Assembly (NCBI GenBank): GCA_011051655.1
Contig: DRKS01000046.1
Coordinates: 1 to 60,489 of the forward strand
DNA length: 60,489 nt
Reading direction: 5' to 3'
Origin: Sedimenticola sp.
GTDB lineage: Bacteria > Pseudomonadota > Gammaproteobacteria > Chromatiales > Chromatiaceae
Part shown: one piece after another, positions 1 through 60,489 of the stretch
How the letters are laid out: each line of letters opens with the position of its first letter
Numbering within the stretch: position 1 is the first letter of the stretch
The notes under the pieces: model-generated
What the model was told of the DNA's origin: nothing
The model's database searches: none
Seen by the model: the letters and a program-made list of their open reading frames with translations, nothing else
Program-made: the position numbers and the translations under genes

Positions 1-1
1 C

Positions 2-3000
2 ACCGGCAACACCAGCGACACCTTCACCGTGGAAGGCCCGGTGGACCTGGACTGGGTCAAGCCCGGCAACCGCTTCGCCGTCATCTACGGCAAACTCATC
101 CGGGCCGAGATCAACACCCCCAACAGCGGCCGCAAGCCGGTGAAGCTGTTCCGTCCGGTGGGGCCGAACTCTCTGGTGGACGGGGACGATGTCTACGACG
201 GCCCCTGCGAGGTCTGCCATACCAAGACCCGCCACCATCGCAACAACGACGACAACCCGGAGCAGGCGGACCACCGCCACAACGTGGGCATGCAGTGCAC
301 CTTCTGCCACAAGCACGTCAACGGCTTCAAGCCGCTGGGCGCCGGGGCGCACGCCATCCACGTGGTCGAGGAGTACGGCCCCAAGATCACCTGCGCCCAG
401 GGCCAATGGGGCTGCCACGGCAGCTATGACCCCGGTTCCAACTATCCCAACGAGGTCTACTTCGCCGACGGCGAGGTCCTCTGTGACGGCCGTGTCGGGG
501 TCCTTCCGCGCACCAGCGCCGGCCCGCCCTGCCCCAACACCGGCCCCGATACCGGCACCCGGGTCTGCGCCAACTGCCACGGCGAGGGCGCGGTGCTGGC
601 CAAGTACTATTTCTTTCGCCCAGGTTCCTCGGAGGGCGGCGGCGCCATCTGGGTCACGCCCCAGAGCGGCGAATATACCTGGGCGGACACCTGGTTGGGT
701 GAGCTGGGGGAGGCCAGGTTCTGCGGCAGTTGCCACAACGACAGCCCCAACCCCCCGCCGGTGGCCGGTCCCAAACATCCGACCGACAAGAACCCGCCCA
801 ACGTAGTGGGCGATCTGGATCTGCAGACCGGTGCCAACAGCTACGGCTTCTTCGTCAACGGCCACGGCAAGAGCAGCGCGGAGAACTACGAACGGCTTTC
901 CTGGCAGGACAGCTCCGCCAGCGGCAACCCCGGGGCCGGCCGCATCTGCAGCGACTGCCACGAATACACCAAGACCCACTGGAACAACCCGGATCCGAAC
1001 AAGAAGCGCCTCAAGGACGGCTACGACAACGACGCCGACAACACCGTCTGCCGCAAGTGCCACAACAACGAGGGCGGTCCGGTCTGGGCCAACAATGGCC
1101 CCGAGTGGTACCGCTCGGACGACTATGCCAACTTCCGCAACTCGGCCCACGGCCCCGGCATCCCGGGAGACAAGGGAAATCTCCGCTGCACCATGTGCCA
1201 CGACCCCCACGGCGTGGTCAAGCAGGACCTGGCCGGAAACGGCGCCCTCAACCCCGCCATGACCAAGGGTTATCAGCAGGAGCTGTGCTTCCGCTGTCAC
1301 AGCGACAACGGTGATCTCATGCAGGTCAAGAACGACCAGATCTCCAACAACAGGCCCGGCGGCCACGTCTCGGCGGACGACATCGAGGAGGCCTTCACGC
1401 TGGCGGACGGCCATGACCTGGGGACCCCCTTCACCAACGGCGGCAAGAACTACACCCTGGAGTGCGTCTCCTGCCACAACGTGCACGTGGTGACGGGCAA
1501 GTACTGGGATGCGGAGCAGAACCTGAGCCCCGTGGCCCTGCCCCTGGGGGGCTTCGAGGTCTGGGGCGACGATCCCGAGGAGAAGATGGACTACTATGCC
1601 CGCACCGGCGGCTCGGGCACGGGCGGCTTCTACTGGCAGATCGCCAACGGCAAGCAACTGGGCGACACCGCCATGATCTGGAACTGGGGCGGCATGTACC
1701 AGCCGCCCAAGAGCGGCGGCGGCCTGAACTTCGAGTTCGGCGGTGATGTGCTGCCGGCCTATCCCAAGTTCTGCCTCACCTGTCATTCCGAGCGGGTCAG
1801 TCCCGCCAATCCACCCGTCAACTGGGGCCAGGGCATCGGCTGCACGGACAACACCGTCGACCCCCCCAACCAGCGCATCGAATGCGGGGCGCGTCACGGC
1901 TTCGGCATAGCGGGCACCCCCTTCAACAAGAACGAGGACAACCCGGCCACCTCGGGCTTCTGGGGCAGCAGCGGCAACCCCGACGCCATCTTCAACATGA
2001 ATTTCGTCACCCGCGGCCGCGGCGGCGGGCACTTCATGCGCTGGCCCTATGACTCCGCCAGCCGCAATGCCGGGGCCAACTTCGTGCTCTCCTGCACGGA
2101 CTGCCACGAGGCCCACCGCTCCCGCAAGAGCTCGATGATCCGCGAGCGCTGGCAGGTCACCGCCGCCGGCGACTGCGGCAGCGGCGGCGACGGCACCCCC
2201 GAGACCGCCGGTGAAAATTGTGGGGCGGACGGGGGCAACTGGCGCGAATTCTGCAATTCGTGTCACTACTTTTATGGCGGACACCACGGCGACTGCGGCT
2301 GGCAGGGCGGCCAACCCTGCGCCTGCGGCAACGCGAGCTGCCACGAGGTGAACTCCATCCACCGGATCATCCACAGCGGGGCGGACAGCGGCAGCGGCAC
2401 GCGCCTGGAGATCACCTCCATGAAGACCGATCCCAACGACGGCATCCCCTACCGGGAGGATTTCGAACCGCCCAGCTTCACCCCCGAGATCAAGCGGGTG
2501 GACGCCACGGTGGGCAGCAATCAACTGACGGTGTTCTTCCGCTCCAGCCAGCATGGCGCCGAGGGAAGGCGCGGCGTCTATGGCTCGGTGGACGTGACCG
2601 ACCTGACGGTGGACAGCCTCTCCGGCGCCCTGGAGCCGGAGGACTTCTGGCTCATTGACAAGAACAACGACAACCCCCGCACCATCACGGCCGTCAGCCA
2701 CAGTCCGGGGATGACGACCGCGGTCCTGACCATGAGCGCGCCCTTGACGGCGGCGGATCTCAACACCGACACCCTGTCGGCCCGGCCCACCTCCATCTGG
2801 GGCTGGTACGAAGGGGGCTACAACAACTACGCCACCGGGGTCATGGGCCCGCAGGTGGTCTCGGCCGGTCCCTGGCCGGTGGCGCTGACCGGTGACTGTC
2901 CCAACGGCAAGACCGTCTTCAACTTCGGTGAGCCCGCCGGCAGCGCCAGCGTCACGGACGACCAGGGCATCATGCAGGGTGTGGTCAACAACCCCGCGGT

Positions 3001-3796
3001 GGCCATCCCGGGAGACGGGCTCTACCATGGCGACAAGCTGCAAGGCACCGCCATCGACTTCGACAACAACCTGTCCTGCCTGGTCTCGCCGGCCGCCTTC
3101 ACCATGGAGGCCAGGGTCAAATTCAACAGCGTGGATATCGACTATGCCGACGACGGCAATGGCGGCGACCTGAACCCGGACGTGACCACCACCCAGCAGC
3201 GGATATTCGAGCGGCGCAGGACGGTGCAGTTCACGGTGATGCGGGGCGATTGGATGGGCGACAACGTGCCCGCCAGGGCGGGCAAGGCGCGTGCCAAGAT
3301 CCGGTACCGGGTCGACGCCAAACACGCCTGTCCCGACCTGGTCAATTTCCCGAACGATCCGGATTCAACAGAGGATAAGCTCTGGAGCGAGGTCTTCACC
3401 GATATCGACCGCTGGCCCATCGTGGCCAACCACTGGTACCGGATCAAATTTGTCTTCAACTCGATGAAAACGCCGGGGGATCAGGGCATAGCGCCCGTCG
3501 ATATCTGGCTGGACGACCAGGGGCCGGAAGGGGATGACGCGGGAGAGGCCTGGGCCGGTTACGTCAATGCCACGGTCTACCGGGTTTCCGATTACAACAG
3601 CTGCGCCTGGGGACCGCTGGGCGGCGACTTTGGCACGGAGGCGGACGAGAATGCGGCCATTGGCGACAACCTCAAGCATATGGATCAGGGGGTCAGTGAC
3701 GTGCAGATGCTGGACGGCCTGATAGACTGGCTGAGCTGGAGCCCGGATGCGGACTACAGCGGTGTTGACGATCCGGCCCACTTGGCTGTGCCTTAA
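2..3796 (+). CDS. Large multiheme c-type cytochrome with LamG-like C-terminus (5' partial)
   Basis: The reading frame is open to the window edge, so the N-terminus and any signal peptide lie upstream; 1264 residues are visible. Between about nt 206 and 2345 there are twelve canonical CxxCH heme-binding motifs (CEVCH, CTFCH, CANCH, CGSCH, CSDCH, CRKCH, CTMCH, CFRCH, CVSCH, CLTCH, CTDCH, CNSCH). There is also a wider CGNASCH (CX4CH) and a possible CX6CH (CAQGQWGCH). From about nt 2480 a heme-free region follows: a beta-rich Ig-like stretch, then a segment resembling LamG/concanavalin-type lectin folds (FTMEARVKF). Such proteins are periplasmic, outer-membrane or extracellular electron carriers; the lectin-like tail suggests surface or substrate attachment, which is inference. 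No redox partner is visible. The stop codon lies within the target site of the element immediately downstream. Confidence 0.85.
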   Translation, partial: TGNTSDTFTVEGPVDLDWVKPGNRFAVIYGKLIRAEINTPNSGRKPVKLFRPVGPNSLVDGDDVYDGPCEVCHTKTRHHRNNDDNPEQADHRHNVGMQCTFCHKHVNGFKPLGAGAHAIHVVEEYGPKITCAQGQWGCHGSYDPGSNYPNEVYFADGEVLCDGRVGVLPRTSAGPPCPNTGPDTGTRVCANCHGEGAVLAKYYFFRPGSSEGGGAIWVTPQSGEYTWADTWLGELGEARFCGSCHNDSPNPPPVAGPKHPTDKNPPNVVGDLDLQTGANSYGFFVNGHGKSSAENYERLSWQDSSASGNPGAGRICSDCHEYTKTHWNNPDPNKKRLKDGYDNDADNTVCRKCHNNEGGPVWANNGPEWYRSDDYANFRNSAHGPGIPGDKGNLRCTMCHDPHGVVKQDLAGNGALNPAMTKGYQQELCFRCHSDNGDLMQVKNDQISNNRPGGHVSADDIEEAFTLADGHDLGTPFTNGGKNYTLECVSCHNVHVVTGKYWDAEQNLSPVALPLGGFEVWGDDPEEKMDYYARTGGSGTGGFYWQIANGKQLGDTAMIWNWGGMYQPPKSGGGLNFEFGGDVLPAYPKFCLTCHSERVSPANPPVNWGQGIGCTDNTVDPPNQRIECGARHGFGIAGTPFNKNEDNPATSGFWGSSGNPDAIFNMNFVTRGRGGGHFMRWPYDSASRNAGANFVLSCTDCHEAHRSRKSSMIRERWQVTAAGDCGSGGDGTPETAGENCGADGGNWREFCNSCHYFYGGHHGDCGWQGGQPCACGNASCHEVNSIHRIIHSGADSGSGTRLEITSMKTDPNDGIPYREDFEPPSFTPEIKRVDATVGSNQLTVFFRSSQHGAEGRRGVYGSVDVTDLTVDSLSGALEPEDFWLIDKNNDNPRTITAVSHSPGMTTAVLTMSAPLTAADLNTDTLSARPTSIWGWYEGGYNNYATGVMGPQVVSAGPWPVALTGDCPNGKTVFNFGEPAGSASVTDDQGIMQGVVNNPAVAIPGDGLYHGDKLQGTAIDFDNNLSCLVSPAAFTMEARVKFNSVDIDYADDGNGGDLNPDVTTTQQRIFERRRTVQFTVMRGDWMGDNVPARAGKARAKIRYRVDAKHACPDLVNFPNDPDSTEDKLWSEVFTDIDRWPIVANHWYRIKFVFNSMKTPGDQGIAPVDIWLDDQGPEGDDAGEAWAGYVNATVYRVSDYNSCAWGPLGGDFGTEADENAAIGDNLKHMDQGVSDVQMLDGLIDWLSWSPDADYSGVDDPAHLAVP

Positions 3797-3954
3797 CCCG
3801 CATTTCTCACCAGGATTTGGTTTTTAGAACAATCTGGCTTCGCATCTTGAACGATCAGCCTTGAACCATAGCTACGGCTATGCTTCGGCGGCCGATCGTC
3901 CAACCTGCTTCGCCAGCTTGCCCCAAAAATCCAAATCCTGGTGAGAAATGCGGG
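3797..3954 (-). mobile_element. Palindromic MITE-like element, short form (copy 1)
   Basis: A 158-bp element bounded by a perfect 18-bp inverted repeat (CCCGCATTTCTCACCAGG and its complement) and flanked by TTAA on both sides (3793-3796 and 3955-3958). The left TTAA contains the stop codon of the cytochrome gene. Nearly the whole element is one imperfect palindrome centred on CATAGC-CGTA-GCTATG. It is inverted relative to copies 2 and 3 and lacks about 80 bp that they carry near one end. It encodes no protein. Mobilisation in trans by a transposase using 4-bp TTAA-like targets (as reported for some DDE families such as IS1380) is inference. Confidence 0.85.
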
Positions 3955-3974
3955 TTAAGATTCCGGCGGGGCAA

Positions 3975-4005
3975 TAAAAAACGGCCTCTCAACGAGGCCG
4001 TTTTT
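3975..4005 (-). terminator. Intrinsic terminator of rpoH, bidirectional
   Basis: ACGGCCTC and GAGGCCGT form a GC-rich stem around a five-base loop. A run of A lies on the left and a run of T on the right, so it can terminate transcription in both directions. It lies just after the rpoH stop on the minus strand and faces the end of the cytochrome gene and its downstream element. Confidence 0.85.
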
Positions 4006-4028
4006 GCAGGTATCGCGGCCGGCCGCCT

Positions 4029-4877
4029 TCAGGCGATGAGCTGGGCCTTGATCTTTTTCATGGCGTTTTTTTCGATCTGGCGGATGCGCTCGGCGGAGAC
4101 GCCGTAGCGCTTGGCCAGGTCATGCAGGGTGCTCTTTTCGTTCGACAGCCAGCGGGCCTGCAGGATCTCCTTGCTGCGTTCGTCCAGGTCCTCCAGCGCG
4201 GTGTAGAGCTGTTCCCGCTCGCTGGTCGCGTTGTCCGCCTGTTCCAGCCGGGTGGAGGGCTCCATGCGCATGTCCGGCAGGTAAGAGGCCGGCGCCACGG
4301 CGCGTTCGTCGTCACCGCTGTCCTGGGCGTCGAAGGCCATGTCCTGGCCGGCCAGGCGGGATTCCATCTCCAGCACGGTTTCGGGCTTGACCCCCAGGTC
4401 CCTGGCGACGCCCTCCACCTCTTCCCGCGAGAACCAGCCCAGGCGTTTCTTGGAGCTGCGCAGATTGAAGAACAGCTTGCGCTGGGCCTTGGTGGTGGCC
4501 ACCTTGACGATGCGCCAGTTGCGCAGGATGAATTCGTGGATTTCCGCCTTGATCCAATGGACGGCGAAGGAGACCAGGCGCACTTCGAGATCGGGGTTGA
4601 AGCGGCGCACGGCCTTCATCAGCCCCACGGTGCCTTCCTGGATCAGGTCCGGCAGGGCCAGGCCATAGCCGGAGTAGCCGCGGGCGACGCGTATGACAAA
4701 GCGGATGTGGGACAGCACCAGGGTGCGGGCCGCATCGAGATCGTTGTGATCCCGCAACCGCACGGCCAGGTCGCGTTCTTCCTCCGCGCTCAGCATGGGT
4801 AGCTGGTAGGCCGCGCTGATATAGGCGTCGATGCTGCCCGTGGGCAGGCTGGCCGGCATAGCGAGTTCTTTGCTCAT
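4029..4877 (-). CDS. rpoH: RNA polymerase heat-shock sigma factor sigma-32
   Basis: 282 residues, close to the 284 of E. coli RpoH. Sigma region 2 spans about residues 50-125 ([17 protein letters not shown], then the [18 protein letters not shown] segment). The RpoH-specific box QRKLFFNLR is at 132-140, and region 4 with its helix-turn-helix ([16 protein letters not shown]) is near the C-terminus. It directs RNA polymerase to chaperone and protease promoters; htpG in this window has a matching promoter. It is the last gene of ftsY-ftsE-ftsX-rpoH, the usual gammaproteobacterial order, but a 121-bp gap holds its own candidate promoter and a CIRCE-like operator. A strong terminator follows. Confidence 0.97.
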
Positions 4878-4949
4878 GCGTCTCCGTTATTCCTGTGGGT
4901 TGGTTGAAAATGTGTCAGCACTTCTGTGGCGTCATACGCCTTTTGTTCT

Positions 4950-4976
4950 TTAGCAGTCTACTACAGGGAGTGCTAA
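4950..4976. promoter_or_regulatory. CIRCE-like HrcA operator upstream of rpoH
   Basis: TTAGCAGTC, nine spacer bases and GAGTGCTAA match the CIRCE consensus (TTAGCACTC-N9-GAGTGCTAA) at 17 of 18 arm positions, with the exact spacer length. CIRCE is bound by the repressor HrcA. The site overlaps the candidate rpoH promoter between its -35 and -10 hexamers, as expected for repression. No hrcA gene is in this window, so function depends on HrcA being encoded elsewhere. Confidence 0.8.
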
Positions 4977-4982
4977 TTTCAA
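4955..4982 (-). promoter_or_regulatory. Candidate sigma-70 promoter of rpoH
   Basis: On the minus strand, TTGAAA (4977-4982) and TAGACT (4955-4960) are separated by 16 bases, a fair sigma-70 match about 80 bases upstream of the rpoH start. It is interleaved with the CIRCE-like operator. A GGAACTT sequence slightly upstream (4986-4992, minus) matches a sigma-E -35 element, but I see no good matching -10. Confidence 0.5.
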
Positions 4983-4998
4983 AAAAAGTTCCTTGGCG

Positions 4999-5949
4999 TC
5001 AGTCCGGTTCGATATCGCTCAAATGGCGGCTCACCGCGATCCAGGAGCCGAGCAGCCCCAGCAGGGCGCTGGCGGTCAGGAGTGCGCCCAGGGTGGGAAG
5101 GCCGATGGCGGAGAGGTCGAAGTCGCTGTGGTAGAGCCCGGCCAGGTGCTCCACCGGGCCATTGAGCAGCCACAGGGCCAGGCTGACCAGCAGCCAGGCC
5201 AGGATGCCGCCGGAGAGGCCGTACCACAGGCCGTTGTAGAGAAAGGGGCGGCGGATGAAGGCGTCGGTGCCGCCGATCAGTTTGGTGATTTCGATTTCGC
5301 TCCGGTGGTTCTGGATCTCCAGGCGGATGGTGTTACCCACGATGAGCAGCACCGCCAGGGCCAGCAGGGCGGCAATGACCAGAACGCCGCGGCGGGCGAT
5401 TTCGGTTATGGCGTGGAAGCGGCGCACCCACTGGAGGTCCAACTGGGTGAAATCGACCTCCGCCTGCCGGTTGAATCCCGCCATCAGGGTTTCCGCCGCC
5501 TCGGGGGTGCTGTATTCGGGCTCGGGTTCGATCACCAGCACCGTCGGCAGCGGATTCTCGTCCAGCGCATCCAGGGCCCCCTCGAAGCCGCTGAGGCGGC
5601 GGAACTCCGCCAGGGCCAGGTCGGGGGGGATGACCTGCACCTTGGCCAGCCTTGGATTTCTGCGCAATTTTGCAGCCAGTGTCTCCGCCTGTTTCTCACC
5701 GATCTCCTGCTTCAGAAAAAGCGAGAAGGTCGCCGCGCCCTCCCAGCCGCCGGCGAGCTGCTGGACGTGGTTCAGGGTGACGTGCAGGCCGGTGGGCAGG
5801 GCCAGGGCGATGCCGATGACGGCGGTGGTCATGAGTGTCGCCAGGGGGGCGCTGCAAAGCCGTCCAAGGCTGGCCAGGGCCACCTGGAGGTGACGCAGCG
5901 CCCAGGTGCTGGGATCCGATCCGCCCCGGTTTGTCCTGGCCGAACCCAT
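4999..5949 (-). CDS. ftsX: Cell-division protein FtsX, permease-like subunit
   Basis: 316 residues. A cytoplasmic N-terminus and first membrane helix (about residues 35-55) are followed by a periplasmic domain and three further hydrophobic segments in the C-terminal half (GVLVIAALLALAVLLIVGN, GLSGGILAWLLVSLALWLL, LGALLTASALLGLLGSW), the FtsX topology. With FtsE it forms the septal ABC-type complex that activates peptidoglycan hydrolysis during division. It begins two bases after the ftsE stop, indicating translational coupling. It is somewhat shorter than E. coli FtsX (352), mainly at the N-terminus. Confidence 0.95.
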   Translation of the reverse strand: MGSARTNRGGSDPSTWALRHLQVALASLGRLCSAPLATLMTTAVIGIALALPTGLHVTLNHVQQLAGGWEGAATFSLFLKQEIGEKQAETLAAKLRRNPRLAKVQVIPPDLALAEFRRLSGFEGALDALDENPLPTVLVIEPEPEYSTPEAAETLMAGFNRQAEVDFTQLDLQWVRRFHAITEIARRGVLVIAALLALAVLLIVGNTIRLEIQNHRSEIEITKLIGGTDAFIRRPFLYNGLWYGLSGGILAWLLVSLALWLLNGPVEHLAGLYHSDFDLSAIGLPTLGALLTASALLGLLGSWIAVSRHLSDIEPD

Positions 5950-5951
5950 CC

Positions 5952-6620
5952 CTATCCCGCCGCGCTGTCCCGCACCAGCCGGCCCCGGTTCAGGGTGAGG
6001 ATGCGTTGTCCCATGCGGGAGATGAGGTCCAGGTCATGGGTGGCGATGAGCAGGGTGACGCCGACCCGGTTGAACTGCATGAACAGGTCCATGATTTCCT
6101 GGGAGAGGGCCGGGTCCAGGTTGCCTGTGGGTTCGTCCGCCAGGACCACGGGGGGCTTGCTGACCACCGCCCGGGCGATGCCGACCCGTTGCTGCTCGCC
6201 GCCGGAGAGGGTGATGGGGCGGGCCTTTTCCTTGTTCAGCAGGCCGACCTTGTCCAACGCCGCCCGCACCCGGCGGCCGATTTCCTGGTGGCGCATGCCC
6301 GCCACCACCAGGGGCATGGCCACGTTGTCGAATACGGTGCGGTCGTGCAGCAGCCGGTGATCCTGGAAGATCATGCCCACCTCCCGCCGGTGATAGGGGA
6401 TATCGCGCCGTCCGATGCGCCCCAGGTTGCGCCCGTTCACCCGCACCTGGCCGCGGGTGCAGCGCTCCAGCAGGCCGATGAGCCGCAGCAGGGTGCTTTT
6501 GCCGGCCCCCGAATGGCCGGTCAGGAACACCAGCTCGCCGGGGGCGATGTGGAAGCTGGCGTTGCTCAGCCCCTCGTGGCCGCCGGGATAGCGCTTGGTG
6601 ACCTGTTCGAAGTGGATCAT
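5952..6620 (-). CDS. ftsE: Cell-division ATP-binding protein FtsE
   Basis: 222 residues, the family's normal length. Walker A GHSGAGKST (35-43), ABC signature LSGGEQ (138-143) and Walker B VVLADEP (158-164) are all intact, as is the D-loop TGNLD. It is the ATPase of the FtsEX complex at the divisome. It lies 39 bp after ftsY and is almost contiguous with ftsX, so the three probably share an operon. Confidence 0.97.
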   Translation of the reverse strand: MIHFEQVTKRYPGGHEGLSNASFHIAPGELVFLTGHSGAGKSTLLRLIGLLERCTRGQVRVNGRNLGRIGRRDIPYHRREVGMIFQDHRLLHDRTVFDNVAMPLVVAGMRHQEIGRRVRAALDKVGLLNKEKARPITLSGGEQQRVGIARAVVSKPPVVLADEPTGNLDPALSQEIMDLFMQFNRVGVTLLIATHDLDLISRMGQRILTLNRGRLVRDSAAG

Positions 6621-6659
6621 AAAGTCAGTGACACGTTACAAGAAGTTTTATCCTGGAAA

Positions 6660-7640
6660 TTACTCCTCAAACAGCGCCTCCACGAATTCGTTGGCGTCGA
6701 AGGGGCGCAGGTCCTCGATGCCCTCGCCCACGCCGATGAAGCGAATGGGGATGTGCATGCGGTCGGCGATGGCGAACAGGATACCGCCCTTGGCGGTGCC
6801 GTCCATTTTGGTCAGGGTGATGCCGGTGAGGGGGATCGCCTGGTTGAACTGGAGGGCCTGGTTGAGGGCGTTCTGGCCGGTGGTGGCGTCCACCACCAGC
6901 ATCACTTCGTGGGGGGCCTCGGGATCGATCTTTTTCAGCACCCGGGCGATCTTGGCCAGCTCTTCCATGAGGTTGCTCTTGGTGTGCAGGCGGCCGGCGG
7001 TGTCGGCGATGAGCACGTCGATGCCGCGGGCGGTGGCGGCCTGCAGGGCGTCGAAGATGACCGAGGCGGAGTCCGCCCCCGTATGCTGGGCCACCACCGG
7101 GATGGCGTTTCGCTCCCCCCAGGTCTGCAACTGCTCCACGGCGGCGGCGCGGAAGGTGTCGCCCGCCGCCAGCATGACGCTCTCGCCCTTGTCCTTGAGA
7201 CGCCTGGCCAGCTTGCCGATGGTGGTGGTCTTGCCAGCGCCGTTGACGCCGACCATCAGTATCACCCTGGGCCGGCCCGGCGCGGGGGCCGCCTCCGGCC
7301 GGTCGCAGCCATCGAGGATCGCCAGCAGCAGGGTCTTGAGGGCACCGGCCAGGGCCGCCGGGTCCGACAGCTCCCTGCGCTTCACCTGCTCCGTCAGGTC
7401 GCTGATGATGCGGTCGGTGGCCTCCACCCCCACATCGGCCATCAGCAGCAGGGTCTCCAGTTCCTCCAGCAGCTCCGCGTCGATGCTCTTGCGGCCGGGA
7501 AGCAGGCCGGCCAGGCCGTCCGCAAAGTTGCTGCGGGTGCGGGCCAGGCGGTTCTTGAGCTGCCTGAACAGGCCCTTTTCAGACGATGCTTCCGCCGCTT
7601 GCGGCCGGGTCTTGTTTTTGCCTTTTCCGAATCCAAACAT
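6660..7640 (-). CDS. ftsY: Signal recognition particle receptor FtsY
   Basis: 326 residues carrying the NG GTPase domain: P-loop [10 protein letters not shown] (131-140), [16 protein letters not shown], and [10 protein letters not shown] near residue 274. It docks SRP-ribosome-nascent-chain complexes at the membrane for co-translational insertion. The acidic N-terminal A domain seen in E. coli (497 residues) is largely absent; about 50 basic residues precede the N domain, as in short FtsY proteins. First gene of the ftsYEX-rpoH run and divergent from the M16 peptidase pair, an arrangement also found in Pseudomonas. Confidence 0.97.
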
Positions 7641-7808
7641 AAACTATTCTTTCCGGGCGGAACCTTGGCCGCCATGCCGGGTCTCTTGGGCTTGGACATT
7701 CACTTGCGGCTCTGAAAGAATGCCGGGCGTCTGTCGCACTGTTTTGAAAAACGAATCCTAACATTTTGGCGGGGATCCCCCTATCCCGGCAACCATCCAG
7801 GAAAACTG

Positions 7809-9176
7809 ATGAGAAAAGCGATTTGGATCCTGTTTCTTCTGTTCTGTTCGGCCAGCGCCCTGGCCGCCGGCGAGGTGCACGAATACAGGCTGGACAACGG
7901 CCTGAAGGTGATCGTGAAGGAGGATCACCGGGCGCCCATTGTGGTCTCCCAGGTCTGGTACAAGGTGGGCTCCAGCTATGAGCACCGGGGCATCACGGGG
8001 GTCTCCCATGTGCTGGAGCACATGATGTTCAAGGGCACGCACAAGCATCCGCCGGGGGAGTTCTCCCGCATCATCGCGGCCAACGGCGGCCGGGAAAACG
8101 CCTTCACCGGCCAGGATTACACCGCCTATTTTCAGACCCTGTCCAGGGACCGGCTGGAGGTCTCCTTCGAAATGGAGGCGGACCGCATGCGCAACCTGCT
8201 GCTGCCGGCGGACGAATTTGCCAAGGAGGTGGAGGTGGTCAAGGAGGAGCGCCGGCTGCGCACCGAGGACAAGCCCACCTCTCTCACTTACGAGCGCTTC
8301 AATGCGGTGGCCTATCTCAGCTCCCCCTACCGCAATCCCGTCATCGGCTGGATGAGCGACCTGGACAATATGACGGTGGATGACCTGCGCGTTTGGTACC
8401 GGCGCTGGTACGCCCCCAACAACGCCACCCTGGTGGTGGTGGGGGATGTGGAGCCCGAAGCCGTTCTCGCCCTGGCGAAGAAGCATTTCGGCCCCCTCAA
8501 GCCGGAGCGGATCGACGGCGCCAAGCCGGTGCGCGAACCCGAGCAACTGGGCGCCATCCGTCTCAGGGTGCGGGCGCCGGCCCGTGAGCCCTATCTGCTC
8601 ATGGGCTACAAGACCCCGGTGGCCGGCAAGACCGCCGGGGACTGGGAGCCCTACGCCCTGGAGATGCTGGCCGCGGTGCTCGACGGCGGCGCCAGCGCCC
8701 GCTTCGCCCGCAACCTGGTGCGGGGGCGGGAGATCGCGGTTTCGGCCGGGGTCGACTACAGCGTCTTCAGCCGCCTGCCCGGCATGTTGCTGGTGGCCGG
8801 CTCCCCCGCCAAGGGGCATACCGTGGAAGAGCTGGAGGCCGCCCTGCAGGCCGAGCTGGAGCGCATCAAGAAGGAGCTGGTGGATGAGCGGGAGCTAGCG
8901 CGGGTGCGGGCCCAGGTGATAGCGGCCAAGGTCTATGAGCGGGATTCGGTTTTTTACCAGGCCATGCAGATCGGCACCCTGGAGACCGTCGGCCTGGACT
9001 GGCGCCTGGCCGACGAGTACGTGGAGCGGCTCAAGGCGGTGACGGCGGAACAGGTGCGGGCGGTGGCCCGGAAATACCTGGTGGATGACCACTTGACGGT
9101 GGCGGTGCTGGAGCCGTTGCCGATGGAATCGAAGCAACCGGTGGGCCGGAGCGGGGGGGAGCGTCATGATGGTTAA
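7809..9176 (+). CDS. M16 family zinc metallopeptidase, catalytic subunit
   Basis: 455 residues with a cleavable signal peptide (IWILFLLFCSASALA), so probably periplasmic. The inverted zinc motif HVLEH (HxxEH) is at 67-71, with a third glutamate ligand in the EVVKEERR stretch near 146-147, so this copy should be active. M16 enzymes are clamshell peptidases degrading peptides inside a closed chamber. It overlaps the next gene, a second M16 protein lacking the zinc motif; such active/inactive pairs are typical of bacterial two-subunit M16 peptidases. The substrate is unknown. Confidence 0.93.
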   Translation: MRKAIWILFLLFCSASALAAGEVHEYRLDNGLKVIVKEDHRAPIVVSQVWYKVGSSYEHRGITGVSHVLEHMMFKGTHKHPPGEFSRIIAANGGRENAFTGQDYTAYFQTLSRDRLEVSFEMEADRMRNLLLPADEFAKEVEVVKEERRLRTEDKPTSLTYERFNAVAYLSSPYRNPVIGWMSDLDNMTVDDLRVWYRRWYAPNNATLVVVGDVEPEAVLALAKKHFGPLKPERIDGAKPVREPEQLGAIRLRVRAPAREPYLLMGYKTPVAGKTAGDWEPYALEMLAAVLDGGASARFARNLVRGREIAVSAGVDYSVFSRLPGMLLVAGSPAKGHTVEELEAALQAELERIKKELVDERELARVRAQVIAAKVYERDSVFYQAMQIGTLETVGLDWRLADEYVERLKAVTAEQVRAVARKYLVDDHLTVAVLEPLPMESKQPVGRSGGERHDG

Positions 9177-10515
9177 TGGGTTGCAAAGGGTTGTCGCGCG
9201 TTTTCTCCTGCCCGGCCTGGTGGTGTTCGGACTGCTGCCGGCCCCGGCCGCGTGGGCCGGTCCGAAGATCCAGACCTGGGAGACCGCCAACGGGGCGAAA
9301 GTGTTGTTCGTGGAGGCGCCGGAACTGCCCATGGTGGACGTGCGGCTGGTGTTCGACGCGGGCAGCGCCCGGGACGGCGACAAGCCCGGGCTGGCCCGGT
9401 TGACGGCGGGGCTGCTCAACGAGGGCGCCGGGGACTGGAATGCGGATCAGCTGGCCGAGCGGCTGGAGAACGTGGGCGCCAGGTTCGGCGCCGGATCGGC
9501 CCGGGACATGGCCTGGGTGTCGGTGCGCACCCTGACCGACCCCAAGGCGCTGGATACGGCGCTGGAGACCGTGGCGGCCATCATCGCCAGGCCCCGTTTC
9601 GAGGCGGCGGACTTCAACCGGGTGCGCAAGGCCATGCAGATCGGCCTGCGCCGGAGCGAGCAGGATCCCGGGTCGGTGGCCTCCAAGGCCTTCTACGCCC
9701 GGGTGTTCAAGGGGCATCCCTACGCCTCTCATCCCGGTGGCACCCAGGAATCCCTCGCGGCCATGACCCGTGAAGACGTGGTGGCCATGCACAAGCGCTA
9801 TTATGTGGCGCGCAACGTGATAGTGGCCATAGTGGGGGCCCTTGGCCGGGACCAGGCTGAAGAGATGGCCGGGCGGCTCACCAGGGATCTGGCGGAGGGG
9901 GAGCATGCCCCGCCGCTGCCGCCGGTGGGGCTGCCGGAGAAGGGCTGGTCGAAACACATCCCCTTTCCCTCCAGCCAGTCCCATATCCTGGCCGGCCAGC
10001 CCGGCATGCGCCGGGGCGATCCCGACTATATTCCCCTGTACCTGGGCAACCACATCCTCGGCGGCAGCGGCCTGGTCTCCCTGCTCAGCGAGGAGGTGCG
10101 TGAAAAACGCGGCCTGTCCTACAGCGTTTACAGCTACTTTCAACCCATGCGCCGCAAGGGGGCCTTCGTCATCGGCGCCCAGACCAAGAATGCCCAGGTC
10201 CATGAGGCCCTGGAGGTGATCTGGAGCACCTTGCAGGACTTTATCACCAAGGGGCCCACCCAGGAGCAGCTCACGGCGTCCAAGCAGAACATCACCGGTG
10301 GCTTTCCCCTGCGCATCGCCAGCAACAAAGACATCGTGGAATACCTGGGGCTGATCGGTTTCTACGATTTGCCGCTGGATTATCTGGACACCTTCGTCGA
10401 CAAGATCAATGCCGTCACCGCCGGGCAGATTCGCGACGCCTTCCAGCGCCGCGTGCACCCGGAAAAGTTCATCACCATCGTGGTGGGCAATGGCCAGGAG
10501 GCCCCGGCTGACTGA
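9166..10515 (+). CDS. M16 family peptidase-like protein, non-catalytic partner
   Basis: 449 residues with a signal peptide ending near PAPAAWA. The N-terminal half aligns with M16 proteins, but where HxxEH should be the sequence reads LARLTAGLLNEGAG, so zinc cannot be bound in the usual way. The C-terminal half keeps the REKRGLSYSVYSYFQP segment that contributes substrate-binding residues across the subunit interface. The start overlaps the previous gene by 11 bp, implying coupled translation and a heterodimer with it. An ATG three bases downstream is an equally possible start. Confidence 0.92.
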   Translation: MMVNGLQRVVARFLLPGLVVFGLLPAPAAWAGPKIQTWETANGAKVLFVEAPELPMVDVRLVFDAGSARDGDKPGLARLTAGLLNEGAGDWNADQLAERLENVGARFGAGSARDMAWVSVRTLTDPKALDTALETVAAIIARPRFEAADFNRVRKAMQIGLRRSEQDPGSVASKAFYARVFKGHPYASHPGGTQESLAAMTREDVVAMHKRYYVARNVIVAIVGALGRDQAEEMAGRLTRDLAEGEHAPPLPPVGLPEKGWSKHIPFPSSQSHILAGQPGMRRGDPDYIPLYLGNHILGGSGLVSLLSEEVREKRGLSYSVYSYFQPMRRKGAFVIGAQTKNAQVHEALEVIWSTLQDFITKGPTQEQLTASKQNITGGFPLRIASNKDIVEYLGLIGFYDLPLDYLDTFVDKINAVTAGQIRDAFQRRVHPEKFITIVVGNGQEAPAD

Positions 10516-10551
10516 GCGGCGCCCGGCGGTGGCCCCCTTGTCGAGGCGGGT

Positions 10552-11127
10552 GTGAAACCGGGACGGAAGGACGCCAACCGCATCCGCATCATCGGCGGGG
10601 CGCACCGGGGGCGGCGGCTGGCATTTCCCGACCTGCCGGGGCTGCGGCCCACCGGCGACCGGGTGCGCGAGACCCTTTTCAATTGGCTGCAACCCGTGCT
10701 GGCGGGTGCCCGCTGCCTGGACCTGTTCGCCGGCAGCGGGGCCCTTGGACTGGAGGCTGCTTCCCGTGGCGCGGGGTTGGTGGTGCTGCTGGACCGGGCC
10801 CCCCGGGTCGTCCGCCAGTTGCAGGCCCATATCGCGGAACTGGGGCTCAATCAGGCCCGGGCGGAGCAGGCGGACGCCCTGGCCTGGCTGGACAATCCTC
10901 CCCCGGAAACCCCCTTCGATATCGTTTTCGTGGACCCCCCGTTCGACAGCGGCCTGGCGGGACCCTGCTGCGAACGCCTCGAGAAGGGCGGTTGGCTGAC
11001 CCCGCACGCCAGGGTTTATCTTGAGACAGATGTGGTAGAATCCCCTCTTTTTTTACCGTCGGCCTGGCAGGTGTTGCGTGAAAAGAGGGCGGGGCGGGTG
11101 GCCTATCGCCTGCTTGCTCCCCGGTGA
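10552..11127 (+). CDS. rsmD: 16S rRNA (guanine966-N2)-methyltransferase
   Basis: 191 residues. A GTG start opens MKPGRKDANRIRIIGG. The SAM-binding loop CLDLFAGSGALGLEA and the catalytic DPPF motif (FVDPPFDSGL) are intact, with the RsmD hallmark GAHRGRRLAF near the start. It methylates G966 of 16S rRNA in the small subunit. It follows the M16 pair by 36 bp and precedes coaD, a neighbourhood common in gammaproteobacteria. Confidence 0.93.
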   Translation: MKPGRKDANRIRIIGGAHRGRRLAFPDLPGLRPTGDRVRETLFNWLQPVLAGARCLDLFAGSGALGLEAASRGAGLVVLLDRAPRVVRQLQAHIAELGLNQARAEQADALAWLDNPPPETPFDIVFVDPPFDSGLAGPCCERLEKGGWLTPHARVYLETDVVESPLFLPSAWQVLREKRAGRVAYRLLAPR

Positions 11128-11205
11128 GGATTGAGCGGCCGCCGCATGGGAAATTTGTTCTTCGGCCCATCTGGAACTATCATTTCTCCCATTGCGCCTG
11201 GATGA

Positions 11206-11688
<483 letters not shown>

Positions 11689-11712
11689 TTTTTTCCAGTG
11701 TAGGAGGAGTAA

Positions 11713-11973
<261 letters not shown>

Positions 11974-12003
11974 CAGGATGGCCCCCCGGTCTCTGCCGGT
12001 TTT

Positions 12004-12032
12004 GGGAAAGGCTCCGTTCAGGAGCCTTTCCC
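12004..12032 (+). terminator. Hairpin after the ferredoxin gene
   Basis: GGGAAAGGCTCC and GGAGCCTTTCCC form a perfect 12-bp stem with a five-base loop, about 30 bp after the ferredoxin stop and 41 bp before ispF. Only a short T-run follows (ATTTG), so it may be a partial terminator or a 3'-end stabiliser. Confidence 0.6.
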
Positions 12033-12073
12033 ATTTGTGCGGCGGCGTTTCCTGAGACAACGGGAGGAGGAGC

Positions 12074-12553
12074 ATGCGCATCGGCCAGGGTTATGACGCC
12101 CACCGTTTCACCGCCGGCCGGCGGCTGGTGCTGGGCGGGGTTGAGATTGAGCATGACCGGGGGCTTGCCGCTCATTCGGACGGTGATGTGCTGATCCATG
12201 CCCTGTGCGATGCCCTGCTGGGAGCGGCGGGCCAGGGTGATATCGGCCGTCATTTCCCCGACGGCAGCGCCGAATTCAAGGATATCGACAGCCGTATCCT
12301 GCTGCGCCGGGTGGTGGACCTGCTGCATGGCCGGGGGCTGCGGGTCCACAACGTCGATACCACCATCGTGGCCCAGGCCCCCCGGCTGGCGCCCCACATT
12401 CCAATCATGCGAGAGCGGCTTGCCTCGGACCTCCGGGTCCCGGAGTCCCGTGTCAATGTCAAGGCCACGACCACCGAGGGAATGGGATTCGCCGGCCGGG
12501 GCGAAGGCGTCGCCAGCTATGCGGTGGCCCTGTTGGCGGAACAGGATCTCTGA
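12074..12553 (+). CDS. ispF: 2-C-methyl-D-erythritol 2,4-cyclodiphosphate synthase
   Basis: 159 residues, matching the trimeric IspF family. It starts MRIGQGYDAHRF with the metal-binding DxH pair, and has the HSDGDVLIHALCDALLGAAGQGDIG segment and the C-terminal TTTEGMGFAGRGEGV signature. It cyclises CDP-ME-2-phosphate in the MEP isoprenoid pathway; dxr of the same pathway lies at 21.2 kb. IspD is not adjacent, unlike E. coli ispDF. It converges on glnD with a four-base gap. Confidence 0.96.
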   Translation: MRIGQGYDAHRFTAGRRLVLGGVEIEHDRGLAAHSDGDVLIHALCDALLGAAGQGDIGRHFPDGSAEFKDIDSRILLRRVVDLLHGRGLRVHNVDTTIVAQAPRLAPHIPIMRERLASDLRVPESRVNVKATTTEGMGFAGRGEGVASYAVALLAEQDL

Positions 12554-12557
12554 GCCC

Positions 12558-15233
12558 TTATTGCTGTCTTTCCAGGCAGGGGCCGGGCTCTCTTTCTCCA
12601 AGGTGTGCGAGCAGGGTTTTTTCGATGCAGTCGAACTGGGCGGTGCTTGAGAGCGGGCGGTTGTTCCGGTCGGTGATGAAGAAGATGTCCTCGGCCTCGG
12701 CGCCGATGGTGGCGATCTTGGCGGTGTGCAGCCGGATGCCGCAGGCCGCGAAGGTCCAGCCCACCTGGGACAGCAGTCCGGGGCGGTCGCTGGTGATCAG
12801 CTTCATAATGGTCAACTGATGGCCCGGCGCCTGCCGGAAGTCGATCTGGGTGGGGGTGGTGAAGTGTTTGAGCTGCCGCGGGATGCGGCGGGATACCTGC
12901 AGATCCGCGCCTTCCTGCCCGGCCAGGCCCTGCCTCAGGGTGGCGATGATCTCTTTTTTCCGCGCCTGGCCGGTGATGGGCCTGCCGTTTTCATCCAGCA
13001 CCTGGTAGCTGTTCAGGGTGTAGCCGGTGCTGGCGGTTTCGATGCGGGCCTCGACCACGTTCAGCCCGAGCTGGTCGAGCATGGTGGTGAACAGGGCGAA
13101 CAGGTTGTCCCTGTCCTCTCCGTAGTGAAACACCTCGGTGCCGCCCCTTGAGCTCTGGCGGCGCAACAGGATCAGCGGCATGGCGTCCGGGGTCGCCTCC
13201 AGCACCCTGTGCGTCTGCCAGGCGAGGGCGTTGGCCGATGTGTGCTGGAAATAGTCTTCGCTGAGGGTGGCCCAGAAGGCCTCCACCCGGTCCCGGGCGA
13301 CGCCTTCCTTTTCCAATTTCTCCAATGCCTCCTCCCGCTTTTCCCGGATGAGTTCGTCCAGGGCCTGGGGCCGGTGCAGGCCCCTTTCCAGGGCGCGCCT
13401 GGTGCTGAGATATATCTCCCGCAGCAGGGCGTTCTTCCAGGAGTTCCAGCGCTTGGGATTGGTGGCCCGGGCGTCGGCGACGGTGAGCAGGTAGAGGTAG
13501 TCCAGGCGCGTGGGGTCTCCCACTTCCTCGGCGAAGGCCTGGATGACGTCCGGGTCGCTGGTGTCCTTGCGCTGGGCGGTCATGGAGAGGATGAGGTGCT
13601 TTTCCACCAGCCAGGAGACGAGGTGGCTGTCGAAATCGCTCAATCCGTGATGCTGGCAGAAGTTCCAGGTGTCCATGGCGCCGAGGATGGAGTGATCCCC
13701 CTGCCGGCCCTTGCCCACGTCGTGGAACAGGCCCGCCAGATAGAGCAGCTCCGGCTTGGGCAGGGAGTCCATGATTTCGCTGCACAGGGGGTATTCGTGG
13801 GCGTGTTCCGGCACCGCGAACTGGCGCAGGTTGCGCACCACGAAAAGGGAGTGTTCGTCCACGGTGTAGACGTGGAACAGGTCGTACTGCATGCGGCCGA
13901 CGATGTTGGCGAAGCAGGGCAGATAGGCGGCCAGGATGCCGTAGCTGTTCATGCGCCGCAGCTCGTGGGTGATGCCCTGGGGCTGGCGCATGATTTCCAT
14001 GAACAGGCTGCGCGCGCGCAGGTCGTCCCGGAACTTGTCGTCGATCAGGTGCCGGTGATCCCGGATCAGGCGGATGGTGTTGGCGCGCACGCCCTTGAGC
14101 TCTGGCCGCTGCTGCAACAGCAGGAAGATCTCCAGCAGGGCGATGGGGGTGCGGCGGAAGACATCCGTGCGGGTGACCTCCAGGAAGCCGTTGCGGGACT
14201 GGAAGCGGCTGTTGATGGGCGCCGGTTTTCCCGGCTGGTCCTTGAGCAGGATGGCCTCCTGGAACAGTTGCAGCAGCATCTCGTTCAGCCGGCTGAGCTC
14301 CATGATGGTGCGGTAATAGCGCTGCATGAACTGCTCCACCGCCAGGTTGTGGTCCTCGTCCTCGAAGCCGAACCGTTCCGCCAGCGCCAGTTGGTAATTG
14401 AACAGCAGCCGGTCCTCCCGCCGCTTGTTCATCAGGTGAAGGGCGAAGCGCACCTTCCACAGGAAGGCCTCGCCGTCCATCAGATCCTGGTATTCGCTTT
14501 CTGTCAGAAAGCCCTCGAACACCAGGTCGTGCATGCTCTTGGCGCCGAAATGGCGCTTGGCGACCCAGCCGATCATCTGGATGTCGCGCAGGCCGCCGGG
14601 TCCTTCCTTGACGTTGGGCTCCAGGTTGTAGGCGGTGCCGCCGTATTTTTCGTGCCGCTGTTTCTGCTCCTCCCACTTGGCGGCGAAGAACTCGTTGCTG
14701 GGCCAGATGCGCCCTGGCCCCGTGGCCTCGCGCATGGCGTCGAACAGGCGGGAGGGCCCCGTGAGCAGGCGGGATTCCATCAGATTGGTGGTGACGGTGA
14801 TGTCCTGGCCGGCCTCGCGGATGCAGTCGGACAGGGTGCGCACGCTGTGGCCGATCTCCAGGCCGATATCCCAGAGGAAGGTGAGCAGTTGTTCCAGGCC
14901 TTCCTGCAGGCCGCCGGGCTCGTCGTCCCCCAGCAGGATCATGAGGTCGATGTCCGAACCGGGATGCAGCTCGCCGCGGCCATAGCCCCCCACCGCGATG
15001 AGGGCGGCGTTGGCGCCGGCGGGAATGTTGAGCCGCCAGGCGCGTATGAGCAGGGCGTCGATGAGAAAGGCCCGCTCCCTGACCAGCCCGGTGACCGGCT
15101 CGCCGGCCTCGAAGCGGGATCTGAGCCGGTCCGCGCCCTGTTTCAGGGCCTCGCGAAACAGCGCCAGGGGATTGGCGGCGGCCTCCAGGGAGCGGTCGAA
15201 TGCGGCGGTATCAAGGATGTGGTCAGCCGGCAT
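12558..15233 (-). CDS. glnD: Bifunctional [PII] uridylyltransferase / uridylyl-removing enzyme
   Basis: 891 residues (E. coli 890). The nucleotidyltransferase motif GGYGRGELHPGSDIDL lies at 82-97; a central PII-uridylyltransferase domain is followed by the HD hydrolase motif (LFHDVGKGRQGDHS) near residue 503 and two ACT domains in the last 200 residues. It senses glutamine and modifies PII proteins to control nitrogen assimilation. Its first 11 bases overlap the end of map, so the two are probably co-transcribed. In many relatives dapC/dapD follow glnD; here the dap genes are 25 kb away. Confidence 0.97.
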   Translation of the reverse strand: MPADHILDTAAFDRSLEAAANPLALFREALKQGADRLRSRFEAGEPVTGLVRERAFLIDALLIRAWRLNIPAGANAALIAVGGYGRGELHPGSDIDLMILLGDDEPGGLQEGLEQLLTFLWDIGLEIGHSVRTLSDCIREAGQDITVTTNLMESRLLTGPSRLFDAMREATGPGRIWPSNEFFAAKWEEQKQRHEKYGGTAYNLEPNVKEGPGGLRDIQMIGWVAKRHFGAKSMHDLVFEGFLTESEYQDLMDGEAFLWKVRFALHLMNKRREDRLLFNYQLALAERFGFEDEDHNLAVEQFMQRYYRTIMELSRLNEMLLQLFQEAILLKDQPGKPAPINSRFQSRNGFLEVTRTDVFRRTPIALLEIFLLLQQRPELKGVRANTIRLIRDHRHLIDDKFRDDLRARSLFMEIMRQPQGITHELRRMNSYGILAAYLPCFANIVGRMQYDLFHVYTVDEHSLFVVRNLRQFAVPEHAHEYPLCSEIMDSLPKPELLYLAGLFHDVGKGRQGDHSILGAMDTWNFCQHHGLSDFDSHLVSWLVEKHLILSMTAQRKDTSDPDVIQAFAEEVGDPTRLDYLYLLTVADARATNPKRWNSWKNALLREIYLSTRRALERGLHRPQALDELIREKREEALEKLEKEGVARDRVEAFWATLSEDYFQHTSANALAWQTHRVLEATPDAMPLILLRRQSSRGGTEVFHYGEDRDNLFALFTTMLDQLGLNVVEARIETASTGYTLNSYQVLDENGRPITGQARKKEIIATLRQGLAGQEGADLQVSRRIPRQLKHFTTPTQIDFRQAPGHQLTIMKLITSDRPGLLSQVGWTFAACGIRLHTAKIATIGAEAEDIFFITDRNNRPLSSTAQFDCIEKTLLAHLGEREPGPCLERQQ

Positions 15234-16017
15234 CCTTGAGCTGCTCCATCTCTTCGTGCTCTTCCCGGCGCAGGGTCAGGATCTCGTGGCCCTCATCGGT
15301 GACCAGGATGCTGTGCTCCCACTGGGCGGACAGGGAGCGGTCCTTGGTGACCACGGTCCAGCCGTCGGGCAACAGCTTTACGTGACGCTTGCCGGCGTTG
15401 ATCATGGGTTCGATGGTGAAGCACATGCCCGGCAGCAGGGTGATGCCGTTGTCGGAGGCGGCGTAGTGCAGAACCTGCGGATCTTCGTGGAATTCCCGGC
15501 CGATGCCGTGACCGCAGTATTCGCGCACCACCGAGAAGCGCCGCGATTCGGCGAACTGCTGGATGGCCTTGCCGATATCGCCCAGGCGGGCGCCGGGCTT
15601 TACCTGATCGATGCCGATATAGAGGGCCTCCTGGGTGGTGCGGACCAGCCGGCGCGCCAGAACCGAAGGCTCCCCCACGAAGAACATCTTGCTGGTGTCG
15701 CCGTGAAATCCGTCTTTGATGATGGTGATGTCGATATTGACGATATCGCCCTTCTTCAGCCTTTTCCCGCCGGGAATGCCGTGGCAGATCTGGTGGTTCA
15801 CCGAGGTGCAGATGGATTTCGGAAAGCCGCGGTAGTCCAGGGGGGCGGGAATGGCCCCCTGGGTGCCGACGATGTAGTCATGGCAGATGCGGTCCAGTTC
15901 GCCGGTGGTGATCCCCGGCTGGACATGGGGTTCGATCATCTCCAGAACCTCGGCCGCCAGCCGCCCGGCCACCCGCATTTTTTCGATTTCATCGGGGGTC
16001 TTGATCACGACGGTCAT
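15223..16017 (-). CDS. map: Methionine aminopeptidase, type I
   Basis: 264 residues from the start MTVVIKTPDEIEKMR. Metal ligands of the type I fold are visible: D in GDIVNIDITI, D in GFHGDTSKMF, H in GHGIGREFHE, and glutamates in FTIEPM and near the end. It removes the initiator methionine from nascent proteins. The frame stays open upstream for 66 codons, but that segment would cross the rpsB promoter and leader and has no family similarity, so the start at 16017 is preferred. It is divergent from rpsB, the usual arrangement, and overlaps glnD. Confidence 0.95.
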   Translation of the reverse strand: MTVVIKTPDEIEKMRVAGRLAAEVLEMIEPHVQPGITTGELDRICHDYIVGTQGAIPAPLDYRGFPKSICTSVNHQICHGIPGGKRLKKGDIVNIDITIIKDGFHGDTSKMFFVGEPSVLARRLVRTTQEALYIGIDQVKPGARLGDIGKAIQQFAESRRFSVVREYCGHGIGREFHEDPQVLHYAASDNGITLLPGMCFTIEPMINAGKRHVKLLPDGWTVVTKDRSLSAQWEHSILVTDEGHEILTLRREEHEEMEQLKDAG

Positions 16018-16074
16018 GGGTGGGGGTTCCTGCGAAAATCGGGCGGACGGGCGGCCTTGCACCAGGCCGGGCAA

Positions 16075-16103
16075 TTGTGGTGACTGGCGCAGTATGGTAT
16101 AAA
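16075..16103 (+). promoter_or_regulatory. Sigma-70 promoter of the rpsB-tsf operon
   Basis: TTGTGG (16075-16080) and TATAAA (16098-16103) are separated by exactly 17 bp and point toward rpsB. The predicted start near 16110 gives a leader of about 125 nt that contains the structured element described next. Confidence 0.7.
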
Positions 16104-16145
16104 ACGCGCCGCGGATTCGCAAACGAATACGCCTAATTCTCACAT

Positions 16146-16198
16146 GCACCGGCACAGGCGGCGGGGTGCCCGGGAGACCGGGTTGCCGCCTGGGGTGC
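16146..16198 (+). ncRNA. Structured rpsB leader RNA (candidate S2 autoregulatory element)
   Basis: Three nested stems are visible. GCACC (16146-16150) pairs with GGTGC (16194-16198). CAGGCGGC (16155-16162) pairs with GCCGCCTG (16185-16192). CCCGG (16169-16173) pairs with CCGGG (16178-16182) around a GAGA tetraloop. It lies 38 nt before the rpsB start. A leader through which ribosomal protein S2 represses rpsB-tsf is known in E. coli and other gammaproteobacteria; position and shape fit, but I cannot verify the family match. Confidence 0.6.
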
Positions 16199-16235
16199 GT
16201 GGAGGTCCAACCCACTACAGATCAGGAGTAATGCA

Positions 16236-17009
16236 ATGAGTGCAGTTACCATGCGCCAGATGCTCGAGGCTGGCGTGCACTTCGGTCACCAGACCCGCTA
16301 CTGGAATCCCAAAATGGGGTCCTATATCTTCGGGCAGCGCAACAAGATCCACATCGTCAATCTGGAAAAGACGCTGCCCATGTTCAACGAGGCCATGAAT
16401 TTTCTTGGCTCTTTGGCCGCCAATGGGGGCAAGGTCCTCTTCGTCGGCACCAAGCGGGCGGCCTGCGCCGCCATCCGCGAGGAGGCGCAGCGCTGCGGCA
16501 TGCCCTTTGTCGATCACCGCTGGCTCGGCGGCATGCTGACCAACTTCAAGACCATCAAGCAGTCCATCAAGCGGCTGAAAGAGCTGGAGGCCATGTTTGA
16601 GGACGGCAGCATCGAGCAGCGCTTCAGAAAGAAAGAGGCCCTCAATCTGCGCAGGGAAAAGGACAAGCTGGAGCGCAGCCTCGGCGGCATCAAGGATATG
16701 GGGGGCATCCCCGACGCCCTGTTCGTGGTGGATGTCGGCCACGAGAAGATCGCCGTCAGCGAGGCCGTCAAGCTGGGCATCCCGGTGGTCGGGGTGGTGG
16801 ACACCAATAACGACCCGGACAACATCGACTATGTCATCCCCGGGAACGACGACTCCATCCGCGCCATTCAGCTCTATGCCCAAGGCGCCTCTGCGGCCGT
16901 GCTGGAAGGCAGGGCCAGCGCCGCTCACCTGGGTGGCGAAGGGGCCGATGAGTTCATCGAGGTGAAAGAGTCCGCCGCGCCTGAAGGTGAGACCCCTGCG
17001 ACGGCATAG
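16236..17009 (+). CDS. rpsB: 30S ribosomal protein S2
   Basis: 257 residues, typical of bacterial S2. N-terminal [24 protein letters not shown] and the FVGTKRAA and [13 protein letters not shown] segments are diagnostic. It is part of the small subunit near the mRNA exit site. A ribosome-binding site (AGGAG) lies before the ATG. It is the first gene of the rpsB-tsf-pyrH-frr-uppS run, downstream of a good promoter and a structured leader. The last 15 residues are a variable alanine/glutamate-rich tail. Confidence 0.98.
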
Positions 17010-17034
17010 GCCGGATGCCGGAATAGAGATCAAC

Positions 17035-17071
17035 CGGCCCCTCTCCGGCGGGATCCGCCGGAGAGGGGCCG
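17035..17071 (+). terminator. 17-bp perfect hairpin between rpsB and tsf
   Basis: CGGCCCCTCTCCGGCGG pairs perfectly over 17 bp with its complement around a three-base loop (GAT). Only a weak T-tract follows (TTTC), so partial termination, attenuation or an RNA-processing signal is likelier than full termination. A partial terminator between these two genes is also known in E. coli. Confidence 0.7.
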
Positions 17072-17113
17072 TTTCAGTCCTGAATTTTAGTTTTTAACCG
17101 AGGAAGAAATACC

Positions 17114-18001
17114 ATGGCCATTACAGCCTCTCTGGTAAAGGAACTGCGTGAACGCACCGGTTCCGGCATGATGGAATGTAAAAAAGCGCTGGTCGAGACC
17201 GGCGGGGATATCGAGGCCGCCATCGAGCTGATGCGCAAGTCCGGCCAGGCCAAGGCCGCCAAGAAGGCGGGGCGCACCGCCGCCGAAGGCCTCATCGTCA
17301 TCAAAACCAGCGCGGACGGCAAGCGGGCCGCGATGGTCGAGGTGAACTGCGAGACCGACTTCGTTGCGAAGGATGACAATTTCACCTCCTTTGCCGATGC
17401 CGTGGCGGAGCGCGCCCTCGACGGGGGCGCCGCCGACGTGGATGCATTGCTCAACGGCCCGCTGCACGAGGGCGAGGAGACCACCATCAATACCGCTCGC
17501 GAGGCCCTGGTGGCCAAGATCGGTGAAAACATGAACGTGCGGCGGTTCGTGCGCTTCGAGTCGCAAAACGGCTTCATCGCCAGCTACAGCCATGGCGCCC
17601 GCATCGGGGTCCTGGTGGAAATGGAAGGCGGTGACGAGACCCTCGGCAAGGATATCGCCATGCACGTGGCCGCCAGCAACCCCACCTGTGTCGCGGCGGA
17701 GGACGTGCCCGCCGATCTCCTGGAAAAGGAGCGCGAGATCTTCCGGGCCCAGGCCCTGGAGAGCGGCAAGCCCGAGAATATCGTCGACAAGATCGTGGAC
17801 GGCCGGGTGCGCAAGTACTTGTCCGAGATCACCCTGCTGGGTCAGGCCTTCGTGAAGGATCCGGATATCACCGTGGGGAAACTCCTGGACGGTGCCGGCG
17901 CCCGGGTAGTCCGCTTTCAGCGCTTCGAGGTGGGTGAAGGCATCGAGAAAAAGACCGAGAACTTCGCCGAAGAGGTCATGGCCCAGGTGCGCGGCGAATA
18001 G
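17114..18001 (+). CDS. tsf: Translation elongation factor Ts
   Basis: 295 residues (E. coli 283). Starts [28 protein letters not shown] with the [10 protein letters not shown] motif that inserts into EF-Tu to expel GDP. It recycles EF-Tu in elongation. A good ribosome-binding site (GAGGAAG) precedes the ATG. It follows rpsB after a strong hairpin and leads into pyrH after 21 bp. Confidence 0.98.
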
Positions 18002-18022
18002 TGCGGGTTCAGGCGGCCACCT

Positions 18023-18745
18023 TTGTCTGAATTGATTTGTCACCGGGTTCTGCTCAAGCTCAGCGGCGAGGCGCTGATGGGCAAGGCGGACTTCGGCATC
18101 GACCCCGAGGTCATCGCCCGGCTGGCGGGAGAGATCAAGGGCCTGGTGGAGGCCGGGGTGCAGATCGGCCTGGTGATCGGCGGGGGCAACATCTTCCGCG
18201 GCGCGGGGCTGGCCGAGGCCGGCATCGACCGGGTCACCGGCGACCACATGGGCATGCTGGCCACGGTGATGAACGCCCTGGCCATGCAGGATGCCCTGGA
18301 GCGCGTGGGTGTGCCTGCCCGGGTGATGTCGTCCCTGAGCATCCACGAGGTGTGTGAAGACTATATCCGGCGCCGGGCGGTGCGGCATCTGGAGAAGGGG
18401 CGGGTCGTTGTGCTTGCGGCGGGCACCGGCAACCCCTTCTTTACCACGGATTCCGCCGCCAGCCTGCGGGCGGTGGAGATCGGCGCCGAGCTGCTGATCA
18501 AGGCCACCAAGGTCAAAGGCGTCTATTCGGCGGACCCACTCAAGAACCCGGATGCGGAGTTCTATCCGCGTCTGAGTTATCATCAGGCCCTGGTCCAGAA
18601 CCTGAAGGTGATGGATGCGACGGCCATTGTGCTGTGCCGGGATAATAAGATCCCGCTGAGAGTCATGAACATCAATGAGCCCGGCGCCCTGATGCGCCTG
18701 TTACGGGGGGAGGATATCGGCTCCCTGGTGGAGAGCGGAGATTGA
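18023..18745 (+). CDS. pyrH: Uridylate kinase
   Basis: 240 residues, the standard length. The amino-acid-kinase motifs are present: [12 protein letters not shown] at the N-terminus, [12 protein letters not shown], and [14 protein letters not shown]. It phosphorylates UMP to UDP. The only in-frame start that keeps the conserved N-terminus is TTG at 18023; no ATG or GTG lies between the tsf stop and the kinase motif. The Shine-Dalgarno match is weak (AGGCGG), so coupling to tsf is likely. It ends one base before frr. Confidence 0.96.
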
Positions 18746-18746
18746 A

Positions 18747-19304
18747 ATGATCGACGACATTAAAAAAGATGCGGCGACACGCATGGGAAAGAGTGTCGAG
18801 GCCCTGGGCCACGAGCTTGCGAAGGTCCGGACCGGGCGCGCCCATCCCAGCCTGCTCGATCATGTCCGGGTCTCTTACTATGGCTCCGAGGTGCCGCTGA
18901 GCCAGGTGGCCAACATCAACGTGGAAGACGCGCGCACCCTGACGATCACGCCATGGGAGCAGAACATGGTGGGGCCGGTGGAAAAGGCCATTCTCAATTC
19001 CGACCTCGGCCTCAACCCCAACTCCGCCGGCAACGTCATCCGCGTGCCCCTGCCGCCCCTTACGGAGGAGCGCCGCAAGGATCTGATCCGGGTGGTGCGC
19101 CAGGAGGCGGAGCAGGCGCGGGTGGCCATTCGCAATATCCGGCGGGACGCCAATCATGACCTGAAGAACCTGGTCAAGGAAAAGCTGATCTCCGAGGACG
19201 ACGAGCGGCGCGGGGAGGAGATCATCCAGAAGCTGACAGATCAGCACATCAAGGAAGTTGACGGACTTCTTGAAGAAAAAGAAGCCGACCTGATGGCGAT
19301 TTGA
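18747..19304 (+). CDS. frr: Ribosome recycling factor
   Basis: 185 residues, exactly the usual length. N-terminal [36 protein letters not shown] and the C-terminal helical arm match RRF. With EF-G it splits post-termination ribosomes. It starts one base after the pyrH stop, indicating translational coupling. Confidence 0.98.
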
Positions 19305-19330
19305 CATTGTTTTTCGGAGGCCGCGTCGGC

Positions 19331-20113
19331 ATGGACACTGGGGGTAGCGAATCCAAGGCCCAGGCTGGGATTACCCGGATTCCGCGGCATGTCGCCATTA
19401 TCATGGACGGCAACGGCCGCTGGGCCAAAAAGCGCGGCCTGCCGCGGCATGCCGGCCACAGGGCGGGGGTGGAGTCGGTGCGCATATCCGTCGAGCATTG
19501 CGCCAGGCTCGGGGTGGAGGTCCTCACCCTGTTCGCCTTCAGCAGCGAGAACTGGCGGCGGCCGAAGAAGGAGGTCGGGCTGCTGCTCGAACTTTTCATG
19601 ACCGCCCTGCAGCGGGACGTCAAGCGCCTGCAGAAGAATAACGTGCAGCTGCGCGTCATCGGCGACCGCACCGCATTTCCGGAGAAGCTCCAGCAGAACA
19701 TCCGCATGGCGGAGGCGGCCACGGCGGACAATACCGGCCTGATCCTGCAGATTGCGGCCAACTACGGCGGACGCTGGGACATCACCCAGGCGGCCCGGCG
19801 GCTGGCCGGAAAGGTCAAGGCGGGAGAGCTTGAGCCGGAGGAAATATCCGAGGCGGTCCTTGCCGCGGAACTTTCCTTTGCCGGTTTGCCGGAACCGGAT
19901 CTTTTCATCCGCACCGGTGGCGAACAGCGCCTCAGTAATTTCCTGCTCTGGCAAACGGCCTATTCCGAGCTCTATTTCAGCGACCGGCTCTGGCCCGATT
20001 TCGACGCCGCGGCACTGGAGGAGGCCGTGGTGGCGTTCGGGCAGCGGGAGCGCCGGTTTGGCCTGATCTCTGAACAGCTGGAAGCGCAAGGCCAGGATCT
20101 GGCGGCCGGCTAG
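19331..20113 (+). CDS. uppS: Undecaprenyl diphosphate synthase (cis-prenyltransferase)
   Basis: 260 residues from the ATG at 19331, which has GGAGG ten bases upstream; an in-frame TTG at 19301 overlapping frr lacks that support. The diagnostic HVAIIMDGNGRWAKKRGLPRHAGHRAG and the C-terminal RTGGEQRLSNFLLWQTAYSELYF motifs are intact. It makes the C55 lipid carrier precursor for peptidoglycan and O-antigen synthesis. Its TAG stop is part of the CTAG target site of a palindromic element that separates it from cdsA. Confidence 0.96.
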   Translation: MDTGGSESKAQAGITRIPRHVAIIMDGNGRWAKKRGLPRHAGHRAGVESVRISVEHCARLGVEVLTLFAFSSENWRRPKKEVGLLLELFMTALQRDVKRLQKNNVQLRVIGDRTAFPEKLQQNIRMAEAATADNTGLILQIAANYGGRWDITQAARRLAGKVKAGELEPEEISEAVLAAELSFAGLPEPDLFIRTGGEQRLSNFLLWQTAYSELYFSDRLWPDFDAAALEEAVVAFGQRERRFGLISEQLEAQGQDLAAG

Positions 20114-20353
20114 CCCGCATTTCTCACCAGGATTTGGATTTTTGGGGCAAGCTGGCGAAGCAGGTTGGACGATCGGCCGCCGAAGCATAGCCGTAGCTAT
20201 GGTTCAAGGCTGATCGTTCAAGATGCGAAGCCAGGTTGTTCCAAAAACCAAATAGGACAGAGTATAAATTAACCGCCATCACCTTATGAGGCTAAGTACG
20301 TTGAATCTCATAAATTTCTCAATTAGCCGGGTCCGCCTGGTGAGAAATGCGGG
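20114..20353 (+). mobile_element. Palindromic MITE-like element, long form (copy 2)
   Basis: 240 bp with perfect 18-bp terminal inverted repeats and CTAG duplicated on both sides (20110-20113 and 20354-20357). The left CTAG contains the uppS stop. It shares the palindromic core with copy 1 but carries about 80 extra bases before its right end, including a small internal inverted repeat (TTATGAG / CTCATAA). Without it, uppS and cdsA would be only about 16 bp apart, so the insertion splits a core operon without breaking either reading frame. Confidence 0.88.
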
Positions 20354-20369
20354 CTAGCGTTACCTGGCG

Positions 20370-21194
20370 ATGCTGGCCCAGCGAATCCTCACGGCCGCCC
20401 TGTTGATCCCCCTCGTGGCCGGCGGCGTGCTCTATCTGCCCACCTTCTGGATGGCGCTGGCCTTTGGCCTGGTCGTGCTGCTCGGGGCCTCGGAGTGGGC
20501 GCGGCTGGCGGGCATCCGTTCCCCGGCCTGGCGGGCCCTTTATCTGTTTCTGATGGCCGCCGTCCTCTGGCTGGTCTCACTGCTGCTGCCCCATCCGGAC
20601 TGGACCTTCTGGCTGTTCGCCATCACGGCCGCCGGCTGGCTGCTGGGGATGGCGGGGCTTGCCCGGGTGCGTGACATCGGGCAGATGCCGCCCGGGCCGT
20701 GCCCGCTGCGGGCGGCGGCGGGCCTTGTGGTGCTGGCAACCGCCTGGGCCGCCCTGGTCGCCTTGCACGGGGAGGCGGCCGATGGGCCGGGACTGGTGCT
20801 CTTTCTGCTGGTGCTGATCTGGGTCGCCGACAGCGGCGCCTATTTCGCCGGCCGCCGCTGGGGCCGGGTGAAGCTGGCGCCGGCCATCAGCCCGGGCAAG
20901 ACCCGGGAGGGTGTCTATGGCGCCCTGGCGGGTTCCGTGGCGTGCGCCCTGGCGCTGGTGTGGTGGCGGCCGGATCTCGGCGGTCCCGTTGCGCTGGTTC
21001 CGCTTTGTCTTTTGACCTGCCTGGTTTCCGTGGAGGGGGATCTTTTCGAGAGCCTGCTCAAGCGCCAGGCGGGGGTCAAGGACAGCGGCGCCCTGCTGCC
21101 GGGGCATGGCGGGGTGCTGGACCGTATCGACAGCCTGATTGCCGCCGCCCCCGTATTCGTGTCCGGACTGACCCTGTTGGGCGCGGCCAGATGA
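20370..21194 (+). CDS. cdsA: Phosphatidate cytidylyltransferase (CDP-diglyceride synthase)
   Basis: 274 residues, strongly hydrophobic with about seven to eight membrane helices. The family signature is clear: [15 protein letters not shown] and [20 protein letters not shown]. It makes CDP-diacylglycerol at the inner membrane for all phospholipids. It shares ATGA with the start of dxr. It normally follows uppS directly; here a 240-bp element intervenes and only 16 bp lie between the element and the ATG, without an evident strong Shine-Dalgarno. Confidence 0.95.
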
Positions 21195-22369
21195 AGGGGC
21201 TTACGGTACTGGGGGCCACGGGGTCCATCGGAGTGAGCACCCTGGATGTCGCCGCCCGCCACCCCGACCGTTACCGGGTGGTGGCCCTGACGGCGAACCG
21301 GGACGTGGAGGGCCTGGCCCGCCAATGCCTCCGGTTTCGCCCGGAATACGCCGTGATGGCGCATGAGGCGAGCGCACGGGCGCTGGCCGGGCGTTTGCGG
21401 GCGGAGGCCCCCGGTATCCGGGTGCTGGCCGGGGTCGAGGGCCTGGAGACGGTCTCCCGCCTGCCCCAGGCGGACTATGTGATGGCCGCCATCGTGGGGG
21501 CCGCCGGCCTGATGCCGGCGCTGGCCGCCGTGCGGGCCGGCAAGCGCCTGCTGCTGGCCAACAAGGAGGCCCTGGTGATCTCGGGCGCCCTGTTCATGCA
21601 GGAGGCGCAGCGCCACGGGGCGGAGATCCTGCCCATCGACAGCGAGCACAATGCGGTCTTCCAGTGCATGCCGCCGGGCTTCGCCGGGGGGCTCTCCGGC
21701 GTCGGGGTGCGGCGTATTCTGCTCACCGCATCCGGCGGGCCCTTCCGTAACGTCCCGGCGCAAGAACTGGCCCGGGTTACCCCGGAGCAGGCCTGCGCCC
21801 ATCCCAACTGGGACATGGGGCCCAAGATCTCGGTGGATTCCGCCACTATGATGAACAAGGGGCTGGAGGTCATCGAGGCCTGCTGGCTGTTCCATACCCA
21901 ACCGGACCGGATCCAGGTGGTGCTGCATCCCCAGAGCGTCATCCACTCCATGGTGGAGTACCGGGACGGCTCGGTGCTGGCCCAGATGGGCAACCCGGAT
22001 ATGCGTATCCCCATCGCCCACGCCCTGGCGTGGCCGGAGCGCATCGAGTCCGGCGCCGGCAGCCTCGATCTGTTCAGGGTGGCGCAATTGGATTTCGAGG
22101 CGCCGGATCTCCAGCGTTTCCCCTGCCTGGCCCTGGCCTACCAGGCCATCGAGCAGGGCGGCACCGCGCCCGCCGTCCTCAATGCCGCCAACGAGGTTGC
22201 GGTGGCGGCCTTTCTGGATGGCCGCCTGGGATTTACCGCCATACCGGAGGTGATCGCGGCCACCTTGTCGGCCATTCCCGCAACGGATGCCAATGATCTG
22301 GAAGGGATCCTGGAGGTCGATGCCCGGGCCCGTTCGGTGGCGGAACGAAAAATTCCGCGGCCGGTCTGA
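21191..22369 (+). CDS. dxr: 1-deoxy-D-xylulose 5-phosphate reductoisomerase
   Basis: 392 residues (E. coli 398). N-terminal NADPH-binding loop [20 protein letters not shown], metal/substrate motif [11 protein letters not shown] and the flexible-loop ASGGPFR are all visible. It converts DXP to MEP, the first committed step of the MEP pathway. The ATG overlaps the cdsA stop (ATGA), so translation is coupled. The usual cdsA-dxr-rseP-bamA order is kept. Confidence 0.97.
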
Positions 22370-22403
22370 TCCCGTATCTCTGGCTTCGACCGGAAAAATA
22401 TTG

Positions 22404-23768
22404 ATGGGCTCTTTTCTTTTCACCATTTTCTCCTTCATCGTCGCCCTGGGGGTCTTGATTACCGTCCACGAGTTCGGGCACTTCTGGGTGGCGCGCAAGC
22501 TGGGCGTCAAGGTCCTGCGTTTTTCCATAGGTTTCGGCAAGCCCCTGTGGTCGCGCACCAGCCCTGTCGACGGGGTCGAGTATGTGGTGGCGGCCATTCC
22601 TCTCGGCGGCTATGTGAAGATGCTCGACGAACGGGAGGAGCCCGTCCCCGAGGAGGAACTGCCGCGAGCCTTCAACCGCCAGAGCCTGCCGGTGCGCAGC
22701 GCCATCGTGGCGGCGGGGCCCCTGTTCAATTTTGTGTTCGCCATTCTCGCATTCTGGGTCGTTTTCATGGCGGGGGAGACGGGGTTGCGCCCCGTGGTGG
22801 GGGAGGTGAAACCGGATACGCCGGCCTACAGCGCCGGGTTCGAGCCGGGCGATGAGATCCTGTCCGTGGGGGAGAAAAAGACCCCCACCTGGGAAACGGC
22901 CGCCTTTGCCATATTGGCGGCGTCCACGGAAAAAGGCGATCTGCCGGTGCAGGTGCGGGACCCGGACGGGCTCGAAAGGGTATGCCTGCTGGAACTGGAT
23001 ATGCTGGGGGATCTTTCCGGGCAGAGCGATCCCATGGAGGCCATCGGGCTTTTGCCCCGGCGCCCCGTCATTGTGCCCGTGATCGGCGAACTGGTGCCGG
23101 GAGAAGCGGCCGTGGAGGCCGGCCTGCAAGTGGGGGACCGCATTGTCAGCGTGGACGGCCGGCCCATGGAGGACTGGTCCGACCTGGTCGATTATATCCA
23201 GGAGCGGCCGGACCAGGTCCTGGAGTTCGAACTGGAGCGGGCCGGCGAACACCGGCGCATCAGCCTGCGGACCGGCGCCAGGACGAGGGAAGGCAAGGTC
23301 ATCGGTTTTATCGGGGCCGCCGTCGAGAGGCGCGATCACGCCCTGGAGGAATACCAGGCGGTCATCCGCCTGGGGCCGGTGGACGCCATGGCCGCCTCAT
23401 TGGAAAAGACCTGGGATTTTTCATGGCTCCTCCTCAAGATGGTGGGGCGGATGCTGACGGGGGAGGCCTCGGTAAACAACATCGGCGGCCCCATCTCCAT
23501 TGCCCAATCCGCCGGCAAGACCGCCAGCTACGGGTTGATCTACTTTCTCAGGTTTCTTGCCGGGGTCAGCATCAGTCTCGCGGTCTTGAATCTTCTCCCC
23601 ATCCCCATACTGGACGGCGGACACCTGTTTTTCTTTGCCATCGAGGCGCTGAAGGGCAGCCCGCTGTCCGAGAGGGTCCAGATGGAGGGTCAGCGGATCG
23701 GGCTGTTGCTGCTGCTGATGCTGATGGGACTGGCCTTCTATGTAGACCTCTCCAGGCTGCTGGGATAG
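22404..23768 (+). CDS. rseP: Site-2 intramembrane zinc protease RseP
   Basis: 454 residues (E. coli 450). The HEFGH zinc motif at 22-26 lies in the first membrane helix; two PDZ domains occupy the periplasmic middle, and the second catalytic motif NLLPIPILDGGHL lies in a late helix. It cleaves anti-sigma factor RseA to release sigma-E. The start MGSFLFTIFSF is chosen by family alignment; the frame extends upstream into dxr but without similarity. It precedes bamA as in most gammaproteobacteria. Confidence 0.96.
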   Translation: MGSFLFTIFSFIVALGVLITVHEFGHFWVARKLGVKVLRFSIGFGKPLWSRTSPVDGVEYVVAAIPLGGYVKMLDEREEPVPEEELPRAFNRQSLPVRSAIVAAGPLFNFVFAILAFWVVFMAGETGLRPVVGEVKPDTPAYSAGFEPGDEILSVGEKKTPTWETAAFAILAASTEKGDLPVQVRDPDGLERVCLLELDMLGDLSGQSDPMEAIGLLPRRPVIVPVIGELVPGEAAVEAGLQVGDRIVSVDGRPMEDWSDLVDYIQERPDQVLEFELERAGEHRRISLRTGARTREGKVIGFIGAAVERRDHALEEYQAVIRLGPVDAMAASLEKTWDFSWLLLKMVGRMLTGEASVNNIGGPISIAQSAGKTASYGLIYFLRFLAGVSISLAVLNLLPIPILDGGHLFFFAIEALKGSPLSERVQMEGQRIGLLLLLMLMGLAFYVDLSRLLG

Positions 23769-23826
23769 TTTGACAAGATAATCTATACTACCGGGCCATA
23801 TGCGGCGGGAGGCGGATATGTTGCCC

Positions 23827-23856
23827 GGAAACTTCGCCGGAACCCGTTTTTTCAAG
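23827..23856 (+). promoter_or_regulatory. Possible sigma-E promoter of bamA
   Basis: GGAAACTT (23827-23834) and TCAAG (23852-23856) are 17 bp apart, resembling the sigma-E pattern GGAACTT-N16-TCAAA/TCTGA, 40 bp before bamA. bamA and skp belong to the sigma-E regulon in E. coli. The match is imperfect and could be chance. Confidence 0.3.
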
Positions 23857-23895
23857 AATAATTAATACGCGCAAAAACAAAGGGTTAAATAAGAA

Positions 23896-26196
23896 ATGCT
23901 GTTTGCCCCCAGGCCCCTGACAAAACTGGCGTTGCTGTGCATGCTGCTACTGCCGTTTTCGGTTGCCGCCGGCGCCTTCGTGATCAAGGACATTCGGGTC
24001 GAGGGGCTGCAACGCATTTCCGCCGGGACCGTGTTCAACTACCTCCCGGTGACGGTGGGCCAGACCATGGAAGAGGACCGGACGGCGGATATTATCCGGG
24101 CCCTGTACAAGACCGGTTTCTTCAAGGATGTGCGCCTGGAGCGGGAGGGGAACGTGCTGGTCATTTCCGTCAAGGAGCGGCCGGCGGTTGCGAGCATCAG
24201 TTTCTCCGGTAACGAGGCGCTGGAAACGGAGCAGTTGCTGGAGGCGCTGAAGGATATCGGCCTGGCCGAAGGCCGGGTCTTCAACCGCTCCGTTCTGGAC
24301 AAGATCGAGCAGGAGCTCCGCCGCCAGTATTTCAGCCAGGGCAAGTACGGGGTCAAGCTGACCTCCACGGTTACGCCGCTCGAACGCAACCGGGTCGCCA
24401 TTTCCATCGATATTTCCGAAGGGCGGGCGGCGACCATCAAGAATATCAACATCGTCGGGAACGAGGCCTTCGACGAGGAGGAATTGCTGGATGAGTTCCA
24501 GCTCAGCACCGGCGGCTGGCTCTCCTTCTACCTGAAGGACAACCAATATTCACGGCAAAAGCTTTCCGGCGATCTGGAGGCCCTGCGTTCCTTTTATCTC
24601 GACCGGGGCTATATCAACTTCAAGATCGAGTCCACCCAGGTGTCCATCACCCCGGACAAAAAGGACATCTACGTCACCATCAATATCAACGAGGGCGATA
24701 TCTACACCATCAGCGATATCAAGCTGGCCGGCAAGCTGGAGGCCCCCAAGGAGGAGATGTTTCCCCTGATCCATCTCAGCCGGGGCCAGGTGTTTTCCCG
24801 CAAGGCGGTGGTGGAGAGTTCGGAGCGCATCAATGACCTGTTGGGCAATCACGGTTACGCCTTTGCCAACGTCAACAGCATCCCGGAGATAGACGAAGAG
24901 AAGAAACAGGTGGCCATCACCTTTTTCGTGGATCCGGGCAAGCGGGTCTATGTCCGGCGGATCAATCTGCGGGGCAACACCCGCACCCGCGATCAGGTGC
25001 TGCGCCGGGAGTTGCGCCAGATGGAGTCGGCCTGGTTCTCGGCGGAGCAGATCAGCCGCTCACGGGACCGCCTGCGCCGGCTGGGCTATTTCGAGGACGT
25101 TACCGTCGAGACCCCGGCCGTGCCCGGCTCCACGGACCAGGTGGACGTCAACGTCACGGTAAAGGAAAAGCCGGCGGGCAACATGATGGCGGGCATCGGC
25201 TATTCCCAGTCCCAGGGGGTGATGTTCAACACCAGCATCTCCCAGAGCAACTTCCTGGGCACCGGCAAACGGGTGGCCTTCGCCTTCAACAACAGCAGCG
25301 CCAACCGGGAATACCGGCTGGCGTACACCAATCCCTATTACACCATCGACGGCATCAGCCGGGGCTTCAACCTGAGATACCGGGAAACCAAGTTCTACGA
25401 GCTGGACAGCGCGAATTATTCCACCGATACGGCGATAGCGGGGGTGAATTTCGGCATCCCCATCAGTGAGTTCGACCGGCTGAATTTCACTTTCGACGTG
25501 GAGAATACGAAATTCAACATATCGAACAACGCCTCCAACGAAATCCGGGAGTTCGAGTCGGTGCACGGCAACACCCAGCTCAACTACAGGGCCGGCCTCG
25601 GCTGGATGTTCGACTCCAGGGACAGTATCATGTTTCCCACCCGTGGCGGCATGCAGCGCATGCAGGCCGAGGTGGCGATTCCGGGAAGCGACGTGGAGTA
25701 TTACAAAATCAGCTATAAGCTCCAGCGCTTTTTCCCCTTGACCAAGATATTCACCCTGGGAATGAAAGGCCATGTGGGATATGGGGACGGTTACAGGGGG
25801 ACGGAGACCCTGCCCTTCTACAAGAATTTCTTTGCCGGCGGTTTCCGTTCCGTGCGCGGTTTTGCCGCCAATACCCTGGGGCCCCGCGACTCCAAGAATG
25901 ATCCGCTCGGTGGCAACTTTGCCCTTACCGGCGGTGTCGAAGTCTATTTCAAGGCGCCGTTCAAGCTGGCCAACAAGTCACTGAGGCTCAGCCTTTTCGC
26001 CGATGCGGGCAATGTCTATGACCTCGATGACGGCTCCGAGGGTTTCGAGCTCGAAGAGATGCGTTATTCCACCGGTGTGTCGGCCGTCTGGGCCTCCCCC
26101 ATGGGCGTGTTGACCTTCAGCCTTGCGCAGCCTTTCAATACCGCCTCGAACGATGACAAAGAGAACTTCCAATTCCAGTTTGGTTCCGCTTTCTGA
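23896..26196 (+). CDS. bamA: Outer membrane protein assembly factor BamA
   Basis: 766 residues. A signal peptide ends near residue 25, five POTRA repeats fill the N-terminal half, and a 16-strand barrel follows with the VRGF motif ([16 protein letters not shown]). It ends in an aromatic-rich beta signal (FQFQFGSAF) with the expected terminal phenylalanine. It is the central insertase for outer-membrane beta-barrels. It lies between rseP and skp in the conserved cluster. The Shine-Dalgarno is weak. Confidence 0.98.
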
Positions 26197-26214
26197 TAAT
26201 TCCGGAGAATAGTC

Positions 26215-26739
26215 TTGAAGAAAACGACATATATGGCCCTGCTGGCCGCCGCCCTGTTGATGCTTGCCGGCAATGCCGGGGCCGGGGACATAAAGATCGG
26301 TTTTGTGGACGCGACCAAGGTGTTCGAGAAATCTCCCCAATACGAGGCTGCCCGCAAAAGCCTGGAAGCCGAATTCACCCGCCGTGACAATGACCTCGTC
26401 GCCCAGCGGAAACAGCTCAAGAAGCTGGAAGAGAAACTGGCGCGGGATGGGGCGGTGATGAGCGACTCCGAACTCAAGCGCCTGGACCGGGACATCATTT
26501 CCCGCCGCCGCAAGCTGAAGAACGCCCAGGATGAGTTCCGCGAGGATTTCAATCTGCGCCGTAACGAGGAGTTCAACAAGCTGCGCCGGCAAGTGGCGGA
26601 GATCGTACGCCAGGTGGGCAAGGACGAGGGCCTGGATATGATCTTCAGCGATGGCGTGGTCTACGCAAGCAAGCGGGTCAACATTTCGGAAAAGGTCCTG
26701 CAGCGTCTCCGGGAGAAGTTCAAGGCGGCGAAAAAATAG
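26215..26739 (+). CDS. skp: Periplasmic chaperone Skp/OmpH
   Basis: 174 residues. Signal peptide (MALLAAALLMLAGNAGA), then a small beta core (IKIGFVDATKVFEKSPQYEAARKSLEAEF) and a long charged coiled-coil arm. It escorts unfolded outer-membrane proteins to the BAM complex. The start is TTG at 26215, supported by GGAGAA about eight bases upstream and by the signal peptide beginning there. It follows bamA by 18 bp. Confidence 0.94.
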   Translation: MKKTTYMALLAAALLMLAGNAGAGDIKIGFVDATKVFEKSPQYEAARKSLEAEFTRRDNDLVAQRKQLKKLEEKLARDGAVMSDSELKRLDRDIISRRRKLKNAQDEFREDFNLRRNEEFNKLRRQVAEIVRQVGKDEGLDMIFSDGVVYASKRVNISEKVLQRLREKFKAAKK

Positions 26740-26779
26740 CGGGGCGCCTGGGGGAGGGTGGAAAACCAGGTATTGCGGA

Positions 26780-27823
26780 GTGAGTTACAGGCTGGGGGAT
26801 TTGGCCCGCCATACAGGCGCCAGGCTGGAAGGCGATCCGGACCGCATGATTCACGGCCTGAATGTCCTGCAGGCGGCCGGCCCCGGCGACATCAGCTTCC
26901 TGGCCAACCGGAAATATCGTAAGTATCTCAAGGCGACCAGGGCGTCGGCGGTTATCCTGGGGCGGGAATTTCTGGCCGAATGCCCGGCCGATGCATTGGT
27001 CAGTGACAATCCCTACCTGGTTTTTGCACGCATTGCGGACCTGATGTTCCCCCAGGCGCCGGTCCATGCCGGTCGGCACCCGTCGGCGGTGATCGCAGAT
27101 TCCGCGCAAGTGGACGCTGGCGCCTGGATCGGGCCTGGCGCCATCCTGGAGGATGACGCGAGGATCGGCCCCCGCGCATACATAGGGCCGGGCTGCGTCG
27201 TCGGGCGGGGCAGCCGCATCGGGGAGGATACCCGGCTGGTCGCCAACGTAACCCTCTGCCACGACGTTCGGATCGGGCGGCGCGTTCTGGTTCATCCCGG
27301 CGCCGTTATCGGGAGTGACGGCTTCGGGCTGGCCAATGACGGAGGCATGTGGGTCAAGGTGCCCCAGCTTGGATCGGTGCGCATCGGCGACGACGTGGAG
27401 ATCGGCGCGAACACGACCATCGACCGCGGCGCCCTGAAGGACACGGTCATCGAGGACGGGGTGAAGCTGGATAACCAGATCCAGGTCGCCCACAATGTCC
27501 TCATCGGCGCCCACACGGCGGTGGCGGCCTGCGTGGGCATCGCCGGTTCCACCCGGATCGGCCAACGCTGCACCCTGGCCGGGGGCGTCGGCGTGGTGGG
27601 CCATCTCGAAATAGCGGACGACGTCCATTTCTCGGCCCAGACCCTGGTCACCCGCTCCCATGCGCAGCCGGGCCACTTCAGCGGCAACCTGCCCGCCATG
27701 CCAAACCGGGCGTGGCGCAAGGCCATTGCCCGGATCAGGCAGCTGGAAGAGACAGAGCAGCGCCTCAGGCGGCTGGAGAAGGGCGCCGGGCCGCAGCCCG
27801 GAGAAAGGCCTGATGAGGAATAA
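26780..27823 (+). CDS. lpxD: UDP-3-O-(3-hydroxyacyl)glucosamine N-acyltransferase
   Basis: 347 residues from a GTG start (VSYRLGDLARHTGARLEGD), which aligns with the E. coli N-terminus; the in-frame region upstream overlaps skp and has no similarity. An N-terminal uridine-binding domain (residues 1-100) is followed by a left-handed beta-helix of hexapeptide repeats (IGPGAILEDDARIGPRAYIGPG and others). The catalytic histidine segment LDNQIQVAHNVLIG is present. It adds the second acyl chain in lipid A synthesis. Confidence 0.95.
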   Translation: MSYRLGDLARHTGARLEGDPDRMIHGLNVLQAAGPGDISFLANRKYRKYLKATRASAVILGREFLAECPADALVSDNPYLVFARIADLMFPQAPVHAGRHPSAVIADSAQVDAGAWIGPGAILEDDARIGPRAYIGPGCVVGRGSRIGEDTRLVANVTLCHDVRIGRRVLVHPGAVIGSDGFGLANDGGMWVKVPQLGSVRIGDDVEIGANTTIDRGALKDTVIEDGVKLDNQIQVAHNVLIGAHTAVAACVGIAGSTRIGQRCTLAGGVGVVGHLEIADDVHFSAQTLVTRSHAQPGHFSGNLPAMPNRAWRKAIARIRQLEETEQRLRRLEKGAGPQPGERPDEE

Positions 27824-27874
27824 CCATTGGAGGCGCCGGCCGCCGGCCGGCCCCGTAACCGGAGGGGAGAAACT

Positions 27875-28318
27875 TTGAAAAGCATGGATATCCACAAGGT
27901 GCTGAGCCTGCTGCCGCACCGTTACCCGTTCCTGATGATCGACCGGGTATTGGAGTTCGAGCACGACAAGCGCGTGCTGGCGATTAAAAACGTCACCTAT
28001 AACGAGCCCTTTTTCAACGGCCATTTTCCGGTGCGTCCGGTGATGCCCGGCGTGATGGTGGTGGAGGCCCTGGCCCAGGCCACCGGCCTGCTGGCCATGG
28101 AATCCCACCCGGACCTGGTTGGAGAGGACGCCCTCTATTATTTCGTCGGCATCGACAAGGCCCGGTTCAAGCGCCCGGTGGAGCCGGGCGACCAACTGCA
28201 TCTGGAGGTGACCATGAACGGCGTCAAGCGCGGCATCTGGATGTTCTCCGGCAAGGCGACGGTGGACGGCAAGACCGTGGCCACGGCCGAGCTGATGTGC
28301 ACCTCCCGCGAATTTTGA
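27875..28318 (+). CDS. fabZ: 3-hydroxyacyl-ACP dehydratase FabZ
   Basis: 147 residues. Hot-dog fold enzyme with [11 protein letters not shown] and the catalytic stretch [22 protein letters not shown]. It dehydrates hydroxyacyl-ACP in type II fatty acid synthesis, competing with LpxA/LpxD for hydroxyacyl chains. The TTG at 27875 is preferred because GGAGGGGAGA ends five bases before it; the ATG three codons later (27884) would be too far from that site. It sits between lpxD and lpxA as usual. Confidence 0.94.
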
Positions 28319-28342
28319 ACTTGTTGAATCCGTATTCCGCCA

Positions 28343-29125
28343 TTGAATCACACACAGATTGACCCCCGCGCCGTCATCGACCCCGCGGCCGAACTGGATG
28401 AAGGCGTCAGCGTCGGCCCCTTCGCCATCATCGGCCCGGACGTGCGGATCGGCCGGGGCAGCCGTATCGGCCCTCACGTGGTCATTTCCGGTCCCACCAG
28501 CATCGGCGCCGGGAACCGCATCTTCCAGTTCGCCTCCATCGGCGAAGACCCCCAGGACAAGAAATACGCCGGCGAGGAGACCCGGCTGGAGATCGGCGAC
28601 CGCAACCAGATCCGGGAGTTTACGACCATCCACCGGGGGACGGCCCAGGATGCGGTGGTGACCCGCATCGGCAGCGACAACCTGCTCATGGCCTACACCC
28701 ATGTCGCCCACGACTGCCAGCTGGGGAATCATGTGATCCTCGCCAACGCCGCCTCCCTGGGCGGCCATGTCAAGGTCCAGGACCACGCCATCCTGGGCGG
28801 CTTCACCATCGCCCACCAGTTCAGCCACATCGGCGCCCACAGCTTCTGCGCCATGGGCAGCGTGGTGACCCGGGACGTTCCGCCCTTCGTGACCGTCGGC
28901 GGTCACCCGGCCAAGCCTCATGGCATCAATTCCGAGGGGCTGCGGCGGCGCGGCTTCGACGATGCCGCCATCCAGCGGATCAAGCGGGCCTATAAGCTGC
29001 TGTACAAATCCGGGCTCAGGCTGGACGAGGCCGTCCGGGCCCTGGAGGAACTGGCGGTGGAATGCCCCGAGGTGGGCCTGCTGTCCGAATTCATCCACAA
29101 CAGCGAGCGCGGTATCATCCGCTGA
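28343..29125 (+). CDS. lpxA: Acyl-ACP--UDP-N-acetylglucosamine O-acyltransferase
   Basis: 260 residues (E. coli 262). Left-handed beta-helix from hexapeptide repeats, the [16 protein letters not shown] segment, and the catalytic histidine in [13 protein letters not shown]. First step of lipid A synthesis. An in-frame stop lies 18 bases upstream and the only start keeping the first repeat is TTG at 28343; no Shine-Dalgarno is apparent. The stop shares one base with the lpxB start. Confidence 0.95.
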
Positions 29126-30291
29126 TGCTGCGCATCGGCATCGTCGCCAACGAGGCCTCCGGGGATCTGCTCGGCGCCGGCCTGATGCGGGCCCTGCGCG
29201 AGCGGGTGCCGGATGTCCTGTTCGAGGGGGTGGGCGGTCCGCGCATGCTGGAGCAGGGCTGTCGCAGCCTCTTCCCCATGGAGCGCCTGTCGGTGATGGG
29301 CCTGGTGGAGGTGTTGCGGCATCTGCCGGAACTGCTTTCCATCCGGCGCCGGTTGGTCAACCACTTCCTGGCCCGGCCGCCGGACCTGTTCATCGGCATC
29401 GACGCCCCGGACTTCAACCTGGGCCTGGAGACCCGGCTCAGGCGGGCGGGCATCCCCACCGTCCATTACGTCAGCCCCACGGTATGGGCCTGGCGCCCCG
29501 GCCGGGTGCACAAGATCCGCGAGGCCGTGGACCTGCTGCTCAGCCTGTTCCCCTTCGAGGCCGGTTTCCTGGAGCGCCACCAGGTCCCCGTGCGCTATGT
29601 GGGCCATCCGCTGGCGGACGAGATCCCGTTGGACAACGACCGGGCCGGGGCGCGGGAACGGCTCGGCCTGGATCCCGGCGCCGAGGTCGTCGCCATCCTG
29701 CCGGGCAGCCGCATGAGCGAGATCCGGGGGCTGTCCGGGACCTTCATCCGGACCGCGCTCTGGTGCCTGGAGCGCCGGCCCGGCCTGCGCTTCGTCACGC
29801 CCCTGGTCAACCCGGACACCCGGCGGGCGTTCGAACGGCAACTGCATGCCCTGGCCCCGGACCTGCCCATCCTGCTGCTGGACGGCGGGGCGCGGGAGGC
29901 CATCGTCGCCGCCGATGCGGTCCTGACGGCATCGGGCACGGCGACCCTGGAGACCCTGCTGCTCAGCCGTCCCATGGTGGTGGGTTACCGGGTGCAGCGG
30001 CTCACCTACTGGATCGTCAAGGGCCTCGACCTGGTCAAGGTGCCCCATATCGCCATGGCTAACCTGGTGGCCGGGGAGGGCCTGGCTCCCGAGTTCATCC
30101 AGGACGAGTGCCGGCCGGAGAGGCTGGGCGAGGCGCTGATGGCCTTCCTGGACGACCCCGGGCGGGTGGCCGCAATCCGCGAGGCCTACCGCCGCATCCA
30201 CCGGGACATGCGCCGGGACTCCAGCCGCAAGGCGGCGCAAGCTGTTCTGGCGCTCGTTGACGACCGTTTACGGTTGACGGGTGACGGTTGA
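29125..30291 (+). CDS. lpxB: Lipid-A-disaccharide synthase
   Basis: 388 residues. GT-B fold glycosyltransferase with N-terminal [17 protein letters not shown] and [23 protein letters not shown], and [10 protein letters not shown]. It joins UDP-2,3-diacylglucosamine and lipid X. It starts on the last base of lpxA. Its last dozen codons ([11 protein letters not shown]) and its TGA stop are made of a 7-bp tandem repeat (GTTGACG type), suggesting the natural stop was lost or replaced when the repeat arose. Confidence 0.96.
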
Positions 30292-30293
30292 CG
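30256..30293. repeat. Heptamer repeat tract A (GTTGACG type)
   Basis: Five 7-bp units (GTTGACG, GTTTACG, GTTGACG, GGTGACG, GTTGACG), the last four exactly in register. They span the 3' end of lpxB, supply its stop codon and end ten bases before the rnhB start. Confidence 0.75.
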
Positions 30294-30302
30294 GCCTGCA
30301 CC

Positions 30303-30872
30303 ATGATCTATGTGGCCGGGGTGGACGAGGTGGGCCGCGGGCCCTTGGCGGGGGCGGTGGTGGCCGCCGCGGTTATCCTGGACCCGGAAAACCCCATTGC
30401 GGGGCTGGCGGATTCCAAGCGCCTGAGCGAGAGCCGCCGCACGGCCCTGGCGGACGAGATCCGTGAAAAGGCCCTGGCCTGGGCCCTGGGGCGCGCCGAG
30501 GCCGACGAGATCGACCGGATCAACATCCTCCAGGCCAGCCTGCTGGCCATGCGCCGGGCGGTGGGGGCCCTGTCCATCGTCCCGGCCCACGCCCTGGTCG
30601 ACGGCAACCGCTGCCCGCAACTGCCCTGCACGGCGGAGGCCGTCGTGGGGGGCGACGCCAGCGTGCCGGTCATCAGCGCCGCCTCCATCCTGGCCAAGGT
30701 CGCCCGGGACAGGGAAATGGTTGCACTGGATAAGCAGTATCCGGGCTATGGCCTGGCCCGGCACAAGGGCTATCCCACCAAGGCCCACCTGGAGGCGCTG
30801 GAACGGCTGGGCGTGTCACCCATCCACCGCCGCTCCTTCGGCCCGGTGCGGCGGCTGATCGAAGCCCCGTAG
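30303..30872 (+). CDS. rnhB: Ribonuclease HII
   Basis: 189 residues from ATG 30303 ([17 protein letters not shown]). The catalytic DE of GVDEVGRG, the downstream aspartates (ALVDGN) and the C-terminal [15 protein letters not shown] motif are intact. It cleaves RNA in RNA-DNA hybrids and at single ribonucleotides. An upstream TTG at 30288 lies within a heptamer repeat and is less likely. It follows lpxB and precedes dnaE, the conserved order. Confidence 0.94.
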
Positions 30873-30960
30873 GGTGCGCCGTGCGCAGCCTGCGGATATC
30901 GTTGGACTGACAAAACCGATAGCGCCAGAATAGCCATCTTATCCCGGTAGATTTTTCCTG

Positions 30961-34512
<3,552 letters not shown>

Positions 34513-34517
34513 GAATA

Positions 34518-34566
34518 GTTGTCGGTTGTCAGTTATCAGTTGTCAGTTGTCAGTTGTTGGTTGTCG
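34518..34566. repeat. Heptamer repeat tract B (GTTRTCR)
   Basis: Seven contiguous 7-bp units alternating GTTGTCG, GTTGTCA and GTTATCA, with one GTTGTTG. Begins five bases after the dnaE stop and ends 40 bp before accA. Confidence 0.9.
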
Positions 34567-34606
34567 GTGCTGTTACAACAACAGCGAATCCGGTATATTT
34601 CCGCGC

Positions 34607-35569
34607 ATGAATCTGAATTTTCTCGAATTTGAACAGCCCATCGCCGAGCTCAAGGCGAAGATCGAAGAATTGCGCCTGGTGGGGGACGACAATGAAATCA
34701 ACCTCCAGGACGAAATCGAGCGCCTGACCACCAAGTGCCGCACCCTCACCGAATCCATCTACTCCAACCTCAGCCCCTGGCAGATCGCCCAGATCGCCCG
34801 CCACCCCCAGCGCCCCTATCTGTATGACTACATCGAGCGCATGTTCGAGGATTTCCAGGAGATGCACGGGGACCGGGCCTATGCGGACGATCACGCCATC
34901 GCCGGTGGCGTGGCCAGGCTGGACGGCCAGCCGGTTATGGTGATCGGACATCAAAAGGGGCGGGACACCACGGAGAATATCTACCGCAACTTCGGCATGC
35001 CACGCCCGGAAGGCTACCGCAAGGCCCTGCGCCTGATGGAGACCGCCGAACGCTTCAAGCTGCCCATTCTCACCTTTATCGACACCCCCGGCGCCTATCC
35101 CGGCGTCGGCGCCGAGGAGCGGGGCCAGAGCGAGGCCATTGCCCGCAACCTGCTGGTCATGGCGGGTCTCAGGGTCCCCATCATCTGCACCGTGGTGGGC
35201 GAGGGGGGCTCCGGCGGCGCCCTGGCCATCGGCGTTGGCGACCGGGTGCTGATGCTGCAATACAGCACCTACTCGGTGATCTCGCCGGAGGGCTGCGCCT
35301 CCATCCTGTGGAAGAGCGCGGACAAGGCCCCGCTGGCGGCCGAGGCCATGGGCGTCACCTCCGACCGGCTCAAGGAACTGGGGTTGATCGACGAAATCGT
35401 GCCCGAGCCCCTGGGCGGCGCCCATCGCGACCTGGACGCCATGGCCGCCGGCCTGAAGCAAACCCTGCTGAATCACCTCGGCCAGCTTCAGCAGCAGGAC
35501 CCCGATGAACTGCTGGAGACCCGCTACCAGCGGCTGATGGGCTATGGCCAGTTCGCGGAGGGGGGGTGA
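34607..35569 (+). CDS. accA: Acetyl-CoA carboxylase carboxyltransferase subunit alpha
   Basis: 320 residues (E. coli 319). N-terminal [20 protein letters not shown], then the crotonase-like core with [45 protein letters not shown] and [10 protein letters not shown]. With AccD it transfers CO2 from carboxybiotin to acetyl-CoA, the first step of fatty acid synthesis. The ATG at 34607 fits the family; the open frame upstream reads through a repeat. Another heptamer array starts two bases after its stop. Confidence 0.97.
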
Positions 35570-35571
35570 CG

Positions 35572-35655
35572 GTTATCAGTTATCAGTTGTCAGTTATCAG
35601 TTATCAGTTGTCAGTTGTCGGTTGTCAGTTGTCAGTTGTCGGTTGTCGGTTGTCA
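35572..35655. repeat. Heptamer repeat tract C (GTTRTCR, 12 units)
   Basis: Twelve contiguous units of GTTATCA, GTTGTCA or GTTGTCG, perfectly in register, directly after accA. Units differ almost only at the fourth and seventh bases. Confidence 0.92.
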
Positions 35656-35710
35656 GGGGGCGAGGTTCAACAATCGGTTGCACATTTTCAAATAAGCCCC
35701 ATCATGCCGC

Positions 35711-35752
35711 TAACCGCTAACCGCTAACCGCTAACCGCTAACCGCTAACCGC
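35711..35752. repeat. Heptamer repeat tract D (TAACCGC, 6 units)
   Basis: Six identical copies of TAACCGC abut the tilS start; the first bases of a seventh unit (TAA) form an in-frame stop immediately before the ATG. Identical units suggest recent expansion. The tract takes the place of a ribosome-binding site. Confidence 0.93.
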
Positions 35753-35755
35753 TAA

Positions 35756-37108
35756 ATGGCCTTCTCCCTGGCCCGCCTCCTCCAGATTCTCCAGGAACTT
35801 CCGTCCCCCCGGCGCTACCTGGTCGCCTTCAGCGGCGGCTGTGATTCCACCGTGCTGCTGCACGCCATGGCGGCGCTGCGCGGGGAGCACGCCGCCGGCT
35901 TGGCGGCCGTGCACGTCAACCATGGGCTCCAGGAAGACGCCTCCGCCTGGGCCGGCCACTGCGAGGCCGTCTGCCGCGATCTCGGCGTGCCGTTCGTCCG
36001 GGTCGATCTGGCGCTGGAGGTCCGACAGGGCGAAAGCCTGGAGGCGGCGGCCCGCAACGCCCGCTACCGGGCCCTGGAGGCGCAGATGGCCGGCGGGGAT
36101 ATGCTGCTGACGGCCCACCACCAGGACGATCAGGCGGAGACGCTGCTGCTGCAGCTTCTGCGCGGCAGCGGTCCCAGGGGCCTGGCGGCCATGCCGCTGT
36201 GGAGCGCCTTCGGCCCCGGATTTCATGGCCGGCCCCTGTTGGGATTCGAGCACAAACAACTTCAAGACCATGCCGCCGCCGAAGGGCTTGCCTGGATCGA
36301 TGATGCGAGCAACCGGGATATGCGCCACGACCGCAATTTCCTGCGCCGGCAGGTGTTGCCTCTGCTGCGCCAGCGCTGGCCCGCCATGGCCCGCACCATT
36401 TCCCGCAGCGCCGCCCATTGCGCCGAGGCCCAGGGCCTGATCGATGAAGTGGCCGCCGCCGATCTCAAGGGCCTGACGGCCGGGGGCGGGACCTGGCTGC
36501 CGCTGAAGGGACTGGCCGGGTTGGCGCCGCCGCGCCGCGGGTTCGTCCTGCGCGCCTGGATCAGGGAGCGGGGGTTCCCGCTGCCGGACAGCGCCCGCCT
36601 CGGCCGCATACAGAAAGAAATGCTGAATGCCCCCCGGGACCGGGCGCCCATGGTCTGCTGGGCGGGCGTGGAGGTGCGCCGCTACCGGGACCGGCTGTAT
36701 CTCATGTCGCCCCTGCCGCGGCACGATCCCGCCATGGTGCTGGACTGGGACGGGCGGACGGCGTTGCGGCTGCCTTCGTGCCCCGGTGTCCTGAGGGCTG
36801 AAAAAGGGACCGGCGGCATCGATCCGGCCAAGTGGTCCGCCGGGAAGATCCAGGTGCGCTTCCGCCGCGGCGGCGAGCGTTGCCGCCCGGCGGGGCGGGG
36901 GCATGGCCACAGCCTGAAAAAGCTGTTCCAGGAGCGGGGCCTGCCGCCCTGGGAGCGTGACCGCCTGCCGCTCATATATATCGATGATCAACTGGCGGCG
37001 GTGGCGGATCTGTGGGTATGCGAACCCTTCCTGGCGGGTAAGGATGCCCCGGGCATCGAACTCCGGTTTTGTAGAAGCGGCGCCCCCGCCGCGAAAAACA
37101 GGCCCTAA
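35756..37108 (+). CDS. tilS: tRNA(Ile)-lysidine synthase
   Basis: 450 residues (E. coli 432). PP-loop SGGCDS at 26-31 in the N-terminal ATPase domain, HHQDDQAETLLLQLLRGSGPRGL, and the TilS C-terminal domain with RRGGERCRPAGRGHGHSLKKLFQERGLPPWERDRLP. It makes lysidine at C34 of tRNA-Ile(CAU), changing decoding from AUG to AUA. The start is fixed by the in-frame TAA just before it, yet no Shine-Dalgarno exists because the preceding 42 bases are TAACCGC repeats. Follows accA, as in E. coli. Confidence 0.96.
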   Translation: MAFSLARLLQILQELPSPRRYLVAFSGGCDSTVLLHAMAALRGEHAAGLAAVHVNHGLQEDASAWAGHCEAVCRDLGVPFVRVDLALEVRQGESLEAAARNARYRALEAQMAGGDMLLTAHHQDDQAETLLLQLLRGSGPRGLAAMPLWSAFGPGFHGRPLLGFEHKQLQDHAAAEGLAWIDDASNRDMRHDRNFLRRQVLPLLRQRWPAMARTISRSAAHCAEAQGLIDEVAAADLKGLTAGGGTWLPLKGLAGLAPPRRGFVLRAWIRERGFPLPDSARLGRIQKEMLNAPRDRAPMVCWAGVEVRRYRDRLYLMSPLPRHDPAMVLDWDGRTALRLPSCPGVLRAEKGTGGIDPAKWSAGKIQVRFRRGGERCRPAGRGHGHSLKKLFQERGLPPWERDRLPLIYIDDQLAAVADLWVCEPFLAGKDAPGIELRFCRSGAPAAKNRP

Positions 37109-37130
37109 ACAGCTTGAGGGAGAAAATCAA

Positions 37131-37475
37131 ATGTCAGACTGTATTTTTTGCAAAATGGTCAATGGCGAAATCCAGCCGGATGTGGTGTACGAGGATGACC
37201 AGGTGCTGGCCTTCCGGGACCTCAATCCCCAGGCCCCGACCCATGTCCTGGTGATCCCCAAAAGACACCTCAGCACCACCAACGATTTTCAGCCGGAGGA
37301 TGCGGCCCTTGCCGGCCGGCTCATCCTGGCGGCGAAAAAGGTCGCGGAAATCGAGGGGCTGGACCAACGGGGTTACCGGATGGTGCTAAACTGTAACGCT
37401 GAGGCGGGTCAGGCCGTCTTTCACGTCCACCTGCACGTCCTGGGCGGCCGGGCGATGAAGTGGCCGCCGGGGTAG
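37131..37475 (+). CDS. hinT: HIT family purine nucleoside phosphoramidase
   Basis: 114 residues. Histidine triad HVHLHV at 98-103, with the N-terminal CIFCKMVNGEIQPDVVYEDDQVLAF typical of HinT and the C-terminal GGRAMKWPPG. It hydrolyses AMP-lysine-type phosphoramidates. The ATG follows AGGGAG by about ten bases. It is 22 bp after tilS. Confidence 0.94.
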   Translation: MSDCIFCKMVNGEIQPDVVYEDDQVLAFRDLNPQAPTHVLVIPKRHLSTTNDFQPEDAALAGRLILAAKKVAEIEGLDQRGYRMVLNCNAEAGQAVFHVHLHVLGGRAMKWPPG

Positions 37476-37593
37476 ATTGAGACCCCCGGCCGGGATCCAG
37501 GCGCCCGCTGCTTCTTCGCAAGGGGTTTAAATTCCTGAACCTACCCCTGCAGGTGCGGACTAAACCTATAGGGATACAAGGTTCTGGTGCCAA

Positions 37594-37893
37594 ATGGTTT
37601 CGTCACTCTCCATCAATAACAACCCTATGCCCTGGCATGATGCCGGGGCGGCGCGGGCCTCTGCTCCAAAATCGGAGGACATTCGCCACCAGCCTGAACG
37701 CTTGCCCCGGGTGCTGGATGTCGAGGGCAGCCGACTCATGGAGCGCCGCCTGGCCCAACGGGCCCAGCAGCATTATCGGCGGGATGATCTTGAGGCCTAT
37801 AACCGAAAGGCTATCAGTGCTTACCAGTCGCTGGCGTCGGGTGAGGATAGGGATGTGGTGAGTGAGATACTGGGTATCGACGTTTACGCCTGA
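37594..37893 (+). CDS. Small hypothetical protein
   Basis: 99 residues, soluble, rich in arginine and glutamine, predicted mostly helical after a disordered N-terminal third. The C-terminal part (RRDDLEAYNRKAISAYQSLASGEDRDVVSEILGIDVYA) looks like a small conserved helical module seen in gammaproteobacterial hypothetical proteins, from memory. No signal peptide, membrane segment or metal motif. The ATG has only a modest AAGG upstream. Codon use resembles neighbouring core genes, in contrast to the AT-rich patch that follows. Function unknown. Confidence 0.7.
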   Translation: MVSSLSINNNPMPWHDAGAARASAPKSEDIRHQPERLPRVLDVEGSRLMERRLAQRAQQHYRRDDLEAYNRKAISAYQSLASGEDRDVVSEILGIDVYA

Positions 37894-37905
37894 GTCTTCT
37901 TTTTT

Positions 37906-38060
37906 GTGTGCCTTCGGCACGGTTTTATTTTGATGGGGGTTTCGCCCCCCTACGACGAGTTCCATTTTTTTGCTCGTCCAAAAAAACGGAACCCAAAAAA
38001 AGGACGGCCCCGACTTGCCCTACGGGTTCCCTGCGCTTCTCGCCACAGACGGCGCGAGGG
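37906..38060 (+). repeat. Dispersed non-coding repeat, left arm of an inverted pair
   Basis: Begins GTGTGCCTTCGGCACGG and contains a run of poly-A/T-rich hairpins, then CCCTACGGGTTCCCTGCGCT. A diverged copy in opposite orientation lies at 39060-39310 (GTGTGCCTGCGGCACGG on the minus strand). Similar sequences recur in many proteobacterial genomes and yield spurious short ORFs. I see no gene between 37894 and 38093. Confidence 0.6.
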
Positions 38061-38093
38061 GAACCAGCGCCAAGGTCTTGCATTTTGCTTATT

Positions 38094-38795
38094 TCAATTT
38101 AATTCAGCAAAGGCTGGTCCTCTTCTCCTCTTTCTTCTGATGCGTGTACCGGCCAAACCGACCAAGCCAGTGCCAAAAAGAAACGTGGTCGCCGGCTCCA
38201 GGACAGGGGAGGCATCGGCGACACCGGTATTGAAACCGTGCCACCACTCGTTTTGGGGGACCGTAAAGGAAAGGGATGTATAGCTTCCATGAAGTTGCAA
38301 TATCCCGTTAAACTCATTACCAGTCAGCGTGTTGCCCGATATATGGTAGCTCTTGTATCCCCAAAAATTAGAACCGTAAGTAATGAGCGTGAAAGGATCT
38401 GGAAATTGGTAAGAGACCCCCTTCCAACCACTCCCAACACTGACAAGTGCGAAATACGGATTGACAATCTCCCGATCAAAATTCAGCGTAAAAGTCCCTC
38501 CATAGCCCAGCTCGATGATGTCCGACGGCGTAAAATCGCCATATGTCCCATCGGCGTTCGTTGTGGGATTATTGAAATAATAATCGCCATTCTCCTGCTT
38601 ATAAATGAGGTTGTTTCCGGACGGATCATTGGATTCCACCGCCAGACTCACGTTGATAGTTTGGTTGTCAACAGTCAGGATTCCAGCCGAAGATGAAGTC
38701 CAATCAATCCAGTTGACCGGGGTTGCGTGTGCTGTTGCAACCATGCCAGTGATTGACGCGCCAACCACCAAAGCCATGAACGTTTTCCTGTGCAT
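38094..38795 (-). CDS. PEP-CTERM sorting domain protein
   Basis: 233 residues from the ATG at 38795, which has AAAGGAGG upstream; signal peptide MHRKTFMALVVGASITGMVATAHA. The middle is a beta-rich secreted domain of unknown function (YGGTFTLNFDREIVNPYFALVSVGS). The C-terminus is a PEP-CTERM tripartite signal: VLEPATTFLFGTGLVGLAG followed by RIRRKRRR, with the usual first proline of PEP replaced by leucine. Such proteins are sorted by exosortase (EpsH/XrtA) for surface or biofilm display; no exosortase is nearby. The gene is clearly more AT-rich than its neighbours and sits between inverted repeats, suggesting transfer. Confidence 0.85.
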   Translation of the reverse strand: MHRKTFMALVVGASITGMVATAHATPVNWIDWTSSSAGILTVDNQTINVSLAVESNDPSGNNLIYKQENGDYYFNNPTTNADGTYGDFTPSDIIELGYGGTFTLNFDREIVNPYFALVSVGSGWKGVSYQFPDPFTLITYGSNFWGYKSYHISGNTLTGNEFNGILQLHGSYTSLSFTVPQNEWWHGFNTGVADASPVLEPATTFLFGTGLVGLAGTRIRRKRRRGPAFAELN

Positions 38796-38857
38796 CTTTT
38801 CCTCCTTTAGAGAACCTGAAATCGTTTTTGGGGTATTAGCAGAAGCCGAAACAGCTC

Positions 38858-38995
38858 CGTGCCAAGGGGTCTTGCATTTTGCTTGTTTTAATTTAATTCG
38901 GCAAAGGCAAGAGCCTCTTCTCCCTTGTTTTTCAGGCTTAAGAATACCAGCAAAGCCCATCCGTAAAAGGAAATTTGTTCCCATGTTGGTATCGT
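38858..38995 (-). pseudogene. Decayed C-terminal tail of a second PEP-CTERM gene
   Basis: On the minus strand this stretch aligns, at roughly three bases in four, with the last about 100 bp and 3' flank of the intact PEP-CTERM gene 0.8 kb away. The intact gene's tail TTFLFGTGLVGLAGTRIRRKRRRGPAFAELN corresponds to TNFLLRMGFAGILKPEKQGRRG and, after a frameshift, ALAFAELN plus stop. Both copies then continue into the same flank (GCAAAATGCAAGACC). The rest of the second copy is gone. This is a remnant of a tandem duplication or gene family. Confidence 0.65.
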
Positions 38996-39059
38996 ATTTT
39001 GCAAGTAGTCCGGGGTTCACTACGTTCATCAGGCTACTGGTTATCCAGGTATACTGAGT

Positions 39060-39310
39060 GTTGATCTGCCACCCCTCGCAACTTACATGCCAATGAGCAA
39101 CGCAGCCAAAGCCAGGTGGGTTGAGCGAGGGTTGTCTGAGCGGCGTTGTTTGCTGCGAGTTCCCGAGCGCCGGCTTTGGTGAGTAGCGCAATGAACCCGT
39201 AGGGTGGCGTGTCGGAGCAAATGGTTTTGGGTGCTTTTGCCGAAACAAAAGTATCTCGCCGTGCGGGCGCGAGAGTCCGCATTGAAATAAAACCGTGCCG
39301 CAGGCACACA
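39060..39310 (-). repeat. Dispersed non-coding repeat, right arm of an inverted pair
   Basis: Read on the minus strand from 39310 this starts TGTGTGCCTGCGGCACGG, is related to the left arm at 37906 and continues about 100 bp further (CCCTACGGGTTCATTGCGCT and beyond). The two arms flank the PEP-CTERM gene and its remnant. I see no credible gene in 38796-39321 apart from that remnant. Confidence 0.55.
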
Positions 39311-39321
39311 AAACCAGCAGC

Positions 39322-40446
39322 CTAACCCAGCAATCTCCGCAAGACCCCCAAATAAATCCCCGACAACCGATCCAAATCCTCCACCCTCACACATTCATTC
39401 ACCTGATGAATCGTGGCGTTCAACGGCCCAAGCTCCAGCACCTGAGCGCCGGTTGGGGCTATGAAGCGGCCATCGGAAGTGCCGCCTGAGGTGGAGAGTC
39501 GGGGACTGTGGCCGGTGATCTCTTTCACGGCCCCGACGGTGGCGTCCAGCAGAGCGCCGGAGGCGGTGAGGAAGGGTTGACCGGAGAGCCGCCACTCCAG
39601 GTCGTATTCAAAATCCCCCTCGTCCAGGATCTCTCTGACCCTGGCCTCGATGGATTCCGGGGTCAGTTCAGTGGAGAAGCGGAAATTGAACCGCATCTCG
39701 AACTCGCCGGGCACGATGTTCTCCGCCCCGGTGCCGTGTTCCAGGTGGTAGATCTGGAAGCCGGTAGGGGGGAAGAAGTCATTGCCCTCGTCCCAGACTT
39801 CGGCGCAGAGTTTTCCCAGGGTGGGGGTGAAGCTGTGCAGGGGATTTTTGGCGAGATGGTGATAGGCGATGTGCCCCTGCTTGCCGTGGACGGTGAGAAA
39901 GCCGTGCAGTGAGCCGCGCCGGCCGTTTTTGATGGTATCCCCGAGACGTTGTTCGCTGGAGGATTCGCCCACCAGGCAGTAGTCGATCTTTTCGCCGCGG
40001 GCTTCCAGGGTCTCGATGACCTTGACTGTGCCGTTGACGGCAGGGCCTTCCTCGTCGCCGGTGATGAGGAAGCCGATGGAGCCCTTGTGGTCCGGTTTCT
40101 CCTTGATGAAGGTCTCGCAGGCGGTGACCATGGCGGCGAGGCTGCCCTTCATGTCCGCCGCGCCCCGGCCATGGAGCAGGCCACCGCGGATTTCCGGCCG
40201 GAAGGGGTCGGAGTCCCATTTTTCCAGGTTGCCGGGGGGGACCACATCGGTGTGACCGGCAAAGACGAACAGGGGACCCTCTGTACCGCGCCGGGCCCAG
40301 AAGTTCTCCACCCCGCCGAAGGGCAGGCGCTCGATCTCGAACCCGATGGCCTCCAGGCGCCGGATCATCAGCTCCTGGCAACCGGCGTCCTCCGGGGTGA
40401 CGGAGGGGCGCTTGATCAGTTCAATGGCGAGGTCGATTGTGGACAT
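39322..40446 (-). CDS. dapE: Succinyl-diaminopimelate desuccinylase
   Basis: 374 residues (E. coli 375). M20 metallopeptidase fold: zinc ligands in [24 protein letters not shown] and the catalytic glutamates of [12 protein letters not shown], plus the dimerisation domain with [13 protein letters not shown]. It releases succinate from N-succinyl-LL-diaminopimelate for lysine and peptidoglycan synthesis. Last gene of the dapC-dapD-dapE run on this strand. Confidence 0.97.
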
Positions 40447-40496
40447 GGTTTCCGGATGCTGGCCAACCAGTTTCCAGGGGGTCTGGAAGCTTAAAA

Positions 40497-41318
40497 CTAG
40501 TCTGACCGCAGCAGCTCATTGAGGCTCACCTTGCCCCGGGTCTTCTCATCCACCTGCTTGACGATGACGGCGCAGTTGAGGCTGTACTTGCCGTCGGCGG
40601 AGGGCAGGCTGCCGGCTACGACGACGGAGCCGGCGGGCACCCGGCCGTAGCTGATCTCGCCGGTCTCGCGGTTGTAGATCTTGGTGCTCTGACCGATGAA
40701 GACCCCCATGGAGATGACCGAGCCCTCCTCCACGATGACCCCTTCGACGATTTCCGAACGGGCGCCGATGAAACAGTTGTCCTCGATGATGGTGGGGGTG
40801 GCCTGCAGGGGCTCCAGCACGCCGCCGATGCCGGCGCCGCCGGAGAGGTGGACGTTCTTGCCGATCTGGGCGCAGGAGCCGACGGTGGCCCAGGTGTCCA
40901 CCATGGTGCCGCTGTCCACGTAGGCGCCGATGTTGACGTAGCTGGGCATGAGCACGACACCGGGGGCGATGTAGCTGCCCTTGCGCGCCGTGGCCGGCGG
41001 CACCACCCGCACCCCCTCTTCCCGGAAGGAGCGGGAGCAGTGGTCCGAGTACTTGGAGGGGACCTTGTCGTAGTAGTTGGTGTAGCCGCCCTTCATGAAG
41101 TCGTTGTCGGTGATGCAGAAGGAGAGCAGGACCGCCTTTTTCACCCAGTCGTTGACGACCCATTCGCCATCCTTCTTTTCGGCGACCCGGATCTCGCCCC
41201 GGTCCAACTGCTCGATGGCGCAAAGCACGGCGTCCCGCACCTGGGTGTCCACGCTGCGGGGGTTGATGTCGGAGCGGTGTTCGAAGGCCTCTTCGATGAT
41301 CGCTTGGATGTCGGTCAT
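40497..41318 (-). CDS. dapD: 2,3,4,5-tetrahydropyridine-2,6-dicarboxylate N-succinyltransferase
   Basis: 273 residues (E. coli 274). N-terminal helical domain, then a left-handed beta-helix of hexapeptide repeats ([50 protein letters not shown]). It succinylates tetrahydrodipicolinate in the succinylase branch of diaminopimelate synthesis. It lies 18 bp after dapC. Confidence 0.98.
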
Positions 41319-41336
41319 GTCAGTCTCCAGTTTGTT

Positions 41337-42533
41337 TTAGAGTGATTCGATGTACTGCCTGATGCGGGTCGCGGCGTCGATGCATTCGTCCAGGGGGGCG
41401 ACCAGGGCCATGCGGATCCTGTTTTCGCCGGGATCGCAGCCATCCGCCTTGCGGGAGAGGAAGGTCCCCGGCAGCACGGTGACGTTGTGGCAGGCGAACA
41501 GTCCGCGCGCGAACTCGGGGTCCGGGATGGGGGTTTCCGGCCAGAGGTAGAAGCCCGCATCCGGCCGTGCCACCGGCAGCACGCCATCCAGGATGGCGAG
41601 CACGGCGTCGAATTTTTCCCGGTACCGCGCCCGGCTTTTCCGGACGTGGGCCTCATCGCCCCAGGCCTTTATGCTGGCGGCCTGGGTGGGCAGGGGCATG
41701 GCGCAGCCGTGGTAGGTGCGGTAGCGGTAGAAGGCCTGCAGCACCTCGGCGTCTCCCGCCACGAAGCCCGAGCGCAGCCCCGGCGCGTTGGAGCGCTTGG
41801 AGAGGCTGTTGAAGACCACGCAGCGCCGGTATTCCGGGTTGCCCATCTGCGCCGCCGCCTGCAGCAGCCCCGGCGGCGGGTTGGCCTCGTCCGCATGGAT
41901 TTCGGAATAGCACTCGTCGGAGGCGATGATGAAATCATGTTTCTCCGCCAGATGGATCAGCCGCTGGAGCATGGGGATGCCGGTCACCGCCCCCGTGGGG
42001 TTGTGGGGTGAGCAGAGGTAGAGCAGCTGGCAGCGGTCCCAGGTGGCGGCGTCCACCGCATCGAAATCGGGGATGAGGCCGGTCGCCGCGGTGCAGGGCA
42101 GATAGCGGGGCTCGGCGCCTGCCAGCAGGGCGGCCCCTTCATAGATCTGGTAGAAGGGATTGGGCATCAGCACCAGGGGGCTTCGGGCGCGGTCGATGAC
42201 CGCCTGGGCGAAGGCGAACAGGGCCTCGCGGGTGCCGTTTACCGGCAGTACCTGGAGCTCCGGGTCGAGGCTCTCTTGGGGCAGCTTGTAGCGCCGGATC
42301 AGCCATTTCGCGACGGCCTGGCGCAGCTCCGGTGTCCCCTTGGTCAGCGGGTAGCCGGACAGCCCATGCAGGTGGGCCAGCAGTTCCTCCGCGATAAAGC
42401 CCGGCGTGGGGTGCTTGGGCTCGCCGATGGACAGGGCGATGTGGTCCAGGTGGGCGGGCGGCACGATGCCCGCCTTGAGGGCGGCCAGCTTCTCGAAGGG
42501 GTAGGGCTGGAGTCTGTCCAGATCGGTGTTCAT
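41337..42533 (-). CDS. dapC: Succinyldiaminopimelate transaminase
   Basis: 398 residues from the start MNTDLDRLQPYPFEKL; the frame continues upstream for 36 codons without similarity. Fold-type I PLP enzyme with LCSPHNPTGAV, ASDECYSEIH and the lysine-containing NSLSKRSNAPGLRSGF. It aminates N-succinyl-2-amino-6-ketopimelate. Adjacency to dapD and dapE supports DapC over other aminotransferases, and all three succinylase-branch steps are together here. Confidence 0.94.
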   Translation of the reverse strand: MNTDLDRLQPYPFEKLAALKAGIVPPAHLDHIALSIGEPKHPTPGFIAEELLAHLHGLSGYPLTKGTPELRQAVAKWLIRRYKLPQESLDPELQVLPVNGTREALFAFAQAVIDRARSPLVLMPNPFYQIYEGAALLAGAEPRYLPCTAATGLIPDFDAVDAATWDRCQLLYLCSPHNPTGAVTGIPMLQRLIHLAEKHDFIIASDECYSEIHADEANPPPGLLQAAAQMGNPEYRRCVVFNSLSKRSNAPGLRSGFVAGDAEVLQAFYRYRTYHGCAMPLPTQAASIKAWGDEAHVRKSRARYREKFDAVLAILDGVLPVARPDAGFYLWPETPIPDPEFARGLFACHNVTVLPGTFLSRKADGCDPGENRIRMALVAPLDECIDAATRIRQYIESL

Positions 42534-42649
42534 GTGATTCCCTGGCGCTGTTGGGATCGACACCGGCGGCGGCCGGCGAAGGCGCGTAGTATAGGCCATT
42601 CGCCGACCCCGGACCAACGGGATGCGGGCCGGGCGGCGCACCCCCGGAG

Positions 42650-43384
42650 CTAAGCCGGAGGCAGGACGGCCCCGGTTTCGATGGTGTTGCCGGTCACCCG
42701 GAGGAGGGCGCCGTGGTCCGGATGCCAGTCCGCGAGCACGATGCGTTGGGCCGGCCTTCCGTCCAGCTCGAAGTCGTGGATGCCGGGCCTGTGGGTGTGG
42801 CCGTGGATAAGCCGCAGGACGCCGTGTCGGCGCATGGTGTCGGCAACGGTCTCTTGGTCCACGTCCATGATATCGCCGGCCTTGAGGGAGGTGGCCTCGC
42901 CGCTGCGCCTGCGGTAGTCGGCGGCGATGGCCCTGCGCTCGGCGATGGTTTTGGACAGGAAATCCGACCGGAAGGCCTCGCTGCGCAGAAACGCCCGCGC
43001 CTGCTGATAGTCCCTGTCGCCGGTGCAGAGCAGATCCCCGTGCAGGAGCAGGGTGGGGGCGCCCGCGAGTTCGATCACCCGGATGTCCGGCAGCAGGGTG
43101 CAGCCGGCGGCCGCCATGAAGTCATGGCCAAGCAGGAAGTCCCGGTTGCCCGCCTGTATGAAGATCCGGACGCCGCTGTCCGACAGGGCCCGCAGGGCGG
43201 CCTTGATCCCGGTGGCCAGCGGGCGGGGATCGTCATCGCCGATCCAGGCGTCGAACAGATCCCCCAGGATGTAGAGGCTGTCCGCCTCCCTCGCACGTTC
43301 CCCCAGGAAATGCAAAAACAGCCCGGTGACGGCGGGCTGTTCTTCAGAAAGATGAAGGTCGGAGATGAAGAGGGTTTCAGGCAT
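42650..43384 (-). CDS. lpxH: UDP-2,3-diacylglucosamine diphosphatase
   Basis: 244 residues (E. coli 240). Calcineurin-like metallophosphoesterase: FISDLHLSE, YILGDLFDAWIGDDD, GNRDFLLG and the HGHTHRP metal site. It makes lipid X, the substrate of LpxB, whose gene is at 29 kb. In E. coli lpxH follows ppiB and cysS, and that neighbourhood is kept here. A palindromic element ends a few bases before the start, so the AGGA ribosome-binding site lies on the element boundary. Confidence 0.96.
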   Translation of the reverse strand: MPETLFISDLHLSEEQPAVTGLFLHFLGERAREADSLYILGDLFDAWIGDDDPRPLATGIKAALRALSDSGVRIFIQAGNRDFLLGHDFMAAAGCTLLPDIRVIELAGAPTLLLHGDLLCTGDRDYQQARAFLRSEAFRSDFLSKTIAERRAIAADYRRRSGEATSLKAGDIMDVDQETVADTMRRHGVLRLIHGHTHRPGIHDFELDGRPAQRIVLADWHPDHGALLRVTGNTIETGAVLPPA

Positions 43385-43390
43385 GCTTTC

Positions 43391-43558
43391 CTAGGAGTCT
43401 GTCGGGTTTAGGATGAACTGGGTGCGGAAGTGGGAGAGCGGCTCAAATATCCCCGGTTTTTCGTTGCGTAGGCCCACTATGCGCCTCAAAACCGGGAATA
43501 TTTGCGCTCACTCTCCCACTCCCTCGCTACAATCCACCTAAACCCGACAGACTCCTAG
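43391..43558. mobile_element. Second palindromic MITE-like element
   Basis: About 168 bp. CTAGGAGTCTGTCGGGTTTA at the left is matched by its perfect complement at the right end, and the interior arms also pair imperfectly toward a centre GCGTAG / CTATGC. It carries no gene and is unrelated in sequence to the element at 3.8, 20.1 and 60.3 kb. The ends read CTAG, which may be a 4-bp target duplication or part of the palindrome. Only one copy is in the window. Confidence 0.7.
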
Positions 43559-43588
43559 TCAACCGTCAACCGCAAACTGGTGTCAACC
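43558..43588. repeat. Heptamer repeat tract E (GTCAACC)
   Basis: GTCAACC, GTCAACC, a degenerate GCAAACT and, after three bases, GTCAACC. On the minus strand the unit is GGTTGAC, the same type as tract A. It supplies the ppiB stop codon (43583-43585) and abuts the palindromic element. Confidence 0.6.
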
Positions 43589-44068
43589 GACCTCCGCCTT
43601 CTCGATCACGATATCGTCGACCGGCACATCCTGGTGGCCCATGCGCGAGGTGGTCTCCACCCCTTTCATCTCGTTCACCACGTCCATGCCCTCCGTGACC
43701 CTGCCGAATACGCAGTAGCCCCAGCCGTCCTGCCCCGGATAGTCGAGGAACTTGTTGTGGGCCACGTTGATGAAAAACTGGGCGGTGGCGGAGTGGGGGT
43801 CCCCGGTGCGGGCCATGGCGATGGTGCCCGCTTCGTTGGAAAGGCCGTTCTTGGCCTCGTTTTCAATGGGGGCGCGGGTGGGCTTCTGGTTCATGCCAGG
43901 CTCGAAGCCGCCGCCCTGGATCATGAAATTGTCGATGACCCGGTGGAAAATAGTGCCGTCGAAAAAGCCGTCTTGCGCATACTGTTTGAAGTTGGCGCAG
44001 GTTTTGGGGGCTTTCTCTTCGTCCAGTTCGATGACGATATCGCCCATGTTGGTCTTGAGGGTAATCAC
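43583..44068 (-). CDS. ppiB: Cytoplasmic peptidyl-prolyl cis-trans isomerase (cyclophilin) B
   Basis: 161 residues without signal peptide. Cyclophilin active-site segments [34 protein letters not shown] and [10 protein letters not shown] are intact. It isomerises X-Pro bonds in the cytoplasm. It lies downstream of a signal-peptide-bearing paralogue (ppiA), with a 34-bp gap. The stop codon lies inside a heptamer repeat. Confidence 0.95.
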
Positions 44069-44102
44069 TCGGTCGGTCTCCTCTGGTTGGATTAAACCCA
44101 GG

Positions 44103-44675
44103 TTAAAGCCGGCTTATGCTTTCGATGACGACGGCCGTTTCGGGCACGTCACGCATGCCGTTCTTTACCCCCGTGGGGACACTGGCGATCTTGTCCACCA
44201 CGTCCATGCCCCGGGTCACCTTGCCGAACACCGCATAGCCCCAGCCGTCGAAGCTCGGGTAGTCCAGGGTGTTGTTGTCGGCGTGGTTTATGAAAAACTG
44301 GGAGGTGGCGGAGTGGGGGGCGCGGGTGCGGGCCATGGCGATGGTGCCCCGCTTGTTCTTCAGTCCGTTCTTGGCCTCGTTCTTCACCGGCGCGCGGGTG
44401 CTCTTGCGTTGAAAGTCCTGGGTGAATCCGCCGCCCTGAATCATGAAGCCCTTGATCACCCGGTGGAAAATGGTGCCGTTGTAGAAGCCATCGTCCACGT
44501 AGGCCAGGAAGTTTTTCACGGTTTCCGGGGCCTTGGCGCCGTTGAGTTCCACTTCGATATCGCCCATGCTGGTTTTGATCAATACCCGCGGCGATTCCGC
44601 CTGGGCGCCGGGTAGCCAGCCTAGCGTAAGGAGGCTGAGGAGTACGAACTGGAAAAGACGTGTTTTCATTCTCAT
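44103..44675 (-). CDS. ppiA: Periplasmic peptidyl-prolyl cis-trans isomerase (cyclophilin) A
   Basis: 190 residues with a signal peptide cleaved near GAQA-ES, so exported. Active-site segments [32 protein letters not shown] and [10 protein letters not shown] match bacterial cyclophilins. Two ATGs six bases apart (MRMK) are possible; AGGAA lies five bases before the first and eleven before the second. About half identical to the adjacent ppiB, suggesting local duplication, though these two classes are old. Confidence 0.93.
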
Positions 44676-44868
44676 TCGGTTCCTGAAATTTGATGGGAAG
44701 CCAGCAATGATAATCTCAGTTCAGCCCCATGAACAGGGCTGGAGCCAAGCCCATGCCGGCGGCGCTCTCTTTTCAGTTCCCCCGGAGGGTGAAAAGTTCC
44801 CGGACTTTGTCGTCATGGGGCTTTCGTTTACCATGGCGGGTTACCCGCAACCTAAACCCGGTACCGAG

Positions 44869-46254
44869 ATGCTCAAGATCCATAACAACCTCACCAAGCG
44901 CAAGGAAGAATTCAAGCCCATCCAGCCCGGCAAGGTCCGCATGTATGTCTGCGGCATGACCGTCTATGACTACTGTCACCTGGGCCATGCGCGGGTGCTG
45001 GTGGTGTTCGATGTGGTCTACCGTTATTTGCGGGAGTGCGGTTATGAGGTCACCTATATTCGCAACATCACGGACATCGACGACAAGATCATCAATCGCG
45101 CCAACGAGAACCATGAGGATTTCAACCGTCTGACCGGGCGCTTCATCCAGGCCATGCATGAGGATGCGCAGGCCCTGGGTATCCTGCCGCCCACCAGGGA
45201 GCCGCGCGCCACGCGGCACATCAAGGAGATCCTGGACATGATCCAGACCCTCATCGACCGGGGCTATGCCTATGTGGCGGACAACGGGGACGTCTATTAC
45301 GCGGTGAGCCGGTTCGAGGGCTACGGCAAGCTCTCCGGCAAGGACCCGGAAGACCTGCGCGCCGGTGCCCGGGTGGAGGTGGGGGAGGCCAAGCGCGACC
45401 CCCTGGACTTCGTCCTCTGGAAGGCTGCCAAGCCGGGGGAGCCCGCCTGGGACTCCCCCTGGGGCGAGGGACGGCCCGGCTGGCATATCGAGTGCTCCGC
45501 CATGTCCACCTGCTGCCTGGGCAACCATTTCGACATCCACGGCGGCGGCGCCGACCTGCAGTTCCCTCACCATGAAAACGAAATCGCCCAGTCCGAGGGG
45601 GCCACCGGGGAGAAGTTCGTCAACTACTGGATGCACAACGGCTTCGTGCGCATCAACGAGGAGAAGATGTCCAAGTCCCTGGGCAACTTCTTCACCGTGC
45701 GGGAGATCCTGGAGCGCTATCGTCCGGAAGAGGTGCGTTATTTCATTCTCACAAGCCAGTACCGCAGCCCCCTCAACTATGACGATGAGCACCTGGACAA
45801 TGCCCGCGCCGCCCTGACCCGCTTCTACACCGCCCTGCGCGGCCTGCCGGGGGCCGAACCCGCGGGTGGCGAGGCCTTCCGCGAACGCTTCCGCCAGGCC
45901 ATGGATGACGATTTCAATACGCCGGAGGCCCTGGCGGTGCTGTTTGATCTGGCCCGCGAGATCAACCGGGTGCGGGATGAGGATGAAGCCAGGGCCGCCG
46001 GTCTGGGGGCACAACTGCGCCGCCTGGGCGGGGTGCTCGGCATCCTGCAGGATGACCCGGAGCAATACCTGCGCGGCGGTGCCGGTGAGGCCGCCGGCCT
46101 CACCGATGAGCAGATCGAGAGGCTGCTGCAAAAGCGCATCCAGGCCCGCAAGGCGAAGGACTGGGCCGAGGCGGACCGCATCCGCGACGAGCTGCAGGCC
46201 GCCGGCATCATACTGGAGGACGGCCCCGGCACCACCACCTGGCGGCGCGGCTGA
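44869..46254 (+). CDS. cysS: Cysteinyl-tRNA synthetase
   Basis: 461 residues, identical in length to E. coli CysRS. Class I motifs HLGH (HIGH variant, in [12 protein letters not shown]) and KMSKS ([12 protein letters not shown]), plus zinc ligands beginning at CGMTVYDYC and in [16 protein letters not shown] 44869 opens [15 protein letters not shown], as in the family; the long open frame upstream has no similarity. Divergent from ppiA, as in many gammaproteobacteria. Confidence 0.97.
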
Positions 46255-46340
46255 ATCTTCCGCCGCTCCTACGGGTTGCGGTTTGAGGCCCGCCGGGTCA
46301 GGCGGTATGATCGTGGCCTTCCTTCAGCCGGTGCGCGCCC

Positions 46341-49300
46341 ATGAAAAGAATAACGAGCTGCATGGCCTTGGTCGTCCTCGTGGCGATTCTCATTACCCCC
46401 TCCCTCCATGCCGCCGGGCAGGGGCCGCTCTCCGTCGAGCCTTCGGTGGTCCATGCGGGGCAGCAGCGGGGGATCCTGGTGCGGGGACCGGCTGTCGGCA
46501 ACGGCGCCCGGGTGGCCATCGCCCCCGGCGGACCTTATATCAAACGGGGGTTGCCGGCGGGCGGGAACATCCAGGCCGTCGCCCTGGGGCCGGATCATGT
46601 GTTCGCCGCCGTCGACGGGCTGGGGATTGTGTCACTGGACGGTTCGTCCGGCGGCCCGCCGGCGGTCGTGGGCCGGTACCGCCTCAGTGCGTCCATCACC
46701 GGGATCCTTGCCGAGGGGGATCGTCTGTTCGCATCGGACCGCTCCGGCAATCTGTGGATCTTCGATGCGAGCCAGCCCGAGTCCCTGCTGTGGCTCAAGA
46801 CCATCCGCGCCGGTGGCGGCATCAGCGGCTTCGATGTGCAAGGGGACCGGCTGTTCCTCGCCCTGGGTTCCCGGGTGAGGGTTCTCGATATCGCCGATCT
46901 GGCCCACCCGCTCGCCATGGGCGATTATGCGTTCGATTCCCCCGTGACCGCCCTGCTGGCCCGGGGCGATCTCTGTTTCGCCGGGCTTGGGGAGGACGGC
47001 GTCCGGGTGCTGGATCTGGGCGGCCCCGCCCCCCTGGCCATGGCGGGGGGCTACAACACCTCGGGCTTTGTCAAGGATCTCGCCCTGCTGGAGGGATATC
47101 TTTATGTGGCGGACGGCGGAACCGGCCTGACGGTGCTGGATGTCAGGGATGTGTCCGATATCCGCTGGGCCGGCAGCCACAATGGACTGGGGGACCTGCG
47201 TTTCATAGCGGTCCGGGGTGACCGGGCGCTTGGGGTGAATGAGGAGTCCAGGCTGCACCTGCTGGATATCGGCAGGCGGGCGAGGCCGAAAATCGTCTCC
47301 GCCTACCGCATGCCGGACGGCGCGGCCGGTATCGGCTTCCGGCCGGGAGAGGCCCTGGTGGCGGCCGGGGACCGTCTCCACTGGATCGATTTCTCCCAGG
47401 AGGCCATCCCCCGGATCGCCAGCAACGAGGTGAACCTCGGCGGCAGCCGCAAGGTCTTCCTGCGGGACAATCTGGCCTATGTGGCGAACTGGTTCTCCGG
47501 CCTGCAGATCTGGGATGTCAGCATGCCCCGCCGCCCCCTTCTGATGTCCACCTTTCTCACCCCCGGCTCCCCCAAGGGCATCCTGGTGCGGGGCGACTAT
47601 GCCTATATGGGAGACGACGACTGGGGGCTTCAGATCATGGATATCAGCGATCCCCTGAACGTAAAGGCGGTGGGCGGCCTCAAGCTGCCGGGGCTCGCCT
47701 ACACCCTGGAGCTGGAGGGCGATCTGCTCTACCTGGCCGACCACGGCCGCGGCTTCCGCATCATCGACGTGAGCGATGTGACCAACCCCAGGCTCATCGG
47801 CGGTGTGGATACGCCGGGCAATACCTGGGGCATCGACCTGGTGGATAACAAGGTCTATCTGGCCGATGATGAAGCCGGCCTGCTGATATTCGACGTCACC
47901 GATCCGTTGCATCCCAGGCAGACCGGGCAATTCAAGCCGGGCGGGGCGGCTGAGGATGTGGTGGTCCGGGGCGATAAGGCCTATGTCGCCTTTTTCGATG
48001 ACGGGCTCCATATCCTCGACCTGAGCCAGCCCGGCGACCCCAAACCGCTGGCCCATTTCCCCACCCCCGGACATTGCCGCAGCCTGGAGATCCAGGGCAG
48101 ATACCTCTATCTCTCCAATTGGAAATCAGGCATGCAGATCCTGGACGTGGAGAACCCCGCCAGGCCGGTGCTGGTTGGGCAATATGACACCCAGGGGGCG
48201 GTATGGGACGTGCGGGTCAGGGACGATATCGCCTATGTGATGGACTGGTGGGGCGGTTTTACCCTGATGGATATCAGCGACCGGGCCAGCCCGCGCGCCA
48301 TCGGAACCTACCAGGGCCGCGAGCGGCTGGAGCGGATGCTGATCAAGGGCGACTATGGCTTCGCCGCGGCCGGACCGGGGGGCATGCAGGTGTTCGATTT
48401 CAAGAACCCGCTCTATCCCGTGTGGATCGCGGCGGTGGAACTCACGGGCTTCGCCGGGGATATCGACCTCCAGGGGGATCTCGCCTTCGTCGCCTCGGGC
48501 ACCAGCGGCCTGCACATCATGGATATCCGGGAACCCTACGAGTCCCGCCCGATCGGACGGCTGGAGACGCCGGGGTCGGCCCGCAGGGTGCGGGTCTCGG
48601 GCGCCATCGCCGTGGTGGAGGACGATGCGGCGGGGCTGGTCATCGCCGATATCCGGGACCCGGCCCATCCCCGGCTGCTGGGGGTCCACCGGGAGCGGGT
48701 CAACGACTACCTGGTCGAAGGAGACCGGCTCTTTCTGGCGGGAAAGAACGCATCGGTGGACGTGGTGGATATCAGTGATCCCCGTTCCCCAAGAAGGATA
48801 AAACGGCTCCCGGTGGAGGATGAGCCCGTCATCATCCGGGGCGACCGCCGACGGCTGTTCGTCGCCGGGAAGAGGGGGACGGTCCGGATTTTCAATGCCG
48901 CCCCGGGGGATCTCAAAGAGGTCTCGGCCATTGCCCTGCGCGAAGCCGTCAATGACCTGGCGATAAGGGACGGGGTCCTGTATGCAACCTCAGCCGGATC
49001 CGGACTGTTCGAGGTGGACATATCCCGGCCACGGGAGCCGGTGATCAAAAATTTCTACCCAGGTTCCCGGCGGCTGACCGGGGTCGATGTAAACGGCCTC
49101 CACGCATTCCTGGCGGGCGAAGGGGTTCCCCGTGTCATCAAGCTGCTGCCCCGCATGGCGTGGAAGCGAACAGAGGGACCGGCCATGGCGGCGACCCTCC
49201 CGCCGGATATGCCGGTGGGGGTCTATGACGTGATACTGATCGGCGCCGACGGAAGCCGGGAGAGATTGCCCAACGGCCTGACGGTGCGCCCGCCGCCGCC

Positions 49301-49409
49301 GGCGAAGAAAAAATTCACCATGGCGGATTTCCAGAAAATCCTGAAGGCGAAGCAGGAGCGGGTGCGGTCCCGGAGCTCGGACACCGGGGGAAGCAGCGCC
49401 CCGCGGTGA
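46341..49409 (+). CDS. Secreted LVIVD-repeat (beta-propeller-like) protein
   Basis: 1022 residues with a signal peptide (MALVVLVAILITPSLHA). Most of the protein is built from about 40-residue repeats of the LVIVD type, such as LYVADGGTGLTVLDVRDVSDIRWAG and AYVANWFSGLQIWDVSMPRRP; roughly 17-20 are present. This class forms propeller-like surface folds. An Ig/IPT-like strand set appears at the N-terminus (LSVEPSVVHAGQQRGILVRGP) and its complement at the C-terminus (LPPDMPVGVYDVILIGADGSRERLPNGLTV), as though one domain were split around the repeats. A basic tail follows. Ligand unknown; it stands alone between cysS and the convergent ettA. Confidence 0.85.
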   Translation: MKRITSCMALVVLVAILITPSLHAAGQGPLSVEPSVVHAGQQRGILVRGPAVGNGARVAIAPGGPYIKRGLPAGGNIQAVALGPDHVFAAVDGLGIVSLDGSSGGPPAVVGRYRLSASITGILAEGDRLFASDRSGNLWIFDASQPESLLWLKTIRAGGGISGFDVQGDRLFLALGSRVRVLDIADLAHPLAMGDYAFDSPVTALLARGDLCFAGLGEDGVRVLDLGGPAPLAMAGGYNTSGFVKDLALLEGYLYVADGGTGLTVLDVRDVSDIRWAGSHNGLGDLRFIAVRGDRALGVNEESRLHLLDIGRRARPKIVSAYRMPDGAAGIGFRPGEALVAAGDRLHWIDFSQEAIPRIASNEVNLGGSRKVFLRDNLAYVANWFSGLQIWDVSMPRRPLLMSTFLTPGSPKGILVRGDYAYMGDDDWGLQIMDISDPLNVKAVGGLKLPGLAYTLELEGDLLYLADHGRGFRIIDVSDVTNPRLIGGVDTPGNTWGIDLVDNKVYLADDEAGLLIFDVTDPLHPRQTGQFKPGGAAEDVVVRGDKAYVAFFDDGLHILDLSQPGDPKPLAHFPTPGHCRSLEIQGRYLYLSNWKSGMQILDVENPARPVLVGQYDTQGAVWDVRVRDDIAYVMDWWGGFTLMDISDRASPRAIGTYQGRERLERMLIKGDYGFAAAGPGGMQVFDFKNPLYPVWIAAVELTGFAGDIDLQGDLAFVASGTSGLHIMDIREPYESRPIGRLETPGSARRVRVSGAIAVVEDDAAGLVIADIRDPAHPRLLGVHRERVNDYLVEGDRLFLAGKNASVDVVDISDPRSPRRIKRLPVEDEPVIIRGDRRRLFVAGKRGTVRIFNAAPGDLKEVSAIALREAVNDLAIRDGVLYATSAGSGLFEVDISRPREPVIKNFYPGSRRLTGVDVNGLHAFLAGEGVPRVIKLLPRMAWKRTEGPAMAATLPPDMPVGVYDVILIGADGSRERLPNGLTVRPPPPAKKKFTMADFQKILKAKQERVRSRSSDTGGSSAPR

Positions 49410-49424
49410 ATGGGCGGCCGCGGC

Positions 49425-51092
<1,668 letters not shown>

Positions 51093-51100
51093 GCTTTGAA

Positions 51101-51198
51101 GTTGTCAGTTGTCAGTTGTCAGTTGTCAGTTGTCAGTTATCAGTTGTCAGTTGTCAGTTATCAGTTATCAGTTATCAGTTATCAGTTGTCAGTTGTCA
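51101..51198. repeat. Heptamer repeat tract F (GTTRTCA, 14 units)
   Basis: Fourteen uninterrupted units, each GTTGTCA or GTTATCA. It starts nine bases before the ettA gene on the minus strand and overlaps the 3' end of the upstream toxin gene, whose last residues and stop it encodes. Confidence 0.93.
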
Positions 51199-51592
51199 GG
51201 GTTGAGGGCATTAGGGTGCAAAGCTGTTCGTCCGCGCTGAAAAGATGTGCTCCTTTCTGCCGGGCCAGTTCGAGAAACAGCGCGTCGTAGACAGTCAGCT
51301 TGTGTTGCCCGGCCAGCCGTAGCGCGCCGCCCATCAGCTCTTCGTGGCCAACCAGGCGGATCGGCATGGATTGAACCAGATCAAGGAGGGTAAGCGCCTC
51401 TTTGTCGCTCAGCTCTCCACGGAGACGTTTTTTATGTAAAACATTCCCGGCTTCCGCGAGCATCAGCTGCGGAGCGATGGCGATATTCTCCCCCGTTTCC
51501 GCTCCCCGTAGAAATGCCTCAAGGCCTTCTGGCATCGGGCCGTCCGGCACGAAAACCCGAATCAGGGCCGAGGTGTCGATGACACCGATCAT
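51182..51592 (-). CDS. PIN-domain toxin, VapC/FitB type
   Basis: 136 residues. PIN ribonuclease fold: the first catalytic aspartate in MIGVIDTSALIRVF (residue 6), a central acidic pair in LAEAGNVLHKKRLRGELSDKEALTL, and the late aspartate of LTVYDALFLELARQKGAHLFSADEQL. Such toxins cleave RNA and are neutralised by the antitoxin encoded four bases upstream with overlap. The start is set by that overlap; an in-frame upstream extension overlaps the antitoxin. The last residues (LTTDN) and stop are read from the heptamer array, so the native C-terminus may have been replaced. Confidence 0.9.
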   Translation of the reverse strand: MIGVIDTSALIRVFVPDGPMPEGLEAFLRGAETGENIAIAPQLMLAEAGNVLHKKRLRGELSDKEALTLLDLVQSMPIRLVGHEELMGGALRLAGQHKLTVYDALFLELARQKGAHLFSADEQLCTLMPSTLTTDN

Positions 51593-51819
51593 CTCCGGCG
51601 GTCTTCCCGCACATCGTTCACGGTGTCCGCCAGGTTCCGGCTGGCGAGCCGCGCGCGCCACTCCCCGGCGGCGGAAAGCGGCGAATTGGCGGCCAGCCTG
51701 ACCTCCTGTTCCAGCAGATGGCGAATCTGTTCCTGCATGCTGCGATGGTTGGCCTCCGCCATGCGCTTTATACCCTCATAAACGCTGTCGGGCAGGTTTC
51801 TTACGCTAAGTGACCGCAT
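51589..51819 (-). CDS. Ribbon-helix-helix antitoxin, VapB/FitA type
   Basis: 76 residues. N-terminal MRSLSVRNLPDSVYEGIKRMAEANHRSMQEQIRHLLEQEV is an Arc-like ribbon-helix-helix DNA-binding domain as in FitA antitoxins; the C-terminal half is the toxin-binding tail. It overlaps the toxin gene by four bases (ATGA), the standard arrangement, and the complex probably represses its own promoter in the AT-rich region upstream. Confidence 0.88.
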   Translation of the reverse strand: MRSLSVRNLPDSVYEGIKRMAEANHRSMQEQIRHLLEQEVRLAANSPLSAAGEWRARLASRNLADTVNDVREDRRR

Positions 51820-51903
51820 ATTTCAATTCCGGATTGAATGCAAATTGATATCGCTATTCGTACTTCATCAATTTTATAAATTAAGATTGGTAAAAGATAA
51901 ATA

Positions 51904-52005
51904 TTAACCGCAGAGGACGCAGAGGTGCGCAGAGAAATGAAATGCCAGCCAGCTTATTGATAATAAATAAAAACCTCTGCGAATCTCTGCGTCCTCTGCG
52001 GTTAA
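51904..52005. repeat. Inverted repeat with GCAGAGGACGCAGAG motif
   Basis: TTAACCGCAGAGGACGCAGAG at the left is mirrored by CTCTGCGTCCTCTGCGGTTAA at the right, about 40 bp of AT-rich sequence apart. The same palindromic motif occurs in many unrelated bacterial genomes, from memory, and its role is unknown. The surrounding 333-bp gap (51820-52152) between the antitoxin and ppsA is AT-rich; besides this and the tract near 52140 I see no gene. Confidence 0.7.
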
Positions 52006-52129
52006 ATGTTTTTGTATCCTAAATTATCAGGTAGTTGCTGTCCGGTAATCGAGTTGTGGTCTCGTCTGTCAAGTAACGATGATGGAATACTGGCTTGCCG
52101 AAGGCCTGGTTCCCGCAGCCGCTTTTCCT

Positions 52130-52157
52130 GTTAACTGCCAACTGTCAACTGCTTACT
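52130..52157. repeat. Heptamer repeat tract G (degenerate xxxAACT)
   Basis: Four units: GTTAACT, GCCAACT, GTCAACT, GCTTACT. On the minus strand this reads AGTAAGC, AGTTGAC, AGTTGGC, AGTTAAC, related to tracts B, C and F. The ppsA stop codon (52153-52155) lies in it. Confidence 0.55.
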
Positions 52158-54519
52158 GATTTTTAGCCATGAACAGCCAGGTCTCGATGACGGTGTCCGG
52201 GTTCAGGGAGACGCTGGAGATGCCCTGCTCCAGCAGCCAGCGGGCGAGGTCCGGGTGGTCGGACGGCCCCTGGCCGCAGATGCCGACGTACTTGCCCGCG
52301 TCCCGGCAGGCCTTGATGGCCATGCTGAGCATTTTCATGACGGCGGGGTCGCGTTCGTCGAAGCTGGCGGCCACCAGGCCGGAGTCGCGGTCCAGCCCCA
52401 GGGTGAGCTGGGTCATGTCGTTGGAGCCGATGGAGAAGCCGTCGAAGTATTGCAGGAATTCCTCCGCCAGCACGGCGTTGGAGGGCAGCTCGCACATCAT
52501 GATCAGGCGCAGGCCGTTGTCGCCCCGCTTGAGGCCGTTGGCGGCCAGGGCTGCGGTGACGGCCTTGGCCTCCCCCAGGGTGCGCACGAAGGGGATCATC
52601 ACCTCCACGTTGGTGAAGCCCATGTCGTTGCGCACCCGCTTGAGGGCCTCGCATTCCATCTCGAAGCAGTCGCGGAAGCTCTCGGAGACGTAGCGGGAGG
52701 CGCCGCGGAAGCCGAGCATGGGGTTCTCTTCCTCCGGCTCGTAGCGGGGGCCGGCGATGAGGTTGGCGTATTCGTTGGACTTGAAGTCCGACATGCGCAC
52801 GATCACCGGATGGGGCGAGAAGGCCGCCGCCAGGGTGGAGATGCCCTCGGTCAGCTTGGCGATGAAAAATTCCCTGGGGTTGCCGTAGGCGGCGATGCGG
52901 GGGTGTATTTCGTCTTTCAGTTCCTGCGGCAGGCTGTCGTACTCCAGCAGCGCCTTGGGGTGGATGCCGATCATGTTGTTGATGATGAATTCCAGCCGCG
53001 CCAGGCCGATGCCCGAGTGGGGGATGCCGGCAAAGTCGAAGGCCCGGTCCGGGTTGCCCACGTTCATCATGATCTTGGTGGGGATCTCCGGCATGCGGTC
53101 CAGCTCGATGACGGAGTGCTCGAATTCCAGCAGCCCCTTGTAGACGATGCCGGTGTCGCCCTCGGCGCAGGAGACGGTGACCTCCATGCCGTCGGTGATG
53201 CGGTCGGTGGCATCGTTGCAGCCCACCACCGCCGGCACCCCCAGCTCGCGGGCGATGATGGCGGCGTGGCAGGTGCGCCCGCCCCGGTTGGTGACGATGG
53301 CGGAGGCCCGCTTCATGATGGGCTCCCAGTCGGGGTCGGTCATGTCGGTGACCAGCACGTCGCCGGGCCGGATGTGATCCATGTCGTCGATGTCCATGAT
53401 GATCCTGGCGGTGCCCTGGCCGATGCGCCCGCCGATGCTGCGGCCCTCCACGATCTTCTCGCCCTTCTCTTTCAGGTCGTAGCGCTCGATCACCTGGCCG
53501 CTGCGGCTTTGCACCGTCTCCGGCCTGGCCTGGACAATGTAGATCCTGCCGTCGTTGCCGTCCTTGGCCCATTCCACGTCCATGGGGCGGCCGTAGTGCT
53601 GTTCGATGACGACCGCCTGGCGGGAGAGCTCTTCCACCTCTTCGTCGGAGAGGCAGAGCAGGGAACGCTTCTCTTCCGGCACGTCGACGGTCTTGACCGG
53701 GTTGCCGTGGTGGTTGCCGCTGGCGTAGATCATCTGGATCGCCTTGTCCCCCACGTTGCGGCGGACGATGGCGGGACGGCCGGCGGCCAGGGTGGGCTTG
53801 TGGACGTAGAACTCGTCCGGGTTGACCGCCCCCTGCACCACCATTTCACCCAGGCCGTAGGATGCGGTGACGAAGACCACGTCGCGGAAGCCGGACTCGG
53901 TGTCCAGGGTGAAGGCCACGCCGCTGGCGCCGATGTCGCTGCGCACCATGCGCTGGATGCCGGCGGAAAGGGCCACGTGGCGGTGCTCGAAGCCCTGGTG
54001 CACCCGGTAGGAGATGGCCCGGTCGTTGAACAGGGAGGCGAACACCTCCCGGATGGCGTGTTTGATGTTGCCCAGGCCCTTGACGTTGAGGAAGGTCTCC
54101 TGCTGGCCGGCGAAGGAGGCGTCCGGCAGATCCTCGGCGGTGGCGGATGAGCGCACCGCCCAGGAGATGTCTTCGCCCTGCTGCTCCACCAGGGTCTGGT
54201 AGGCCTCGTTGATGGCCTGGTCCAGCCCGGGCTGGAATTCGGTCTCCATGATCCAATGGCGGATCCTGGCTCCGGTTTCGGCCAGGGTGTTGACGTCGTC
54301 CACGTCCAGGGCGTCCAGTTCCGCCTGGATGCGGTCTCCCATGTTGTCCTGGGCCAGGAATTCGCGGTAGGCATGCGCGGTGGTGGCGAAGCCGCCGGGC
54401 ACCCGGACGCCGAGGTCGGTCAGGTTCTGGATCATCTCGCCCAGAGAGGCATTCTTGCCGCCGACGGTATCGACGTCGTTCATACCTATTTCATTTAGCC
54501 ACAGGACATAGTTGGACAT
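52153..54519 (-). CDS. ppsA: Phosphoenolpyruvate synthase
   Basis: 788 residues (E. coli 792). Domains in order: ATP-grasp PPDK N-terminal domain ([36 protein letters not shown]), the swivelling phosphohistidine domain ([19 protein letters not shown], catalytic His), and the PEP-binding TIM barrel ([37 protein letters not shown]). It makes PEP from pyruvate and ATP in gluconeogenesis. The start [12 protein letters not shown] is preceded by AGGAAA; the longer frame upstream has no similarity. It is divergent from its regulator ppsR. Confidence 0.97.
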
Positions 54520-54568
54520 GGAAGCTGTTTCCTCAATTCCGGTTGTTGTGCAGATTCGGGATGGATGG

Positions 54569-54590
54569 CCGTACCGGTCCACCGGTACGG
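54569..54590. promoter_or_regulatory. 22-bp perfect palindrome between ppsA and ppsR
   Basis: The ten bases CCGTACCGGT are mirrored as ACCGGTACGG around a central CC, 50 bp upstream of ppsA and 168 bp upstream of ppsR. Its symmetry and position suggest a dimeric regulator's operator controlling ppsA or both genes. It does not resemble the enteric Cra site. Function is inferred from symmetry only. Confidence 0.45.
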
Positions 54591-54644
54591 AGATGTGGTC
54601 TGCTTCAGCGTCCGGGTTTGGGTCTCCATCCGGTTCAGACGCCG

Positions 54645-54672
54645 GTTTCACAGGTGCGTAGACTACTATAAT
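54645..54672 (+). promoter_or_regulatory. Candidate sigma-70 promoter of ppsR
   Basis: A perfect TATAAT (54667-54672) lies about 87 bp before ppsR; the -35 region (GTTTCA at 54645-54650, 16-bp spacer) is a poor match, so activator dependence is possible. Confidence 0.4.
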
Positions 54673-54758
54673 CGGGCGCCGCTGAACATATATCCGCATG
54701 GCTTCAAGGGATTATTTGGACTAGAATGGCGGCTCTGGACAGACCCTGGGCTCCCCCC

Positions 54759-57249
<2,491 letters not shown>

Positions 57250-57320
57250 TCAACACAGGCGGGGGGCCGGGGGCGAGGGCTCCCGGGTCCTGGCGTCCGG
57301 CCATGATTTTTCGCCGGGTC

Positions 57321-57348
57321 ATTGAAAAACCGTCGCCCGGCCCCATGT
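57321..57348 (+). promoter_or_regulatory. Sigma-32 heat-shock promoter of htpG
   Basis: ATTGAAA (57321-57327), a 13-bp spacer and CCCCATGT (57341-57348) match the sigma-32 consensus CTTGAAA-N11-16-CCCCATNT except for the first base of the -35. It lies about 75 bp upstream of htpG, consistent with control by the rpoH product encoded at 4 kb. Confidence 0.85.
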
Positions 57349-57424
57349 ATAGCGTTTTGCTGTTTTTTCAACCCTTTTTCATCAACCGGGTTTATCCGGA
57401 ACAACCGGGAGGATTGGCAAGGTC

Positions 57425-59332
57425 ATGACAGTCGAGGCACATAAGGAAACCCTGGATTTTCAGGCGGAGGTGAGTCAGGTGCTGAACCTGATGATCCGCT
57501 CCCTGTACAGCAACAAGGAGATCTTTCTGCGTGAGTTGATTTCCAATGCGTCGGATGCGGCGGAGAAACTGCGCTTCGAGGCGCTGACGGACGAGGCCCT
57601 GTTCGAGGACGATCCCAATCTCAGGATCCGGGTCGATTTCGACAAGGAGCGGCGGACCGTCACCATTTCCGACAATGGCATCGGCATGAGCCGCCAGGAG
57701 GTCAGCGAGACCATCGGCACCATCGCCAGCTCCGGCACCCGCCAGTTCGTGGAGGCCCTGACCGGCGACCAGGCCAAAGACAGCCAGCTCATCGGCCAGT
57801 TCGGGGTGGGTTTCTATTCTTCTTTCATCGTCGCTGACAAGGTCACCCTCGTCACCCGCCGGGCGGGTCTGGGTCCGGAGCACGGGGTGCGCTGGGAGTC
57901 CACGGGGGAGGGCAGCTACACCCTGGAGACGGTGGAGAAGCAGGGGCGCGGCACCGATGTCATCCTGCATCTGCGGGAGGATGAGAGCGAGTTCCTGGAG
58001 GGCTACCGGCTGCGCTCCATCATCAGCAAGTTTTCCGATCACATCGCCATTCCCATCGAGATGCGCAAGGAGAGCCACGGGGAGGAAGAGGAGAAGGACG
58101 AGCCGGAGTATGAAGCGGTCAACAAGGGCTCGGCCCTGTGGATGCGCCCCAAGTCCGAGATCTCCGACGAGGAGTATGCGGAGTTCTACAAGCACGTCTC
58201 CCATGATTTCGAGGAGCCCCTGGCCCATGTCCACACCAGGGTGGAGGGCACCAACGAGTACACCGCCCTGCTCTACATCCCCAAGCGCGCCCCCTTCGAC
58301 CTGTGGGACCGGGATCAGAAACACGGCATCAAGCTCTATGTGCGCCGGGTCTTCATCATGGACGAGGCGGACAAGCTGCTGCCCCATTATCTGCGGTTCG
58401 TGAAGGGCATTGTGGATTCCGACGATCTGCCCCTGAACGTCTCCCGCGAGATCCTGCAGCACAACCGCAAGATCGACACCATCCGGTCGGCCAACGTCAA
58501 GCGCATCCTGGGGCTGCTGGAGAAAATGGCCAAGAATGAGCCGGAGAAATATGCGGAGTTCTGGAAGCAGTTCGGCAAGGTCATGAAAGAGGGCCCGGCG
58601 GAAGACTACGCCAACCGGGAGCGCATCGCCGGCCTGCTGCGCTTTGCCAGCACGGCGGGGGAGGGGGACGAGCAGAACGTCTCCCTCGACGACTATATCG
58701 GGCGCATGAAGGAGGGTCAGGAGAAGATCTATTACATCACCGCAGACAGCATGCCCGCTGCCCGTCACAGCCCCCACCTGGAGGTCTTCCGCAAGAAGGA
58801 TGTCGAGGTGCTGTTGCTGGCGGACCGGGTGGACGAGTGGCTGCTGTCGCACCTGACGGAGTACAAGGAGAAACCCCTCCAGTCCGTGGCCAAGGGGGAA
58901 CTGGACCTGGGTGAGCTGGAGGACAAGGAGGAGAAGAAGGAGCATGAAGAGGCCGCCAAGGAGCATAAGGATCTGGTGGAGCGGCTGAAGAAGGTCCTGG
59001 GCGAGGATGCCGTCAAGGATGTGCGGGTCAGCTTCCGCCTGACGGATTCGCCGGCCTGCCTGGTGGTGGAGGATTATGACATGAGCGCCAACCTGGCGCG
59101 GTTGCTCAAGTCCGCCGGGCAGGAGGCGCCGAGTCCGAAGCCGATCATGGAAATCAATACCGGCCATCCGCTGGTGGAGCGCCTGGAGGCGGAGACCGAT
59201 GAGGAGCGTTTCACGGATCTGGCCAAGGTGCTGTTCGATCAGGCCCTGCTGGCGGAGGGGGGGCAGCTGGAGGATCCGGCGAGCTTTGTCCGGCGGCTGA
59301 ACGACCTGATGCTGAAGCTGGCGGAGAAGTAG
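57425..59332 (+). CDS. htpG: Molecular chaperone HtpG (Hsp90)
   Basis: 635 residues (E. coli 624). GHKL ATPase N-domain: [43 protein letters not shown]; then the middle domain ([39 protein letters not shown]) and the C-terminal dimerisation domain with an unusually glutamate/lysine-rich segment near residues 495-520. It is an ATP-dependent late-acting chaperone. A near-consensus sigma-32 promoter lies upstream. It is followed by a thioredoxin-like gene. Confidence 0.98.
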
Positions 59333-59345
59333 TTTCGACTGATGA

Positions 59346-59386
59346 GCAGCGGGTTTCCGGGAACCGCAAGCCCGCTGCCGGCTTTT
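59346..59386 (+). terminator. Weak hairpin after htpG
   Basis: GCAGCGGG (59346-59353) pairs with CCCGCTGC (59371-59378) across a 17-base loop, followed by a short T-run. It lies 14 bp after the htpG stop and may be a partial terminator before the thioredoxin-like gene. Confidence 0.4.
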
Positions 59387-59402
59387 GAATCAGGGGTCGC
59401 CC

Positions 59403-59768
59403 ATGCCCGTCGTTGAACTGACCAAAGACAATTTTGAACAAACCGTAACCGGGCATGATTTCATCATCGTGGATTACTGGGCCCCCTGGTGTGGCCCCTG
59501 TCGCTCTTTCATGCCGGTATTCGAGAAGGTTGCGCAGGACCATCCGGAAATCCTCTTCGCCAAGGTGAACACGGAGGAAGAACAGGAAATCGCCAGCCAG
59601 TTCAATATAGGCTCCGTTCCCACGCTGATGATCCTGCGGGAGCGGATCATCGTTTATAACAAGGCCGGTGCCCTGCCGGAGCCGGCCTTGCGGGAGCTGA
59701 TCGCCAGGGCCGCGGCCCTGGACATGGAAGAGGCGCGCAAACAGGTCGGAGACGCGGCGGGCGGATAA
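59403..59768 (+). CDS. Thioredoxin-like protein
   Basis: 121 residues. Thioredoxin fold with the WCGPC active site at 29-33 (VDYWAPWCGPCRSFMPVF) and the cis-proline loop IGSVPTLMIL. It ends in an alanine-rich tail longer than that of E. coli Trx1. No signal peptide, so a cytoplasmic disulfide reductase or redox co-chaperone. ATG 59403 follows AGGGG; an upstream TTG adds six residues. Placement behind htpG suggests a stress-related role, which is inference. Confidence 0.92.
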   Translation: MPVVELTKDNFEQTVTGHDFIIVDYWAPWCGPCRSFMPVFEKVAQDHPEILFAKVNTEEEQEIASQFNIGSVPTLMILRERIIVYNKAGALPEPALRELIARAAALDMEEARKQVGDAAGG

Positions 59769-59800
59769 AGTTTGCGCATCCGGCGTCGCTCCCCTTGTTT

Positions 59801-60289
59801 ATGAGAATGCCATGGTATCCCTGGAGCTTGCGGCACCTGCTCGACGGCCGTCCCACCGTCGGTGGGTTGATGGACCTGTGTGACGAGAACTATCGTTATT
59901 TCATGAAGCTGGCGCCGGGATTGCGCCTGCTGCGGGGCCGCTGCCTGTCGCGGGCGGGGGATTCCGTCGGCCTCTACCTGGAAATACTGGAGCAGACCCC
60001 TTATACCACCCTGGTCCGTCTCACTTATTATTTCGATCATGCCGGGGAGCGGCGGCCGGACCCGGACGCCAGGCTGCGTATCTATCACGATGCCCGGCAG
60101 GTGGAGGTGCTGGACCTGAGGCAGCGTTCCCTCCCCCTGGATAAAGACATCCATTCTCTCAGCCTGAAGCAGAAGTGGGACGCCAATCTTTTCCTGTCCA
60201 AATGGCTCGCCTATTGCGTCCGGCAGGGCCATCTCTTCAGCGGCGCCCCGGGGAATGCACAAGGGCGCCTGATGCCGGCCGAGGTTTAA
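59801..60289 (+). CDS. DUF1249 family protein (YqiB-like)
   Basis: 162 residues from ATG 59801 (MRMPWYPWSLRHLLDGRP). The core (LMDLCDENYRYFMKLAPGL, EQTPYTTLVRLTYYF, RLRIYHDARQVEVLDLRQR, KWDANLFLSKWLAYCVRQGH) matches the DUF1249/YqiB family of small cytoplasmic proteins of unknown function, which in E. coli sits near nudF and cpdA. The segment upstream of the core is longer than in E. coli. Its TAA stop is in the TTAA target of the third palindromic element. Confidence 0.85.
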   Translation: MRMPWYPWSLRHLLDGRPTVGGLMDLCDENYRYFMKLAPGLRLLRGRCLSRAGDSVGLYLEILEQTPYTTLVRLTYYFDHAGERRPDPDARLRIYHDARQVEVLDLRQRSLPLDKDIHSLSLKQKWDANLFLSKWLAYCVRQGHLFSGAPGNAQGRLMPAEV

Positions 60290-60489
60290 CCCGCATTTCT
60301 CACCAGGATTTGGATTTTTGGGGCAAGCTGGCGAAGCAGGTTGAACGATCGGCCGCCGAAGCATAGCCGTAGCTATGGTTCAAGGCTGATCGTTCAAGAT
60401 GCGAAGCCAGATTGTTCCAAAAACCAAATAGGACAGAGTATAAATTAACCGCCATCACCTTATGAGGCTAAGTACATTGAATTTCATAA
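60290..60489 (+). mobile_element. Palindromic MITE-like element, long form (copy 3, 3' truncated by window)
   Basis: The first 200 bp of the element match copy 2 with only a handful of substitutions, including the extra AT-rich segment (AGTATAAATTAACCGCC). It begins immediately after TTAA (60286-60289), which contains the stop of the DUF1249 gene. By comparison with copy 2 about 40 bp lie beyond the window, so the right target duplication cannot be checked. Confidence 0.85.

Follow-up and report, generated by a model that had tools for sequence, protein, structure and literature searches.

The heat-shock sigma factor gene rpoH of Sedimenticola sp. is preceded by a CIRCE operator that, with a probability of roughly 80%, is a working HrcA site at which the bound repressor would block the rpoH promoter or promoters, creating a feed-forward loop with chaperone feedback. 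The analysis shows the sequence and position of the site, its conservation, the presence of hrcA and rpoE in the genome, and the co-occurrence of hrcA with CIRCE; binding, repression, sigma factor usage, and GroEL dependence in the source species are inferred.

CIRCE operator upstream of rpoH

The operator occupies positions 4950 to 4976 (no strand assigned) of the window, i.e., the whole 60,489-nucleotide stretch analyzed. On the plus strand it reads TTAGCAGTC-N9-GAGTGCTAA, with 1 mismatch in 18 arm positions compared with TTAGCACTC-N9-GAGTGCTAA, confirming the 17/18 arm match and exact 9-bp spacer described in the first-pass annotation. In the sense of rpoH, the left arm runs from 4976 to 4968 and the right arm from 4958 to 4950, and 72 bases separate the operator from the rpoH start codon. 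Nowhere else in the window is there a match with ≤3 mismatches, nor did any appear in 100 dinucleotide-shuffled versions of it. Chance as the origin of the site was ruled out by these shuffles, by the reversed-sequence control, and by the expected count (0.02 sites, assuming equal bases); the same operator is found at rpoH of relatives. A possible remnant half-site, AAGTGCTGA, at 4915 to 4923 on the minus strand (7/9 positions, 35 bp from the CIRCE right arm), is weak and could be a chance occurrence.

The downstream gene (4029 to 4877, minus strand) encodes a 282-amino-acid RpoH that scores above the cutoffs of NF005143 and TIGR02392 (402 bits for the latter; cutoff, 323). Upstream of rpoH on the same strand are ftsX (4999 to 5949, minus strand; TIGR00439), its immediate neighbor, ftsE, and ftsY, and the rpoH promoter region is the gap between ftsX and rpoH. 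A perfect 5-bp hairpin, GGCGTCATACGCC, is located in the rpoH leader at 4928 to 4940, between CIRCE and the start codon. It is the sole terminator-like hairpin and was rejected as a terminator, as the call is for the plus strand and rpoH is on the minus strand. An RNA element was likewise rejected, as both Rfam matches in positions 4001 to 6000 fell under their gathering scores. Elsewhere in the window, a 1,255-amino-acid protein (29 to 3796, plus strand) has many CXXCH motifs by eye and two family matches, both below cutoff; judged from its sequence, it is probably a multiheme cytochrome c.

The source genome is a 103-contig draft of approximately 96% completeness. It contains hrcA as an open frame (PF01628; E value, 2e-66), the absence of which would have counted against the operator, and rpoE (TIGR02939; 319 bits; cutoff, 236; E value, 2e-95). 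hrcA heads the cluster hrcA-grpE-dnaK-dnaJ-dapB; the names grpE, dnaK, dnaJ, dapB, and groES were read off open reading frame translations with no profile scan. Genome-wide, CIRCE with ≤3 mismatches occurs in four places: upstream of hrcA (0 mismatches), upstream of rpoH (1 mismatch), upstream of groES (2 mismatches), and inside a long open reading frame (C42; 3 mismatches), which is feoB-like by reading and where the match was taken as chance. The genome thus holds two further credible sites, before hrcA and groES, as the first-pass annotation had suggested looking for.

A proposed composite promoter in relatives

CIRCE sites upstream of rpoH are embedded in conserved flanks. In a profile of 104 sites aligned on CIRCE in rpoH sense, with truncated flanks left out, the arms were nearly invariant except for A/G at the third base, the spacer was variable, and three flanking blocks were apparent. 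The first is GGAACTT, which spans −16 to −10 relative to the first CIRCE base. The second, T, A/C, and A at positions 9 to 11, follows the final TC of the left arm to give TCTNA, which begins within the left arm and is spaced 16 bp from GGAACTT. The third, AAT at positions 27 to 29, completes TGCTAAAAT, giving an extended −10 made out of the right arm. The sigma-E consensus has a −10 of TCTRA or TCAAA 16 bp after the −35. By sequence, GGAACTT-N16-TCTNA is built like a sigma-E promoter and TGCTAAAAT like an extended −10, with CIRCE overlapping both.

The register of the sigma-E element is preferred. Among the 89 sites of the class sample, a GAACTT/GAACCT core has an offset of −15 in 49 and −16 in 10, with 0 to 5 occurrences at each other offset from −40 to 0. 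A core within 2 bp of register is present in 61 of 78 rpoE-positive genomes, the remaining 17 having none, versus 1 of 11 rpoE-negative genomes (P = 1.5e-5, uncorrected for kinship). rpoE matches under the curated cutoff were counted as rpoE negative; of these genomes, G147 bears CIRCE. At the same 89 sites, TAAAAT with ≤1 mismatch occurs in 77 and the final T of TGnTAnnnT in 78. Both features are rare at groES/hrcA sites: the core is in register at 71 of 104 rpoH sites versus 3 of 39 groES/hrcA sites, and TAAAAT (≤1 mismatch) is found at 91 of 104 versus 3 of 39, the control being drawn from the family of the window only and 3 of its 42 CIRCE loci being unassignable to groES or hrcA. Within the family, the core is in register at 8 and TAAAAT is present at 12 of 15 rpoH sites.

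The control loci have a different arrangement. CIRCE comes after a sigma-32-like CCCCTATTA at the 23 family groES sites, whereas at rpoH it overlaps sigma-E and sigma-70 elements; at many of the 16 family hrcA sites, it directly follows CCTAAATT or similar. In these loci (L242 to L281), HrcA and sigma-32 sites abut, and CCCCTATTA and CCTAAATT resemble sigma-32 −10 boxes in sequence.

A second CIRCE-like site (≤5 mismatches, ≤150 bp) accompanies the first at 9 of 124 loci with an rpoH CIRCE, compared with 1 for the control pattern; some organisms are counted in both of the sets that make up the 124. All nine second sites (L012, L017, L028, L034, L041, L046, L057, L058, and L194) lie 30 to 33 bp from the first, approximately three helical turns. 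The weaker of the two sites, the upstream one, is overlapped by the sigma-E promoter in L012 and L046.

Promoter elements in the window

The window has an exact sigma-E-type −35 box, GGAACTT, at 4986 to 4992 (minus strand), spanning −16 to −10 relative to the first CIRCE base and in the same register as in relatives. The corresponding −10 position (4965 to 4969, minus strand) reads TCCCT, in which TC closes the left arm; it has the right spacing, is weak, with three mismatches to the sigma-E −10, and ranks at approximately the 9th percentile against 103 other sites, the fit being better in many relatives. The whole sigma-E promoter has a shuffle P of 0.29. The position of the extended −10 (4947 to 4955, minus strand), occupied by TGCTAAAAT in relatives, is here TGCTAAAGA, also weak: it is the lowest of the 104 sites at positions 27 to 29 and does not match TGnTAnnnT, as the final T is missing (TAAAGA). 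Because these −10 elements are among the poorest of the 104 sites and the sigma-E promoter is at shuffle level, the strong elements in this genome are limited to CIRCE and the −35 box.

An alternative sigma-70 promoter, TTGAAA-N16-TAGACT (4955 to 4982, minus strand), matches at 9 of 12 positions (shuffle mean, 0.1) and, by sequence, may be the vegetative rpoH promoter in the source genome. This is probably the promoter, from 4982 to 4955 on the minus strand, meant in the first-pass annotation. CIRCE does not lie between its −35 and −10, as had been proposed, but starts right after TTGAAA (4977 to 4982) and covers the spacer and TAGACT (4955 to 4960); the end coordinate of 4982 originally given to the operator takes in TTGAAA, whereas CIRCE itself stops at 4976. 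CIRCE overlaps every candidate rpoH promoter found in the window.

Because CIRCE keeps a preferred register relative to both the sigma-E −35 and the TAAAAT −10, it is tied to transcription initiation, which argues against a role of HrcA on CIRCE as a roadblock to ftsEX read-through with little effect on the rpoH promoter. Read-through is possible, as ftsX is directly upstream on the same strand, but positions 4001 to 6000 also contain no Rfam match above its gathering score, and we consider such a roadblock highly improbable.

Conservation among relatives

CIRCE is found at every one of the 11 loci whose RpoH is ≥75% identical to that of the window; some identities derive from partial RpoH sequences. 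The family sample comprised 34 genomes, 30 with a readable rpoH upstream region and 4 without, and CIRCE with ≤3 mismatches is present at rpoH in 15 of the 30. Each of the 15 CIRCE-less genomes has an hrcA match (a fragment in G009), while two of the 15 with an rpoH CIRCE have none: G005, which is 69% complete, and G011, which is 98% complete. The expectation that the site would be conserved in related genomes therefore held for the nearest relatives (11/11) and for the hrcA-positive genomes of the class (84/91; see below), but the family itself is patchy (15/30).

Among named loci found by RpoH similarity and scored for CIRCE, 20 of 80 have CIRCE at rpoH, including Sedimenticola, tubeworm endosymbionts, Candidatus Thiodiazotropha, Thiohalobacter, Thiogranum, Methylomonas, and Candidatus Methylobacter oryzae. 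Loci in which it was not found include Pseudomonas, Legionella, Halomonas, Histophilus, Haemophilus, enteric genera, and purple sulfur genera. Named loci and coded genomes overlap, the same site being present in both sets in some cases.

The CIRCE-less family members that keep hrcA (L023, L031, L032, L039, and others) are purple sulfur genera, judging by the named loci. Several CIRCE-less members have a good, separate sigma-E promoter approximately 107 to 112 bp upstream, and 10 of the 15 have TGCTAG nearer rpoH, as read by eye.

It is very doubtful that CIRCE is a relic, drifting in the source genome and no longer of consequence: although it has one arm mismatch and weak −10 elements, and half of the family has no counterpart, the genome retains hrcA, two further CIRCE sites, and an arm match of 17 of 18 positions, the GAC variant of the right arm recurs in the hrcA-positive genomes G010, G140, G144, G149, G156, and G158, and all 11 nearest relatives by RpoH carry the site.

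Co-occurrence of hrcA and CIRCE across the class

The class sample consisted of 132 genomes, about one per family, of which 122 had an rpoH match and 98 had hrcA; in the other 10, no rpoH match passed the set limit, and a second rpoH copy in G065 was left out of every cross-table. CIRCE (≤3 mismatches, ≤500 bp upstream of rpoH) is present in 84 of 91 hrcA-positive genomes versus 5 of 31 hrcA-negative genomes. The regions separate into two groups: the best match in the 122 regions has 0 to 3 mismatches in 89, 4 in none, and 5 to 9 in 33, while all of these regions read backwards have 4 to 9. The seven hrcA-positive genomes lacking CIRCE at rpoH each have at least one other CIRCE match. In one hrcA-positive locus (L164, genome G132), an apparent CIRCE with an 8-bp spacer, CTGGCGCTC-N8-GAGTGCTAA, lies behind a good sigma-E promoter.

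Two of the hrcA-negative genomes with an rpoH CIRCE, G116 and G153, carry a further CIRCE at a different place, which makes it possible that hrcA is missing from the assembly. The rpoH site is the sole CIRCE in G049 and G146, and G100 has 3-mismatch matches only. Two further hrcA-negative genomes, G057 and G102, have a degenerate CIRCE at the same place upstream of rpoH, which from its sequence looks like decay.

A later check covered 18 in-class genomes outside the class sample, namely, those of a phylum sample of 100 that were given loci, with a weighting to well-sequenced groups; rpoH regions were scored before hrcA was searched for. CIRCE was present at rpoH in both hrcA-positive genomes (G241 and G253) versus none of 16 hrcA-negative genomes. 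G249 and G253 are species of one genus, of which G253 has both hrcA and CIRCE and G249 has neither. Over the class sample and the later check together, 5 of 47 hrcA-negative genomes keep CIRCE at rpoH. Outside the class, the five genomes given loci, out of 74 genomes of the phylum sample with an RpoH match, all have hrcA and no CIRCE at the rpoH examined, so the rule linking hrcA and CIRCE does not reach them.

The association of hrcA with CIRCE has a Fisher P of 2e-15, uncorrected for kinship. The RpoH tree used for kinship correction is weak and covers 76 of the 122 class genomes. Independent pairs on all of its branches gave no significant association (six in the same direction, one opposite, and five without difference; P = 0.125), and treekit gave one usable pair on supported branches. 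The link is strong by count and is not significant on independent pairs of this weak class-sample tree.

The rarity of CIRCE where hrcA is missing bears on a further explanation, i.e., that the arms persist chiefly as pieces of a promoter (TTAGCA as a −35 and TGCTAA as an extended −10), with HrcA binding secondary or lost. TGCTAG persists in 10 of the 15 CIRCE-less family members, so the right-arm part has promoter value of its own. However, CIRCE is kept in only 5 of the 47 hrcA-negative in-class genomes and is degenerate in G057 and G102. Moreover, conservation extends to nearly all of the 18 arm positions, the 9-bp spacing is exact, and the conserved CTC and GAG fit neither a −35 nor a sigma-70 −10. 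We give this explanation very little credence.

Proposed circuit

As a working HrcA operator, the site would act as follows. HrcA on CIRCE would stop RNA polymerase at the rpoH promoter or promoters. In many relatives, two promoters would be blocked: a sigma-E promoter, with the beginning of its −10 in the left arm, and a sigma-70 promoter whose extended −10 is formed by the right arm. HrcA would cover the sigma-E −10 and the sigma-70 region at once. In other bacteria, GroEL is established as keeping HrcA active. When chaperones are occupied, HrcA would be released, and rpoH would be transcribed by sigma-70 or, under envelope stress, by sigma-E. Sigma-32 would then drive groESL and hrcA-grpE-dnaK-dnaJ, which are also predicted to be direct targets of HrcA repression. 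Release of HrcA would therefore raise sigma-32 and simultaneously free the targets of sigma-32, and the resulting feed-forward loop would be closed by chaperone feedback on HrcA.

The first-pass annotation had placed rpoH under HrcA in a cascade. Control by HrcA is favored by the presence of hrcA and by conservation of the site in the nearest relatives and the class, with patchiness in the family pointing the other way; the cascade is replaced by a feed-forward loop, as HrcA sites are also found before groES and hrcA.

Relation to known systems and implications

CIRCE and HrcA at groESL and dnaK operons are of the Bacillus subtilis type. The operator and repressor family are the same in the window, where the target is instead a sigma factor gene. 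Geobacter sulfurreducens belongs to a different phylum in current taxonomy. HrcA control of its rpoH was predicted from a CIRCE at −51 whose arms match the consensus, and further CIRCE sites are described at hrcA-grpE-dnaKJ and groESL (PMC545781, Table 8 for the rpoH site, in the passages on these operators). The suggestion in the first-pass annotation that such control had been proposed previously is therefore right for this species. Predicted HrcA control of rpoH is common to this species and the window, but the passages of that paper on CIRCE concern one genome and describe no sigma-E or composite architecture. Agrobacterium tumefaciens resembles the system of the window in that HrcA and RpoH both control the groE operon (as cited in a passage of PMC11764788); the contrast at rpoH comes from the five other out-of-class genomes.

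In the ftsX-rpoH gap of Escherichia coli (L349, strain MB56), GAACTT-N16-TCTGA has the spacing of the sigma-E promoter in relatives; we take the sigma-E promoter of E. coli rpoH to be P3. Unlike the window, this gap has no CIRCE (best match, 8 mismatches), and E. coli, one of 14 control genomes, is not among the 7 with an HrcA match. Permina and Gelfand 2003 reportedly deals with heat-shock regulons of beta-, gamma-, and epsilonproteobacteria. Among the matches listed in a search whose scope excluded that study and RegPrecise, there was no report of gamma- or betaproteobacterial rpoH with HrcA/CIRCE; nor, among matches likewise excluding Permina and Gelfand 2003, was there one of a sigma-E/CIRCE composite promoter or its breadth.

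E. coli is the source of the textbook view of sigma-32 control, in which transcription of rpoH is held to be secondary to translation and protein stability. The presence of CIRCE within the rpoH promoter in most sampled related families that keep hrcA suggests that the arrangement known from E. coli has been reduced. We lean slightly toward the broader view that the GTDB class Gammaproteobacteria ancestrally controlled rpoH through a single composite element, with CIRCE nested in both a sigma-E promoter and an extended −10 sigma-70 promoter, in which one 46-bp stretch would join chaperone load (through HrcA), envelope stress (through sigma-E), and housekeeping transcription. HrcA would then stand atop the heat-shock network, and the E. 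coli type of wiring would be the remainder after loss of hrcA. In some lineages, a further CIRCE-like site lies at a distance of about three turns of DNA. If rpoH is under HrcA control in most hrcA-keeping families, the E. coli circuit would be derived and simplified, and models of the proteobacterial heat-shock response would need HrcA above sigma-32. The element also makes it possible to test directly how signals of cytoplasmic and of envelope stress are combined at one promoter.
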